Of a stretch of 61,990 nucleotides of DNA, positions 1-61,990 are shown piece by piece. The stretch's first letter is position 1. Each line of letters opens with the position of its first letter. This stretch comes from Acholeplasmataceae bacterium (GTDB lineage Bacteria > Bacillota_I > Bacilli_A > Acholeplasmatales > Acholeplasmataceae): assembly GCA_030603805.1 (NCBI GenBank), contig JAUVXD010000010.1, positions 1 to 61,990 on the forward strand. Reading direction: 5' to 3'. Position numbers and translations under genes: made by a program. Below the pieces are notes generated by a model. That model worked only from the letters and a program-made list of their open reading frames with translations, did not search any database and was not told the origin of the DNA.

Positions 1-170
1 AAAGGTATACAAGTTTTTACGAACTCGAGGTTCAAATCATTTAACTACGCCTTCGCTCTTATTTTACTACCATTCATATAAATATAAAAGACTAAGAGAA
101 TAGCTCCTAGCCTTAGTATACGAAAAAGCCATTCGAGAAGACTCGAGATGGCTTTATTTAAACAATTAAG
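1..170. other. left-edge non-coding stretch
   Basis: No supported gene. Apart from the terminator hairpin at 123-158 this stretch is AT-rich. A weak inverted repeat (ACTAAG ... CTTAGT, about 92-117) is visible but has no clear role. Whatever lies further left is outside the window. Confidence 0.5.
123..158 (-). terminator. terminator of the carbohydrate ABC operon
   Basis: On the minus strand, just after the stop of the Ig-like lipoprotein gene, AGCCAT pairs with ATGGCT and a further CGAG/CTCG pairing extends the stem past a small bulge. A U-tract follows (plus-strand A-run at 123-127). This fits a rho-independent terminator at the end of the five-gene operon. Confidence 0.75.
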
Positions 171-3100
171 TTATCTTAATCCGTAAATCTTAACACCGTC
201 GATGTATAGTCTTGAAGTTGCTGATGGTGCAGTATCAAATGTGATTTGGAACTTAACTCTCAAGTTACCTGTTTGTTGTTCTGTTGCAACATTATATGTA
301 TATTCAGTAGATGTTGTGGTAAGAATGAATGTTTCTGGGTTAATCCAAGTTGTTCCGCCATCGGTTGAAATGGTTACAATAACATTAATGCCTGCAGTAT
401 TTGCAGCTGAGAAAACAATTTTTGATACTTTATCAGTATCGAAGTTTGTGAAGGTATAACCTAAATTACCTACTGCAGATGTATACCATCTCATTTGAGC
501 GGATTGAAGGCCAATAATTGGAGCCGTAGTTGATGAGGTACCATAGTAGAACCCCCATTGATTGCCGACTGGACCTTGATAAACAACAGTTGTATTATTA
601 TATACTTGACCAGCTGTAAATCCTTCAGCTGCTTCAAATCCTGTTTCATAAACTAATGTTTCTGTTAAGGCGGGTGCTTCAGGATCCATTGTGCCATTTA
701 GAATTAATTCGGTTGCAACATATGCTTCACCAACAAGTTCTTTAATGACAACATTGTCTAAAACAAAGAACTGTGGTACTGCTTTGCCAGCAAAAAGTAA
801 GCCCATTTCAAGTTTGAATTGTGCAGGAGTTGTGAAGTTGCCTTCAGCAGGTAATGTAAAGTCAACAGTAATGGTTTGCATTTCTGTTGTTACAGCGATA
901 TCACTCTTAACAAAGTAAGGTACCCATCCTGAGGCTCCATGACCAATAGCAAGTGTAATATCTCCAGCTACTGATGCTCTCGCATCAAACATAACGCGAT
1001 AAGATTTACCAGCAACTAGTTGCATATGTCCAACATTATCCGCACCAGTTCCTAAAGAGAAAGCATCTTGGATAATTTGAATCTTCCAATTATCTGCTCC
1101 AATTGAATTAATAGCAGTAAGTGTTAAAACAAGTTCTCCTTCAACACCTTTAATTGTACCCGCAGTACCTTCCCAATCATTAACGAAAGCGCGATATTCA
1201 GGTAGATTATACTCTAAAATCACTTTGTCTGCCTTAAGAACAGTGTATTCAACGGTACCTGTACCGTATTCAGTAGTACCAATCTTAAGTGAATAAGTCA
1301 TTACGACAGTTGCATCGCCATCTTCAAACACTGGACGTGTTACCACACCAGCATTTGTAATCACTGCTGGATCACTTGATGTCCAAGTAACCACTGAACC
1401 AAATAATCCAGTTGCTGGAAGTGTTATGTCTGCAACAACTTCTGCATTAGCTGCTGGCTTCACGAAAAGTGCAGCTGCAACAGCGCCAAGTTCTGCTTCA
1501 GATCCAACAGCGCCAACTGTAACAAGGTTTGCTTGGAATAACATGACTTGATAGTTTGCGTTATTTCTTTGTGCGCCACCAAGAACAGTAACCTGTGCGC
1601 CAACTTCTGCTGCAACGAGTAATTGTTGAACAGCATCTCTATTTAATGCAATTTGGTCTGAACCACTGACTAATCTTAAGTTATAAGTGCCAGCTGTTGT
1701 CACTAAATGGAAATCAGATGGAGTACCTGTATAATCTTGACGTAAGTAACCTGTAACAGAAACATGTTTACCTTGATTGTCAACAAGTTCTGCTGGTGAA
1801 GTTAATACCGTTGGAGTCACTGCAACGCCAGTTTCTATTACAGTAACTGCTGTAATATTGATGATTTGTGGAGATAAACCAAACTCACCACGCGCACCAA
1901 CGATTTTCACTCTATTGCCAACCACTAAGGAATCCTTAAATGATGCAGCAACTTTATAAACATAGATACCTGCAGTATTGTCTTCTAAGAAGAATACAGC
2001 ACGATCTGAACCATCAAATGCGATGGACGTAATTAAACCTTCGATTGTAACAATCGTTGTGTTTGCTGCAGCTCTTGCATAAGCAACCGTTCTAATGATT
2101 TCTCCAACTGTTACATCAAAAGTTTTCACAAATTCAGCAGTACCAACAACAACAGTTGCTGTTAATGTTACAACAACATTACCTGTTTCTGGTAATACGA
2201 CTGCGCCAGTTTCTGGATTAATGATGGCTGGATGGCTAGATGTCCAAGTAATGGTTGATCCATGTGCACCAGTTGTTGGAAGTGTAATTGCAGTTGCAGA
2301 TTCTCTTTCTTCTGGAATTTGGATTAAGCCTGCTGCTTGTTCAGCTTTGCCAGCATCATCTAATTCAACATAACCACCAACAACGATATCCGCTGCAGTG
2401 TAGATCATAATTCTTGGGCCATTATTCCATCCAAGAGGACCAAATACTGAGAACGTGTCGCCAGCTTCCATGCCTTCTAAGACAGCAATGAGTGCATTAC
2501 GTACGGCAACATCAGCATAATCACCAGGATGTGGTACGTTAATTTGAACTTCTTTATCACCTACAACAATGATTGCAGCATTGGATGCAGCAGTTGTAGA
2601 GATCGTAACCTTAGCTTTTAATGTACCTGTGAAGTAGACATATTCGCTCTTAAAGGTTGCAAAATCATCAGTAGCTTCAACTTTTTCTGCAACAAATGGG
2701 TTACCTGAAGAAATAATTTCAATATTTTCCCATGGTGATGCAAGTTGTTCAAGGCCATTAAACGCAGTTCTAACACCAATTAGTCTAATCTTATCGCCGA
2801 CTTTGATGTTTTGAACACCTGTGCCAGCAAGTCTAAATAAGAAGATACCTGCAGTGTCATCTTGGATAAAGACTGCTGCATTGCTAAAGCTTGATGAGTA
2901 AATGAAGTATGTGACTGTACCTTCAATCCACACTTTAGTACCTGCTGCTTTAGTGAGTGCATTTGCGATAGTAGTCAGTTCTAGTTGACCGACATTAATC
3001 TTAATGGTTGCTACTTTAGATGCTTCACCCTTAGTAATGGTTGCTGTTAAAGTAACTTCAGTTTGACCTTCAGCTGGGAGTGTCACTGCACCAGTCGTTG

Positions 3101-4847
3101 AATTGATCAATGTTTCATTGCTTGATGTCCATGCAATGGTTGCACCAAGTAATGTGGTTGGAAGTGAAACAGTACCTGCTTCAGTAAATGCCTTAGGTGT
3201 TTGACCAATCAGTGTAGATTCAACAAGATTGACAGTACCTTGATCATCAAGTGATGTTTGAATGTCATCAATTGTACCTAAGAACAGTGAATAGAACACA
3301 TAACGGTCATTTCTATAACCATACATAATTAAGTTGAATGTAACTACTTGATCATGAAGGTTATTAAATGCTGCTTTGTTTGAATGGTAATAGACAACAA
3401 CGCCATCCATAGTATGTGGGCTATTGGCTGCTGTTGGGATGTCTGGTCCAGTATAATCTGGGTTAACAAAGACTGTACCATAGTTGTCTGTTGGATTTTG
3501 GACTCTAACTTTTGCAGTTAAGCGGTAGTATTGAATCACAAAGTTTGGATTTTCAGTGGATGGAACCACATGATTTGCAAGCATTGCTGATACGTTTTCA
3601 GCAACGATTGGTGTTGGAACATAAGGTGCTTCTTCAGATGCAAAGAACATAATAGGTTCAGATGCAGAGAAGGATAATTGCCATGTGTTATTGAAGCGTG
3701 TTGCAATACCTCTAACGGTATAAACACCATTCTTAACAACAGGTTCACCTGTTTGAGTCACTTTATTGCTTGCTGTTGGAATATACATGAAGAGGTATCC
3801 AGATTCATCCATGATGACTAGACCATCTCCTGTAATACCTAAAACAGTCACGTTATTAATTTGAACATATGTGTTAACGACGTTACCAGTGACTGGGTTT
3901 TGAGCAATTTCAATCGCTTCAGCAATGTTAGAAACAACAACGTATGAAGTTGCAGCTAAGACAACAACTTCAAATTCCTTAGTTACTGATGCTGTACCTA
4001 AAGTTAAGGTTGCAGTTAAGATAATCGTTACATTGTTTTCACCACGAACAACCACACCTGTATTTGAAATCACAGCTGTATTGCTGGATGACCAAGTGAC
4101 TGTAACGCCTTCAGTACCTACAACGCTAGGTAATGATAAGTTTGCACTCACACCATCACTAACGCCTGATAGGAGTAGCGCATCACTTGCTTCTTGTAAG
4201 ATCAAAGACGCTGGTTTTTCAGTAATTGCAGGAACAACCATGTTGAATTCTCTTTCAACATTGTTAATGGATGCAATCAAGGTAACGTTAGCATTTGGTT
4301 GCCCATATGCTGGACGTACAACAACACCAGTTGCTGAAATCACTGCAGGAATAGTTGATTCCCAAGTGACTGCAAGACCGTTCGCTGTTGTTGGTAATGT
4401 AATGTTTCCATTCACAGTATAAATTTGAGTGGTTGCATTATAAGTTAATGCACCAGTAATGTTAATGGCATTCAGTGCTGCTTGCACATCATGACCTTTA
4501 ACAATCAATGTAAACTGTTTGGTTGCAGTTGCATCACCAACCGTTGCGGTTGCTGTTAAAATGACAGTAACATCATTAAATCCTCTAGTTACTGTACCAT
4601 TATTTGCGATAACGCTTGTGTTATTAGATGACCATGTAATCGCAACATCACCAACTGTGGTTGGTAAATTAAGATTTTGAGTCACGGAATTGGCATTATC
4701 ACCAGATGCAAAGATAATAGCTACGCTATCAGCTGCTTCATCAGCAAGCTCTTGATTATTATTACCACACGCAATCAGCGTGAAGGTAAGAATGAGAGCC
4801 ATGAATACAGTCAATAAGCTTCTTGTAAAGCTAAATTTCTTACTCAT
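171..4847 (-). CDS. giant Ig-like / OB-fold surface lipoprotein (1558 aa)
   Basis: Signal peptide with lipobox LIAC (Cys27) predicts a membrane-anchored lipoprotein. Six Ig-like repeats with a WSS/WTSS...VTLTAT pattern lie at about 67-116, 158-205, 247-297, 568-618, 864-914 and 1150-1203. OB-fold-like modules sit between them (about 300-400, 420-530, 620-715, 725-825, 915-1005, 1015-1112), recognisable from phrases such as FIQDDTAGIFLFRL. A CBM4/9-like beta-sandwich (about 1208-1375) and a second C-terminal sandwich (about 1398-1558) end the protein. There is no LPXTG anchor. It is the last gene of a sugar ABC operon, so glycan binding at the cell surface is a reasonable inference; no catalytic domain was recognised. 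The start has GGAGG eight bases upstream. Domain types are from pattern memory; the exact ligand is unknown. Confidence 0.85.
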   Translation of the reverse strand: MSKKFSFTRSLLTVFMALILTFTLIACGNNNQELADEAADSVAIIFASGDNANSVTQNLNLPTTVGDVAITWSSNNTSVIANNGTVTRGFNDVTVILTATATVGDATATKQFTLIVKGHDVQAALNAINITGALTYNATTQIYTVNGNITLPTTANGLAVTWESTIPAVISATGVVVRPAYGQPNANVTLIASINNVEREFNMVVPAITEKPASLILQEASDALLLSGVSDGVSANLSLPSVVGTEGVTVTWSSSNTAVISNTGVVVRGENNVTIILTATLTLGTASVTKEFEVVVLAATSYVVVSNIAEAIEIAQNPVTGNVVNTYVQINNVTVLGITGDGLVIMDESGYLFMYIPTASNKVTQTGEPVVKNGVYTVRGIATRFNNTWQLSFSASEPIMFFASEEAPYVPTPIVAENVSAMLANHVVPSTENPNFVIQYYRLTAKVRVQNPTDNYGTVFVNPDYTGPDIPTAANSPHTMDGVVVYYHSNKAAFNNLHDQVVTFNLIMYGYRNDRYVFYSLFLGTIDDIQTSLDDQGTVNLVESTLIGQTPKAFTEAGTVSLPTTLLGATIAWTSSNETLINSTTGAVTLPAEGQTEVTLTATITKGEASKVATIKINVGQLELTTIANALTKAAGTKVWIEGTVTYFIYSSSFSNAAVFIQDDTAGIFLFRLAGTGVQNIKVGDKIRLIGVRTAFNGLEQLASPWENIEIISSGNPFVAEKVEATDDFATFKSEYVYFTGTLKAKVTISTTAASNAAIIVVGDKEVQINVPHPGDYADVAVRNALIAVLEGMEAGDTFSVFGPLGWNNGPRIMIYTAADIVVGGYVELDDAGKAEQAAGLIQIPEERESATAITLPTTGAHGSTITWTSSHPAIINPETGAVVLPETGNVVVTLTATVVVGTAEFVKTFDVTVGEIIRTVAYARAAANTTIVTIEGLITSIAFDGSDRAVFFLEDNTAGIYVYKVAASFKDSLVVGNRVKIVGARGEFGLSPQIINITAVTVIETGVAVTPTVLTSPAELVDNQGKHVSVTGYLRQDYTGTPSDFHLVTTAGTYNLRLVSGSDQIALNRDAVQQLLVAAEVGAQVTVLGGAQRNNANYQVMLFQANLVTVGAVGSEAELGAVAAALFVKPAANAEVVADITLPATGLFGSVVTWTSSDPAVITNAGVVTRPVFEDGDATVVMTYSLKIGTTEYGTGTVEYTVLKADKVILEYNLPEYRAFVNDWEGTAGTIKGVEGELVLTLTAINSIGADNWKIQIIQDAFSLGTGADNVGHMQLVAGKSYRVMFDARASVAGDITLAIGHGASGWVPYFVKSDIAVTTEMQTITVDFTLPAEGNFTTPAQFKLEMGLLFAGKAVPQFFVLDNVVIKELVGEAYVATELILNGTMDPEAPALTETLVYETGFEAAEGFTAGQVYNNTTVVYQGPVGNQWGFYYGTSSTTAPIIGLQSAQMRWYTSAVGNLGYTFTNFDTDKVSKIVFSAANTAGINVIVTISTDGGTTWINPETFILTTTSTEYTYNVATEQQTGNLRVKFQITFDTAPSATSRLYIDGVKIYGLR

Positions 4848-4895
4848 TTGTTTCCTCCATTTTATTTTTTAAAACGACTTTCTATAGTTTGTTGC

Positions 4896-4920
4896 CTGGT
4901 GCAACCAGAGATTGCACCAG
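4896..4920 (-). other. intercistronic hairpin after the binding-protein gene
   Basis: Perfect 9-bp inverted repeat, CTGGTGCAA with TTGCACCAG, around a 7-base loop, located between the stop of the solute-binding protein gene (4942) and the start of the lipoprotein gene (4847). It has no U-tract on the transcript, so it is more likely an mRNA-stabilising or processing hairpin than a terminator. Confidence 0.7.
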
Positions 4921-4941
4921 ACAAAGAAAAACCTTTAAAAA

Positions 4942-6813
4942 CTATCCACCTAAGTTTGCTTCATTAAACGCATCGGTGAGTGCTTGTTGGATGTTACCAT
5001 CACCAAGCATAATACGTTCTAAGGCAAGACCTACTTGAGTTCTAGCTCTTGATGAGCCTACGAATGCTGGATCATAGAAGAAATATCCTGATTGTTGATA
5101 TGCTGCAAGTGCAGTAATCGCAATCGCATTGTTTGGTTGATTTAAGAATGCTGTATACGTTGGGTGTGTATAAGCACTGGTTCTCACTGGGAGGTAACCG
5201 GTGTTAATAGCCCAGTCCATCGTATTTTCAGTGTTAATTAAATGCTTTAAGAATAACCATGAAGCCAGTTGTTCTTGTGATGTACCCTTCGTTAATAAGG
5301 AAATATTCGTACCTTGTTGAATGACAGCACGATCATTTGGACGATCTGCGTTGTATGGAATCGGTGCAACTCCAATTTGGAAGGTTGTTCCTAAAGATGG
5401 GTTTGCTGCATTAAATCCACCAGGAATGTTATATCTAACACCTGCTGATGAACCGAATGTTACATACACTTGACCATTAACAAATGGCGTTGATGCATAT
5501 TGTTGATCCCAGAAGTCTGGTAAAGTGATGATGCTATTATTATCCTTTAAGAATTGCATTGCTGCAAACGTATTTTGGTTGGTGTGCCACAAATATTGGC
5601 CTCTCATGTTGGTGAAGTTGATTGCTGTGTATTGTCCACCAAATTGACGCGTAAATGTAATGAATGCATTACCATTTGAGTCATATGCAGCAGGTCTAAA
5701 CGATGTTGGTGTTTGACCATTTGCATACGCATGGTTTCTTAAGGTTGGTGCCATTGCAATTAGTTCTTGCCATGTAGTTGGTGCAGTAAGACCAAGTGCA
5801 TCAAAGACAGTCTTGTTATAAATCATAACTTCAGTTGATTTATTGAATGGTAGTGAATAGAAAGTACCTGCTAAGTCATATTGGCTGTTTTCTTCGCGAT
5901 ATGCTTGAATAATATCATCAAACGCATCAGCACCATGAAGACCCCAAATGTCGCTATGAATATATGGGTTTAAGTTGACAACAACTTTACCATTTAAATA
6001 TTCAGCCACATGGTCTGGATACCCTTGAACAAGGTTTGGATACGTCCCTGCGGTAATTGCATTGATCATATTTGATCTTAGAGTGTTATAGTTACCAGCA
6101 CTTTCAGCAATCACAACAGTAATGTTAGCACCATGTTCAGTAGCCATCTTTTGTTCGAATGAACGCGCATACTTGTTTAACAGAGCAGTGTTATCTTGGC
6201 CCATCGCATGCCATAACGTAATTGTCATAGGTGCTGTAGATAACGTAAATGGTACTGGACTTTCAGTGACTGTTAAAATGATGGTCACTGTAGTACGTCC
6301 ACCTGCACTATTAGTTGCACGTAAACGAATGGTGTAAGTACCTGGAACTTCAAGATTGTAGTTTCCAAGAACTTCAAGTGTTAAATCATCATCAATAGGG
6401 TCAGTGACTGTGACACCTTGTGTTGGGTTATAGGTACCAGAACCAATATAAAACGTTGGTGTTGGATTGAACCCTGTAATCACCGGAACCGGTGCATCAC
6501 CTGCCACGGTTAAATTGATGGTTACACGTGTGGTTTCACCTGCACTATCTGTAACAGATAAAATGATTTCATAATTTCCTGGGAAATTTTCATCACCTTG
6601 TTCCCATCCTGAAACCGTAATTTGATCGGTTAGATTCCCATCTTCGCGATCTTTTGCTTCTACCCCATCAAGTGGGTTAAATGCTTGTCCAACCTCAATG
6701 GTTGGTGTTAAATTGACGCCTTCGAAATACGGTGCTTGATTTCTACGTGTTGCACACGCAGAGAGCACAAGTATTGCAAGCGCTACTAATACAACTGAAA
6801 ATATTTTCTTCAT
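4942..6813 (-). CDS. carbohydrate ABC transporter solute-binding lipoprotein with two N-terminal Ig-like domains
   Basis: Extracellular solute-binding protein, family 1 (MalE/UgpB type), 623 aa. I place the start at MKKIFS (6813) because GGAGG lies seven bases upstream; six extra in-frame codons upstream are unlikely to be used. Lipobox LSAC follows the signal peptide. Two DUF5011-like Ig domains (about 27-105 and 108-190, each with a D-x-x-D-G/D-DDL motif) precede the binding domain (about 195-623; begins TLWHAMGQDN). These spacers are extra to the usual family length of about 420 aa and may lift the binding domain off the membrane. It is downstream of two permeases and an ATPase, so it is the receptor of the importer. 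Substrate unknown; an oligosaccharide or glycerol-phosphate-type ligand is family inference. Confidence 0.9.
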   Translation of the reverse strand: MKKIFSVVLVALAILVLSACATRRNQAPYFEGVNLTPTIEVGQAFNPLDGVEAKDREDGNLTDQITVSGWEQGDENFPGNYEIILSVTDSAGETTRVTINLTVAGDAPVPVITGFNPTPTFYIGSGTYNPTQGVTVTDPIDDDLTLEVLGNYNLEVPGTYTIRLRATNSAGGRTTVTIILTVTESPVPFTLSTAPMTITLWHAMGQDNTALLNKYARSFEQKMATEHGANITVVIAESAGNYNTLRSNMINAITAGTYPNLVQGYPDHVAEYLNGKVVVNLNPYIHSDIWGLHGADAFDDIIQAYREENSQYDLAGTFYSLPFNKSTEVMIYNKTVFDALGLTAPTTWQELIAMAPTLRNHAYANGQTPTSFRPAAYDSNGNAFITFTRQFGGQYTAINFTNMRGQYLWHTNQNTFAAMQFLKDNNSIITLPDFWDQQYASTPFVNGQVYVTFGSSAGVRYNIPGGFNAANPSLGTTFQIGVAPIPYNADRPNDRAVIQQGTNISLLTKGTSQEQLASWLFLKHLINTENTMDWAINTGYLPVRTSAYTHPTYTAFLNQPNNAIAITALAAYQQSGYFFYDPAFVGSSRARTQVGLALERIMLGDGNIQQALTDAFNEANLGG

Positions 6814-6848
6814 TGTTTCCTCCTTATACAATGTTGTTTCTATTTATA

Positions 6849-6874
6849 TAATCAACGCTGTAAACAGCTGATTA
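6849..6874 (-). other. hairpin between permease and binding-protein genes
   Basis: TAATCA/TGATTA plus GCTG/CAGC pair around a TTTA loop with a two-base bulge. It overlaps the stop codon of the permease gene and has no U-tract. It could limit upstream decay of the binding-protein message. Confidence 0.5.
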
Positions 6875-8281
6875 TCCTTTAGTACCGCTTCTTCCAACAC
6901 CTGACATAATATATTTTTTCAGGGAGAAGAATACGATGAGCAGTGGCACAGTGACCAATGCTGTTGCAGCAAGCTGCAGGTTATAAACGGGTCTTGCATC
7001 TGATCCAGATCCAAGAGTAAAGCTTGTACCTCTAAGTGCAACTGAAATTAACCAGTTTTGTCTAGAAGGTGTAACGAGTTGTGGCCAAATATAAGCATCC
7101 CATGCACCAATCGCACTTAAAATGGTAATGGTAATGATGGTTGGTCTTGCAATTGGAATCATGACTCTTGTTAAATATTTAAAGTCTCCACAACCATCAA
7201 CTTGTGCTGCACGATAGAGCGAATCTGGAATTTGCTTAAATGTTTGACGTAAGAAGAATATATAGAACACGGATGTCATAAATGGGAAGATTAACGCATA
7301 GAATGTGTCATACCATGAAAGCTTAGTGACGGTAATAAAGTTTGTAATGGTATAAAGTTCACCTGGAATCATCATGGTCATTAGGAGCACTGAGAAGATA
7401 AAATCTCTACCCTTAAATTCAAGCCTTGAGAATGCAAATGCTGCAAGTACTGTGGTAATGATGGTTCCTATTGTTGATGTAATCCCAACAAAGATGGTGT
7501 TTCTAATATAGAGTGTAAAGTCAAATCTAGTTAATGCAACCTTGAAGTTAACCCATTGCATCTCAGATAATCCAATAAAGAATCTTGGGTTAAGTGCTGT
7601 GGTTAATTCATCATAGGTTTTAAGAGCTGTAATCATCATCCAGTAGAATGGAATAAAGATGAAGAGTGCGAGTAATGTTAGGAATGAATAGGTGACAACC
7701 AGTCTAATGACTGTTTTCCCAAACTCAATCTTAGTCACTCTTTCTAAATCTTGTTGACTATCAGACATGCCTTTTCTTAAAGCGCGTTTTGCTTTACGCT
7801 TCTCTCTCACTTCAGGATCAAATAGTCCAGCAATGCTACGTCCGAGATCTTTCATGGTTAGAGCAAAACCTTTACCATCGTAAATGACTTTAATTTGAAT
7901 ACCGACTAAGTATCTTAAAACTGCTGATGGGAGATTAAACGTGAAGAAGCTCATAAACATGTAAAGGAATTGTGTGCGATATGTCCATTCATCAATATCC
8001 ACCAAATCCTTACTTCTCAAACGCTTGGTGTTAACAAAAGCTGTTGGTACAAATACAACCAAATAGAAAATCAGTAAGCTGATGGTCAAATTGACTTCCG
8101 GTGTAGAAAGTGTAAATCCAAAGACTTCATAATCTCTAATGATGACATCACTAATGACTGAAGGTACTTGTAAAATGGTAAATAGACGAGACAAAATGAT
8201 AATGGCAATTAAAATATAGGTCCAATCGAGAAGTGTTGCGATAATGTCTAATAATTTGACTTGTTTTGGAATTCTTTTCAT
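6872..8281 (-). CDS. carbohydrate ABC transporter permease, MalG-type, with long N-terminal extension
   Basis: 469 aa. The core permease (about 190-469) has the EAA loop at about 356-380 (YRAAQVDG...IPIARP) that docks with the ATPase, plus six predicted membrane segments. About 185 residues precede it, with three further hydrophobic stretches (about 11-37, 63-83, 101-127) and a basic cytoplasmic segment (about 158-185). Usual MalG-like proteins are about 280 aa, so the extension is unusual. Start has GGAGGGAA upstream and is 12 bases after the stop of the partner permease. It acts as one half of the membrane channel with the MalF-type protein. Confidence 0.9.
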   Translation of the reverse strand: MKRIPKQVKLLDIIATLLDWTYILIAIIILSRLFTILQVPSVISDVIIRDYEVFGFTLSTPEVNLTISLLIFYLVVFVPTAFVNTKRLRSKDLVDIDEWTYRTQFLYMFMSFFTFNLPSAVLRYLVGIQIKVIYDGKGFALTMKDLGRSIAGLFDPEVREKRKAKRALRKGMSDSQQDLERVTKIEFGKTVIRLVVTYSFLTLLALFIFIPFYWMMITALKTYDELTTALNPRFFIGLSEMQWVNFKVALTRFDFTLYIRNTIFVGITSTIGTIITTVLAAFAFSRLEFKGRDFIFSVLLMTMMIPGELYTITNFITVTKLSWYDTFYALIFPFMTSVFYIFFLRQTFKQIPDSLYRAAQVDGCGDFKYLTRVMIPIARPTIITITILSAIGAWDAYIWPQLVTPSRQNWLISVALRGTSFTLGSGSDARPVYNLQLAATALVTVPLLIVFFSLKKYIMSGVGRSGTKG

Positions 8282-8293
8282 GTCGCTTCCCTC

Positions 8294-9376
8294 CTAGTAG
8301 TGTACACGTCGTTTGCCGACATAAAGCTGAACCATGGTAAACATTAAGATAATAATGAATAAGATGATCGCAGCTGCAGATGCATAAGACATCATGCCAT
8401 TAATTCCTGCCATACCGATAAAGTCATAAACATAGAACACAATGGTTTTTAAGTTGATTAGACCCGAGGCACCTGTTGTGATAATACCTTCGGTATTGAT
8501 AATCGCAACAACCGATGTATAGGTTTTAAATCCACCAATGACTGATGTAATTAAGATATAGAAAATCATGGGTGATATTAAAGGTACTGTAATGCGTCTT
8601 AATGCTTTAGATTTACTTGCGCCATCGATTTGAGCTGCTTGATAATATTGTTTATCAATGCCTTGAATGCCAGATAGGAAGACAATAATTTTAAATGCGA
8701 GTCCATTCCAAATGGTATAGATTAAAATAACTGACATCGCTGACCAATAGGTCGCGCCTCTTATACCTTCAGCAATGTTACCCGTACCAAGCCAGATGAT
8801 GGGTCTTGCACCAAACCATACCAAGATTTGATTGACCAAACCTAAGGTTGTGTTAATGGTATTAGCGTTTCCGCTGAACATAAATGCAAAGACTAAACCA
8901 ATCGCGATCGTATTCGTGATATAAGGTAAGAAGAATACCGTTTGATAGAAACCTTTAAGTGGTTTGATGGAAGCAAGTGCAACAGCAATGAATAAGCTGA
9001 TTAATACAGTTGCTGGTACAGTAATTGCAACAATCAATGCTGTATTAATGACTGCTTGTCTAAACCCAGTTGCTTCTAAGATGATGTAACGATAGTTTCC
9101 AATCAGTGTATAATCATCAAACTCTCCTGTTTGAATGTTATAGCCTTCTAGGAATGAAATTAAAAACGAGTTGATAATTGGATAAAATGTGAAGACTGCA
9201 AGGAGCAGGAGTGCTGGAGCAAGATAGAAGATTGCTTTCAGCCAACCTGGCCAATGCACAACAAACCCTAAGCGTTTTCTTTCTAAAAATGCAGTGAATC
9301 GACTGGTGTACTTTCGAATGTAGTTTCTTTTCTTCCAGTTAAACTCACTGAGTGCTAGTCTCAGTTTCTTGATCAT
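8294..9376 (-). CDS. carbohydrate ABC transporter permease, MalF-type
   Basis: 360 aa, six predicted membrane segments starting around 47-70, and the EAA loop at about 245-268 (YQAAQIDGAS...VPLISP). A basic N-terminal stretch of about 45 residues precedes the first membrane segment. The start codon overlaps the stop of the ATPase gene by four bases (ATGA), so translation is probably coupled. Second half of the importer channel. Confidence 0.93.
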   Translation of the reverse strand: MIKKLRLALSEFNWKKRNYIRKYTSRFTAFLERKRLGFVVHWPGWLKAIFYLAPALLLLAVFTFYPIINSFLISFLEGYNIQTGEFDDYTLIGNYRYIILEATGFRQAVINTALIVAITVPATVLISLFIAVALASIKPLKGFYQTVFFLPYITNTIAIGLVFAFMFSGNANTINTTLGLVNQILVWFGARPIIWLGTGNIAEGIRGATYWSAMSVILIYTIWNGLAFKIIVFLSGIQGIDKQYYQAAQIDGASKSKALRRITVPLISPMIFYILITSVIGGFKTYTSVVAIINTEGIITTGASGLINLKTIVFYVYDFIGMAGINGMMSYASAAAIILFIIILMFTMVQLYVGKRRVHY

Positions 9377-10428
9377 ACGACGACGCTTCCATCTTCAGGA
9401 TTAAATAAGTGAATCTTATTTTTCTTTACGCTTAGTTTATGATGATGTGAGCCATCATCAACTGCATCTGAATCGACAAGTGCTCTAATTTGGACATCAC
9501 CTACATTAAATCTGATCATGGTGTCGCGGCCGATATGCTCAGTATCAATGGCTTCAATTTCAAATCCATTAGGATCTGCCTTGAAATCTTCTGGACGCAC
9601 ACCAACAACATAGTTACCATCTTTAGCCTTAGTTGAACCAACAACAAATGTTTCTCCAATAAAGACTTTGCCATCTTTAACTTTGCCATCTAAGATATTA
9701 ATCGGTGGATTACCAAGGAATTTTGCAACAAATAAATTCTTTGGCTTATTATACATTTCTTGAGGTGCAGCCATTTGTTGCTCAAGCCCAAAGTTTAAGA
9801 CGACCATTTGGTCACTAATGCTCATTGCTTCTTCTTGGTCATGCGTGACGAAAATGGTTGTAATTCCGGTTTCTCTTTGAATACGCTTAATTTCTTCTCT
9901 TGTTTGTAGACGTAGTCTAGCATCAAGGTTAGAAAGTGGTTCATCAAGTAATAAAACTCTTGGTTTTTTAACTAGAGCGCGTGCAATCGCGACTCTTTGT
10001 TGTTGTCCGCCAGATAATTGTGCTGGCTTTTTGTCTAATTGGTCTTCAATCCCAACCAGTTTAGCCATTTCATCAACAAGTTCTAACGCCTCTTGACGTT
10101 TGATGTTAATGTTTTCTAGTGGAAACATAATGTTTTGACGAACAGTCATGTGTGGATAAAGTGCATAGTTTTGGAAAACAAGTCCAATGCCTCTTTTCTC
10201 AGGTGCAAGACGTGTGACATCATCTTCGCCAAAGAAAATTTTCCCTCCTGATGGTTTGTGTAAGCCTGCAATCATAAAAAGTGTTGTGGATTTTCCACAT
10301 CCAGAAGGACCAAGAAGTCCGACCAATTTCCCTGAGGGGATTGTGATGGATAGGTTATCAACGGCAACAGTTTCCTTGCCAGTTTTGTCGGTAAAGATTT
10401 TCGTTAAACCCTCTAATCTAATCTCCAT
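9373..10428 (-). CDS. carbohydrate ABC transporter ATPase (UgpC/MsmX/MalK type)
   Basis: 351 aa. Walker A GPSGCGKST (40-48), Q-loop FQNY (85-88), signature LSGGQQQR (138-145), Walker B LLLDEP (about 159-164) and H-loop His196 are all present, followed by a C-terminal TOBE/MalK-like domain (about 240-351). It energises the two permeases encoded next in the operon. ATPases of this class often serve several sugar importers. The start has AAAGGAG 13 bases upstream, a rather long gap, but the MEIRLEGL start fits the family. First gene after a regulated promoter region. Confidence 0.94.
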   Translation of the reverse strand: MEIRLEGLTKIFTDKTGKETVAVDNLSITIPSGKLVGLLGPSGCGKSTTLFMIAGLHKPSGGKIFFGEDDVTRLAPEKRGIGLVFQNYALYPHMTVRQNIMFPLENINIKRQEALELVDEMAKLVGIEDQLDKKPAQLSGGQQQRVAIARALVKKPRVLLLDEPLSNLDARLRLQTREEIKRIQRETGITTIFVTHDQEEAMSISDQMVVLNFGLEQQMAAPQEMYNKPKNLFVAKFLGNPPINILDGKVKDGKVFIGETFVVGSTKAKDGNYVVGVRPEDFKADPNGFEIEAIDTEHIGRDTMIRFNVGDVQIRALVDSDAVDDGSHHHKLSVKKNKIHLFNPEDGSVVV

Positions 10429-10530
10429 GTTTTTGTATATTCTCCTTTAGTAAAGATCTATTTTGTTTTATTTTTTATATAAAAATAAAGCACTTCTGTT
10501 ATCCCAAAAGCACCTTAAGCTACCGATATG

Positions 10531-10555
10531 AAAAAAACGACGAATCTCGTTTTTG
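10531..10555 (-). terminator. terminator-like hairpin in the ABC operon leader
   Basis: On the minus strand AAAACGA pairs with TCGTTTT around a six-base loop and is followed by seven U residues. It lies between the promoters and the first gene, so it could be an attenuator that must be read through for expression. No alternative antiterminator pairing was worked out. Confidence 0.55.
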
Positions 10556-10615
10556 TTTGATTTGTTTGAATAGCATTTTGTTCCATTAACATCGACTACT
10601 CACCTCAACAACTGT

Positions 10616-10644
10616 ATTATATAATAATACGGTGTGAAATTCAA
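10616..10644 (-). promoter_or_regulatory. proximal promoter of the ABC operon
   Basis: TTGAAT (-35, 10639-10644) and TATAAT (-10, 10616-10621) separated by 17 bases on the minus strand, downstream of the first promoter. It sits before the leader hairpin. Confidence 0.6.
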
Positions 10645-10699
10645 TTGAAGCGGGCACTTAAAAGAACATAATTTACATGTTTTTTTCAAACAAAAAACG

Positions 10700-10713
10700 T
10701 GAAAGCGCTTTTA
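10700..10713. promoter_or_regulatory. CRE-like operator
   Basis: TGAAAGCGCTTTTA matches the CcpA/LacI-family operator pattern with one departure from the symmetrical form. It lies about +5 to +18 relative to the predicted start of the distal promoter, a position suited to repression by blocking. The regulator gene is not in the window. Confidence 0.65.
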
Positions 10714-10724
10714 GGGGTAATCAT

Positions 10725-10753
10725 ATTATAATATGAAGGATACACTTTGTCAA
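10725..10753 (-). promoter_or_regulatory. distal promoter of the ABC operon
   Basis: Perfect TTGACA (10748-10753) and TATAAT (10725-10730) with a 17-base spacer on the minus strand. The CRE-like site follows immediately downstream. Confidence 0.85.
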
Positions 10754-10783
10754 CGAAATACGCACTTTAAAGCGGGGATAAAG

Positions 10784-10807
10784 AAAAAACACCAGACTCG
10801 GTGTTTT
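10784..10807 (-). terminator. terminator after speE
   Basis: AAAACACC and GGTGTTTT form a stem around a six-base loop directly after the speE stop; the transcript ends in a U-run. A-rich and T-rich flanks on both sides make it possibly bidirectional. Confidence 0.85.
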
Positions 10808-10817
10808 TACTAAAGTT

Positions 10818-11663
10818 TTATAAATCTCTTAACGCGTTTTTGACGTAATTGGGTAATGCAAATGATCCCACGTGTAGCTCCTTGTTATAATACTTAGTTT
10901 GATACCCGATGGATTGAATAAGTGGTGTCTTCATATCTAAAATGGGATGATAGACCTTAGATGCAAACCCAAATAACCAGTGCCCAGAAGGATAAGTCGG
11001 TATAAATGCTTGATAGACTTCAACAATCGGGAAAATAGATTTAATTTTTTTATGTGCACGTTTCATTTCTGTTGATTCTTTTTCGAAATATGGACTTTCG
11101 TGTTGATTAATCAAAATGCCATCTTTGGATAAGATGCGATAACAGTTTTCATAGAAAGCCATTGAAAATAAACCTTCACCTGGGCCAACTGGATCTGTTG
11201 AATCCACAACAATCAAATCATAAGTTTTTTTAGTGTTTTTGACATAAGCAAGTCCATCTTCAAACATTAAGGTAACTCTTGGGTCATGAAGACCTGTTGT
11301 AGTGATTTCGAAATATGTTTGACAAGCTCTTACAACACGCTCATCAATTTCAACCATATCAATGGATTTGATGGATGGATATCTGACAAGTTCTCTCACT
11401 GAACCCCCATCTCCTCCACCAATGACCAAAACGTGTTCTATTTGAGGATTGACTGACATCGGGGTATGAATCATCATCTCATGATAGATGAATTCATCTT
11501 TTTCATTGGCCATCATGATACCATCTAGTGTAAAAAATCTACCCAATTCAAAGGAATCGTAGATTTCGAGTTGTTGAAAAGGTGTTGTTTCACTGTATAG
11601 ATGTTCTTTAATTTTAACGGAAAACTTAATGTGTGGTGTCCACGCTTCTGTAAACCAGCTCAT
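10818..11663 (-). CDS. speE: spermidine synthase
   Basis: 281 aa polyamine aminopropyltransferase. It transfers an aminopropyl group from decarboxylated S-adenosylmethionine to putrescine. Visible: N-terminal beta domain (1-55), Rossmann methyltransferase-like fold with GGGDGG (83-88 region), acidic MVEID binding motif, and VVDSTDPVGPGEGLF with the catalytic Asp. GTAGGAGG lies upstream of the ATG. It follows speD by 10 bases, so the two enzymes making spermidine are co-transcribed. Length is normal for the family. Confidence 0.95.
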   Translation of the reverse strand: MSWFTEAWTPHIKFSVKIKEHLYSETTPFQQLEIYDSFELGRFFTLDGIMMANEKDEFIYHEMMIHTPMSVNPQIEHVLVIGGGDGGSVRELVRYPSIKSIDMVEIDERVVRACQTYFEITTTGLHDPRVTLMFEDGLAYVKNTKKTYDLIVVDSTDPVGPGEGLFSMAFYENCYRILSKDGILINQHESPYFEKESTEMKRAHKKIKSIFPIVEVYQAFIPTYPSGHWLFGFASKVYHPILDMKTPLIQSIGYQTKYYNKELHVGSFALPNYVKNALRDL

Positions 11664-11673
11664 GAAATACCTC

Positions 11674-12474
11674 CTACTTCATTTGTGGTATATTCATACC
11701 ATAAAAAATCTCTGCGATTTCTTTATTAATCTCAGACTTGATTTGAATTTTTTCTGCTTCGGTTAAGTCATTGGAAGTAATGTTAAAGATATAATTATCT
11801 AGATTAAACTGATTGAGCATCATTTTGGTGTGAAAAATATTGGAATGATCTAAATTAATGTCAATGGATGTGTATTTACTCAGTGTATCTTTAGCAATAT
11901 AATCTTGAATCGATGTGATGTTGTGATCCATATAGTGCTTGTTGCCTTCTAAATCTCTTGTAAATCCACGAATGCGATAATCCATGATGATGACATCAGA
12001 ATCGAATGAACCGATGAGATAATCGAGTGCCTTAATTGGGGATATTTTCCCACAGGTTGAAACATCAATATCGACTCTAAATGTTGAGATGTTTTGATCC
12101 GGATGAGATTCGGGATATGTATGAACTGTCACATGACTTTTATCTAGATGAGCAACAACAGAATCTTTGCATAAAGTCTCGCCATTGCACGAAGGATCTC
12201 TAACCTCATCAGGTACTTTTTCTTCTGCGATGAGTAATGTGACACTAGCACCTTGTGGATTATAATCTTGTCTTGCAATATTTAGAATATTGGCATCGAT
12301 GATATGTGTGACATCCGCTAGTATTTTAGTGAGTCTTTCAGAATTATATTGCTCGTCAATATATTCGATATAAGCTTTGCGTTCAGCTTCAGTCCTTGTA
12401 TAACAAACATCATAGATGTTAAAACTGAGTGTTTTAGTGAGATTGTTAAAGCCATAAAGTTTGATTTTTTCCAT
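11674..12474 (-). CDS. speD: S-adenosylmethionine decarboxylase proenzyme
   Basis: 266 aa, of the long E. coli-like SpeD class rather than the short Bacillus/Thermotoga SpeH class. It supplies the aminopropyl donor for SpeE. The self-cleavage site is visible as [16 protein letters not shown]: cleavage before Ser113 creates the pyruvoyl cofactor. Other family phrases are [17 protein letters not shown] and RGFTRD. GGAGG precedes the ATG. A TATAAT-like box at 12498-12503 on the minus strand, without a good -35, may be its promoter. Confidence 0.95.
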
Positions 12475-12577
12475 GAAAATCAGCCTCCAGTTTAGTAATT
12501 ATAAACTATAAGTTTAATTATCTCTAACAATTTTAACATATATCTATGATAATGCAAGACAAAAAATAGAAATAAGA

Positions 12578-12610
12578 AAAGGTGAACGTCCCTTTGGGAA
12601 ATTCACCTTT
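12578..12610 (-). terminator. terminator of the hydrogenase operon
   Basis: AAAGGTGAA/TTCACCTTT (9 bp) plus an inner TCCC/GGGA stem and TTT loop. On the minus strand an interrupted U-rich run follows. It sits between the end of the permease gene (12646) and speD, closing the long hydrogenase operon. Confidence 0.85.
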
Positions 12611-12645
12611 CTTGACTACCTACAAAAAGGCAGATAGTTGTTTAT

Positions 12646-13365
12646 TTATTCACTCATTTTTTTGATTGCATATTCAAGTCCAAATGCGATGATAATAAGC
12701 ATGATTGTCCATGCGAATACGAGGTCATAATTCAAATTCACTCGTGCAAGATAGAGTGCATTACCAATAGAGTTTGGTGTTTGTGCAAGATACTCTGCCA
12801 TAATTAAAACTTTAATGCCTAAACTAAAGGATTGCATAAATGATAATATGATGTTTTTCTTAAGCATCGGATAATATACGAGTTTAATCCCTAGCCATAA
12901 ATCTGTTTTCTCAAGATGATAGACATCAATCAATTCTAAATCTAAATGTCTTACACCTTCGAGAGATGCTTGATAGATGATTGGAAAAATCATTAGCCAT
13001 GTGATTGCAAATGGGGCAAGCTGATACCCAAGCATAATGAGTAAAATAACAATGATTGAAATGACTGGTATTGTTCTTAAAATAGTGATGTAAGGCGCTA
13101 TTAGAAATGATGTTTTAGGATGAAAGCCTGAATAAACACCAAAGATAACGCCTGTGATAGCTGCAATACCCAAAATTAAAATGAGTCTACCTATCGTTGA
13201 TGTGAGTGCTCTAAGCCAAATCGGTGTTGAAATGATTTTAGTTAATCCATTTAAAACATCTAAAGGGCTTGGCATAATGAGTGCATGATCAATCCATAGA
13301 TATAAGATTATCCAAAGAATCAGTAAAACAAAGGCTGCTTGAATGCCACTTATGTATTTTTTCAT
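12646..13365 (-). CDS. ABC transporter permease, SsuC/TauC (NMT1-associated) type
   Basis: 239 aa membrane protein with about six hydrophobic segments. The EAA-like loop (about 150-170, ending KLVYYPMLKK) predicts docking with an ATPase. It begins within a four-base overlap with the lipoprotein gene before it. No ATPase gene follows or precedes, so the transporter is incomplete here. Its place at the tail of the hydrogenase operon suggests a substrate linked to that enzyme or its cofactors, but nothing in the sequence identifies it. Alternatives within the family include thiamine-precursor, sulfonate, riboflavin-like or metal-complex uptake. Confidence 0.85.
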   Translation of the reverse strand: MKKYISGIQAAFVLLILWIILYLWIDHALIMPSPLDVLNGLTKIISTPIWLRALTSTIGRLILILGIAAITGVIFGVYSGFHPKTSFLIAPYITILRTIPVISIIVILLIMLGYQLAPFAITWLMIFPIIYQASLEGVRHLDLELIDVYHLEKTDLWLGIKLVYYPMLKKNIILSFMQSFSLGIKVLIMAEYLAQTPNSIGNALYLARVNLNYDLVFAWTIMLIIIAFGLEYAIKKMSE

Positions 13366-14273
13366 GGGAGTACCTTCAAATAAAAATCATCTGCGGGTAG
13401 AATACCACCAATTTGTGAGGGTTGATTTGCCAAGATTAATGAAAAATAGAAAGTGATTGCATCTTTTGAATCTTTTCCTTCGATAAACATGATATGTTGA
13501 TCACATAGTGATAAGATGGCTGCACTTAAGTTAAAAACTGGATTTTGTTCAATCATGTAAGCCAAAGATTGTTCTGGATTCTCATATAAGGTATTAATAG
13601 AGGCTTTTAAATCTTGTGCAATCTTTATTTTTAAGCTTTGTGATAAGGCTCTTTTAACAAAGACACCAGCTTGAGGGATACGTTCTATCCCAGTAATCTC
13701 AAAATATGCTTGTTGAATGGATAAGGATTTCAAATTTGAATGTGTTAACTTAAGCATGGAATAATTGGGTTCAGCAACCAAAACAATCTTTTGAGGATCT
13801 ATGCTGAACTCAGCTGTTGCAGAGGATAAACTGTCGACATAATTGATAGATACGTTTAAATTGAGTTCAGAAAACAAATAATTGATGATGATATCAGCAG
13901 TTTGATTTCTACCGAATAATACAACAGATTTCCCCTCTAAATCTTCAAAACTTAAAATATCTTGTCTGTTTGTTACAAAGTAAAAGTTTCCCCAAATGAC
14001 TGTAGCTAGCAACTCATAATCAGGTTTTGTCTCATACATCTTTGCACCTAAAGTAAGCGGTGCAAAAATAACATCATGTGATCTTGAACCAAAGGCTGCG
14101 ATTAAAGGATCTGCCCCTTGAATGACATCTACTTGATAAGATAATGTATCTTTTTCTAAAAGATGCTGACTCATTTGGGTGCTACCAAAAGGAACTATCA
14201 CTTTGATTGTTTCAGTCTTTTGACATGCTGATAGCACCAAGATGAAGATCAGTAGGTAACATAACTTCTTCAT
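13362..14273 (-). CDS. ABC transporter substrate-binding lipoprotein, NMT1/TauA-like
   Basis: 303 aa. Lipobox LSAC (Cys16) follows a short signal peptide. The body looks like a periplasmic-binding fold of the NMT1/THI5/SsuA class (segments IKVIVPFGSTQ, SFEDLEGKSVVLFG, VAEPNYSML). It starts eight bases after the hydA stop with AAGGAG upstream, so it belongs to the hydrogenase transcript. It pairs with the permease that follows. The ligand cannot be read from the sequence; the fold assignment is moderately sure. Confidence 0.8.
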   Translation of the reverse strand: MKKLCYLLIFILVLSACQKTETIKVIVPFGSTQMSQHLLEKDTLSYQVDVIQGADPLIAAFGSRSHDVIFAPLTLGAKMYETKPDYELLATVIWGNFYFVTNRQDILSFEDLEGKSVVLFGRNQTADIIINYLFSELNLNVSINYVDSLSSATAEFSIDPQKIVLVAEPNYSMLKLTHSNLKSLSIQQAYFEITGIERIPQAGVFVKRALSQSLKIKIAQDLKASINTLYENPEQSLAYMIEQNPVFNLSAAILSLCDQHIMFIEGKDSKDAITFYFSLILANQPSQIGGILPADDFYLKVLP

Positions 14274-14281
14274 GAAACTCC

Positions 14282-16048
14282 TTATAAGGACTTAATTTTG
14301 GAATAAGATGATCGTTTTTGATAATGTGTATGTAGTAATTCGTGAGACAAATGACTGTTAGGCTTGCCTAAAAATTCTTGATATAGTTCTTGGACATACT
14401 TATTTTGATGTGATTTTCTAAACTCACTACTTTGATCAAGTTGGTATAATACTGAAGCTCTTAGAGATCTCACATCAAGTTTTTCACTACGTTTCGCATC
14501 AACAACAGGTTGTCCGCCACCATTAATACATCCGCCAGTGCATCCCATAATTTCAACAAAATGATACTTTTTGTCATGCTTGTTCATTTCATCAATAAAT
14601 GCACCAATTGCTTTACCCCCATGAACAACAGCCACATGAACTGGTTTTCCTTGAATCATATAGGTTGCTTCTTTAATGTCTGAATTTCCTCTAAGTTCAG
14701 TAAAATCAATGGGTGTCGATTGTCCTTCAAGAATTTCAGTAACCGTTCTAAGTGCTGCTTCCATCACGCCACCCGTTGCACCAAAAATAGTGCCGGCACC
14801 TGTGTAACTCGAAAGCATACCAAAAGGTTTAATTGGCCATAAATTTTTAAAGTCTATCTTTTTTCTTTTAATCAGTCTTGCGAGTTCTCTTGTTGTTAAA
14901 ACGATATCGACATCACGGTAACCCTCACGGCCCATATCTGGTCTTCTGGCTTCCTCTTTCTTAGCAATACAAGGCATAATTGAAACTGAAACGATATCTT
15001 TTGGATCGAAATTTAGTTTCTTAGCATAATGTGTTTTAATGAGTGCGCCAGCCATTTGTTGAGGTGATTTACATGTCGATAAATTAGGAATTAACTCCGG
15101 ATGATAAAGTTCTAAATAATTGACCCACCCTGGAGAACAAGACGTAAACATAGGAAATGGACCACCATTTTCTAAGCGATGAATAAATTCAGTCCCCTCT
15201 TCTAAAATCGTTAGATCAGCAGTAAAATTCGTATCCATAATTTCATCAAATCCAATGGCCTTGAGGGCTGCAAACATTTGACCTTCAACGTTGGTTCCAA
15301 TCGGATAGCCAAACTCTTCGCCAAGTGTTGCACGAACCGATGGGGCAACCTGAACGATCACTTTTTTACTTGGATTACGCAGTGCATATTCCACTGCTCG
15401 AATATCATCTTTTTCAGATAAAGCACCCGTTGGACACGCTTGAATACACTTGCCACAATAGATACACCCTGCATCTTCTAAACTATGGAAAAGTGCTGGT
15501 CCAATATAAGTTTCTGAACCTCGTTCATTGTAGTTTAAAATACCAAGTCCTGTGAACTTTTCACATGCTGAAACACATCTGCCACACAAGATACATTTGC
15601 TCGAATCAATGGTCATCACACCAGAAGAATCTGAAACATAAATGGGAACTCCATGAGGTCCATAAAGATGGGTAAGTTCGTTTTCAATTGAGTATCTTCT
15701 CAGTAAATCTAAGAATTCACAACTATCTTCTCTCGAGCAATTAAAGCATTCAAAATGGTGTTTATGAGAAAGAAGTTGTAAGTTCATGGTGACTGTTTGG
15801 TAAACATCAATATCATCTGTAACAACTTTCATACCTTCATCACATAGGGTTCTACATGCAGGTTTTAATGACTTTTGGTTATTAATTTTAACTGAACAAA
15901 CCCGACAATTTCCCTCTTCATGAATGCCTTCAAAATAACATAATCTTGGGATATAAATACCATTGGCTTCAGCGGCTTTTAAAATGGTTTGATTTGATTT
16001 TGCGATGATCGTCTGACCATTAATTTCTATCTTAACATCTTTGATCAT
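14282..16048 (-). CDS. hydA: [FeFe]-hydrogenase catalytic subunit (HydA, NAD-linked multimeric type)
   Basis: 588 aa. It reduces protons to H2 with electrons from NADH and probably ferredoxin. In order: plant-type [2Fe-2S] domain (Cys37, 48, 51, 65), a His/Cys [4Fe-4S] site (His98, Cys101, 104, 110), two [4Fe-4S] sites (about 152-205), then the H-cluster domain with TSCSPGW (302-308), MPCIAKKEE (358-366) and EIMGCTGGC (499-507), and a C-terminal small-subunit-like tail ending HELLHTHY. Length and domain order match HydA/HndD of trimeric enzymes. In the first motif Ser305 takes the place of the second Cys of TSCCPxW. The start overlaps the hydB stop by four bases. HydE/F/G maturases must be elsewhere. 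Confidence 0.93.
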   Translation of the reverse strand: MIKDVKIEINGQTIIAKSNQTILKAAEANGIYIPRLCYFEGIHEEGNCRVCSVKINNQKSLKPACRTLCDEGMKVVTDDIDVYQTVTMNLQLLSHKHHFECFNCSREDSCEFLDLLRRYSIENELTHLYGPHGVPIYVSDSSGVMTIDSSKCILCGRCVSACEKFTGLGILNYNERGSETYIGPALFHSLEDAGCIYCGKCIQACPTGALSEKDDIRAVEYALRNPSKKVIVQVAPSVRATLGEEFGYPIGTNVEGQMFAALKAIGFDEIMDTNFTADLTILEEGTEFIHRLENGGPFPMFTSCSPGWVNYLELYHPELIPNLSTCKSPQQMAGALIKTHYAKKLNFDPKDIVSVSIMPCIAKKEEARRPDMGREGYRDVDIVLTTRELARLIKRKKIDFKNLWPIKPFGMLSSYTGAGTIFGATGGVMEAALRTVTEILEGQSTPIDFTELRGNSDIKEATYMIQGKPVHVAVVHGGKAIGAFIDEMNKHDKKYHFVEIMGCTGGCINGGGQPVVDAKRSEKLDVRSLRASVLYQLDQSSEFRKSHQNKYVQELYQEFLGKPNSHLSHELLHTHYQKRSSYSKIKSL

Positions 16049-17859
16049 AAGAAGGCCTCCTCTTGATGAATAGGTACACTAATGATAGACTTCACAGGGC
16101 ATGCTGTCTTACAAGCGCCACAACGAATACATGTCTCTAAATTAATTTCATGTTTGTCTTTAATCCAACCGGTAATTGCGTTTACTGGGCAGTTTCTCGC
16201 ACATTTACCGCACCCAATACATGTGTCATCAATCACGAAATTCGTGAGTTCTCGACACACGCCTGCTTTACAAACACGTTGTTCAACATGGTCTAAATAT
16301 TCTTGTCTAAAATGCTTTAAAGTTGATAAAACTGGATTTGGTGCTGTTTGACCTAAACCACATAAAGACGTATCCTTAATCATATGAGCAAGCTTTTCAA
16401 GTTCGTCAATATCTTTGAGTGTGCCATACCCTTCACAGATGCGATCTAAAATATCTTTCATTTGCTTTGTACCTTCCCTACAGGGTGTACATTTGCCACA
16501 AGATTCATCGACCGTGAAGTCTAAATAAAATCTTGCTACATCGACCATACAGTTGTCTTCATCCATAATGATCATCCCGCCAGATCCCATCATAGATCCA
16601 AGTGCGGTTAAATTTTCAAAGTCAATAGGTGTGTCTAAATCTTTTTCTGTGATACATCCACCAGAAGGTCCACCAGTTTGAACAGCTTTAAACTTTCTCT
16701 TATTTGGAATACCGCCACCAATATCATAAATCACTTCTCTCAGTGTTGTGCCCATAGGGACTTCAACAAGTCCTGTATTCATGATTTTTCCACCTAATGC
16801 AAACACTTTAGTGCCACTTGATTTTTCAGTTCCAATCGCTTTAAACCACTCAGGTCCTTTAAGAAATATGACTGGAATATTGGCTAATGTTTCAACGTTA
16901 TTCACATTGGTTGGTCTTCCCCATAAACCTTTGATTGCAGGAAAAGGTGGCTTTAATCTTGGCATGCCACGTTCGCCTTCAATGGACGCAATGAGTGCAG
17001 TTTCTTCACCACATACGAAGGCACCCGCTCCAAGCCTAATATCAATATCAAAATTGAAATCAGTTCCAAAAAGATTCTTTCCAAGTAGACCATAATGACG
17101 TGCTTGATCGATGGCAATATGAAGTCTTTCAACAGCAACTGGATACTCAGCACGCACATAAATAAACCCTTGATCTGCGCCAATAGCGTATCCACAAATC
17201 GCCATCGCTTCTAAAACCGAATGCGGATCTCCTTCTAAAATAGCACGGTCCATAAATGCACCTGGGTCCCCTTCATCGGCATTACAAATCACATATTTTC
17301 GATCGGATGCTGAGTCATGTGCAAACTGCCATTTTCTACCTGTTAAGAATCCCCCACCACCGCGACCTCGAAGACCTGAATGAATCATGTCATCAATGAC
17401 TTGTTGTGGTGTTTTATTGATTAAAATTTCACCGAGTGCACGGTATCCTTCTTTAGCAATATACTCATTGATATCCATCGGATTGATATTGCCACAATTT
17501 CTTAAGGCTATTCTCTTTTGCTTAGAGTAGAACTTAAGCTGATTAATATTTTTAATTTGTGTTTTGTCCAAAGGATTTTTCATCATCAATCTTTTAACTG
17601 GTCTACCTTTTAAAAGGTGTTCTGTACAAATTTCTTTAACATCTTCTAAGGTGACGTGCGTATAAAAAGTTTCATCTGGATAAACGATGACGACTGGCCC
17701 TTTTTCACATAAACCAAAACAACCTGTCAGAACTAAACCAACTTCGTTTTGTAAATCTATAGCTTTTAACTCTTCTGTAAATAAGTCTTTAATTTGCTTG
17801 GATTTAGAGGATAGACATCCTGTGCCCCCACAAATCAGTACTTGAATTCTTTCTAACAT
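16045..17859 (-). CDS. hydB: hydrogenase NADH/FMN subunit, NuoF-like
   Basis: 604 aa flavoprotein subunit that exchanges electrons with NAD(H). N-terminal thioredoxin-like [2Fe-2S] domain (Cys10, Cys15 and later Cys pair, about 1-90), 51-kDa FMN/NADH domain (GRGGGGFLTGRKW about 170; NADEGDPGAFMDR), SLBB region, a [4Fe-4S] site ESCGKCTPCREG near 450-462, and two C-terminal ferredoxin clusters (CIGCGKCARNCP, CIRCGACKTACP). This is the HydB/HndC layout of electron-bifurcating or NAD(P)-dependent [FeFe]-hydrogenases. It follows the [2Fe-2S] gene by nine bases. Confidence 0.94.
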   Translation of the reverse strand: MLERIQVLICGGTGCLSSKSKQIKDLFTEELKAIDLQNEVGLVLTGCFGLCEKGPVVIVYPDETFYTHVTLEDVKEICTEHLLKGRPVKRLMMKNPLDKTQIKNINQLKFYSKQKRIALRNCGNINPMDINEYIAKEGYRALGEILINKTPQQVIDDMIHSGLRGRGGGGFLTGRKWQFAHDSASDRKYVICNADEGDPGAFMDRAILEGDPHSVLEAMAICGYAIGADQGFIYVRAEYPVAVERLHIAIDQARHYGLLGKNLFGTDFNFDIDIRLGAGAFVCGEETALIASIEGERGMPRLKPPFPAIKGLWGRPTNVNNVETLANIPVIFLKGPEWFKAIGTEKSSGTKVFALGGKIMNTGLVEVPMGTTLREVIYDIGGGIPNKRKFKAVQTGGPSGGCITEKDLDTPIDFENLTALGSMMGSGGMIIMDEDNCMVDVARFYLDFTVDESCGKCTPCREGTKQMKDILDRICEGYGTLKDIDELEKLAHMIKDTSLCGLGQTAPNPVLSTLKHFRQEYLDHVEQRVCKAGVCRELTNFVIDDTCIGCGKCARNCPVNAITGWIKDKHEINLETCIRCGACKTACPVKSIISVPIHQEEAFL

Positions 17860-17868
17860 AAGTGGTCC

Positions 17869-18237
17869 CTATCCCTTTCTAGTCGTCAGTAAATGACGCT
17901 CTAATGGTTGATGATTGACCAGATGTTTTTCAACAATCTCTTTAACGATAGGCACAGTGAGACTACAATAGACAAAAGATTGTCCTGACTCATCAATGAT
18001 TTCAGCCATGGGTTCATAAGCACATTCCCCCATACATCCTACTTGAGTCACACTGACATTGGATAACTCTTTTTCACTAATCGCTTCTAAGAATGCTGCA
18101 AGTATAGGCCTTGCACCTGATGCAATTCCACAAGTTCCCATGCCGACTTGGATTCTAAATCCGTCCTTTAAATAGCGAACATTCATTTTTTTAAGGGATT
18201 CATCTCTTAATTTCTTTAAATCTTCTAATGATTTCAT
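17869..18237 (-). CDS. thioredoxin-like [2Fe-2S] protein, HndB-like
   Basis: 122 aa. A helical N-terminus (about 1-25) precedes a thioredoxin-like [2Fe-2S] fold with GTCGIASGA (Cys36), GCMGECAYEP (Cys68, Cys72) and Cys at about 90. Small proteins of this type sit in NAD(P)-linked [FeFe]-hydrogenase operons, as HndB does, and probably carry electrons or bind HydB. The cluster ligands are inferred from the motif. The start overlaps the upstream ATPase gene by four bases. Confidence 0.82.
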   Translation of the reverse strand: MKSLEDLKKLRDESLKKMNVRYLKDGFRIQVGMGTCGIASGARPILAAFLEAISEKELSNVSVTQVGCMGECAYEPMAEIIDESGQSFVYCSLTVPIVKEIVEKHLVNHQPLERHLLTTRKG

Positions 18238-18779
18238 ACTGCACCTCGCACTTGATTAATTTCTTGATTCATGTATTCGATTAAAGCTTGAATGACAGGA
18301 TAATCGAAAAGTGTTTCTTTAAATATTTCTGTTAATTTAGACTTTTTAAATGTGACTTTTTTTTCTTTAACCTTATAGACAAAAATGAACTCTTTGACAT
18401 CTTGATGAATGATAATCGTATAGATGAGTTCTCCGAGGTTTCCGATTAAGGGCATATCAATCGATAAGGGGTTAAAGTTAAGTGTCAATGATGTGCCATA
18501 ACCAAGCTTGGACTCAATCAAAAAGGAGCCATCGGTTTGTTCGGTTAGCATTTTAATCAAAGGTAGACCTAAGCCGACCTTTCTTGTGGTTCTTGTTGTA
18601 TAAAATGGAGAATCTACTAAGGCAAGTAATTCTTTACTCATGCCCTTGCCGTTATCTTTAATCACAACTTTAAGCATCTGATCGAGCTCGATAGATAGCG
18701 TGATCAGTTTAGCCTCAGCTCGAATTGAATTCTGGATTAAATCGAGTAAATAGTCAGCTAGATTATCCATGTTTAACAT
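18234..18779 (-). CDS. GHKL ATPase-domain protein (histidine-kinase-like, no phosphoacceptor domain)
   Basis: 181 aa. N-box with Asn17 (DLIQNSIRA), G1 motif DNGKGMS and G2 motif GLGLPLI are clear, so ATP binding is expected. There is no His-containing dimerisation domain and no membrane segment, unlike a complete sensor kinase. The remaining 80 residues are not recognised. Similar stand-alone ATPases occur in [FeFe]-hydrogenase operons of anaerobic Firmicutes (from memory). It overlaps the PHP gene by 17 bases; MDNL at 18770 is an alternative start. A regulatory role is inference. Confidence 0.8.
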   Translation of the reverse strand: MLNMDNLADYLLDLIQNSIRAEAKLITLSIELDQMLKVVIKDNGKGMSKELLALVDSPFYTTRTTRKVGLGLPLIKMLTEQTDGSFLIESKLGYGTSLTLNFNPLSIDMPLIGNLGELIYTIIIHQDVKEFIFVYKVKEKKVTFKKSKLTEIFKETLFDYPVIQALIEYMNQEINQVRGAV

Positions 18780-19464
18780 AGTTAAAGAAAGCTTCTATCG
18801 ATAAACTTTCAAGTTCAATTTTATTTTTTTCGGTTCTTTCTAGCATCTCTGTAATGGTATGAGCATCCGAATTGTGAAACTTGATTTGAGACGCAATTTC
18901 TTTTTCTAATATAAGATTGGGATTGACGTGTAAAGAAAACTCAATGCCATCAAGTGGTTTTTCTTTAACATAAGGCATCGCCCCATGTTTTTTGCGATCT
19001 GCGTGTGCATAAACAAGGATATGATCATAGGAGGATAGACTCAAAACCAAGTCATCGATCGAAAGGTCAACAAAAGGAGAGAGGTCAAACGGATAGATGT
19101 CAATCACTTCATCATAGATGTTTGTGATTTCTTGGTCTTTGTATAAACTTTTGTCATATCCCTGTTTATGGATAAACGATTCTAAATAGGTATCATAACT
19201 CAGTGCATCTTCAACATGCTTGAAGTAAACAAGCACATGACAGCCTTCTTTGACAGATATTTCAACACCAGGGATAAATAAGATATCGTAACTTTCAGAA
19301 ATTTCCTTGCAAACTTTTATTTGCTTTAAGGAATTATGATCTGTGATTGCGATGATATCAAGTCCCTTAAGTTTTGCCATATTAAAGATATTATGAGGTG
19401 TCATGAGTTCATCTGCACATGGTGAAAGCACCGTATGAATGTGCAAATCATAGTAATAAATCAT
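18763..19464 (-). CDS. PHP-domain phosphoesterase
   Basis: 233 aa. Metal-binding motifs are visible: DLHIHT (His8, His10), ITDHNS (about 41-46), an internal Glu, YAHADRKKHG and a closing NSDAHT. This matches TrpH/YciV-type PHP proteins, which hydrolyse nucleoside phosphates or short RNA. Here it lies between regulatory-domain genes and the hydrogenase subunits, as in other hydrogenase operons I recall, so the substrate may be a signalling nucleotide; that is inference. It overlaps both neighbours by a few bases. Confidence 0.85.
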   Translation of the reverse strand: MIYYYDLHIHTVLSPCADELMTPHNIFNMAKLKGLDIIAITDHNSLKQIKVCKEISESYDILFIPGVEISVKEGCHVLVYFKHVEDALSYDTYLESFIHKQGYDKSLYKDQEITNIYDEVIDIYPFDLSPFVDLSIDDLVLSLSSYDHILVYAHADRKKHGAMPYVKEKPLDGIEFSLHVNPNLILEKEIASQIKFHNSDAHTITEMLERTEKNKIELESLSIEAFFNYVKHG

Positions 19465-19793
19465 AGGAGTCCTCGTTGATAAAGATCAATAATCACTTCA
19501 TGACTTTTTAAATGGGTAGAGATTAAAGCGATGTTTTCTTGATTCGCACGATCAATCATATCTTTAAAGACTTTTCTATCTTCAGTGATAATAATGCCTG
19601 GAAGATCAATCATCATGGCGAGTGCAACTGTATTTAAAGAAGAAATGATAGTAATCAGCATGTTCCCCACATCAGCACTTTTAATTGCTGCACTCAGTAA
19701 ATCTGTTTGATAACATCCTTTAAACGATAAATCTGATGTATGTTGATTTGTTAAGAGTTGATAGTCTTTCGTTAAAATATCATGGATTTTCAT
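19461..19793 (-). CDS. DRTGG-domain protein (second copy)
   Basis: 110 aa. Resembles the DRTGG domain, a small ligand-binding fold seen beside CBS domains and in Pta-like proteins. Features: ADVGNMLITIISSLNTVALAMM core and a C-terminal ISTHLKSHEVIIDLY. Shares the general plan of the 127-residue protein at 20206-20589 but is clearly diverged. Four-base overlaps on both sides show tight coupling. Ligand and partner unknown. Confidence 0.7.
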   Translation of the reverse strand: MKIHDILTKDYQLLTNQHTSDLSFKGCYQTDLLSAAIKSADVGNMLITIISSLNTVALAMMIDLPGIIITEDRKVFKDMIDRANQENIALISTHLKSHEVIIDLYQRGLL

Positions 19794-20212
19794 GAAATTC
19801 CCTCCAAGAAAAACATGATAATTAAATGTGTGCCTTCAGGACTTGTTCGAATCTCTAAATGATCCGCAGTTCGTTTAATATTAGGTAAACCCATGCCAGC
19901 ACCAAAGCCATTGGCATGGTCTAGTTCATTTGCCGTTGAATATCCTTCAGTCATGGCAAGATCAAGATTCATAATGCCTGGACCATCATCCATAAATTCT
20001 AAAACAATTTTTTCATGGTCCATGTGAAACGTGGCGTATCCCCCAACTGAATGAATCACCACATTAATCTCTGCTTCATATGAAGCTGCGCAAACACGTT
20101 TCAAAAGAAGAGGTGATAAATTCATTGTTTTGAGCGTTCTTTTGATATCACTGGAGGCTCTACCAGCCAAATCATAGTTCTTTGCTATGATTTGATATTC
20201 TTTGTCTACCAT
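19790..20212 (-). CDS. anti-sigma-factor-like GHKL ATPase (RsbW/SpoIIAB-like)
   Basis: 140 aa. Alpha-beta GHKL fold with EAEINVVIHS (N-box), DDGPGI (G1) and GMGLPNI (G2). Proteins of this family bind and phosphorylate an antagonist or sequester a sigma factor. No sigma factor or STAS antagonist is encoded nearby; instead it is flanked by two DRTGG proteins. This flanking suggests that these three form a switch, but that is inference. Seven-base overlap with the gene before it. Confidence 0.82.
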   Translation of the reverse strand: MVDKEYQIIAKNYDLAGRASSDIKRTLKTMNLSPLLLKRVCAASYEAEINVVIHSVGGYATFHMDHEKIVLEFMDDGPGIMNLDLAMTEGYSTANELDHANGFGAGMGLPNIKRTADHLEIRTSPEGTHLIIMFFLEGIS

Positions 20213-20589
20213 TGGTGATTATATAAAATCCCTTTAATGCCCTCTTGAAACATCAGACCACTCATATTAAACATCGTATGTTCAGTTGAAAAGAGCATCA
20301 CGCCAGATTCCAAAGCTAAATCAACAACTTTGAGCGAAGGGATTTTTCCGCGTACTAAAAGGACAACATCTACATCAAGCATTTCAGCAGTTCGAACTGA
20401 TTGATTGGTTGCAAGTCCAGTAATTAACATACTTTCTTTCAAAATTCTTTCATCTTTCACAGAATTTAAAATCATCAAGGCATCACTCATCAAATCCGAA
20501 CAAAAAGCGAAATTGACATCTTTATCTTTAAAATTTTCAGGGGTGTAATTTTTAAAGTTATACTTTGAAATGAGATCACTGAGTTTCAT
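20206..20589 (-). CDS. DRTGG-domain protein (first copy)
   Basis: 127 aa. DRTGG-like fold: VNFAFCSDLMSDALMIL, SMLITGLATNQSVRTAEM, VDVVLLVRGK and a C-terminal VMLFSTEHTMFNMSGLMF. Its start lies inside the end of hydC (14-base overlap), so it is translated with the hydrogenase subunit. It is probably a small-molecule sensor; no catalytic residues were recognised. Confidence 0.72.
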   Translation of the reverse strand: MKLSDLISKYNFKNYTPENFKDKDVNFAFCSDLMSDALMILNSVKDERILKESMLITGLATNQSVRTAEMLDVDVVLLVRGKIPSLKVVDLALESGVMLFSTEHTMFNMSGLMFQEGIKGILYNHQW

Positions 20590-21079
20590 TGTGGACCGCT
20601 TCCTTCATTTCTTTGATGACTTGTTTCGACTTTTGAACACTTGCATTGCCAATGATTTGATCATCAATGGCAAAAACAGGTGCAAGCCCACAAGCACCAA
20701 TACATCTTGTAGCAACCAAAGTGAACTCACCATCTTTGGTTGTTCCCCCCGATTTGACTTTAAGCATGTCTTCTAAAGTATCCATGATGTTTTGCGATCC
20801 TTTAACGTAACATGCTGTTCCCAAACAGACCCCAACTGTCTTTTTACCTTTAGGCGTCACTGAAAAATTGCCATAAAAAGTCACGACACCATTAATCTTA
20901 GCAATACTTTCGTTAAGTTCTTCAGAAATGATTTTCTGAATAGAAAGTGGGATATAACCAAAGATGGTTTGTGCGTCATGAAGCGTTGGCATTAAAGGTC
21001 CTGGAAGCTTCTTGTTTTGCTCGATTCGAGCGTGAAAAAGAGCGAGCTTATCGCTAGTAATCCGCGAATGTCCGTGCAT
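20576..21079 (-). CDS. hydC: hydrogenase [2Fe-2S] subunit, NuoE-like
   Basis: 167 aa, 24-kDa complex-I-like subunit. Helical N-terminus (about 15-75), then a thioredoxin-like [2Fe-2S] domain with CLGTACYVKG and TRCIGACGLAP (the four Cys ligands, about 104-147). It passes electrons between HydB and HydA. First gene of the operon, with GAGGAG upstream. A TATAAT-like box at 21118-21123 (minus strand) without a convincing -35 may be the promoter. Confidence 0.93.
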   Translation of the reverse strand: MHGHSRITSDKLALFHARIEQNKKLPGPLMPTLHDAQTIFGYIPLSIQKIISEELNESIAKINGVVTFYGNFSVTPKGKKTVGVCLGTACYVKGSQNIMDTLEDMLKVKSGGTTKDGEFTLVATRCIGACGLAPVFAIDDQIIGNASVQKSKQVIKEMKEAVHNETQ

Positions 21080-21117
21080 AGTATTCTCCTCATATTGTCA
21101 TCGTTAATTTCGCCTTC

Positions 21118-21123
21118 ATTATA
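21118..21123 (-). promoter_or_regulatory. possible -10 box of the hydrogenase operon
   Basis: TATAAT on the minus strand, about 40 bases before the hydC start. No good -35 hexamer is seen at normal spacing, so an activator or another weak -35 would be needed. Confidence 0.4.
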
Positions 21124-21241
21124 ACACTTATTGATTAAAAATATAGATGTCTTTTTGTAAAAATTGATTCTCATATGATGATAACGTTTTCTTTTAAATG
21201 AATGAATCAAATTCTTATTTATAAATGCCTTAATTAAGAAT

Positions 21242-21273
21242 AAAAAACAAAAAGCCAGACACATGGTCCGACT
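21242..21273 (-). terminator. terminator after asnS
   Basis: On the minus strand AGTCGGAC pairs with GTCTGGCT (two G-U pairs) around CATGT and is followed by a U-rich tract. It lies 12 bases after the asnS stop. Confidence 0.8.
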
Positions 21274-21284
21274 TCATAAGTCTT

Positions 21285-22676
21285 TTAAAACTCGCAATTT
21301 TTCGGTGTTCTTGGGAATGGAATAACATCTCTAATGTTTTCAACACCTGAAAGGTACATGATCAAACGCTCAAATCCCATACCAAATCCTGAATGTACAC
21401 ATCCACCATATCGTCTTAAATCAATATACCAATCTAAGTCTTCTTTGGGAACTCCCATTTGATCCATGCGTCTTAGCAAGAAATCGAGTCTTTCTTCTCT
21501 TTGTGATCCGCCAATCAGTTCACCACTACCGGGAACAAGTAAGTCCATGGCTGCAACCGTTTGTTGGTCATCGTTGAGTCTCATGTAAAATGCTTTAATA
21601 TCTTTGGGCCAATCGGTGACAAAGACAGGGCTTTGGAAATAGCGATCGGTTAAGAATTTTTCATGTTCTGTGTTGATGTCTTCTCCATGCTTGGGTGTGT
21701 TTTCAAACTTAACACCGCTATTTAATAAAATATCAATAGCTTCTTTATGGGTTACACGTGCGAAAGGTGAGACTAAAACCTTAAGTAGGCGATCTGTAAG
21801 CCCTGGTTCAACAAACTTATCAAAGAAAACCATCTCTTCTGGGCACTTTTCAAAAACATATTTGATGATAAACTTCACCATATCTTCAGCAACCTTCATG
21901 TTTTGGTTTAGATCGGCAAATGCCATTTCAGGTTCAATCATCCAAAACTCAGATGCATGGCGTTGTGTATTCGAGTTTTCTGCTCTAAAGGTTGGTCCAA
22001 AGGTGTAAACATCTCTAAAGGCTAACGCGAATGTTTCTGCTTCAAGCTGACCTGTTACGGTCAAGTTAGTTCTCTTACCAAAGAAGTCTTTTTTAAAATC
22101 GATAGTTTTATCATCATTGAGTGGTATTTTATCTAAAGGTAGCGTTGTGACACTAAACATTTGACCCGCACCTTCGCCGTCATTGCCTGTAATGATTGGT
22201 GTATGTGTATAAATAAAGCCTTTAGATTGAAAAAATTCATGAACTGCCATGGCTGCAACACTTCTTAATCTAAAGACAGCATGAAAAAGGTTTGTTCTTG
22301 GGCGTAGATGTGCGACCTCTCTTAAGAACTCTCTGGAATGTCTTTTAGGTTGAATCGGATAATCTTCAGGAGAATCTCCTAAAAGTTCAATGGTGTTTGC
22401 TTTCACTTCAAAGGGTTGTTTCGCATCCGGTGTTAAAATGAGCTCCCCTTTAACTAAAATTGCAGATCCTACACGAATCTTTTGAATATCCTTAAAATTA
22501 TCTAGCTTCGATTCTTCGTAGACTACTTGAAGCGTCTCGAAAAACGTGCCATCGTGAAAATTGATGAACCCAAATTCCTTTTGTGCACGATTATTACGTA
22601 CCCAACCTTGTAAAACGAGCTCTTTACCGAGTTGATCTTCTGTTTTTCTATATATTTTTTTAACTGTTGTTTCCAT
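21285..22676 (-). CDS. asnS: asparaginyl-tRNA synthetase
   Basis: 463 aa class II synthetase that charges tRNA-Asn. OB-fold anticodon-binding domain (about 10-110), motif 2 FRAENSNTQRHASEFWMIEPEM, and motif 3 GGCVHSGFGMGFERL near the end. The start METTVKK (22676) is chosen because AAAGGAGG lies just upstream; the 28 codons before it lie within the T-box leader. Expression is controlled by the T-box at 22704-22943 with an AAC specifier, which agrees with Asn rather than Asp. Confidence 0.96.
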   Translation of the reverse strand: METTVKKIYRKTEDQLGKELVLQGWVRNNRAQKEFGFINFHDGTFFETLQVVYEESKLDNFKDIQKIRVGSAILVKGELILTPDAKQPFEVKANTIELLGDSPEDYPIQPKRHSREFLREVAHLRPRTNLFHAVFRLRSVAAMAVHEFFQSKGFIYTHTPIITGNDGEGAGQMFSVTTLPLDKIPLNDDKTIDFKKDFFGKRTNLTVTGQLEAETFALAFRDVYTFGPTFRAENSNTQRHASEFWMIEPEMAFADLNQNMKVAEDMVKFIIKYVFEKCPEEMVFFDKFVEPGLTDRLLKVLVSPFARVTHKEAIDILLNSGVKFENTPKHGEDINTEHEKFLTDRYFQSPVFVTDWPKDIKAFYMRLNDDQQTVAAMDLLVPGSGELIGGSQREERLDFLLRRMDQMGVPKEDLDWYIDLRRYGGCVHSGFGMGFERLIMYLSGVENIRDVIPFPRTPKNCEF

Positions 22677-22703
22677 AAGAAACCTCCTTTGGCCTGTCAC
22701 CAT

Positions 22704-22742
22704 TAAAAAATAAAAACGTCCATAGATTGCTCTAAGGACGTC
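22704..22742 (-). terminator. T-box leader terminator (asnS)
   Basis: GACGTCC pairs with GGACGT and is followed by TTTTTATTTTTT on the minus strand. It can be replaced by pairing with the T-box element at 22750-22763 when uncharged tRNA binds. Confidence 0.85.
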
Positions 22743-22943
22743 AATGTAACGCGGTACCACCTTAGTTCTAGAAAGATTCTAGCCCTTTAAACCTTTAACG
22801 CAGGCAACGTACAGTTCTATTTTCCTTAAAGGATTTCTTCTGTCTCTTCCGAGTGTTTAGATCATTTCATTTTAATCAGGCTTCCACCATCCCTGAATCG
22901 CTTTATAAAATGGCGAAATCATCTGTCTCGTTCATCGATTTAC
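22743..22943 (-). promoter_or_regulatory. T-box riboswitch controlling asnS
   Basis: Minus-strand leader. The T-box core AAGGTGGTACCGCG is at 22750-22763 (plus-strand complement). A specifier candidate AAC (Asn) lies at 22855-22857, followed by A as usual. Stem I and the antiterminator precede a terminator. Binding of uncharged tRNA-Asn should allow read-through into asnS. Confidence 0.93.
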
Positions 22944-22948
22944 AACTT

Positions 22949-22977
22949 ATTATAACCTTTATAAAGCGCTTTGTCAA
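22949..22977 (-). promoter_or_regulatory. promoter of the asnS T-box leader
   Basis: Perfect TTGACA (22972-22977) and TATAAT (22949-22954), 17-base spacer, minus strand. The TGA stop of rmuC lies inside the -35 hexamer. Confidence 0.88.
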
Positions 22978-24140
22978 TCTGGATTGCTTTCGTTATCTTC
23001 TTCAAGTAAGTTAGAATTCTCGGTTTCAATTAAGTCAAATTTAGCTTCTGAAATGTGCTTAAACTTCTTACCGATTTTTTCAGAAGTGACACTGACAAGT
23101 TCTGCATTTTTAGATACAGATTCAATAGATTTTTTAAGCTTATCCCATCGTTCTGTATATCTTCTAAATTCTTCACCTAATTTTTTGAGCTCTTCAATAA
23201 TGACTTTGGCTTGTTGATCTCTTTCCATATTTTTAACGACCATTTGAATCATCGTTAATGTTGAAATGAGTGTCGTAGGTGAGACTAACCAAACTTGATT
23301 AGTATTCGCATAATTGATGATATCTTCATGATATGCGGTGATTTCTGCAAAAATAGCTTCAGCAGGCACAAACATGAAGGCTTGTTCTCCGGTTTCTCCT
23401 AGAATGATATATTTAGTCTTAATATCTGTAATATGTTTTTTGACATCGCTTTTAAAGTCTTTTTCTGCTTGTTTGCGGTCTGCATCCCCTAAATTGCGAT
23501 CGACCATACGTTTATAGTTGTCTAAAGGAAACTTAGAGTCGATTGCAACCATCCCAACAGGGTCTGGTGCATGAACAACGGCATCTGCAATTAAACCGTT
23601 TGAAAGTGTCTTTTGTTTCTCATAAAGTGCTTTATTATCACCTAAAACTGCAGTCAGCAACTGATATAACTGAACTTCACCAAAAATACCTCTTGTTTTC
23701 TTATCTGTTAATAAATCATTGAGTGAAATCACTTCGGTAGATAAGGATTCAATTTTCTTTTGAGCTTCATCAATTCTTGATAGTCTTTCAATGACGTTCG
23801 TAAAGGTTTTGTTTGTATCTTCAAATCCTTTGCCTAATCGTTCCTCAACTTTGTCATTAATGGCTTTTAATTGTCGATCAATATGAAGCATCATGTTGTC
23901 TTTAAACTGATTCAAATCAGATTGACTCGTCTTATTGGATTCATTAAAGAGTTTGCCCATCTCAAACTTGAGTTCTCCATATTCCTTTTGAAAATAGAGT
24001 TTGAGCTCATTTTGAGTTGCAATAATATCTGAAATGACATCAAACGGTTCACTTTGGTTTTTCTTATGAGCGATTATTTGATATAGAACAAGCCCAATTA
24101 AGATAACAAGTAATCCTATAGCAATATAAACTTCAATCAT
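22974..24140 (-). CDS. rmuC: DNA recombination protein RmuC
   Basis: 388 aa. One N-terminal membrane segment (about 4-24), a long coiled-coil region (about 40-150) and the RmuC nuclease-like domain (about 150-350; RGIFGEVQLYQLL, AIDSKFPLDNYKR, TYIILGE-like stretch). RmuC limits inversion at short repeats; its enzymatic activity is poorly known. GAGGGG precedes the ATG. It is 13 bases from the permuted peptidase-like gene, so probably in one operon with it. The end of the gene also carries the asnS -35 box. Confidence 0.92.
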   Translation of the reverse strand: MIEVYIAIGLLVILIGLVLYQIIAHKKNQSEPFDVISDIIATQNELKLYFQKEYGELKFEMGKLFNESNKTSQSDLNQFKDNMMLHIDRQLKAINDKVEERLGKGFEDTNKTFTNVIERLSRIDEAQKKIESLSTEVISLNDLLTDKKTRGIFGEVQLYQLLTAVLGDNKALYEKQKTLSNGLIADAVVHAPDPVGMVAIDSKFPLDNYKRMVDRNLGDADRKQAEKDFKSDVKKHITDIKTKYIILGETGEQAFMFVPAEAIFAEITAYHEDIINYANTNQVWLVSPTTLISTLTMIQMVVKNMERDQQAKVIIEELKKLGEEFRRYTERWDKLKKSIESVSKNAELVSVTSEKIGKKFKHISEAKFDLIETENSNLLEEDNESNPD

Positions 24141-24152
24141 ATTTAACCCCTC

Positions 24153-25106
24153 CTAAACAATATCTTCTAAATAATAAATATGAGCAACCTCATCTATAAA
24201 CTCCACATAAAAAATCATATAGGTCTCTTTGGATAGCATTAAGTCATTGACAGAAGTAATAAACCGGTCATCATTTAACGCTCTTGAGTAATTTCTTTGT
24301 TTGGAGGGCTCGACCATGACAGATTGATAGGCTCTACTCACTAAATCCGTGCAGTAATACTTATATTCCATATTCAAGAAGAACAAAAAGTTATAAAGAG
24401 CTTGATCAACTTTATCTTGTGCATACGCGACCACGCCATCTAATTGTTCATCTGTGATGCCTTTAACTCTAAGTCCTACAAAGTTATTTCTATATCTAGT
24501 TCCATAATAAGGATATTCTCTATCAAACTCTGTGCGATAAGTTGGATTCAACCAGTAATTCGATCCACTCCTAGAAACCGTAACGCTTAGATCGTGCGGG
24601 ATATTTCCTGGATGTAAGATGATATCAAGTAACGTTTCATCCTCATCAGGAAAACCAACTGCTTCAATAAAACGATTGTTTCCGTTATTAATTGCAGCAT
24701 GACCTCCAAAATAATAGGAGATAAACAAATGAATCAAAGGGAGATTGGCAAATGGAGAATCATGGGTTGCGAAGATGTCTCCCTTTTGACCAAGGAATTT
24801 TCTGGTGGGATCATAGAATACACTGCGTGTATCTTCGAGTTCGAATGATGTTTCACGTGAAACTCGGTAATATTTTCTGGTTTGAAAAACACCTGGGTGA
24901 TATTGAATCGTTTCTTCATATTCAAAGGTTCCTCTGGCTTTAAAATCTTCAATCATACGTTTAGAACGCACGTTCTCAGAAACAGCAACTCCAAAAGAAT
25001 AAAGGATGCCCATCAAGATTAAAACCAAAAGAACTCTCAAAACTCGAGTAATTCTAAATTTTCTTTTCTTAAAGGTTTTTACTTTCTTAATCTGTTTTTT
25101 TGCCAT
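24153..25106 (-). CDS. membrane-anchored YiiX-like permuted NlpC/P60-fold protein
   Basis: About 317 aa. Two adjacent ATGs; the second (25106) has AGGTG at better spacing. One membrane segment near 23-43 after a very basic start. The body shows the circularly permuted papain-like order: GDIFATH and FGGHAAI (His), RFIEAVG (acidic), then YYCTDLVSRAYQ (Cys). That pattern fits the YiiX/YebB-type amidase or peptidase group. It follows nothing related and precedes rmuC. Substrate unknown; without visible peptidoglycan synthesis here, a lipid or peptide bond is as likely as a wall bond. Assignment rests on motifs only. Confidence 0.65.
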   Translation of the reverse strand: MAKKQIKKVKTFKKRKFRITRVLRVLLVLILMGILYSFGVAVSENVRSKRMIEDFKARGTFEYEETIQYHPGVFQTRKYYRVSRETSFELEDTRSVFYDPTRKFLGQKGDIFATHDSPFANLPLIHLFISYYFGGHAAINNGNNRFIEAVGFPDEDETLLDIILHPGNIPHDLSVTVSRSGSNYWLNPTYRTEFDREYPYYGTRYRNNFVGLRVKGITDEQLDGVVAYAQDKVDQALYNFLFFLNMEYKYYCTDLVSRAYQSVMVEPSKQRNYSRALNDDRFITSVNDLMLSKETYMIFYVEFIDEVAHIYYLEDIV

Positions 25107-25173
25107 CATTTCACCTGCTTGTGATTGTTATCATTATACCATTAGAGCGTATATAAATGAAGTGAAAACCAAT

Positions 25174-25198
25174 CAAAAAAAAGTAGTCCGAAGACTAC
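25174..25198 (-). terminator. terminator at the end of jag
   Basis: GTAGTC/GACTAC stem with a UUCG tetraloop and a run of U on the minus strand. The stem overlaps the last codons of jag. It closes the rpmH-rnpA-yidC-jag group. Confidence 0.88.
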
Positions 25199-25815
25199 CT
25201 TTTAGGTTTAATCACAAGTGCTCTTTCTTCGCCTTCACCTTCAGATTCGGTAATGACGTCTCTCCATTCAGAAAGCTTTGTGTGTATGATACGACGATCA
25301 AAGGCATTCATAGGATCTAATTTAACAGCAATTCTTGTTTGAGCAACTTCTTTAGCTGTTTTAGTTGCAAGAATCTCAAGTTGTTTTCTTCTATTTTCGT
25401 GATAATTACCAATATCTAGTGAAATGATTAAATGATCATCTACAAATACATTTAAGTAATTGCGTAACATAAATTGAAGTGCTAATAAGGTTCTACCTTC
25501 ACGTCCAATTAAAAGTGCGTTTTCATTGCTGTCTACATGAAAATGAATTTCAGTACCCTCAGAAAGTGTTCTGACTTCCATTCTTGAAGTTACACCCATA
25601 GTTTTTAAGATATTTTCTAGATAGACTTTACCTTCAGTTGCAAGATTGACATTTGGTGTTGCTTCATAAAAAGCAGAAGCGCCGATTCCAAACATACCTT
25701 TCTTTTCCTTGAGTACAGTTAACTTGATCTTTTCTTTTTGTATTTTTAGCTGTTCAACTGCTAACTTTTCAGCTTCTTGCAGTGATTTAGCTTCGAACTC
25801 TATTTTTTTTAACAT
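25195..25815 (-). CDS. jag: RNA-binding protein Jag/KhpB (SpoIIIJ-associated)
   Basis: 206 aa. N-terminal Jag domain (MLKKIEFEAKSLQEAEKLA), central KH domain (IGREGRTLLALQ) and C-terminal R3H domain (RRIIHTKLSEW). KhpB binds RNA with KhpA and influences envelope growth. I choose ATG at 25815 because GGGGTGA sits six bases before it; a GTG at 25824, overlapping the yidC stop, is the alternative. It follows yidC as in most Firmicutes. Confidence 0.92.
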   Translation of the reverse strand: MLKKIEFEAKSLQEAEKLAVEQLKIQKEKIKLTVLKEKKGMFGIGASAFYEATPNVNLATEGKVYLENILKTMGVTSRMEVRTLSEGTEIHFHVDSNENALLIGREGRTLLALQFMLRNYLNVFVDDHLIISLDIGNYHENRRKQLEILATKTAKEVAQTRIAVKLDPMNAFDRRIIHTKLSEWRDVITESEGEGEERALVIKPKR

Positions 25816-25820
25816 TGAAA

Positions 25821-27257
25821 TCACCCCATTAATTGTTTTTGCTTCAACGTTGCATGTTTCTTCTCGTTTAATTTTCTATTGACCATTGTTTGACCTAAAG
25901 AGTAAATGTTACCAAAGATCCAGTAAAGTGCAAGCGCATTACTTTGATAAGAGGCAAAAGCCATCATAATGACCATAAAATATGAGACAAACTTCATGGT
26001 TTTTTCAGTTTGTTCAGCTTGTGGGTTTGGATTGTGTTTTGCAGTATTCTTAGCATAACTTGGCTTCTTCATTGAAATCTTTTGAAGTAAGAACATCGTC
26101 CCACCAACAATACCTGCTAAAACCATACCGATGATACCATCTTGTGTATTTGCAAGGTTGATACCAAAGAAATTCGTGTTGGATACACCACCTGAATACA
26201 TACCACCTTCAAGTGTAATACGTCTAACGACGCCATACATTGCGATAAAGATAGGCATTTGTAAAAATGGGAAGAGACATCCAAGGACATTGATGCCATG
26301 TTTTTTATACACTTGCATCATTTCCATTTGCATTTGCTGTTGCGATTGTGGGTCTTTTCTGGTTGCATATTTCGCTTGAACACGTTGCATATCTGGTTGT
26401 GCTAAATTCATCTTAATGGACATATCATTACTCTTCGCATAAATTGGCCATGCAAGTGTTCTTACAACAATAGTTGTAAAGAGAATCCCAACAGCAAAGT
26501 TATTGCCAAAAAGTGCTGAAAAGAAGTTCATTAAGAATGCGACAGGAATGACTAAAATCCAATCAAAGAATGTTGCATCCTTTGTTGTAATAGGTCTTTC
26601 ACCACCAGCAAGATATACTGTAAATGGTTCTGCTTCAAATCCATCATATGTGAAGGTTACTTCATAAGATACTTGATCTTTGAACTTGCCATCACCCATA
26701 GGATCGAATCCGCCATCATTAAAATGATCACTGACATCTTTACCATCTAAAACTGTGACACTACCATCACGGTAGACCACATAAACTGTAATACCATCAG
26801 CTCTAAAGGTTTGTCCCTTTTGATAAAGAATGCTTTCTTTTTCAAAACGGAAAGCAATCATCACGATATCATCAGCTTCACCAACTAAGGTATCAGGCTT
26901 CACATAGATTTGAAAAGATCCTTCAAGGTTGCTGACGCTATACGTGTAGGTACGCACGCCATCGCTATTTGTTGTATAATTGACATTCAGTGAATCAGTT
27001 GCTGCAAGTTCAGTCAGTTGTGCTGCGCCTGCTTTTTGAAGCACCCAGTAGGAAAGTCCATTATCGCCTTTATAAACGATGTTTCCTGCTTGAGCTTCTG
27101 TATAGACGAGTTTATCATAGGTGTTTGTTGTTGTGTTTAAACTGCCTATTGGGTTGTTTGTAACAATGACCATGGGTGTATTATCAGGTCTTTGACATGC
27201 AGCAAGCGTCAAGACAAGAAACAGCACCATCGCCATAAAGAAAATTCTTTTACTCAT
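25821..27257 (-). CDS. yidC: membrane protein insertase YidC with an Ig-like ectodomain
   Basis: 478 aa lipoprotein insertase (lipobox LAAC, Cys21). The insertase core spans about 230-460 with five membrane segments; Arg266 in TTIVVRTLAWP is the conserved groove Arg. About 200 residues lie between the lipid anchor and the core, with an Ig-like (Big_3-type) domain near 142-216 (GITVYVVYRDGSVTVLDG ... VSYEVTFTYDG). Gram-positive YidC proteins are usually about 260-290 aa, so this ectodomain is extra. It overlaps rnpA by eight bases. Works with the Sec translocon and alone. Confidence 0.93.
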   Translation of the reverse strand: MSKRIFFMAMVLFLVLTLAACQRPDNTPMVIVTNNPIGSLNTTTNTYDKLVYTEAQAGNIVYKGDNGLSYWVLQKAGAAQLTELAATDSLNVNYTTNSDGVRTYTYSVSNLEGSFQIYVKPDTLVGEADDIVMIAFRFEKESILYQKGQTFRADGITVYVVYRDGSVTVLDGKDVSDHFNDGGFDPMGDGKFKDQVSYEVTFTYDGFEAEPFTVYLAGGERPITTKDATFFDWILVIPVAFLMNFFSALFGNNFAVGILFTTIVVRTLAWPIYAKSNDMSIKMNLAQPDMQRVQAKYATRKDPQSQQQMQMEMMQVYKKHGINVLGCLFPFLQMPIFIAMYGVVRRITLEGGMYSGGVSNTNFFGINLANTQDGIIGMVLAGIVGGTMFLLQKISMKKPSYAKNTAKHNPNPQAEQTEKTMKFVSYFMVIMMAFASYQSNALALYWIFGNIYSLGQTMVNRKLNEKKHATLKQKQLMG

Positions 27258-27600
27258 GCGCGTTCTCCGTTAGTTTTGTTTTTTTTAATAGAACGGTTAA
27301 TTTAGTTCTCATGTCTTCAAATGAAAGTTCAGAAACGGTGGGTTTTACCACAACTACAAACAACTTATTTTTAAGAATCGTCGTATGGAGTTCTTGAATA
27401 ATCATTCTCAGTCTTCTCTTTGCCAGATTTCTGGCAACTGCATTGCCGTATTTCCTACCGATGGAAAGGGCAAATCTAAAGTGCTCTGCCTGTTCATCTG
27501 TTTTATGATAAACTGCAAAGTAACTGTCACCTTTGACGTTTTTTTCCTTAAAGATCGCATCGATTTCGCTACTTTTCTTTATGCGATATCTTTTTTTCAT
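27250..27600 (-). CDS. rnpA: ribonuclease P protein component
   Basis: 116 aa. RNR-like motif region ARNLAKRRLRMIIQE and GRKYGNAVARN mark the family. It supports the RNA subunit in tRNA 5' processing. No clear Shine-Dalgarno sequence is seen before the ATG, and a long hairpin lies between rpmH and this gene, so its translation or transcription may be limited relative to rpmH. Overlaps yidC. Confidence 0.94.
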   Translation of the reverse strand: MKKRYRIKKSSEIDAIFKEKNVKGDSYFAVYHKTDEQAEHFRFALSIGRKYGNAVARNLAKRRLRMIIQELHTTILKNKLFVVVVKPTVSELSFEDMRTKLTVLLKKTKLTENAHE

Positions 27601-27613
27601 AAGGTTTATATTC

Positions 27614-27672
27614 TAAAAAAAGAAGGATTACTCAAAAAATAACATATCGTTATTATTTTAATCGAGTAATCC
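27614..27672 (-). terminator. rpmH-rnpA intergenic terminator/attenuator
   Basis: GGATTACTC pairs with GAGTAATCC, extended by AT-rich inner pairing (AATAAC/GTTATT), then a U-tract on the minus strand. It probably reduces read-through from rpmH into rnpA. Confidence 0.75.
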
Positions 27673-27697
27673 AAGTGTTTTTAAAATAATGATCAAA

Positions 27698-27832
27698 TTA
27701 TACAGTTAATTCTGCGCGGCCTTTCAATCTGCGACGAGCAAGTACGCGACGACCGCCAGCAGTTGCCATTCTAGCTCTGAATCCATGAGTCTTGATGCGC
27801 TTTAGCTTACTTGGTTGATAAGTTCTTTTCAC
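27698..27832 (-). CDS. rpmH: 50S ribosomal protein L34
   Basis: 44 aa, the normal L34 size. I start at GTG (27832; VKRTYQPSK) because AAAGGTGG lies eight bases upstream and family members begin MKRTYQP; the longer reading from 27898 overlaps the promoter. Body [17 protein letters not shown] and RRLKGRAEL are typical. First gene leftward of the origin. Confidence 0.95.
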
Positions 27833-27869
27833 AAATAAAACCACCTTTCTTGCGAAACCATGCTTTTTC

Positions 27870-27898
27870 ATTATATTAAAAGACCCATTTTTTGTCAA
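27870..27898 (-). promoter_or_regulatory. rpmH promoter
   Basis: Perfect TTGACA (27893-27898) and TATAAT (27870-27875) with a 17-base spacer on the minus strand, directed at rpmH. Confidence 0.88.
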
Positions 27899-28217
27899 CC
27901 ATAAACAATCTTTTTGATATAAAAAATCAATGTTTTTTCGTTTGGCTTCTTAAACGCTATTTTTCCTTAGTTTTCAACTGTAAATTTTTGTGATCGAATG
28001 TGGATAACTTACACACATTTTTGGGGATTTGTGGATAACTTGGAAAAATCGAAGAATGGCTTAATAAAGACGTAAGAATTGTAGGGTTTTCCACAAGTTT
28101 CCCACTTATCCACTAGGTAGTTAGAAAAGTTTTCCACAAATAGTGTTGATAACTTTTTCGTGCTAAATGCTTGTATTATGATATCATATTCATAAATTAT
28201 TAAAGGGGTACCTAACA
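27899..28217. other. replication origin region between rpmH and dnaA (oriC, left part)
   Basis: Non-coding and AT-rich. DnaA boxes: perfect TGTGGATAA at 27999-28007 and 28030-28038; near matches TTTTCCACA at 28087-28095 and 28130-28138, TTATCCACT at 28106-28114, TGTTGATAA at 28144-28152. Genes diverge on each side, as expected at a bidirectional origin. The dnaA promoter follows the cluster, which suggests DnaA autoregulation. Confidence 0.88.
28179..28187 (+). promoter_or_regulatory. dnaA promoter (extended -10)
   Basis: TGATATCAT is an extended -10 (TG, one base, TATCAT) about 30 bases before the dnaA start. No good -35 is seen. AAAGGGG is the ribosome-binding site. Confidence 0.55.
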
Positions 28218-29582
28218 ATGAATACTTACAACCTCCTATGGCAGAGAATTCTTGCTGAACTTGAACTCACCTTTAGCGAAGAAACGTTTAGCGAAGTGTT
28301 CTCTCAACTTTCAACTGTGCATAAGTTTGCTAATGACCATGTTTATGTCTTAGCACCAAGCGAATTCATTAAAAACCGAATCAGCCGCCTCTATCTATCA
28401 AAAATTAACGATTTGGCACTCAAACTCCACGGATCTCCTATCCGTTTTAAGTTTGTTACCGAAAGTGAAATCGTTCCTGAAGAGACCTTGATTAGCCCTG
28501 AAAGAAACTTATCTTTAAAATATCGTCCAGGTAACTTAAATGCAACTTATACCTTTGACAATTTTGTTGTTGGTAAGAGTAATATGTTTGCCTTTAGAAT
28601 GGCGATGAAAGTTGCCGATCAACCAGGGGCAGTTGCTAATCCCTTATACATTTTTGGTGATGTTGGATTAGGAAAAACTCACTTAATGCAAGCCATTGGT
28701 AACTATATTTTAGATCAAGACATCAATAAAAAAGTACTTTATGTTAAAGCTGATGGATTCATTGAAGATTTTGCGAATCTATTAAAGCGTGAACAAATGG
28801 ATGATTTTAATGCAAAATACCGTGATATTGATATTCTCCTTGTCGATGATATCCAAATCATGGGTGGTGCTACAAAAACCCAAATGGAGTTCTTTAAACT
28901 TTTCGATGTTTTATATGGACAAAATAAGCAAATCGTTATAACTAGTGATAAACCTGCATCAGAGCTAAAAAACATTATGACCCGTCTAACTTCGAGATTT
29001 GAAGTGGGTCTGACTGTTGATATCCAAGTACCTGACTTAGAACATCGTATTGAAATATTAAAGAGAAAACTTCAATCTGAGTCTTCAGATATTCATGATA
29101 TCCCCAATGAAGTTTTAGATTTTATTGCATCATCCTTTGTAACCAATATTAGAGAACTCGAAGGTGCTTTAAAACGTGTTTTATTCTATTGCTTAACCAA
29201 TAATTTAGATATGACCATTGAATCTGCAAATGAAGCATTAGAGCCTTTATTAAAGACTAAAAGGAAGAGTGATTCTCTTAATGAGAATAACTACGATAAA
29301 ATACAAAGTATTGTCAGTGATTTTTATCAAATTACACTTGAAGATTTGATTGGTAAAAAAAGACATTCAAAATATATTTTACCGAGACATATTGCAATGT
29401 ATATTATTAAAACGAAATATAATATTCCTTATAAAACAATAGGTAGTTTGTTTGGAGATCGAGATCATTCAACGGTTTTAGCTGCTTGTGAGAAAATCGA
29501 CAACGATTTAAAACAAGATCCTTCATTAAGACTTGCTGTCGATACAATCAATAAAAAAATAGACACATTTAACAAAAAGTAA
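28218..29582 (+). CDS. dnaA: chromosomal replication initiator DnaA
   Basis: 454 aa. Domain I about 1-80; AAA+ domain (about 110-330) with Walker A GDVGLGKT near 147 and Walker B LLVDDIQ; domain IV ends in DRDHSTVLAACEKI, the DnaA-box-binding signature. It binds the boxes on both sides of its own gene and opens the origin. Length is normal. Confidence 0.98.
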   Translation: MNTYNLLWQRILAELELTFSEETFSEVFSQLSTVHKFANDHVYVLAPSEFIKNRISRLYLSKINDLALKLHGSPIRFKFVTESEIVPEETLISPERNLSLKYRPGNLNATYTFDNFVVGKSNMFAFRMAMKVADQPGAVANPLYIFGDVGLGKTHLMQAIGNYILDQDINKKVLYVKADGFIEDFANLLKREQMDDFNAKYRDIDILLVDDIQIMGGATKTQMEFFKLFDVLYGQNKQIVITSDKPASELKNIMTRLTSRFEVGLTVDIQVPDLEHRIEILKRKLQSESSDIHDIPNEVLDFIASSFVTNIRELEGALKRVLFYCLTNNLDMTIESANEALEPLLKTKRKSDSLNENNYDKIQSIVSDFYQITLEDLIGKKRHSKYILPRHIAMYIIKTKYNIPYKTIGSLFGDRDHSTVLAACEKIDNDLKQDPSLRLAVDTINKKIDTFNKK

Positions 29583-29710
29583 GTGTTTATAAAATGTTGG
29601 AAATATGATATAATAAAAGCAGTATAAAGCCATTATCGGATTTATCCACAAACCCACATTTATAACAACAATAATTTAAAGATTAAATAAGAAAATAAAA
29701 GGAGCCTATT
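29583..29710. other. dnaA-dnaN intergenic region, possible origin unwinding part
   Basis: Holds one perfect DnaA box (TTATCCACA, 29642-29650) followed by an A/T-rich stretch (about 29660-29700), a layout like the unwinding element of split Firmicutes origins. It also carries the dnaN promoter: TTTATA (29586-29591), 17 bases, TATAAT (29609-29614) with an extended TG. Confidence 0.6.
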
Positions 29711-30841
29711 ATGATTTTCAGTGTCGATCGAGATGTTTTATTAAACCAATTATTAATCGTTCAAAAAGGACTTCCTTCAAAAACACCACTGCCCATTTTG
29801 TATGCTGTGAAATTTGAAGTTAACGAAGATCACATTTTATTAACTTCCAGCAATACAGATGTTGCAATACAAGTGCTACTTGATGACCATAGCTTAAAAA
29901 TTAGTGAACCTGGAAAAGTTGCTATTCCTGGTCGTTATTTAATAGAAATTATTAGAAAAGTCGTTTCTCAAAAAGTTGAGTTCGCCTTAATTGAAGATAA
30001 ACTCATTGTAATTAAAGCAGATCGTTCAGAGTTTAAATTAAGACTGATGGATGTTGAAGATTATCCAGATATCGATTTTCTTGATTTAGATGATCCTATC
30101 GTGTTAGATAGTCAACTCATTAAGCAAATTATTAAAGAAACCAATTACGCAACAGCAACCAGTGAAAAGAGACCTATTTTAACAGGTGTTAATTTTAAAT
30201 ATCACGACAATCACTTATATTGTGTTGCAACTGACTCTTATCGCTTATCTCAAAAAAATGTCAAACTCAGAACACATAGCAAGCATTTTGATATCGTTAT
30301 TCCAAATAAGAGTTTAGATGAATTAAATAAGATCTTAGATACTTATCATGACGATGTAGAACTTTTTATTAATCCAAATAAAGTACTCTTTAAAATGAAT
30401 AAGATTTTATTTCAAACAAGATTACTTGAAGGTACTTATCCTGATACTTTAAGAATTATTCCAACAGAATTTCCAGTCATTATTCCATTTAACAAAGAAG
30501 AGTTACTAGCTGCTGTTGAACGTGTATCATTACTCTCACCAAGAGACCGTGAAACCAACTACAATATCATTAAGATGAATTTAAGAGCAGATAAAGTTGT
30601 TGAAATTAGTTCAACCAATAATGAAGTCGGGGATGCAAATGAAGAAATTATTCCTTCATCTGATGTCACAGGACCCGTTATTAAAATTGCATTTTCTTCG
30701 AGATATTTAGTTGAAGCATTAAAATCATTTAGTTCACAAGAAGTCTTCATTCAATTTGCTGGCGAAGTCAAGCCTTTCGTCATGAAAGGAAACTTAGATC
30801 AAGACCTCTTGCATCTGATTCTTCCAGTTCGAATCGATTAA
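29711..30841 (+). CDS. dnaN: DNA polymerase III beta subunit (sliding clamp)
   Basis: 376 aa, three repeated clamp domains. Typical phrases: MIFSVDRDVLLNQLLIVQKG, TYATATSEKRPILTGV-like central region, and the C-terminal LILPVRID. It holds the replicase on DNA. AAAGGAG precedes the start. A strong terminator follows. Confidence 0.97.
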   Translation: MIFSVDRDVLLNQLLIVQKGLPSKTPLPILYAVKFEVNEDHILLTSSNTDVAIQVLLDDHSLKISEPGKVAIPGRYLIEIIRKVVSQKVEFALIEDKLIVIKADRSEFKLRLMDVEDYPDIDFLDLDDPIVLDSQLIKQIIKETNYATATSEKRPILTGVNFKYHDNHLYCVATDSYRLSQKNVKLRTHSKHFDIVIPNKSLDELNKILDTYHDDVELFINPNKVLFKMNKILFQTRLLEGTYPDTLRIIPTEFPVIIPFNKEELLAAVERVSLLSPRDRETNYNIIKMNLRADKVVEISSTNNEVGDANEEIIPSSDVTGPVIKIAFSSRYLVEALKSFSSQEVFIQFAGEVKPFVMKGNLDQDLLHLILPVRID

Positions 30842-30865
30842 GACCTTCACCACTTAAGAACGCAC

Positions 30866-30901
30866 AAAAAGCCTTAATTTCAAATCTAAGGCTTTTTTTT
30901 G
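30866..30901 (+). terminator. terminator after dnaN
   Basis: AAAAAGCCTTA and TAAGGCTTTTT pair around a ten-base loop, then an extended T-run. Confidence 0.9.
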
Positions 30902-30971
30902 TACCTATTCGACACAACGACTTTAAGCACAAAAAAAAACTTAAAAAGGGATGTTTTTTTGCTTATATTAT

Positions 30972-30979
30972 GATATAAT
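30972..30979 (+). promoter_or_regulatory. yaaA-recF-gyrBA promoter (extended -10)
   Basis: TGATATAAT: extended -10 about 25 bases before the yaaA start. No clear -35. The same core occurs before dnaN and, with one change, dnaA. Confidence 0.55.
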
Positions 30980-31004
30980 ATAAAAGGGTAAAGAGGATAA
31001 ACTT

Positions 31005-31232
31005 ATGAAAAAATTTAAAATCACAACAGAATTTATGACACTCGGGCAATTTTTGAAAGCGACAGATCATATTGGTTCAGGTGGAGAAGCCAAGTTTTTT
31101 TTATTTGAAAACGAGGTCTTAGTTAATAATGAACGACGCACTGAACGTGGAAAAAAACTCTATCCTGGGGATCAAGTTGTTGTAGAAAAAGTAGTTTATC
31201 ACATCGTTTATGATCAAAAAAATCAGTCTTAA
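31005..31232 (+). CDS. yaaA: S4-domain RNA-binding protein YaaA (RlbA-like)
   Basis: 75 aa. S4 fold: TLGQFLKATDHIGSGGEAKFFL ... VLVNNERRTERGKKLYPGD. Conserved between dnaN and recF in Firmicutes. The gene end overlaps the recF start by 23 bases. Its role in ribosome assembly is only suggested for relatives. Confidence 0.92.
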   Translation: MKKFKITTEFMTLGQFLKATDHIGSGGEAKFFLFENEVLVNNERRTERGKKLYPGDQVVVEKVVYHIVYDQKNQS

Positions 31233-32238
31233 ACAGTTTAGAAATCATCAGGAACTGGAGCTAAAATTTGACCAGCCCTTTGTTTATATTTATGGAAACA
31301 ATGGTTCAGGGAAAACCAGTATCCTAGAAAGTATCTATTTTTGTGCGACAACAAAATCTCATCGATCCTCTGATGAAAAAGAGTTGATCAAACATGGAGA
31401 GCCTTTTGCACAAATCAAAGTGTGGACCGAGGAAGATAAATATGAACTTATTTTATCCAAAACAGGTAAAAGAGCATCCATTAATTCGGTTGAAAAAAGA
31501 AAAATTAGTGATTTCATTGGACACTTGCGTGTGGTCATGTTTGCTCCAGAAGATTTAGATCTTGTTAAAGGCTCTCCTCTAACTAGACGACAGTTTATGG
31601 ACATGGAATGGATGCAAATCAATAAAACGTATCTAAGACACTTAAACACCTATAAACATGTATTAAAGCAAAGAAACAGTTTATTAAAAAAAATCTCTAT
31701 TGAAGATGATTACACATTTTTAAATATACTTGGAGATCAACTCTACGATGTTGGCATTGAGATTATCAAAGAAAGACGCATCTTTATGGATGAACTTAAT
31801 CAACACTTAAATCAAATATATCCAAGATTTTCAAATCACCAGATTAAACTCATCTATAAACCAGATGTTGACGAAAAAGGATTTAGAACTTACTTAAATA
31901 AGAACCAAAAACAAGATATTTTGTATCAAGCGACACTAGCAGGACCACACAGAGATGATTTTTATATCGATTTTAACGGTTTTGACGCGAAGACCTATGC
32001 ATCACAAGGACAACAGCGTCTCATGGTTGTAGCGTTGAAATTAGCGCTTCTAAAATTGATTGAATCACACACAAACAAACAAGTTGTCTTACTACTTGAT
32101 GATGTTTTAAGTGAACTTGATCAAGAAAGACAAAAACTTTTCTTAGAATTTTTACCAAAAGAACACCAAATTATCATGAATAGCGCACATCCAATCGAAG
32201 GAAAGCACATTCACATGATCGAACTTACAAAGGAGTAA
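31210..32238 (+). CDS. recF: DNA replication and repair protein RecF
   Basis: 342 aa SMC-like ATPase for gap repair. Walker A GNNGSGKTS near 30; FAPEDLDLVKGSP; signature SQGQQRLMV; Walker B LLLDDVLSELD. No strong Shine-Dalgarno is visible, so coupling to yaaA translation is likely. Confidence 0.96.
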   Translation: MIKKISLKQFRNHQELELKFDQPFVYIYGNNGSGKTSILESIYFCATTKSHRSSDEKELIKHGEPFAQIKVWTEEDKYELILSKTGKRASINSVEKRKISDFIGHLRVVMFAPEDLDLVKGSPLTRRQFMDMEWMQINKTYLRHLNTYKHVLKQRNSLLKKISIEDDYTFLNILGDQLYDVGIEIIKERRIFMDELNQHLNQIYPRFSNHQIKLIYKPDVDEKGFRTYLNKNQKQDILYQATLAGPHRDDFYIDFNGFDAKTYASQGQQRLMVVALKLALLKLIESHTNKQVVLLLDDVLSELDQERQKLFLEFLPKEHQIIMNSAHPIEGKHIHMIELTKE

Positions 32239-34140
<1,902 letters not shown>

Positions 34141-34154
34141 GAAGGAGAGCCTGT

Positions 34155-36785
34155 ATGGATCAACCAATCAATAACAACACAAATAACGGACCAACATCCA
34201 AAACAACAGAAGGCTATGTCAAAGAGATTAATATCTCAACAGAAATGAAGACCTCATTCCTAAACTATGCCATGAGTGTTATCGTCTCTCGTGCACTCCC
34301 AGATATTAGAGACGGACTTAAACCAGTTCAACGACGTATTTTGTATGCCATGAATGATTTAGGCATGACCGCAGACAAAGCACATAAAAAATCAGCGAGA
34401 ATCGTCGGGGAAGTTATCGGTAAATATCACCCACACGGAGATTCCTCTGTTTATGATGCCATGGTTCGTATGGCACAACCTTTCTCTTACATGATGCCCT
34501 TAATTGATGGACACGGTAACTTTGGTTCTGTGGATGGTGATGGCGCAGCTGCGATGCGTTACACCGAAGCACGTATGTCAAAAATTGCAGGAGAACTTGT
34601 TAGAGATTTAGAAAAAAACACAGTCGATTTTGTCGATAATTATGATGGTTCAGAACATGAACCTAGTGTTTTACCTGCAAGATATCCAAATTTCTTAGTC
34701 AATGGTTCAACCGGAATTGCTGTTGGGATGGCAACCAATGTGCCACCACACAATTTAAAAGAAGTCATTGATGGCCTATTCGCTTACATGGATAACGAAG
34801 AAATTACAACCGCAGAATTGATGGAACATATTAAAGGTCCAGATTTTCCAACAGGTGGACAAATCTTAGGACTGACAGGATTACGTAGTGCTTATGAAAA
34901 CGGAAAAGGCATCATTGCAGTTCGTGCAACAGCTGAAATCGTTTCTCATAAAAATAAGAATTCCATCATCGTCACTGCTATTCCTTATCAAGTCAATAAA
35001 ACAACCTTGATTGAGCGTATCGCTGAAATCGCGAAAGAAAAGATTGTTGAAGGCATTACTGATTTGAGAGATGAATCTAACCGTAAAGGTATGCGTATCG
35101 TCATTGAACTCAGAAGAGATGTCAATCCACACGTCATGCTCAATAATCTTTATAAGTTTACACAACTTCAAAGTTCATTTGGGATTAATATGATTGCTCT
35201 TGTTAAGGGACAACCACAAATGGTGACCTTAAAAAATGCCTTAAAATATTATTTAGAACACCAAGTTGAAGTTGTACAACGCAGAACAATTTATGATTTA
35301 GAAAAAGCTGAAGCTAGACAACATATCTTAGATGGCTTAACCATTGCACTTCATGATATCGATCGTGCGATTGAAATCATCAAACAGTCTAAGACAGGTG
35401 ATGAAGCTAAAGAAGCTTTAATCTTTGAATACAAGCTTACCGAAATTCAAGCAAGAGCGATTCTTGATATGAGATTACAAAGACTGACCGGTCTTGAAAT
35501 CGAAAAGATTGAAAGTGAACTTGCAGATATTGTGGTTCGTATTGCAGACTACAAAGAAATCATTTCAAGTCATGATCGCAAGATTTCAATCATTAGAGAA
35601 GAACTTGCACAAATTCAAGCACAATACGGTGCACCACGTCAATCAGAAATTAATTTACATGAAGATCTCTCGATTGAAAACGAAGACTTAATTCCTGTAG
35701 AAGATGTTATTGTGACGGTCACGAATAATGGATATATTAAGCGTATGAAGGTGGATAACTATAAGACGCAAAATCGCGGTGGTGTCGGTATGTCTGGCAT
35801 TAAGGTTCATGAAGATGATTATGTTGAACACATTTTAATGACCTCAACACACGACTATCATCTATTCTTTACAAACAAAGGTAGAGTTTATAAGATTAAA
35901 GGTTATCAAATTCCTGAAGGATCTAGACAATCTAAAGGACTACCCATCGTCAACCTTCTTGAGTTTGATAAAGATGAAAAACTGGCTTCATTTACCAATG
36001 TGAAAAACTTTGAATCAGATACAGATTTCTTAACCTTTGTCACAAAGAAAGGCATCATCAAACGTACGGCCATTAACGAGTATCAAAACATTAGAACCAA
36101 CGGCATTAACGCGATTAATTTAAGAGAAGATGATGAACTCTTAAGTGTTGCATTGACCAATGGAACTAAAGATATTATCTTAGGAGCATCCAACGGTAAA
36201 GCGATTAGATTTGATGAAAATGATGCCCGTGCGATGGGTAGAACAACATCAGGTGTTCGTGCAATGAGCATCGGTGCTCATGATGAAGTTGTTGGTGTTG
36301 CTATTGTTGATAATGACCAAGAAGAAATCCTTGTAGTCACGGAAAAAGGCTTTGGTAAGCGAACAATCGTTGAAGAGTACAGACGACAAATTCGTGGGGG
36401 TAAGGGTGTTAAAACCGTGAATGTTACTGAGAAAAATGGAAAACTTTCAACACTTAGAACTGTTTCGGATGACCAAGACCTTATCGTGGTATCAGATAAA
36501 GGCGTTGTCATTCGTACCCATATTGATCAGATTTCTCAAACCAAGAGAGCAACTCAAGGGGTCAGAATTATTAGACTAAGACCTGATCATAAAGTATCAA
36601 CAATTGCACTCGTTCCAAGACAAGATGAACTCGAAGAAAATCTAACCGATGAAGTACAATTTGTTCAAGAATCTTTAGCAGTTAATGACCAAAAGAAAGT
36701 CTTAGCCGTTGCTGATCTTGCACCAGATGAAATCGAAGAAAAAGAAAAAGAAGTCATCACAGCGGATAGCTTATTTGATGAATAA
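34155..36785 (+). CDS. gyrA: DNA gyrase subunit A
   Basis: 876 aa. Cleavage domain with [14 protein letters not shown] and the catalytic Tyr in [12 protein letters not shown]-terminal beta-pinwheel repeats. The GyrA box reads QIRGGKG (about 745-751), close to the usual QRRGGKG, which supports gyrase rather than topoisomerase IV. An acidic tail ends the protein. GGAGAG lies upstream. Confidence 0.97.
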
Positions 36786-36799
36786 GATTCACATAAATT

Positions 36800-36829
36800 G
36801 CCATATTGAACTTCAATATGGCTTTTTTT
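36800..36829 (+). terminator. terminator after gyrA
   Basis: GCCATATTGA and TCAATATGGC form a ten-base stem with a three-base loop, followed by seven T. Confidence 0.92.
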
Positions 36830-36877
36830 AATGCCTTGGAATAAAATATTGTATAATGAATCAAAAGGAGGGCATAT

Positions 36878-39007
36878 ATGAAAAATAAGAATCCATGGCA
36901 AATTTATTTTTTCTATATCTTCGCCTTTTTTATCTTAAACATCTTAAACACTTATGTGTTAACCATCCAAGAACTCAATCGATATATTGCACCCTTTAGA
37001 CATACTTTTTTAGGCGAAATCAACGCCTTTTTAGGTAACTTTTCGATTTTATTCTTAGTAAATACCGTCTTTTTTATATTCATCAAAAAAGCTAAATCCA
37101 GAATGTTTTTTCTGATGATGTTTACACTTCTACTCAACATATTCATCTATTTTATGGGTGTTTTTAATCTCTTTTTTGGTACAGCATTTTCCATTCCAGC
37201 AAGTACCATTTTTAAAAATCCTGCCGAAGGTTTCGCATCTGGAACGATGATTGAAGCACTCCTTGAACTCATCACTTATGGCAGAATTTTAGTATTCCTA
37301 CCTTTTTTTACACTCCTTACTGTCTATTTTATGTCTGATCGAAAAGAACTTGCAGTCATGTATTTTAGAGTCACACCCAAAAAAGTTTTATCGGCTACTT
37401 TGATTGTAGTTATTACACTATTTACATCCATTTTTTCATATTATCAACAATTTCAAGCAACACTGCCACTCAATGCAGTAAAATCAACATTCGCAATCCA
37501 GCATCTTGGGGTTTACCCTTATTATGCTGGAGAGTTTTTAGGCCAACCCTTTGACTTAGATCTTCAAGGCTTTCTCAAACTAAATACGGATGAAAAGATT
37601 GCAGAAGCATATCAAGCATATAATAAAAATCAAAGTTCATACCTCAACTTTTTTGATGGGAATACGTATAGCAATCGACTAAATGTGACTCAAGCAGTGA
37701 GTAATCTTCATGTGGATGAATCACTTTATGATGGGTATAGTTTACACGGTATTTTAGAAGGTAAAAACCTTGTTTTAGTTCATCTTGAATCGATAAATCA
37801 GTTTCTTCTAGAAATGGATCAAACCAATGAGCGCCTCGTATTTCTCAATAGACTTTTAGAACAAAGCTTCGTTTTCAATAATTTCTATAATAATGTGGGT
37901 ATGGGTGTTAGCTCAGATGGAGAACTTTCTGTGCTTACAGGACTTTATCCAATGGGAGATCGTACCCTCTATTGGGAATTTGAAAACATACCATATGTTT
38001 TGGACTCAATCCCGAATTACATGAATCAAATCGGATATTATACGGAAGCTATTCACGGGGATAACGAAAAATTTTATAATCGAGACCAAGTCTATCCCGA
38101 TCTTTTTGGATTTGACAACTTCTATTCACTTGAAGATTATGTGAGAGATGGATATCAAGTGAGTCAAGGATATCGATTCAATCAGGCTGAAAATTTATAT
38201 CATCACAGTCCTTGGATTAGTGATTACCATTTAGCAGATACCACGATTTCATTTGGCAAAGCACTGAACTCACAAAGCCAACCCTTTATGCTTTTTTCAA
38301 TTATGATGATGCCGCATACACCTTTTGATTATGATCCCTATGGATATCGTGAACATATGTTCCCAGATTTTGCGGGGCGTATCAGGAGAATTACGATGAA
38401 GTATTTGAATTATGTCGACTATTTAGATGAAGTCATCATGCGGTTTTTCTTAAATGAAAACTTAGAGGATCAAACACTCGATAATACAGTCTACATCTTT
38501 TATAGTGATCACGGTTCTGGTATTAAAAATGGTGACTTAAGCATTTTATTAAACCGTGATTTATCGGTGATTGAAACAAGAAAGATCTTGCAACAAGTGC
38601 CTGCTTGGATTTATGTACCAGGCGAAAATTATGTGGATTATGGTGATTATCAAATAAGAGAAGGGTTACTCAAAGGCGAACAAAACTTAGTCAGAAGTCA
38701 AGTAGATTTATATCGAACCATGATTGAACTTTTTAATCTACCTGTTCAAAACGATCCTTATTTTGGTGTTCATGGATTAAGTGTTGAGCCTACATTTGCA
38801 CTGGATAACAGATTAATGGATGTTGTTTTCGACTCAACATTTTATTCCATGAGAAATCGTAGACATACGGTTCCACATAATACGCTGATTCCTAATCATT
38901 ACTTTGACTATATCCTACGGTTTAAACAACTTTCAGATATTATGATTTCAAAGGGATCGATGCAACAAGAAATTAAAGAAGCACTCAATTTAGTTTACGG
39001 AGACTGA
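36878..39007 (+). CDS. LtaS-like sulfatase-fold membrane protein
   Basis: 709 aa. Five N-terminal membrane segments (about 10-30, 50-69, 75-100, 136-152, 169-189), then an extracellular alkaline-phosphatase-like domain. Metal ligands in the LtaS pattern: Glu304 (HLES), His480 (MMPHTPF), Asp543-His544 (FYSDHGSG). At the nucleophile site the usual Thr of the KTSD-type motif is Ser345 (GVSSDGE). LtaS proteins transfer glycerol phosphate from phosphatidylglycerol, but relatives add other phospho-groups to lipids or glycans. A TATAAT at 36852-36857 and GGAGGG lie upstream. Followed by DUF1361, galE: an envelope glycan role is likely, the exact reaction is not settled. Confidence 0.85.
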   Translation: MKNKNPWQIYFFYIFAFFILNILNTYVLTIQELNRYIAPFRHTFLGEINAFLGNFSILFLVNTVFFIFIKKAKSRMFFLMMFTLLLNIFIYFMGVFNLFFGTAFSIPASTIFKNPAEGFASGTMIEALLELITYGRILVFLPFFTLLTVYFMSDRKELAVMYFRVTPKKVLSATLIVVITLFTSIFSYYQQFQATLPLNAVKSTFAIQHLGVYPYYAGEFLGQPFDLDLQGFLKLNTDEKIAEAYQAYNKNQSSYLNFFDGNTYSNRLNVTQAVSNLHVDESLYDGYSLHGILEGKNLVLVHLESINQFLLEMDQTNERLVFLNRLLEQSFVFNNFYNNVGMGVSSDGELSVLTGLYPMGDRTLYWEFENIPYVLDSIPNYMNQIGYYTEAIHGDNEKFYNRDQVYPDLFGFDNFYSLEDYVRDGYQVSQGYRFNQAENLYHHSPWISDYHLADTTISFGKALNSQSQPFMLFSIMMMPHTPFDYDPYGYREHMFPDFAGRIRRITMKYLNYVDYLDEVIMRFFLNENLEDQTLDNTVYIFYSDHGSGIKNGDLSILLNRDLSVIETRKILQQVPAWIYVPGENYVDYGDYQIREGLLKGEQNLVRSQVDLYRTMIELFNLPVQNDPYFGVHGLSVEPTFALDNRLMDVVFDSTFYSMRNRRHTVPHNTLIPNHYFDYILRFKQLSDIMISKGSMQQEIKEALNLVYGD

Positions 39008-39657
39008 TGATGAAGCTAATCAAGCATCCTTACAACATCATCTATATGATTTATGTCTTTGTTTCATTTGTTTTAGGCGTTATTTTAGGCAATGGTCTCA
39101 TCATTTTTTTAGGTTGGAACATGACACTTGCATACTTTGTTTATATCCTTTCGAAAGGATATCCTTGGTTTAAGTGTCGTTTCCCGAAATGGATGCTACC
39201 ATTTTACTTAAGCTTTTATATTCTCTTTTTTCCAAATACGATTTATATTTTGACCGATTTCATTCATTTTCAAGAATCACTTTTTTTCCAACATTATCCT
39301 AATGTATATCACTTTATCATTTCTGAATGGCTCATTTTTGCACATATTGTCATCGGAGCATTGTTTTCAGCTAAGCTTGGAATGGAATCCATCCACCACA
39401 TGGTGAGTCATCTATCGATTACAAAGATTAAGATAAAATACATACTGTTAACATTACTATTTTTGTTATCAAGTTTAGGGATTTTTATCGGAAGATTTCT
39501 AAGATTTAACTCATGGCAGTTTATGCAAATCTTTCAAATCATTTCTGAAGTATTAAATCACTTTGCATTTGCGTTTTCATTTGTCCTAATATTTACCTTA
39601 ATTCATTACGTCACGTATTTCATCTTTTCATTTAATGATAAAAAACATATAATATAG
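39007..39657 (+). CDS. DUF1361 membrane protein
   Basis: 216 aa, six to seven hydrophobic segments. Family phrases: FFPNTIYILTDFIHF and GIFIGRFLRFNSWQF. Function unknown. The start overlaps the stop of the LtaS-like gene by one base (TGATG); a second ATG follows at once. Co-transcription suggests work on the same envelope polymer. Confidence 0.85.
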   Translation: MMKLIKHPYNIIYMIYVFVSFVLGVILGNGLIIFLGWNMTLAYFVYILSKGYPWFKCRFPKWMLPFYLSFYILFFPNTIYILTDFIHFQESLFFQHYPNVYHFIISEWLIFAHIVIGALFSAKLGMESIHHMVSHLSITKIKIKYILLTLLFLLSSLGIFIGRFLRFNSWQFMQIFQIISEVLNHFAFAFSFVLIFTLIHYVTYFIFSFNDKKHII

Positions 39658-39682
39658 ATAGTTTAGTCTTAAGGAGGCTCTC

Positions 39683-40651
39683 ATGCGTGTACTTGTGGTT
39701 GGTGGTGCAGGTTATATTGGTTCACACACCGTGTATGAATTGATTAAAGATCAACAAGAAGTTATTATTTTAGATAATTTATCTTCAGGATATATGGAAC
39801 TTGTTCATCCTGAAGCAAAGTTTTATCATGGAGACATTCGAAATAAATCAGATATCGAGAACGTTTTTAAGCAAGAAAAAATTGATGTGGTCATGCATTT
39901 CGCTGCCAAGATTATTGTTCCTGAAAGTGTGAAAGAGCCTTTAGAATATTATTATAATAATGTTGAAGGTGTTAGAATATTACTTGAAGTCATGAATGAT
40001 TTTGGGTGTAAAAAAATCGTCTTTTCCTCAACAGCTGCAGTCTATGGTGAGGCGAGTGGCATATGTAAAGAAGATATGCCGACTAAACCTATTAACCCAT
40101 ATGGGGAAACTAAACTTGCTACTGAAAAAATGATTCAGTGGGTTGCAAACGCATACGGATTTCACTATGTCATCTTTAGATATTTTAATGTTGCAGGTGC
40201 GGATAAATCATTAAAAATTGGTCTGATGAAAGACCAATTGACTCACCTGATTCCGGTTGCGATTCAAGGCATTTTAGGAATTAGAGACCACTTAACGATA
40301 TATGGTAATGATTATCCGACGAAGGATGGAACATGCATTAGAGATTATATTCATGTCAGTGATTTAGCTTATGCACATGTCTTAGGTGCACACTATCTCT
40401 TAAACGGCGGATCATCTGAAATTATGAATTTAGGCTCAAATAGCGGCTTTACAGTTTTAGAAGTTGCACAAGCCGTCAATGAGATTGCACCACTCAAATA
40501 TGTGATAGGCGACAGAAGAGACGGCGATCCAGCAGAACTGATTGCATCAAATGAAAAAGCACGCCAAATTTTAAATTGGGTGCCTAAGTATACACTAAAA
40601 GATATTGTCTTATCTGATTATCAATACCGTAAAAAAATCTCAAAAAAATAA
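39683..40651 (+). CDS. galE: UDP-glucose 4-epimerase
   Basis: 322 aa short-chain dehydrogenase-like enzyme. NAD-binding GGAGYIGSH (7-15), catalytic Ser/Tyr/Lys in FSSTAAVYG and NPYGETK, and DGTCIRDYIHV. It interconverts UDP-glucose and UDP-galactose (or N-acetyl forms). AAGGAGG lies upstream. Pairs functionally with galU at 42496. Confidence 0.95.
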   Translation: MRVLVVGGAGYIGSHTVYELIKDQQEVIILDNLSSGYMELVHPEAKFYHGDIRNKSDIENVFKQEKIDVVMHFAAKIIVPESVKEPLEYYYNNVEGVRILLEVMNDFGCKKIVFSSTAAVYGEASGICKEDMPTKPINPYGETKLATEKMIQWVANAYGFHYVIFRYFNVAGADKSLKIGLMKDQLTHLIPVAIQGILGIRDHLTIYGNDYPTKDGTCIRDYIHVSDLAYAHVLGAHYLLNGGSSEIMNLGSNSGFTVLEVAQAVNEIAPLKYVIGDRRDGDPAELIASNEKARQILNWVPKYTLKDIVLSDYQYRKKISKK

Positions 40652-40675
40652 GCCGAAATCTCGGCTTTTTTAATT
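40651..40675. terminator. bidirectional terminator between galE and uppP
   Basis: AGCCGA and TCGGCT around AATC with a T-run to the right and an A-run to the left; serves the convergent galE and uppP genes. Confidence 0.88.
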
Positions 40676-40677
40676 TT

Positions 40678-41484
40678 TTAAAAATGAAGAATGATTGCAA
40701 ATATACCGACCAATAAACAGTAGATAGAAAAATAAATTAAGTTTTTCACTTTAACATAGTGGTATAAGAATCTAACGGAGACTAAGCTAAAAACAAAGCT
40801 CATGACAAAAGCTAATGCATAACCTACATAGTTCATATCTTCAGTCGCGGTAAAGGCTCTATAAAGCCCTAATACGGAAACAGGTACTGAGATGATAATG
40901 TAACTTAGAAAGGAAAATCTTAAAACTTTCTTGAGCTCTATTTTTTGAACCAAGCCACCAGTTACAGTAATACCGCTTCTTGAAATACCCGGGAAAACTG
41001 CAAACATTTGGAACGCACCAATGACTAAAGCATTCTTCCAAGTTAGTTCATTTTTCCATTGAATATCTCTTTGTTTGTAAACATAAAATAAGAGCGCACT
41101 TGTCAGGATTAATGCGAACCCAACGGTGAGTAAATCGTTAGGTAAATAGTGTTCAAAAAGTAGACCAAATATACCAATGGGAATAATGGCGATAATGAGT
41201 TTAATGACATAAATGAAATCATCTTTGCTGGTTTCTTCTTTATATACTAAATAGCGCCAAGTGCCTTTAATTAGTTGACCCACATCACGCTTGAAAAAGT
41301 AGAGTAACGCTAAGAACGATCCTGTATTTGTAATCATTAAAAAAATGGTCAATGTCGATAAATCAATTGATAATAATCTACTGAAAATAGTTAAATGTCC
41401 ACTGCTTGAAACAGGGAATATTTCAGTGACCCCTTGGATGATTCCTAGGAGGATATATTTTAAGATTTCTATGAATTCAGTCAT
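40678..41484 (-). CDS. uppP: undecaprenyl-diphosphatase
   Basis: 268 aa BacA/UppP. Membrane protein with the two signature loops QGVTEIFPVSSSGHL and FPGISRSGITVTGG. It dephosphorylates undecaprenyl diphosphate to the recyclable monophosphate carrier. I choose the start MTEF (41484), with GGGTGA upstream; ten further codons upstream overlap a TATAAT at 41500-41505 (minus strand). It is divergent from a DUF368 gene that may flip the same lipid. Confidence 0.94.
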   Translation of the reverse strand: MTEFIEILKYILLGIIQGVTEIFPVSSSGHLTIFSRLLSIDLSTLTIFLMITNTGSFLALLYFFKRDVGQLIKGTWRYLVYKEETSKDDFIYVIKLIIAIIPIGIFGLLFEHYLPNDLLTVGFALILTSALLFYVYKQRDIQWKNELTWKNALVIGAFQMFAVFPGISRSGITVTGGLVQKIELKKVLRFSFLSYIIISVPVSVLGLYRAFTATEDMNYVGYALAFVMSFVFSLVSVRFLYHYVKVKNLIYFSIYCLLVGIFAIILHF

Positions 41485-41614
41485 TGTATCACCCACTTCA
41501 TTATAACACAACAAACGATTCCTAAAATATGTTAAAATATAGACAGTCGATAAAGATTAGAAATCATTAAGAAAACAATTTTTGATATTCTATATCTCAC
41601 ACGAAGGAGCATCT

Positions 41615-42499
41615 ATGAAATCTCTAATTAAAATCATCAAAGGGAGCTTTGTCGGTATGGGGAGCATCCTACCAGGTATTAGTGGGTCGATGATTGCAGC
41701 TATTCTAAATATTTATTCTGATTTAATAACTGCACTCAATCAATTCACGAGAACACCACTCAAGGCAATTCTTCTAATCTGGCAATATTTAGCAGGCATT
41801 CTATTAGGGTTTGGCATTGGGTTTGTTTTCATTAATCTATTTTTAGATATTTTTCCAATTCCAATGACTTTACTTTTTATTGGGTTTATTTTAGGGGCCA
41901 TTCCAACGATTTTGAAAGAGATTCGAGTTAAAAAATATCAGTATCACCATTTTTTAGTGATGGGTCTTTCTATGGTGATGATGGTTTTATTTCTCTTTAT
42001 ACAAGAAGGACAAGCATCAACAGATTCTTGGACATATTATATCATCGTTTTCTTTATTGGTGCCATCACTGCAGCGGCACTCATTACCCCAGGTTTATCA
42101 GGGGCAACCCTACTGATGGCACTTGGCTATTTTCAAATATTACTTGAACTCGGCAATGATACCATCGAAGCTTTAGTTACGTTTAATTTTTCTGAAATTG
42201 CGCCGATGATTCCCATGCTTCTCATTTTACTTTTAGGTGTTTTTTTAGGACTAATTTTCATGGGTAAATTGATGTATCGTGTTTTAAAGTCATATAAAGT
42301 CCATTTCTATTTTGCAGTTTTAGGTATTGTCTTAGTTTCACCGTTTAATATTCTGTTCACCCTTCAGTCCAATACATCAGATAATGTGTTCCAAGCAGCA
42401 TGGTATGTATGGGTGATTGGCTTTATCTTATTTGGATTAGGTATCTATCTCACACACATCATTACAAAAAAAGGTCAACAAACGGAGGCATTATCATGA
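41615..42499 (+). CDS. DUF368 membrane protein, candidate undecaprenyl-phosphate translocase (PopT-like)
   Basis: 294 aa with about eight to nine hydrophobic segments. Two related half-repeats carry MGSILPGISGSMIA (near the start) and ITPGLSGATLLMALG (about 170-185), the DUF368 hallmark. Proteins of this family (PopT) were reported to return undecaprenyl phosphate across the membrane. Start at 41615 chosen for AAGGAG six bases upstream. Divergent from uppP and overlapping galU by four bases, so its setting is lipid-carrier recycling and sugar activation. Confidence 0.85.
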   Translation: MKSLIKIIKGSFVGMGSILPGISGSMIAAILNIYSDLITALNQFTRTPLKAILLIWQYLAGILLGFGIGFVFINLFLDIFPIPMTLLFIGFILGAIPTILKEIRVKKYQYHHFLVMGLSMVMMVLFLFIQEGQASTDSWTYYIIVFFIGAITAAALITPGLSGATLLMALGYFQILLELGNDTIEALVTFNFSEIAPMIPMLLILLLGVFLGLIFMGKLMYRVLKSYKVHFYFAVLGIVLVSPFNILFTLQSNTSDNVFQAAWYVWVIGFILFGLGIYLTHIITKKGQQTEALS

Positions 42500-43362
42500 T
42501 TAAAAAAGCAGTGATTCCAGCAGCAGGTTATGGCACAAGATTTCTACCCATTACAAAAGCATTACCCAAAGAGTTGCTCCCCATCATTGATCGTCCAACG
42601 ATTGAGTATATCGTCAATGAAGCGATAGAAGCAGGTATTACCGATATCTTACTCATCGTTAGTTCGAATAAAAATGCGATTATCGATTATTTTGATTACA
42701 ATATTGAACTCGAATCCATTCTTTTATCAAAAAATAAAGTAGAAGAATATAAACTTGTCAGAAATATTGCACAAAATGTCAATATTCACTATATCAGACA
42801 AAGGGAACAACTCGGCCTTGGTCATGCCGTATTACAAGCAGAAGCGTTTGTTGGAAATGAACCTTTTGCTGTCCTTTTAGGGGATGACATGTATGTAGGT
42901 AAAGATCAACCAGCCATTAAGCAACTTATGGATGCTTATGATGTGGTCCAATCCTCCGTGCTTGGAACGATGGAAGTTGAACTCAAAAATACATCCAAAT
43001 ATGGCATTTGTACACCAAAAAGTGATGCTGTCAAACCTTATGTGGAACTTAAAGGTGTTGTTGAAAAACCTAAAGTTGAAGAAGCGCCTTCAAGAAGCGC
43101 TATTGGTGGTAGATACATTCTCACCCCTGGCATTTTCAAACTTTTAAAGAATCAAGAGCGTGGTGCAGGCAATGAAATTCAACTCACCGATGCGATTTTA
43201 AGACTGATGGCAACAGAAAAAGTCTATGCCTATGATATTATAGGCAAACGCTATGATGTTGGCAATAAAGTAGATTACATTGAAGCGATCTTAGACTTTG
43301 GACTAAAAAAAGATGAAATTAAAGAAGATCTTCAAAAACTCATTAACCGTAAGGCGAAATAA
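42496..43362 (+). CDS. galU: UTP-glucose-1-phosphate uridylyltransferase
   Basis: 288 aa nucleotidyltransferase. AAGYGTRFLPITKALPKELLPI (about 8-29, UTP-binding) and LLGDDMY, VEKP motifs. It makes UDP-glucose, the substrate of GalE and of glycolipid glucosyltransferases. The start MIKKAVIP has GGAGG upstream; the longer in-frame extension lies in the DUF368 gene. No terminator was seen before the serS leader. Confidence 0.95.
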   Translation: MIKKAVIPAAGYGTRFLPITKALPKELLPIIDRPTIEYIVNEAIEAGITDILLIVSSNKNAIIDYFDYNIELESILLSKNKVEEYKLVRNIAQNVNIHYIRQREQLGLGHAVLQAEAFVGNEPFAVLLGDDMYVGKDQPAIKQLMDAYDVVQSSVLGTMEVELKNTSKYGICTPKSDAVKPYVELKGVVEKPKVEEAPSRSAIGGRYILTPGIFKLLKNQERGAGNEIQLTDAILRLMATEKVYAYDIIGKRYDVGNKVDYIEAILDFGLKKDEIKEDLQKLINRKAK

Positions 43363-43377
43363 TTGGCTTTGTTAGGC

Positions 43378-43406
43378 TTTACAATCCTCATAAAAAAACA
43401 TATAAT
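43378..43406 (+). promoter_or_regulatory. promoter of the serS T-box leader
   Basis: TTTACA (43378-43383) and TATAAT (43401-43406) with a 17-base spacer. Confidence 0.8.
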
Positions 43407-43412
43407 GAAGAT

Positions 43413-43592
43413 AACACGTTAAAGAACATAGTACTTCAAGGGCTAGTTTAGAGAGATCACGGTTGGTGCAAGTGATTCAATGCCATGAAGGAATCCACTC
43501 TTTTTAGTGATGCTAATCCCATCCGTATGCCTGCGTTAAAGGTCTAAAGTGCTAGAATATTTTCTAGAACTAAGGTGGTACCGCGTTATATT
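43413..43592 (+). promoter_or_regulatory. T-box riboswitch controlling serS
   Basis: T-box core AAGGTGGTACCGCG at 43572-43585. Specifier candidate TCC (Ser) at 43494-43496, followed by A. The antiterminator part is almost the same as in the asnS leader on the other side of the origin. It should sense uncharged tRNA-Ser. Confidence 0.93.
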
Positions 43593-43630
43593 GACGTCCT
43601 TAGAGTTTTCTTTGGGCGTTTTTTTTTTTT
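43593..43630 (+). terminator. T-box leader terminator (serS)
   Basis: ACGTCC pairs with GGGCGT (one G-U) and a run of more than ten T follows. It is the default structure when tRNA-Ser is charged. Confidence 0.88.
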
Positions 43631-43650
43631 AAAAACAAGGAGGTTTTCAT

Positions 43651-44928
43651 ATGTTAGATTTAAAGTTTGTCACAGAGAATTTTGAAGAAGTTATGCAAAG
43701 ATTATCCACAAGAAATGGTGATTTTTCGTACTTAAGAGAAGTGATTTCGCTTCAAAATGAGCGTAAAGAAATCATTTTAAATGTTGAAGCTAAAAAACAG
43801 GTTCGAAACGAGCAATCTAAAAAGATTGGTGAACTCAAAAGAAATAAACAAGATGTAACCCATATCTTAGATGAAGTCGCTCACTTAGGTGACGAGATTA
43901 AAGCACTCGATCAAAGACTTTCAGAAATCGAAGAAAAAATATTTAACATTTTAGCAGTGACTCCTAATCTACCTCATATCTCAGTACCTGTTGGAAAAGA
44001 TGATACAAGCAATGTTGAGGTTCGAAAAGTTGGAACACCTAGAGCATTTGATTTCAAAATTAAAGATCACATCGAACTTGGAGAATCCTTAAATATTCTT
44101 GATTTTGAGCGTGCAGCAAAAATTACAGGCACTAGATTTGTCATTGACAAAGGCTTAGGCGCACGCTTAGAACGTTCATTAATTCAATTTATGATGGATC
44201 TTCATGCGCATGAGTTTGGATACACTGAAATTATTCCACCATTCATCGTCAATGAAAAGAGTATGTTTGCAACCGGTCAATTTCCTAAATTTAAGGAAGA
44301 TGCATTTAAAGTAGGTAGTGAAGATACCGCTTGGTATTTAAACCCAACAGCCGAGGTTCCTACCATCAATATGTATCGTGATGAAATTTTAGACGGTTCT
44401 TTGTTACCTCTTAAGTATTGTGCATTTACCACGGCATTTAGATCAGAAGCAGGTTCTGCAGGTAGAGATACAAGAGGCATTTTAAGACAACATCAATTTA
44501 ACAAAGTTGAACTTATCAAATTTGCTAAGCCTGAAGAATCGTATCAGGAACTTGATCAAATGCTATTAAATTCTGAAGAAGTACTCAAACGTTTGGGACT
44601 ACCTTATCGCGTGGTGACTTTATGTACTGGAGATATGGGATTTGGTATGGCGAAGACTTATGATATTGAAGTATGGTTACCTGGGCAAAATATGTACCGT
44701 GAAATTGGGTCTATTTCAAATGCTGAGGACTATCAAGCAAGACGTGCTAATATCCGTTTCAAACGTACGAAAGAAAGTAAGACTGAGTATGTTCATACAC
44801 TCAATGGCTCAGGTCTTGCGGTAGGTAGAACCATCATCGCGATTATGGAAAACTACCAAAATGCTGATGGTACCATCACAATTCCCGAAGTTTTAGTACC
44901 TTACATGAGAACCAATCTCATCAAATAA
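43651..44928 (+). CDS. serS: seryl-tRNA synthetase
   Basis: 425 aa class II synthetase. N-terminal coiled-coil arm (about 28-105) for tRNA-Ser recognition, motif 2 [21 protein letters not shown] and motif 3 [28 protein letters not shown] lies upstream. Controlled by the T-box before it. Length is normal. Confidence 0.97.
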
Positions 44929-45016
44929 CATAATTTCACACCAAAAAAACATAGACATCCCATAGTGTTTTGATAAGATTAAGGTACTTCATTTTTCTCT
45001 TTAAATATGTTCAATA

Positions 45017-45050
45017 TGGTATAATAAGTGTGCTGATGCGCACTTATTTT
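45017..45050 (+). promoter_or_regulatory. two-component operon promoter and initial hairpin
   Basis: Extended -10 TGGTATAAT (45017-45025), then an inverted repeat AATAAGTGTGC / GCGCACTTATT (45023-45047, one G-U pair, TGAT loop) that overlaps the predicted start of transcription. It may be an operator or a 5' mRNA hairpin. Confidence 0.5.
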
Positions 45051-45071
45051 CCTTAAAAAGGTAGGTTAACC

Positions 45072-45728
45072 ATGAAGGTTTATTACGTCGAAGACGAAAA
45101 AGATTTATCAGAAATCATTCGAAAGTATCTCACACGCGAAGGATATGAAACCTCCGTTTTTTATGATGGAGAAACAGCAATGAAACATATCGATGATCCT
45201 GTGGATTTATGGATACTCGATATTATGTTGACAGGAGAAGTCAGCGGTTATGACTTAATTAAGGCACTTAAGGAAAGACAAAATCCCGCTGCAGTCATCT
45301 TTACATCGGCAAGAGATCAAGATTTAGACAAAATCATGGGCCTTGAACTTGGCAGCGATGATTATCTCGCTAAACCCTATTCTCCAAGAGAACTCATCTT
45401 AAGGGTTAAGGCAGTTTTAAAAAGACATCTAAATTATCAAGCATCAGAAGTTGTACAATATGCAAGCTATGAAATTAATGTAACCAGAAGAGAAATTAAA
45501 CATCCTGATCAAATCATAGATTTAACCAATAAAGAATTTGAACTACTTCTTTTCTTCTTAAAAAACATGAACGTTGCTTTTGGAAGAGAAGAGATTTTAA
45601 AGCATGTTTGGGGAGATAACTATTATGGTAGTGATCGCGTGGTGGATGACTTACTCAGACGTCTAAGACACAAAATGCCTGATTTAAAAATTGAAACGAT
45701 TTATGGTTTTGGATATCGACTATTATGA
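45072..45728 (+). CDS. OmpR-family response regulator
   Basis: 218 aa. Receiver domain with phosphoacceptor Asp50 (LDIML), acidic pair near Glu7-Asp8, and conserved Lys in LAKPYSP (about 102). C-terminal winged-helix DNA-binding domain (about 125-218; DRVVDDLLRRLRHK). AAAAGG precedes the start. The stop overlaps the kinase start by four bases, so the two form one signalling pair. Target genes are unknown. Confidence 0.94.
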   Translation: MKVYYVEDEKDLSEIIRKYLTREGYETSVFYDGETAMKHIDDPVDLWILDIMLTGEVSGYDLIKALKERQNPAAVIFTSARDQDLDKIMGLELGSDDYLAKPYSPRELILRVKAVLKRHLNYQASEVVQYASYEINVTRREIKHPDQIIDLTNKEFELLLFFLKNMNVAFGREEILKHVWGDNYYGSDRVVDDLLRRLRHKMPDLKIETIYGFGYRLL

Positions 45729-46984
45729 AAGAAATCAAGTTAACGACACAATTAGCTTTGATTTTTTCGATTGTGACACTGTTAACCAGTCTCATTTTTA
45801 TTGTTGCTTTAAACCGAGTTTTTACTGCATTTAGAGAAGAACAAAACGAAGTTCAGTTATCTGCCTATCTTAATGATATTAGATTAAACTTAAACAACCC
45901 GCCAATTAGCGAATATAACGGTTATATCATTATTGAAGATGGCGTCATTACAAAAACACATCATTTAGAAATCTTAAATGGCAATTATACGGCATCACAA
46001 CTCGCTTCGATGATGATTATATGGCCAGGTGCAACCAGAGAAGAAACCATCAACGGTGTAACTTATCTTTACCGAATTGACCGAAGACAAGGCAATAACT
46101 TTATCATTGTCTTTACAGCAGAAGATTATTTACATGCTGCAGGTAATTCATTTACAACACTCATGAGAATATCATTCATCGCACTGGTCCTCTTAGGAAA
46201 CTTTATCATTCTCATGTGGTCTAGAATCACAGTGGACCGCGTTAAGCGATTACAAGGTGAGGTTTCTGTTTTAAGCAGAAATGATTACCGTGTGCCTATC
46301 GAAATTGATGGTAATGATGAAATCACAGATCTTGCTAAAACAATTGAGAAGATGAGACAAGAAATTGAGTATAGTGAAAAATCTAAACAAGAAATGCTTC
46401 AAAATATTTCACATGATTTTAAGACACCAATTGCGGTGATTCAATCTTATGCTGAGGCGATTGCAGATGGTATCTCCGATCCAAGTGAAGCTGAAGTCAT
46501 CACAAAACAAGCGGATATGCTCAATCAAAAAGTTAAACAGTTACTTGAATTAAATAAACTAGAATATTTAAAAACACAAGATGAATTTGAACCAGTTAGA
46601 ATCAAAGATATCATTACCAATATCGTTAATAATCAAAAATATCGAACAACGATTGAAATCGTCACGGATTTAGATGATTCGACGTATTTTGGAGTTAAAG
46701 AAAATTTCTATACGGCATTTTCTAATATCATTGATAACGCACTCAGATACGCAAAAACGAAAATCATCATCACCTTAAAAAATAAAAAACTCACCTTCTT
46801 TAATGATGGTGAGCCAATTAGCGAAAAATTTATCGAACAACTCTTTAGACCTTACGAAAAGGGAAATAATGGCCAGTTTGGACTGGGCATGAGCATTGTT
46901 CAAAAAACCTGTGCACATTTCAACCTTGTCCTCAAAGTTGACAATGTTTCCAAGGGTGTTATGTTTACGATAGAGCCTCTTTAA
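45725..46984 (+). CDS. sensor histidine kinase
   Basis: 419 aa. Membrane segments at about 10-30 and 143-165 enclose a small extracellular domain (about 31-142); HAMP about 166-215; HisKA with His230 (NISHDFKTP); ATPase domain with N-box NIIDNALRYA and G2 GLGMSIVQ. Phosphorylates the regulator encoded before it. Its last 20 bases overlap the convergent HIT gene. The signal sensed is unknown. Confidence 0.94.
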   Translation: MKEIKLTTQLALIFSIVTLLTSLIFIVALNRVFTAFREEQNEVQLSAYLNDIRLNLNNPPISEYNGYIIIEDGVITKTHHLEILNGNYTASQLASMMIIWPGATREETINGVTYLYRIDRRQGNNFIIVFTAEDYLHAAGNSFTTLMRISFIALVLLGNFIILMWSRITVDRVKRLQGEVSVLSRNDYRVPIEIDGNDEITDLAKTIEKMRQEIEYSEKSKQEMLQNISHDFKTPIAVIQSYAEAIADGISDPSEAEVITKQADMLNQKVKQLLELNKLEYLKTQDEFEPVRIKDIITNIVNNQKYRTTIEIVTDLDDSTYFGVKENFYTAFSNIIDNALRYAKTKIIITLKNKKLTFFNDGEPISEKFIEQLFRPYEKGNNGQFGLGMSIVQKTCAHFNLVLKVDNVSKGVMFTIEPL

Positions 46985-47381
46985 TTTTTTGGGCTCTTTC
47001 TTTATATTCATCGAAAGTCACACTGCCCATGTTATTTGGGAGTTGGAAGGATAAATCGCCTTTAGCATATCTTGGAATCAAGTGGATATGAAAGTGGAAA
47101 ACCGATTGTCCAGCCGTTTCACCATTGTTACTTAAGATATTTAGACCACTCACATGAAAAGCTTTTTGAATCGCAACCGATAGTTTTTGAGCAACCATGA
47201 ACAAATGAGATGCTGTTTCAGGTTTGAGTTCAAAAATATCTTTACTAAGTTCCTTTGAGACCACCAGTGTGTGGCCTTTTGTTGCTTGTGAAATATCAAG
47301 AAAAGCGATCACGAGATCATCCTCATAAACGATATGTGCAGGGATCTCTCTATTAATAATTTTCGCGAAAATTGTTGGCAT
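46965..47381 (-). CDS. HIT-family nucleotide hydrolase
   Basis: 138 aa. Histidine triad HFHIHLIPRY and N-terminal IFAKIINREIPAHIVYEDD are the HinT pattern. Such proteins hydrolyse AMP-lysine-type phosphoramidates. AAAGGAGG lies upstream. The 3' end overlaps the sensor kinase gene on the other strand. No special neighbour link. Confidence 0.94.
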   Translation of the reverse strand: MPTIFAKIINREIPAHIVYEDDLVIAFLDISQATKGHTLVVSKELSKDIFELKPETASHLFMVAQKLSVAIQKAFHVSGLNILSNNGETAGQSVFHFHIHLIPRYAKGDLSFQLPNNMGSVTFDEYKERAQKIKEALS

Positions 47382-47423
47382 GGCAACACCTCTTTCTTTG
47401 GGTCTATTCTATCATAAATCATG

Positions 47424-47452
47424 TTGAAAACAACCCTAAAAAATGATATAAT
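47424..47452 (+). promoter_or_regulatory. promoter of the PduL-like gene
   Basis: TTGAAA (47424-47429), 17 bases, TATAAT (47447-47452) with an extended TG before it. Confidence 0.75.
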
Positions 47453-47480
47453 CATTGCGTATGTAGGAGGCTATTCATAT

Positions 47481-48071
47481 ATGAAAAAATTACCAGTAGG
47501 CATTTCAGGTCGTCATCTTCACCTGACGCAAGAACATTTAGAAATCCTTTTTGGAAAGGGTTATCAACTCACCATCATGAAGGAACTCACTCAACCAGGT
47601 CAATATGCTTGTGAAGAAAAAGTCGACGTGATGAGCCCAGCAGGCAAGTTATTGGCGGGGGTACGCATTTTAGGTCCAGTGCGTCCAGCATCACAAGTCG
47701 AAATTTCAAAAAGTGATGCGATTCGATTTAAATTTGAAGCACCTGTTAGATCATCAGGCGATGTGAAGGGTTCAGGGGCAGCAACTTTAATTGGTCCTAA
47801 GGGAGAAGTTAAGATTGAAGAAGGTGTGATTATTGCAGATCGCCATATTCATTTTTCACCCGAAGAAGCGATTGAATTTGGGGTTAAAGATCGCGATGTG
47901 GTTGCCATTAGAGTTGGAGGTATTAAAGCAGGCATTTTAGAAAATGTGTTATGTCGTGTACATCCACAATTTCGCTTGGACTGTCACTTAGATACAGATG
48001 ATGGTGCAGCCTTTATGTTAAACACTGGCGATCTCGTTGAACTGATTAAATCTTATACCATTCAAGAATAG
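47481..48071 (+). CDS. pduL: PduL-type phosphate acyltransferase
   Basis: 196 aa. Two metal-binding half-domains: SGRHLHLTQEHLEILFG near the start, ADRHIHFSPEEA in the middle and CRVHPQF...DTDDGAA near the end give the PduL pattern. It converts acyl-CoA and phosphate to acyl phosphate, here probably acetyl-CoA to acetyl phosphate for ATP formation via acetate kinase (not in window). Start at 47481 for TAGGAGG nine bases upstream. There are no microcompartment shell genes nearby and no obvious encapsulation peptide. Confidence 0.9.
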   Translation: MKKLPVGISGRHLHLTQEHLEILFGKGYQLTIMKELTQPGQYACEEKVDVMSPAGKLLAGVRILGPVRPASQVEISKSDAIRFKFEAPVRSSGDVKGSGAATLIGPKGEVKIEEGVIIADRHIHFSPEEAIEFGVKDRDVVAIRVGGIKAGILENVLCRVHPQFRLDCHLDTDDGAAFMLNTGDLVELIKSYTIQE

Positions 48072-48091
48072 TGCCTGTTTGGCACTTTTTT
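48069..48091 (+). terminator. terminator after the PduL-like gene
   Basis: AGTGCC/GGCACT stem with a five-base loop and six T. Confidence 0.88.
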
Positions 48092-48136
48092 GCCATTTAG
48101 GTCGATATGTTAAACGTATATAGCGGAGGTTTTTCT

Positions 48137-48595
48137 ATGAAAGAACAACTTAAAATCACGGATCAAAAGATTGTTAAGTCTTGCTTTGTTCAAAGAGAAA
48201 TTGAATATGTTTGGCATTTATGGACAACAAAGGAAGGTATTCAATCCTTTTTAGGTATTGATTCTTGGATTGAACTTCAACCCTTTGGGCGATATGAACT
48301 TTATTTTGATCAAGATGCTCAAATTGGACAAAGAGGAAGTGAAACATGTCAAGTGCTTTCCTTCATCAAAGATGAGTTTCTCTCATTTACATGGAATGCG
48401 CCACCCTCTCTACCAGAGGTTAGAAATCACACCTATAAAACATGGGTAGTGGTAAACTTCAATCGAATCAGTGATAAGCAAACCCTTGTAAAACTCACAC
48501 ACTTGGGATGGCCATCAGGATCTTCATGGGATGAGGCTTATCGATATTTTGATAAAGCTTGGGGTTATGTCTTAAACAGATTAGAAAAAATGTAG
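48137..48595 (+). CDS. SRPBCC (AHSA1-like) domain protein
   Basis: 152 aa. START/SRPBCC fold typical of Aha1-C-like proteins: IVKSCFVQREIEYVWHLWTT, LLSFTWNAPP-like stretch and VKLTHLGWPSGSSWDEAYRYFDKAW. It has a hydrophobic ligand pocket by family; the ligand is unknown. Start chosen at 48137 (GGAGG upstream). Confidence 0.85.
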   Translation: MKEQLKITDQKIVKSCFVQREIEYVWHLWTTKEGIQSFLGIDSWIELQPFGRYELYFDQDAQIGQRGSETCQVLSFIKDEFLSFTWNAPPSLPEVRNHTYKTWVVVNFNRISDKQTLVKLTHLGWPSGSSWDEAYRYFDKAWGYVLNRLEKM

Positions 48596-48645
48596 TATAA
48601 CAAAGATAGATGTGTCAAACAAACGATTACATCAAAGGAGTAAAC

Positions 48646-49851
48646 ATGAAACGATTAGCAAAACAACAAGTCTTTAAAGATCCACTTTATGGCTTTATTC
48701 ATGTGGATTATGAGCTCATTAAAAAATTAATCGATTGTTCGCTTTTTCAAAGGCTTAGAAGAATTAGACAACTGAGTGGCGTTCAAATGGTATTTCATGG
48801 GGCTGAACATTCGAGATTTTCACATAGTCTTGGTGTCTATGAAATTGCCAATCGTTTTTTATCTGTACCAGATATTGATCAAGCCTTAAATGAAAGAGAA
48901 AAACTTATCTTTTTAGCAGCCGCACTTTTACATGACATCGGACATGGGGCTTATTCTCATGCATTTGAAGATATTTTTGGAGTCAATCATGAAAAAATTG
49001 GCGCGGCGTTAATCTTAGAAAACAAAGAACTTAGATCTATTTTAGATACCATTGATTCTACATTTGCAGAAGATATCTCCTCAGTGCTTCAAAAAAAGAA
49101 GAAATTCCCGTTAATTGAGCAACTCATTTCTTCACAACTGGATGTAGACCGCTTAGATTATCTTGAAAGAGATGCTTATTTTACAGGTGCAGCCTATGGA
49201 CATATCGATGTAGACCGGTTGATTAGAGTTCTATATATTAAAAATGGACAAGTTGTATTTAAAGTGACGGGCATTCACGCGATTGAAAATTATTTAATTG
49301 CAAGATATCATATGTACTGGCAAGTATATTATCATCCTGTTTCACGTGCTCACGAGGTTGTCTTAGAAAAAATATATCGTCGCGTCAGAGACTTACTCTT
49401 AGAAGATTTTGAGTTTAACACAAATGTTACACCTTTAAAAACAATCATAGAAAATCCCAATCAGTTAGATGCATATATTGAAATCGATGATTATTATATT
49501 AACGGTTTAATCGCGAGTTTCACGAAATCCTCTGATCAAATTCTTAAGACTTTAGCCAATGATTTTATGAATCGAAAACTTTGGGGTTATTTGAATGATA
49601 TTCCTGAAAATCAAGAAAAAATCAGTGAAATCAAAGCTAAGTTTTCAGTTCTTGAAAGACCTTATTATACGTCACATCGCACTGTTAAAAATTCTACCTA
49701 TATGGATGATGGCGAAGGTTTTGGAGATAAAATTTATATTGTTTTAGAAAATGGCAAGATTTCTACACTTAAAGATCAATCAAAAATTATTGAGAGTCTG
49801 ATGCTCAGCGGCACCAAAACTGATCCGAAGTTCTTCTATAGAAAACGATGA
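48646..49851 (+). CDS. HD-domain phosphohydrolase (YwfO/dNTPase-like)
   Basis: 401 aa. HD motif residues: RFSHSLGVYEIA, LLHDIGHGAYSHAFE and LDVDRLDYLERD, the SAMHD1/dGTPase-like arrangement. By family it hydrolyses dNTPs or related nucleotides, so it could regulate the nucleotide pool. Start at 48646 has AAAGGAG upstream. It overlaps rnmV by four bases, an operon link not present in Bacillus as far as I recall. Confidence 0.9.
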   Translation: MKRLAKQQVFKDPLYGFIHVDYELIKKLIDCSLFQRLRRIRQLSGVQMVFHGAEHSRFSHSLGVYEIANRFLSVPDIDQALNEREKLIFLAAALLHDIGHGAYSHAFEDIFGVNHEKIGAALILENKELRSILDTIDSTFAEDISSVLQKKKKFPLIEQLISSQLDVDRLDYLERDAYFTGAAYGHIDVDRLIRVLYIKNGQVVFKVTGIHAIENYLIARYHMYWQVYYHPVSRAHEVVLEKIYRRVRDLLLEDFEFNTNVTPLKTIIENPNQLDAYIEIDDYYINGLIASFTKSSDQILKTLANDFMNRKLWGYLNDIPENQEKISEIKAKFSVLERPYYTSHRTVKNSTYMDDGEGFGDKIYIVLENGKISTLKDQSKIIESLMLSGTKTDPKFFYRKR

Positions 49852-50381
49852 GACCTAAAGTGTTCGTCGTTGAAGGTAGAAATGACGCTTCAAGACTTAA
49901 AAAAATATTTACAGACATTCAAGTGATTACAACCAATGGGAGTGCCATTGATCCAGAATCACTTCAAACACTCATCAGATTAGACGAGACCCATGATATT
50001 GTGTTATTTCTAGACCCTGATCATGCAGGCGAACGTATTCGAAGATTACTATCTAAATCACTGACACATGTGTACCATGCTTTTTTAGATAAAGAAGTTG
50101 CCTATAGTAAAAATAAGAAAAAAATAGGCATCGAACATGCAGCTGATGACGATATCAAAGAAGCACTTAAGGACATTAAAATGGTTTATCGACAATCTCA
50201 AAGTGATATTACACACGCCTTTTTATTTGAGTGTGGGTTAACAGGTCAAAAAGATAGTAAAGAGAAAAGAGAAAAATTAACCCAAAGTTTAAAAATTGGA
50301 TATGTCAATGGAAAGACGCTTTACCACAGATTACATATGTTTCAAATCATGAAAAAAGATATTATTGAGGTACTTGAGTGA
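49848..50381 (+). CDS. rnmV: ribonuclease M5
   Basis: 177 aa. Toprim domain with VVEGRNDASRLK and FLDPDHAGERIR metal-binding motifs. It trims 5S rRNA precursors. Overlaps both neighbours by four bases. The order rnmV-ksgA is the common Firmicutes order. Confidence 0.94.
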   Translation: MRPKVFVVEGRNDASRLKKIFTDIQVITTNGSAIDPESLQTLIRLDETHDIVLFLDPDHAGERIRRLLSKSLTHVYHAFLDKEVAYSKNKKKIGIEHAADDDIKEALKDIKMVYRQSQSDITHAFLFECGLTGQKDSKEKREKLTQSLKIGYVNGKTLYHRLHMFQIMKKDIIEVLE

Positions 50382-51163
50382 GTCATCAAGCAAAGAAAAA
50401 ATTCGGACAAAATTTTTTAAGAGATAAAAATTTACTTCAAAAAATTGTTCGAGAATCACATATTGAAGATAAACATGTCATCGAAATCGGACCAGGTCAA
50501 GGCGCATTGACTGGCTTTTTGGCATCATCAGCAAAAGCAGTGATTGCCTTTGAAATCGATACCTCACTTAAACCTATACTAGATAACTTTGAACGAATTT
50601 ATCCCAATTTGAAAGTCATCTATGGAGATTTCTTAGACTATGATTTATCCCTTTTCAATGAAGAAATGCACGTGGTTGCTAATGTCCCTTATTACATTAC
50701 GACCCCTATTTTGTTCAAACTTTTAGAGTCTAATCAAATCAAATCAGCATCACTGATGATTCAAAGAGAAGTTTGTGATCGTCTGCTTGCAACACCATCA
50801 AGCAAGCAATATAACGCATTATCCATCATCTTACAATACCATGCAGAAGTCCATAAAATGATGGATGTCAAACGTCATATGTTTCAACCTAAGCCCAATG
50901 TTGATAGTGCGGTGATTCGCATTGTAAAGAGAAATCAAGCATTATTAGATAACAATAATGAAATCAAGTTTTTACGCATGGTAAAAGAAGCTTTCAGACA
51001 AAAAAGAAAGACACTCACCAATAATTGGCATCAAGCATTCCAAGTTTCAAAAACTGAGATTGAATCCTTTTTAGTCTCACAAGGATTTCATAAAGATGTA
51101 AGAGCTGAGAGTTTAACCAAAGAAGATTTTATGAAACTGGCAGGTGCATGGCTTTATGATTAA
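50378..51163 (+). CDS. ksgA: 16S rRNA adenine dimethyltransferase
   Basis: 261 aa, also called RsmA. FGQNFLRD, EIGPGQGALT (SAM-binding motif I) and NVPYYITTPILF (motif IV) are clear. It dimethylates two adenines near the 3' end of 16S rRNA. GTG start within a four-base overlap (GTGA) with rnmV. Confidence 0.96.
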   Translation: MSHQAKKKFGQNFLRDKNLLQKIVRESHIEDKHVIEIGPGQGALTGFLASSAKAVIAFEIDTSLKPILDNFERIYPNLKVIYGDFLDYDLSLFNEEMHVVANVPYYITTPILFKLLESNQIKSASLMIQREVCDRLLATPSSKQYNALSIILQYHAEVHKMMDVKRHMFQPKPNVDSAVIRIVKRNQALLDNNNEIKFLRMVKEAFRQKRKTLTNNWHQAFQVSKTEIESFLVSQGFHKDVRAESLTKEDFMKLAGAWLYD

Positions 51164-51977
51164 AGAACGTGCTTACGCAAAAATCAATCTTGCTCTTGAT
51201 GTTGTTAAAAAAAGAGAAGATGGTTATCACGAACTTCAAATGATTATGATTCCTATTGAGTTACACGACACACTCTTGTTTGAGAAGTCAGATGAGCTTT
51301 TGGTTGATTCATCCATACCGATTGAAAACAACTCAGTCCTTAAGACAGCTGAGCGTATGAAGGAAAAATATAATATCCAACAAGGGGCCAGAATCAAATT
51401 AGAAAAACACATTCCCATTGGTGCAGGTCTTGGTGGTGGTTCTGCAGATATCGCAGCAACCCTTAGAGGATTAAACAGACTTTGGGAACTCAATCTTTCA
51501 ATAGAGGATCTTGAAGAGCTCGCTTTAAGTTTAGGTTCTGATACACTGTTTTGTCTCTATAATAAACCTGCTTATGTTTTTGGTCGAGGCGAAAACTTAC
51601 TCTATATTGATGTGCCAAAAATAAAAGATATTTATCTAGTAACTCCACAAATCTTATGCTCAACAGCACACATCTTTAAACATCATCAAATCCATTATAA
51701 GAAGCATAAATTTGAAAAACTCTTTATGGATTATCTCAATGAAAAATTCGACAACTTCTTCAAAAAAAGCTACAATAGCCTCTTAAAAACTGCACTACAA
51801 TGCTATCCTCAACTTAAGGATGTCTATAAGAAAGTTAAAAAAATAGACAAGTATGCAGCAATGTCAGGTAGCGGCTCAACCTTCTTTATGCTCAGTTTTG
51901 AGAAAAAAGATGACGACCTTGAAGAAAAGATTATGAAATCAGGCTTGACCTACATCAAAACAAAACCAAAAAACTAA
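51156..51977 (+). CDS. ispE: 4-diphosphocytidyl-2-C-methyl-D-erythritol kinase
   Basis: 273 aa GHMP kinase of the non-mevalonate (MEP) isoprenoid pathway. AYAKINLALDV (substrate), PIGAGLGGGSADIAATL (ATP loop) and AMSGSGSTFFML. Start MIKERAY at 51156 fits the family; an upstream GTG at 51144 is less likely. It overlaps the end of ksgA by eight bases. Its presence implies the MEP route supplies the polyprenyl carrier that UppP recycles. Confidence 0.94.
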   Translation: MIKERAYAKINLALDVVKKREDGYHELQMIMIPIELHDTLLFEKSDELLVDSSIPIENNSVLKTAERMKEKYNIQQGARIKLEKHIPIGAGLGGGSADIAATLRGLNRLWELNLSIEDLEELALSLGSDTLFCLYNKPAYVFGRGENLLYIDVPKIKDIYLVTPQILCSTAHIFKHHQIHYKKHKFEKLFMDYLNEKFDNFFKKSYNSLLKTALQCYPQLKDVYKKVKKIDKYAAMSGSGSTFFMLSFEKKDDDLEEKIMKSGLTYIKTKPKN

Positions 51978-52003
51978 AAAAACTTTAATATATGAACGTA
52001 TTA

Positions 52004-52012
52004 TGCTATAAT
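52004..52012 (+). promoter_or_regulatory. spoVG promoter (extended -10)
   Basis: TGCTATAAT about 35 bases before the spoVG start; no clear -35. Confidence 0.55.
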
Positions 52013-52044
52013 TTATCTATAACCAGGACTTCTTGGAGGGCAAA

Positions 52045-52329
52045 ATGAAGATTACTGATGTAAGAGTAAAGCTTGTTAGCAGCGAAAGCAGACTTAGAGG
52101 AGTAGCAACAATCACTTTCGATGAAAGTTTTGTTGTTCACGACATTCGTATCATTGAAGGCGAAAATGGCATCTTCGTGGCGATGCCAAGCAAAAAGACA
52201 CCAAATGGCACATTCAGAGATATTGCTCACCCAATTCATGGCGAAATGCGTAAACTTATTGAAGATGCAATTGTAGTTGCTTACAACGAAGCATTGGCTA
52301 ACCCATCTTCAGTTGTTGATGAAGAATAG
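52045..52329 (+). CDS. spoVG: SpoVG-family RNA/DNA-binding regulator
   Basis: 94 aa. MKITDVRVKLV...RLRGVATITFDESFVVHDIRIIEG and AMPSKKTPNG are the SpoVG pattern. In non-sporulating bacteria it acts as a general nucleic-acid-binding regulator. TTGGAGGG lies upstream of the ATG at 52045. A strong terminator follows, so it is monocistronic. Confidence 0.95.
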   Translation: MKITDVRVKLVSSESRLRGVATITFDESFVVHDIRIIEGENGIFVAMPSKKTPNGTFRDIAHPIHGEMRKLIEDAIVVAYNEALANPSSVVDEE

Positions 52330-52352
52330 TATTATCTAATGTAGAGATTGAA

Positions 52353-52394
52353 CAAAAATCTTTTTTGCATGAACGTGCAAAAAGATTTTTTTTT
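52353..52394 (+). terminator. terminator after spoVG
   Basis: AATCTTTTTTGCA pairs with TGCAAAAAGATT (one bulged base) and is followed by a long T-run. Confidence 0.9.
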
Positions 52395-52419
52395 GGAGAA
52401 ATCAAGGAAAATCAGAGTC

Positions 52420-52438
52420 GTTTCATGTATAATGAAAC
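52420..52438 (+). promoter_or_regulatory. palindrome over the prs -10 box
   Basis: GTTTCATGTATAATGAAAC is a perfect 7-base inverted repeat around GTATA and contains the -10 TATAAT (52428-52433). No -35 is evident. Such an overlap suits an operator for a repressor of prs, or a 5' hairpin. Confidence 0.55.
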
Positions 52439-52468
52439 CGACAAGAATCGAAGGAGTCGAATACAAAC

Positions 52469-53452
52469 ATGTCTATCGTAGATGGAAAGAAAATTAAATT
52501 ATTTGCATTAAGCTCAAACAAATCACTTGCTGAAGAAATATCTAAAGCTGCACATATTGAAATTAGTCCAGCTGATGTTGTTCGTTTTTCTGACGGAGAA
52601 ATTTCAATTAACATTGAAGATAGCGTCAGAGGACACGACGTGTTTATCATTCAATCCACATCAGCACCAGCCAATGAACATTTAATGGAATTACTGATTA
52701 CTGTCGATGCACTCAAAAGAGCTTCTGCAAAAACAATTACTGTGTTGATGCCTTATTATGGGTATTCAAGACAAGACCGTAAGTCAAAATCAAGACAACC
52801 CATTACTGCGAAATTGATTGCTGATATGCTCCAAGTTGCAGGTGTAGACCGTGTGATTTGTATTGATTTACACGCAGCTCAAATTCAAGGTTTCTTCAAT
52901 ATTCCAATTGATAATTTCCCCGCATCACCGCTACTTGCAGACTATTTCTTATATACAAAAAAATTAGAAAATGTTGTTGTTGTTTCCCCGGATCATGGTG
53001 GCGTGACACGAGCAAGAATATTTGCACGTATCTTAGATGCGCCTCTTGCGATTATTGATAAGAGACGCCCAGAGCCCAATCGTGCTGAAGTTCAAAACAT
53101 TATTGGGGATGTTGCAGGTAAAGTTGCGATTATGGTTGATGATATTATAGATACCGCAGGAACTTTAGTTGCAGGAGCTCAAGCACTCATTGATGCTGGA
53201 GCAACCAAAGTATATGCTGCCGCAACCCATGCAGTCTTTTCAGGACCAGCAGTTGAGCGTATCAATGATTCTGTGATTTCTGAAGTGATTGTCACAGATA
53301 CAATTGCGCTTCCAGAAGATAGAAAATCATCCAAAATTACCCAACTTTCAATTGGACCACTTCTAGGCCAATCCATTCTTCATATTGTCAAAGATGAACC
53401 CATAAGCCAAATATTTGATAAGATTACACATAACGAGAAAACACCTGTATGA
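52469..53452 (+). CDS. prs: ribose-phosphate pyrophosphokinase
   Basis: 327 aa. PRPP synthase: [40 protein letters not shown] and the PRPP loop DDIIDTAGT. It makes PRPP for nucleotide, His and Trp synthesis. AAGGAG lies 13 bases before the ATG. The end overlaps pth by four bases. Confidence 0.97.
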
Positions 53453-54018
53453 AGCTGATTATCGGCCTCGGCAATCCTGGCTCAAAATATCAGAAGACAA
53501 GACATAATGTAGGCTTTATGGTCATTGATGAAGTGTTAAGAAGATTGGGTTTACAAGTCAAGTTTGATCCGAAATTTAATGCTGAAGTTGCTTTAGGACT
53601 AGTAAGTGGGAAAAAATTCATTTTAGCCAAACCATCAACTTATATGAATCTATCTGGAGAAGCAGTTTTAAAACTGATGAAATATTATGATATCGATATC
53701 GAAGACATATTGGTGATTGTCGATGATATTAATTTAGCTACTGGTAAACTAAGACTTCGAGAAACAGGTGGACATGGCGGACATAACGGATTAAGAAACA
53801 TTATCGGTCTGCTCCATCAAGAAACATTCAAGAGAGTTAGAATTGGCATTGATAACAATCCAGTCATGCCGCTTGATCACTATGTTCTTGGTCAATTTAG
53901 TGAAGATGAACTGATTAAACTAAACCAACCCATTCAATTTTCGGCAGATTTAATCGAACAATTTATTCTAGATGTTCCTTATAAGGATATTATGACAAAA
54001 TACAATACCCAAACGTAG
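53449..54018 (+). CDS. pth: peptidyl-tRNA hydrolase
   Basis: 189 aa. [18 protein letters not shown] with the catalytic His, [13 protein letters not shown] and [12 protein letters not shown]. Releases tRNA from stalled peptidyl-tRNA. Starts in a four-base overlap with prs; its stop codon lies in the loop of the following hairpin. Confidence 0.97.
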
Positions 54019-54031
54019 GTTTGGGTTTTAC
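54007..54031 (+). terminator. terminator-like hairpin at the end of pth
   Basis: ACCCAAAC and GTTTGGGT pair around GTAG, followed by TTTTA. The pth stop TAG is in the loop. The short T-run suggests partial termination before mfd. Confidence 0.75.
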
Positions 54032-54048
54032 TCTCTAAGGAGACACAC

Positions 54049-57000
54049 GTGATTTCATATTTGAGTCATTTTCCACAAATGAAAGAAATCATATCAAAGA
54101 CATCAAATCATGTCTTTTTTAAGTCTTCTAATGATGCCTTTAATGCCTATCTTGCAGCCGCACACTTCCTTGAGTCTAAAGAAACGATTTTTGTTGTTAC
54201 ACCCAATCTTTATGAGGCACAAAAATATTATGATCTTTTGAGTCAATTGATAGATTCTGAGGATGTCTTATTTTATCCAGCAGATCAAACGTTGACTTCT
54301 ATTATGGCACTTGGATCTCCAGAGTTTAAAAGTGAAAGAATCTATACACTCAAACAATTAATGACTCAAAAACCGTATCTTGTTGTCACTACACTTCAAG
54401 GATTATGTCAAAGACAACTCACCCCGAAAGATTATGAACAAAGTGTTAAAAAACTCGATAAAAATCAAACATATGATCTTGAAAAACTTGTTCAGTTTTT
54501 AGTATATAGTGGGTATAGTCGAACCTATACGGTTGAAAAACCAGGCGAATTTTCACTTAGAGGACACATTTTAGATGTGTTTACCTTAAACAACAATCAA
54601 CCTTATCGGTTTGATTTTTTTGACGATGTATTAGATCAAATTAAAATATTCGACGTTGAAACACAAAGGTCATTTGCGTCGATTGATCATGTCGAAATTT
54701 CTCCAATGAATGAACTATTTTACACCGATCAGATGAAAATGGATGCGATCAGGGATATTCGCAAATTTTTTAGTACGATGACACTTTCCGAAAGAGAACA
54801 AGAAAAACTCAACCAGGATTTAGAAAATCTTGATCAAAGACAAAAAATCGATGGTCTATCCATTTACATGCCATTCTTTAATACACATGAAACAACACTT
54901 TTAGACTTTTCAAATCAAAAGAAGATCTATATGATTGATGTTGCAAAGATGAAGATTAACGAAGAATCCACGTTAAGTGATTTATCTACTTACGCAACGA
55001 CAATGAATGGCGATCACTTTTTAAAAATTCCTTTTCGAGTTAGATTAAGTGAGCAACTCAAGAAAAAACATATCGAAATCGATAATTATGGCATTTCTAG
55101 CCCTAATGATGCCGTCGATTTGAGAGTGAACTCACTCAACCAATATCAAGGGAACTTACCACTTTTCTATCTTGATGTTAAGGATTTTATTGGACAATAT
55201 CAACTCATCATTTCAGTAACATCCGAGCACTTTCATGAGGAAATTGAACAATTCTTTAAGGATAAAAATATCAAGTTTTCATCTGAGTTAAGTCCAGACA
55301 ATCAAGTTATTCTAACTCATCAGCCAACCTTTGGTTCTTTTATATCTCATGCTATGAAAACAATAGTCATCGATGAATCATGCTTGTTTACATACAAAAT
55401 TAGACCAGCCATTCGATATCGAAGTGTTCTTAATCAAGCGACAAAAATCAGAAGAATTGAAGACCTTTCTGTGGGTGATTTTGTAGTTCATTATGATTAT
55501 GGCATTGGTCAATATGTTGGTTTAAAAACCATGGAACTTTCCGGAGATAAAAGGGATTATCTTCATATCATCTATGCTGGTGAAGAAGCACTCTATGTCC
55601 CTATGGATCAAATTGATATGGTACTTAAGTACAGCAGTCATGACGGTATCCATCCTAAATTATCAAAATTAGGTGGCAAACAGTGGTCTAAAACTAAAGC
55701 CAGTGTCCGAATGAGAATTAAGGATTTAAGTGATCGACTCATTGCACTTTACGCACAAAGACAACAAGCTGAAGGCTATGCATTTGAAATAGATAATGAG
55801 ATGCAAAAAGCCTTCGAAAGAGACTTCATGTATGAAACAACGAAGGATCAGGAAAAAGCCATCTTAGATACAAAGCATGATATGCAAAGTAAACGTCCGA
55901 TGGATAGACTCATTTGTGGAGATGTAGGATTTGGAAAAACCGAAGTTGCTCTTCGAGCTGCATTTAAAGCAGTACTTTCTGCAAAACAGGTTTTATATTT
56001 AGTTCCTACAACTGTTTTAGCACGTCAACATTATTATACATTTAAAGAAAGATTCGAAAAATATGGTGCGAATGTCGCCCTATTAAGCCGTTTCGTTACA
56101 CCTAAGAAACAAAAGGATACCCTACTTAAACTCAGTAAAGGGTATGTCGATGTTATCATAGGCACACACAGACTCTTATCACAAGATGTAAAGTTCAAAG
56201 ATTTGGGGTTACTCATTATTGATGAAGAACAACGCTTTGGTGTTGAGCATAAAGAAAAAATTAGAGAACTCAAAGTTAATGTAGATACTTTAGTGCTTTC
56301 TGCAACACCAATACCAAGAACCTTGCAGATGTCCATGATGGGATTAAAAGATTTATCCATGATTGAAACACCACCAAGAAACAGATATCCCGTTCAAACT
56401 TATGTTGTTGAAAGACATGAAGCATTAGTCAAAGAAGCTATCACAAGAGAACTCGCTCGTGGTGGGCAAGTGTTTTATCTATTCAATACAGTTCAAGGTA
56501 TAGAAGGTATGGTCTATAAGCTACAAAAACTTGTTCCAGAAGCGAGAATTGCCTATGCGCATGGACAAATGAACCGGGACCAACTTGAAAATGTATTGAG
56601 TGACTTTATTGATCATGAGTATGATGTTTTAGTTTCAACAACCATTATAGAAACAGGTGTAGATATTCCAAATACCAATACACTCATTATTCATGATGCA
56701 GATAAACTTGGATTATCTCAACTTTATCAAATTCGAGGACGTGTCGGTAGAAGTGATCGCATCGCGTATGCGTATCTACTTTATGACCAGTTTAAAAATA
56801 TTAATGATGAGGCTAAAAAAAGACTTTCAGCCATTCAAGATTTTACCGCTTTAGGTAGTGGTTTTAAAATCGCGATGAGAGATTTATCGATTCGTGGTGC
56901 TGGAGATATTTTAGGTAGCGAACAATCAGGATTTATTGATTCTGTCGGTATAGAACTTTACATGAAACTTCTAGAAGAGGCTGTGACAGGGATTTCTTTA

Positions 57001-57465
57001 GATAAACCTAAGGATACAGCAATTGATGAAGTGTTTGCACCAAGGCATGTTGACCCGAGTTATGTTTCACAAGATAGTGTACGTATTGAAATTCACAAAC
57101 GTATTGCTGAACTCAATCGTATTAAAGATATAGAAGACTTAAAACAAGAACTGACAGATCGTTTTGGACAACTTGATGCTGATTTACTGCTTTACATGTA
57201 TGAAAAGTTATTTAAGAAACTATCCTCAAAAATTGGTGGGCAAAAAACACTGGTTGAAACCAATCAAGTGACACTCATTTTATCAATGGAGGCTTCTCAA
57301 AAAGTTGATGGTAAGAAACTATTTGAGAAGGCGAGTGCATCAGAGTCTATGGTGAGACTCGGATATATCAAAGGTCATGTCCATATCACGATTGTGACCA
57401 AACATGAAAAGCAGCACTGGCTCTATTTGTTTAGTTTGTTTTTAGAAGATATGCTTTATAATTGA
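54049..57465 (+). CDS. mfd: transcription-repair coupling factor
   Basis: 1138 aa. UvrB-like N-terminal domains (1-about 400), RNA-polymerase-interacting domain near 450-530 (VGDFVVHYDYGIGQYVGL), translocase with Walker A GDVGFGKTE (about 625) and DEEQ box (about 725), TRG region and C-terminal D7. It removes stalled polymerase and recruits UvrA. GTG start with AAGGAG seven bases upstream. Full length. Confidence 0.97.
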   Translation: MISYLSHFPQMKEIISKTSNHVFFKSSNDAFNAYLAAAHFLESKETIFVVTPNLYEAQKYYDLLSQLIDSEDVLFYPADQTLTSIMALGSPEFKSERIYTLKQLMTQKPYLVVTTLQGLCQRQLTPKDYEQSVKKLDKNQTYDLEKLVQFLVYSGYSRTYTVEKPGEFSLRGHILDVFTLNNNQPYRFDFFDDVLDQIKIFDVETQRSFASIDHVEISPMNELFYTDQMKMDAIRDIRKFFSTMTLSEREQEKLNQDLENLDQRQKIDGLSIYMPFFNTHETTLLDFSNQKKIYMIDVAKMKINEESTLSDLSTYATTMNGDHFLKIPFRVRLSEQLKKKHIEIDNYGISSPNDAVDLRVNSLNQYQGNLPLFYLDVKDFIGQYQLIISVTSEHFHEEIEQFFKDKNIKFSSELSPDNQVILTHQPTFGSFISHAMKTIVIDESCLFTYKIRPAIRYRSVLNQATKIRRIEDLSVGDFVVHYDYGIGQYVGLKTMELSGDKRDYLHIIYAGEEALYVPMDQIDMVLKYSSHDGIHPKLSKLGGKQWSKTKASVRMRIKDLSDRLIALYAQRQQAEGYAFEIDNEMQKAFERDFMYETTKDQEKAILDTKHDMQSKRPMDRLICGDVGFGKTEVALRAAFKAVLSAKQVLYLVPTTVLARQHYYTFKERFEKYGANVALLSRFVTPKKQKDTLLKLSKGYVDVIIGTHRLLSQDVKFKDLGLLIIDEEQRFGVEHKEKIRELKVNVDTLVLSATPIPRTLQMSMMGLKDLSMIETPPRNRYPVQTYVVERHEALVKEAITRELARGGQVFYLFNTVQGIEGMVYKLQKLVPEARIAYAHGQMNRDQLENVLSDFIDHEYDVLVSTTIIETGVDIPNTNTLIIHDADKLGLSQLYQIRGRVGRSDRIAYAYLLYDQFKNINDEAKKRLSAIQDFTALGSGFKIAMRDLSIRGAGDILGSEQSGFIDSVGIELYMKLLEEAVTGISLDKPKDTAIDEVFAPRHVDPSYVSQDSVRIEIHKRIAELNRIKDIEDLKQELTDRFGQLDADLLLYMYEKLFKKLSSKIGGQKTLVETNQVTLILSMEASQKVDGKKLFEKASASESMVRLGYIKGHVHITIVTKHEKQHWLYLFSLFLEDMLYN

Positions 57466-57482
57466 AAATAGAGGTGATCGAT

Positions 57483-58664
57483 GTGGCAGTAGATATTTTA
57501 AAAATATCAAAGGATGCGATTGAGGCAGCAAAACATCACAATGATGTCATCAACGCATCGATAGGCATGTTTTATGATGAAGATAAGAAAATTGGCGGCA
57601 TGCCCACTGTATCAAATGCAATTAAAGGATTAACAGATGATGAATTACTTCCTTATCCAGCCGTAGACGGCGGACCAGCATTTAGAAAAAACGTGATTTC
57701 ATGGGTATTAGGGAAATACGAAAAAGAAATCACAGAGAAGATGTTTGTAAGTGCATGTGCAACACCCGGTGGCAGCGGGGCGATTGCATCAACATTCTCA
57801 GTTTGTGCAACTCCAGGAGACAGCATTTTTGTTTCAGACATTAGATGGCAGTATGAACGCTTTGCAGATCGTGCAAAACTGAATGTCTTTGAACACCATT
57901 TATTTAAAGGTGATGGTTTTGATTTAGATTCATTCAAATCTAGATTAGAATCCTTAGGCAAAACACAGAAGAGAATCATTGTGATTATCAACGATCCATG
58001 TCACAATCCAACAGGTTTTACATTAAGTGAGACAGAATTTAAATCAATTTTGAGTATTTTGAATGAGCAAAGAAATAACGAAATTATCTTTCTTTATGAT
58101 CTAGCGTATCTCGAATATTCACATGAAACAGACAACCGTAAAAAAATCAGCTATCTCCCGCTTTTAGAATCCCATGTTACAACAATCATTGCATTTAGTG
58201 GTTCTAAAACATTTGGTGTTTATGGCATGAGACTTGGGGCAGCAATCATCTTAAGTCAAAGCGAATCAAGAACCAAAGAACTTCACTTACGCTATGTCAA
58301 TGAAGCGAGAGGCTCATGGTCAGCAACCCCAACACCTTCCATTGAGTTATTCAATAAGTTTGCTGAGGAAAAACATAGACAAGACTTCTTAAAAGATCTT
58401 GAAAAAATTAATGCGATTGTTCAAGCTAGAAGTGCATCATTTGTGAGTCAAGCTAGAGAAATTGGTCTAAAGACACATCCCTTTAGAAGCGGATTCTATA
58501 CAGTTGTTTTAACGAAAAATCCAGATCAAGATTATCTCAAACTTGCAGAACACCGTATTTTCGCTGTTCCAATGAACGGTGGCGTCAGGTTTGCACTATG
58601 CAGTTTATCTCAAAAAGAGATTCTTGGATTACCACAGAAAATTAAAAAAATCCTTAATTTATAG
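57483..58664 (+). CDS. PLP-dependent class I/II aminotransferase
   Basis: About 393 aa. PLP-binding Lys242 in FSGSKTFGVYGMRLGAA, NDPCHNPTGF for substrate and cofactor, and VDGGPAFRKNV. It resembles aspartate/aromatic aminotransferases of the tyrB group. I prefer GTG at 57483 (GAGGTGAT just upstream); a TTG overlapping the mfd stop is the other choice. The natural amino acid is not decided from sequence. Probably co-transcribed with mfd. Confidence 0.85.
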   Translation: MAVDILKISKDAIEAAKHHNDVINASIGMFYDEDKKIGGMPTVSNAIKGLTDDELLPYPAVDGGPAFRKNVISWVLGKYEKEITEKMFVSACATPGGSGAIASTFSVCATPGDSIFVSDIRWQYERFADRAKLNVFEHHLFKGDGFDLDSFKSRLESLGKTQKRIIVIINDPCHNPTGFTLSETEFKSILSILNEQRNNEIIFLYDLAYLEYSHETDNRKKISYLPLLESHVTTIIAFSGSKTFGVYGMRLGAAIILSQSESRTKELHLRYVNEARGSWSATPTPSIELFNKFAEEKHRQDFLKDLEKINAIVQARSASFVSQAREIGLKTHPFRSGFYTVVLTKNPDQDYLKLAEHRIFAVPMNGGVRFALCSLSQKEILGLPQKIKKILNL

Positions 58665-58684
58665 AACCCACACTGTGGGTTTTA
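58665..58684 (+). terminator. terminator after the aminotransferase gene
   Basis: AACCCAC/GTGGGTT around ACT, then TTTATTT. Confidence 0.82.
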
Positions 58685-58708
58685 TTTATTTTATAAACAA
58701 AGAAATCA

Positions 58709-58722
58709 TCAAAACGTTTTCA
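58709..58722. promoter_or_regulatory. CRE-like site 1 upstream of pflB
   Basis: TCAAAACGTTTTCA, a near-perfect palindrome of the CcpA/LacI operator type, 21 bases from the second copy. Confidence 0.65.
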
Positions 58723-58729
58723 TTCTTGT

Positions 58730-58743
58730 GCAAAACGTTTTCA
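58730..58743. promoter_or_regulatory. CRE-like site 2 upstream of pflB
   Basis: GCAAAACGTTTTCA, sharing the AAAACGTTTTCA core with site 1. It ends about 24 bases before the -10 TATAAT (58768-58773) of pflB, so a bound protein would touch the -35 region, either blocking or contacting polymerase. Confidence 0.65.
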
Positions 58744-58767
58744 AAAAAAACTGTGCGTTATACAAGG

Positions 58768-58773
58768 TATAAT
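58768..58773 (+). promoter_or_regulatory. pflB promoter -10 box
   Basis: TATAAT 50 bases before the pflB ATG. The -35 position is A-rich and poor, consistent with an activator-dependent promoter. Confidence 0.55.
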
Positions 58774-58822
58774 GAAAGTAAAGATTACCGGCAAAATTTA
58801 ATCGCATAAGGAGGATTTTTTT

Positions 58823-61081
58823 ATGTCTGCTTGGAAGCATTTTAACGAAGGGTCATGGATGACAACTGTCAATGTTCGTGACTTCATGAATCAAAATTAT
58901 AAAGAATATTTAGGGGATTCTTCCTTTTTACAAGGTCCCACGACACATACACTTAAACTTAACCAAATGTTTTTGAATTTTCTTGAGGAAGAAAAACAAA
59001 AAGGTGGTGTGATTGAACTCGATACCCACGTGGTTGCATCGATTACTTCACATGGTCCTGGATATATGGATCAATCGATTGAAAGAATTGTAGGTCTTCA
59101 AACAGATAAGCCTTTTAAACGTGCATTTCATCCTTACGGTGGTATTCAAGTCGCTGTGAAAGCTGCAGAAGCCTATGGATATCACATCGATGATCAACTG
59201 CAGCATGTATTTAGTGAATACCGTAAGACACACAATCAAGGTGTTTTTGATGTTTATAGTGGAGATATTAGAAAGGCACGTCGTTCTGGTATCATTACTG
59301 GATTACCTGATGGCTATGGCCGTGGTAGAATCATTGGAGATTACCGCAGAGTTGCCCTTTATGGCGTTGATTTTTTAATTCAGGAAAAGAAAAAAGAAAA
59401 AACTTTATTTGCTTTTCCAATGAATGAGAAAAATATTAGACTTCGCGAAGAAATTCAAGAGCAAATCAGAGCTTTAGAGTTACTTAAAGATATGGGAAAA
59501 TCTTATGGGTTTGACATATCAAAACCAGCAGCCAATGCACACGAAGCTATTCAATGGTTGTATTTCGCATATCTTGCAGCAGTTAAAGAGCAAAATGGTG
59601 CTGCTATGAGTTTAGGAAGAACTGCAACTTTCTTAGACATTTATATCGAAAGAGATTTAAATGAAGGCATTTTAACAGAGGTTGAAGCTCAAGAATTAAT
59701 CGATCATTTTATTATGAAACTTAGAATGGTTCGATTTGCTAGGACACCTGAATATAATGAACTGTTTACTGGAGATCCAACTTGGGTGACTGAATCACTT
59801 GCAGGTATGAATCAAGATGGACGTTCATGGGTGACTAAAAACACATATCGCTATCTTCAAACACTTTACAATCTAGGAACATCTGCAGAACCAAACTTAA
59901 CCGTTTTATGGCATGAAAATTTACCTGAGAACTTCAAGAAATTTTGCGGGAAAGTTTCTATTGATACATCGTCAATCCAGTATGAAAATGATGATCAAAT
60001 GAGACCGAATCATGGAGATGATTACGCAATTGCTTGTTGCGTTTCTCCAATGACGCTTGGTAAAGAAATGCAATTTTTTGGTGCACGTGCCAATTTAGGT
60101 AAAGTATTACTCTACGCCATGAATGGTGGTAAAGATGAACTTACTGGAGATCAAGTAGCTCCAATGACTTCTGTGATTCAAACAGAATATTTAGAATTTG
60201 ATGATGTGATGCATAGATTAGATGAGATGTTTGACTGGCTTGCAAAAACATATGTCAGTGCACTCAACACCATTCACTATATGCATGATAAATATGCTTA
60301 TGAAAGACTACAAATGGCACTTCATGATGCAGAAGTAAAGAGAAATTTTGCAACAGGGATTGCAGGTTTATCTGTGGTTGCAGATTCTCTATCAGCGATT
60401 AAATATGCAAAAGTCAAACCAATATATGATGAAAGAGGACTTATTACAGATTTTATAACTGAAGGAAACTTCCCTTATTATGGTAACAACGATGATCGAG
60501 TCGATCAACTGGCGGTTACCATCGTAAAGATGTTTATGGATAAGATTAGAGCTCAGTATACCTATAGAGAATCTGTACCCACAATGAGTGTACTAACCAT
60601 TACTTCAAATGTTGTTTATGGCAAAAAAACAGGGAACACACCAGATGGTAGAAGAAAAGGTGAAGCTTTTGCACCAGGGGCAAACCCGATGCATGGTAGA
60701 GATCAATCAGGGGCATTGAAATCATTAATGTCTGTATCTAAGATACCTTGCGAAAGTTGCCAAGACGGTATCTCTAACACATTCACACTTGTACCACTCG
60801 CACTTGGAAAAGACATGATTGATTCTGTTGAAGGTTATGTATTAGAAACAGATCTAAAAGTAGAAAACCTTGTTGATATTCTTGATGGTTATTTTACAAG
60901 TGGGGGATATCATTTAAATGTGAATATCTTTAATAGAGACATGCTTATTGATGCATACAATCATCCAGAAAAGTATCCGAATTTAACAATTAGAGTTTCT
61001 GGTTATGCAGTAAACTTCTCGAATTTGACAAATGAGCAAAAACAAGAAGTGATTTCAAGAACATTCCATGACACATTCTAA
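58823..61081 (+). CDS. pflB: pyruvate formate-lyase
   Basis: 752 aa glycyl-radical enzyme: pyruvate and CoA to acetyl-CoA and formate. The catalytic Cys pair is Cys405-Cys406 (IACCVSPM); the radical Gly is Gly727 in RVSGYAV, 25 residues from the C-terminus. AAGGAGG precedes the ATG. It overlaps pflA by 14 bases. Oxygen-sensitive, so it fits an anaerobic lifestyle with the hydrogenase. Confidence 0.97.
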
Positions 61082-61817
61082 TGAGCGCTATGCCAATGTG
61101 CATTCCATTGAAACATTGGGTGCATTTGATGGACCTGGCATCAGATATGTACTTTTCTTGCAAGGGTGTCCCTTTCAATGTCAATATTGTCATAATCGAG
61201 ACACTTGGAGCACTAAAAAAAATAAACTCATGACCGTTTCGGATGTTTTAGAAGACTATTCAAAGTATCAAAAGTTTTATAAAAAAGGCGGATTGACAGT
61301 AAGCGGCGGAGAACCATTGTTGCAACTTGATTTTCTCATTGACTTGTTTAAAGAAGCTAAGCATCGAGGTATTCATACCTGTTTAGATACATCTGCTGCG
61401 TGTTATGATCCAAGGAAAAATGAAAGATTTTTGGAATTAATTCAGTATACAGATTTAATCTTACTAGATATCAAACATATCGATGATGACAAGCACAAAA
61501 TACTCACTGGTAGTTCCAATCACCAAGTGCTTGATTTTGCAAGATATCTTGATGAAGTTAATCAAAAAATGATTGTCAGACACGTGCTGGTACCAACACT
61601 CACTGATGATGAAAATGATTTAAGAAAACTCAGATCATTTCTAGATACATTAACGAATATTGTTGGGATTGATGTTCTACCTTATCATCAAAAAGGCATT
61701 GTTAAATGGCAACAACTTGGACTGAAATACCCCTTGAAAGATATTTTAGAGCCCACGGAATTACAGGTTAAAAAAGCGGAGCTTATCTTAAAAGATAAAT
61801 ATGTTTTTCACAAATAA
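61068..61817 (+). CDS. pflA: pyruvate formate-lyase activating enzyme
   Basis: 249 aa radical SAM enzyme that installs the glycyl radical on PflB. [4Fe-4S] motif Cys34, Cys38, Cys41 ([13 protein letters not shown]), GGEPLLQ SAM motif and a TIM-barrel body. The start lies within the end of pflB. No independent promoter was seen. Confidence 0.96.
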
Positions 61818-61833
61818 ATAGTATGTTATAATG

Positions 61834-61862
61834 AAAGTATCTTTAATTAGATACTTTTTATT
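61834..61862 (+). terminator. terminator after pflA
   Basis: AAAGTATCT and AGATACTTT pair around TTAATT, followed by TTA-rich sequence. Lies 17 bases after the stop. Confidence 0.85.
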
Positions 61863-61905
61863 TAGGTAGTGTCAAAAGTTTAATGGAAGATATGAATGAA
61901 CATGA

Positions 61906-61990
61906 TTAAGCGACATATCGAACTCGTTCAAATAGAGTTGTTGTATAATCCATGATTTTGAGCCACTGATTAGGCATAAGATCATCAGAA
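61906..61990 (-). CDS. C-terminal end of an unidentified ORF cut by the window edge
   Basis: On the minus strand 27 codons are open from the window end to a TAA at 61906-61908, ending with WLKIMDYTTTLFERVRYVA. Too short to assign. The sequence just beyond the stop (GTGTCAAAAGTTT, 61869-61881) resembles the ends of some transposase-bearing elements, so a mobile element is possible but unproven. Confidence 0.4.
   Translation of the reverse strand, partial: SDDLMPNQWLKIMDYTTTLFERVRYVA

Follow-up and report, generated by a model that had tools for sequence, protein, structure and literature searches.

The 61,990-nucleotide stretch of Acholeplasmataceae DNA analyzed here (the window) carries an [FeFe]-hydrogenase operon on its minus strand, running from the nuoE start at 21079 to the permease end at 12646 (Table 1). 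In transcriptional order the genes encode NuoE, a small conserved protein, a HATPase, an HPr-kinase-N/DRTGG-like protein, a PHP protein, a second HATPase, a thioredoxin-like ferredoxin, NuoF, HydA, a substrate-binding protein (SBP), and a permease. The SBP gene follows hydA after 8 bases, and its stop overlaps the start of the permease gene, the last of the operon, in the sequence ATGA. An earlier note, made from the letters of the window, had given the coordinates, strand, gene order, 8-base gap, and position before the terminator of these last two genes, and all of these are confirmed, as is its remark that the pair comes with no ATPase gene; none lies in the operon. No riboswitch adjoins the SBP gene in the window or in 15 mostly unlinked loci, and a Rex-box scan gave chance-level matches only.

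The hydrogenase operon is followed directly downstream by the spermidine genes speD and speE (window 10818-12474) and, beyond these, by a sugar-type ABC operon at 4942-10428 that encodes an SBP with Ig-like domains, two permeases, and a UgpC-type ATPase. A T-box leader lies at 43409-43604 on the plus strand.

Table 1. Features of the hydrogenase operon and its surroundings (window positions)
Feature	Position	Strand	Remark
UgpC/MalK-type ABC ATPase, neighboring sugar-type ABC operon	9373..10428	-	one of several shared-ATPase candidates
Terminator hairpin with U-rich tail at operon end	about 12578..12612	-	fold z -5.4, strong
SsuC/TauC-like ABC permease, 239 aa	12646..13365	-	closest curated family SaoP, far below cut-off
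Lipoprotein SBP, 303 aa	13362..14273	-	same family as PDB 3hn0 (Parabacteroides distasonis BDI_1369)
hydA, group A6-like [FeFe] hydrogenase	14282..16048	-	motifs TSCSPGW / MPCxxKxxE / ExMGCxGGC
NuoF-like flavoprotein subunit of hydrogenase, HydB type	16045..17859	-	
Thioredoxin-like [2Fe-2S] ferredoxin	17869..18237	-	weak match
HATPase_c protein, hydrogenase-associated regulatory module	18234..18779	-	
PHP-domain protein, hydrogenase-associated regulatory module	18763..19464	-	
HPr-kinase-N/DRTGG-like protein	19461..19793	-	below Pfam cut-off
HATPase_c_2 anti-sigma-like protein	19790..20212	-	
Conserved operon protein, 127 aa	20206..20589	-	no Pfam match
NuoE-like [2Fe-2S] subunit, encoded first in the operon	20576..21079	-	

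The binding protein, the permease, and their ATPase

The SBP carries a lipobox cysteine, C17, that is invariant in 34 homologues. Against Pfam the protein stays below the cut-off for every family (PF02621 comes nearest, at 24.6 of 26 bits), and the NMT1 model (PF09084) finds no match in its genome, although the SBP has that fold and its homologues in relatives do match NMT1. No curated family claiming the SBP was found; individual homologues match SaoX and SaoB weakly. An AlphaFold model (pLDDT 95) falls clearly, by structure comparison, among the SBPs of the SsuA/NrtA/ThiY group. The closest structure is 3hn0 (Z 32.1 over 269 residues), followed by SsuA (Z 23.8), PqqT, MqnD, and CmpA (21.2), and a profile of the 34 homologues retrieves 3hn0 at E 4e-36. 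The permease matches BPD_transp_1 (41.4 bits) and, as next-best families, TauC/SsuC. It scores 51.6 bits against SaoP (NF040733), for which the cut-off is 295, and all 30 permease homologues likewise match SaoP weakly. The model and the invariant C17 bear out the earlier description of an NMT1/TauA-like lipoprotein, and the BPD_transp_1 and TauC/SsuC matches that of an SsuC-like permease. By SBP fold, lipobox, and SsuC/TauC/NrtB-type permease the pair is a NitT/TauT-type importer for which no cognate ATPase was recognized at the loci examined.

Those loci comprise most of the 55 ABC ATPase domain matches in the genome, and none of the proteins examined closely resembles the ATPases that accompany the hydrogenase in relatives (30-37% identity), a result consistent with the earlier suggestion that the ATPase is encoded elsewhere or shared. 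The best profile match, a protein of 221 aa, was rejected as the dedicated ATPase of the importer because it is no close homologue and sits with an FbpB/ThiP-like permease of its own. Relatives carry an SsuB-like ATPase: two loci (L135/L136) hold a complete SBP-permease-ATPase operon with the entire hydABC regulatory module after it, and in a third (L139) the ATPase lies beside hydA and the SBP-permease pair. Since the complete set is joined to hydABC in these other lineages, the ATPase here appears to have been lost or to be shared. Sharing with another ABC system is possible, for example with the putatively multitask MalK/UgpC-type protein of the neighboring sugar-type operon. At one further locus (G020, L087:8389-13360) the genes that come after SBP, permease, and ATPase encode a HypB/UreG-like GTPase, another ABC ATPase, and another SBP; the sole hydrogenase match of that genome is weak.

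Linkage and co-occurrence with hydA

Among the 61 nearest genomes, the present one included, the SBP occurs in 43 and adjoins hydrogenase genes in 29 of these (again counting the present one). The earlier note had named a pair always found away from hydrogenase genes in relatives as the pattern that would speak against its idea, and these counts do not show it. hydA adjoins the SBP gene in every SBP-bearing member of the genus (in G004 as a fragment only, at a contig end and on the opposite strand), in six further members of family f1, and in three of f5; in G036 the pair diverges from nuoE-nuoF-hydA. A seemingly SBP-less member of the genus has a contig that ends just after hydA (G014, L131). 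The order hydA-SBP-permease is conserved in the genus and in much of the order. Given that it is kept genus-wide at an SBP identity of roughly 36-47%, the arrangement is far above chance. In families f2, f3, and f4 the pair lies away from hydA, beside housekeeping genes (PGK/TPI, MetK/PK), and usually also without an ATPase. A Crp/Fnr-family protein of ∼205 aa is encoded beside the SBP gene in many families, mostly divergently, and is probably its regulator (L132:7665-8297; L133, L134, L137, L138, L141, L143, L144, L145, L148).

Co-occurrence was assessed in a sample of 296 genomes of the class, with a strong SBP match defined as E up to 4e-20; weak matches (E 1e-3 to about 1e-19, mainly in family f14) were excluded from the main counts as probable paralogues, and counts were copied by hand into scripts for the statistics. 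A strong SBP is present in 149 genomes and an [FeFe] hydrogenase in 185. Both occur in 146, the SBP only in 3, hydA only in 39, and neither in 108 (Fisher p 7e-43, a value that, like the others given here, is inflated by the kinship of the genomes and should not be read as if these were independent events). Put differently, 146 of the 149 SBP-bearing genomes have the hydrogenase, versus 39 of the 147 others. Where both positions are listed, the SBP gene lies no more than 12 kb from hydA in 44 of 112 genomes, versus about 1.5% expected, and co-occurrence persists where the genes are unlinked. Placements around hydA vary, with the SBP gene upstream, downstream, or convergent; the inspected neighborhoods, picked for closeness, illustrate this variety and not its frequency.

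A hydrogenase without recognized maturases

Assembly of the H-cluster, the iron-carbonyl-cyanide active site of the enzyme, is held to require HydE, HydF, and HydG. HydG is matched in 0 of the 61 nearest genomes. True HydF, searched for in the same 61, likewise exceeds the cut-off in none: matches of ∼90 bits cover the GTPase domain only, whereas true HydF elsewhere in the class scores about 550 bits. The HydE match of the present genome reaches 29 bits against a cut-off of 254.6, and across the class sample HydG occurs in 20 and HydE in 23 of 296 genomes. The SBP follows the complementary pattern. Among the 185 hydA-bearing genomes it is present in 140 of the 162 that lack HydE/HydG versus 6 of the 23 that carry them (Fisher p 5e-9; p 0.003 when stratified by family). 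Real within-family contrast exists in f16 and f17 only, where the SBP occurs without versus with HydE/G in 9/10 versus 1/9 and 4/5 versus 1/6 genomes, respectively, or 13/15 versus 2/15 for the two families together.

HypD belongs to the other known pathway by which CN and CO ligands of iron are made. It was detected in only 6 of 296 class genomes, and Hyp-type ligand synthesis was therefore rejected as a general replacement for HydEFG; no nitrogenase-like protein exceeds the cut-off in the 61 nearest genomes. Three SBP-less genomes of family f17, G211 (L221:1-10501 with L177:785-5387), G222 (L222), and G318 (L223), have hydA and a cluster with a nifH-like gene, two pairs resembling nitrogenase component 1, and hypF, hypD, hypE, hydF, and hydE, with hypC seen in L223 and no hydG. 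In G211 hydA lies directly upstream (L221). Such a cluster is possibly a HydG-free H-cluster pathway with Hyp-made CO/CN ligands.

The hydrogenase itself retains H-cluster residues seen in working enzymes. Its ligand motifs L1, L2, and L3 read TSCSPGW, MPCIAKKEE, and EIMGCTGGCINGGGQP, as in catalytic group A enzymes, and its closest solved structure, Acetobacterium woodii HydA1, has the identical TSCSPGW motif. HydA aligns with CpI at MPCxxKxxE, the methionine and cysteines of the third motif, the APSVR and SPQQ segments, and two proton-path glutamates. Gly replaces Ala before the third-motif Cys in many HydA members, those of HydG-bearing genomes included. A degenerate enzyme is unlikely, since A. 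woodii HydA1 and genomes with HydG share the TSCSPGW motif. The conserved diiron pocket speaks for continued binding of a diiron site by HydA.

Tentatively, and with somewhat less than even confidence, we propose that the pair is the SBP and permease of an importer dedicated to the [FeFe] hydrogenase, which would bring in the diiron moiety of the H-cluster, or else a committed precursor, CO/CN-bearing or other, and so replace HydEFG. The import would allow apo-HydA to mature in bacteria without HydE, HydF, and HydG; insertion after uptake would be spontaneous, and ATP hydrolysis would be provided by an ATPase shared with another ABC system. Several lines of evidence point this way: operon linkage, deep conservation, co-occurrence with hydA, the lack of recognized maturases, complementarity with HydE/G, the intact HydA site, the occurrence in relatives of a pair complete with its ATPase, and the match, though weak, of all 30 permeases to SaoP of a proposed organometallic system. 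Cells are known to take up synthetic diiron complexes, which then activate apo-HydA even when maturases are absent; uptake and spontaneous insertion are therefore chemically feasible. Linkage and co-occurrence thus support the earlier proposal that the imported compound serves the hydrogenase, its maturation, or its regulation, and maturation is favored among the three because HydE, HydG, HydF, and HypD are missing; from this evidence we infer function, including cargo, direction of transport, insertion, and ATPase sharing.

Other observations count against import of a diiron unit. Six genomes carry maturases and the SBP together, in family f14 there are 13 hydA-bearing genomes without HydE/G and without a strong SBP, and in f2, f3, and f4 the pair is not linked to hydA. 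We know of no documented free diiron cofactor in nature. Peloplasma aerotolerans (genome G005) is reported to produce acetate, ethanol, and CO2, and H2 is not listed in the part of the published account on which this statement draws (PMC11122141). The most specific form of the proposal, natural uptake of a preassembled [2Fe] subcluster scavenged from hydrogen-producing neighbors and inserted into apo-HydA without maturases, is unlikely.

An alternative with a real if minor share of the probability is that the importer supplies an ordinary nutrient for the hydrogenase or its operon partners, such as a flavin precursor, a sulfur compound, or an iron chelate, while other enzymes replace the maturases. 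Small anions and vitamins are the known ligands of the fold family, which includes SsuA, TauA, CmpA, and binders of thiamin precursors and PQQ; HydABC requires FMN and Fe-S clusters, and a novel maturation system could be encoded elsewhere. Yet no riboswitch lies beside the pair, and the presence of the SBP goes with hydA and with a lack of HydE/G, not with genome reduction at large: only 3 of 111 hydA-minus genomes have it. It is improbable that HydA never receives a [2Fe] subsite and acts as a redox sensor or reductase for which the ABC system imports a substrate or signal. The absence of HydEFG would fit such a role, and for the HydA of Rhodospirillum rubrum, which likewise has no maturases, inactivity or a different function has been considered probable (PMC4967309), but the ligand motifs and most of the active-site surroundings are as in the working A. 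woodii HydA1 and CpI, and within the genus HydA is ∼80% identical versus ∼45% for the SBP. Less probable again is an indirect link, in which a general anaerobe nutrient importer accompanies a strictly anaerobic, ferredoxin-based metabolism with hydrogenase; the housekeeping neighborhoods of f2-f4 would suit it, but it fits neither the recurring proximity of the pair to hydA across several families and gene arrangements nor the complementarity with HydE/G inside f16 and f17.

Well over a hundred species of one class thus combine an intact H-cluster site with no HydEFG genes as far as tested, and the importer occupies the place of HydEFG in the gene-content pattern. This suggests that many wall-less and gut Bacilli, which have a hydrogenase but not the known maturation genes, draw on their surroundings for the cofactor or one of its building blocks. 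Should the importer serve maturation, microbes would be sharing organometallic cofactors as they do vitamins, a maturase-free route to active hydrogenase would exist, and genome-based predictions of H2 production would change. The cultured hosts Peloplasma aerotolerans and Paracholeplasma vituli make the idea directly testable.

Relation to known systems

Importers of the NitT/TauT type (SsuABC, TauABC, NrtABCD/CmpABCD, ThiXYZ, RibXY) share with the present pair the SBP fold and an SsuC/TauC-type permease. The pair differs from them in having no local ATPase, in its linkage to an [FeFe] hydrogenase, and in an SBP that belongs to no curated family. The structural-genomics entry 3hn0 (BDI_1369, “nitrate transport protein”) is of the same sequence family, with the EP, Q, and C-terminal GGxLPDxxF features kept, but its host is a Bacteroidota species. 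A further likeness is to the proposed selenocysteine-assisted organometallic (SAO) system with SaoP, SaoB, and SaoX (PMC13188914): the permease matches SaoP, but with a score far below the SaoP cut-off.

The open-access literature yielded no report of an ABC transporter with an [FeFe] hydrogenase, nor of bacterial hydrogenases without HydEFG that match this case. The importer is proposed to serve the same end as HydEFG maturation, a mature H-cluster, in a setting that differs from HydEFG systems in that HydG and true HydF are absent from the 61 nearest genomes and HydE/HydG from most hydA-bearing genomes of the class. To our knowledge, no importer has been described for the hydrogenases of maturase-poor protists or of R. 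rubrum. In these organisms, too, HydA occurs without one or more maturases (PMC4967309), whereas lack of maturases is the rule in the bacterial class studied here.
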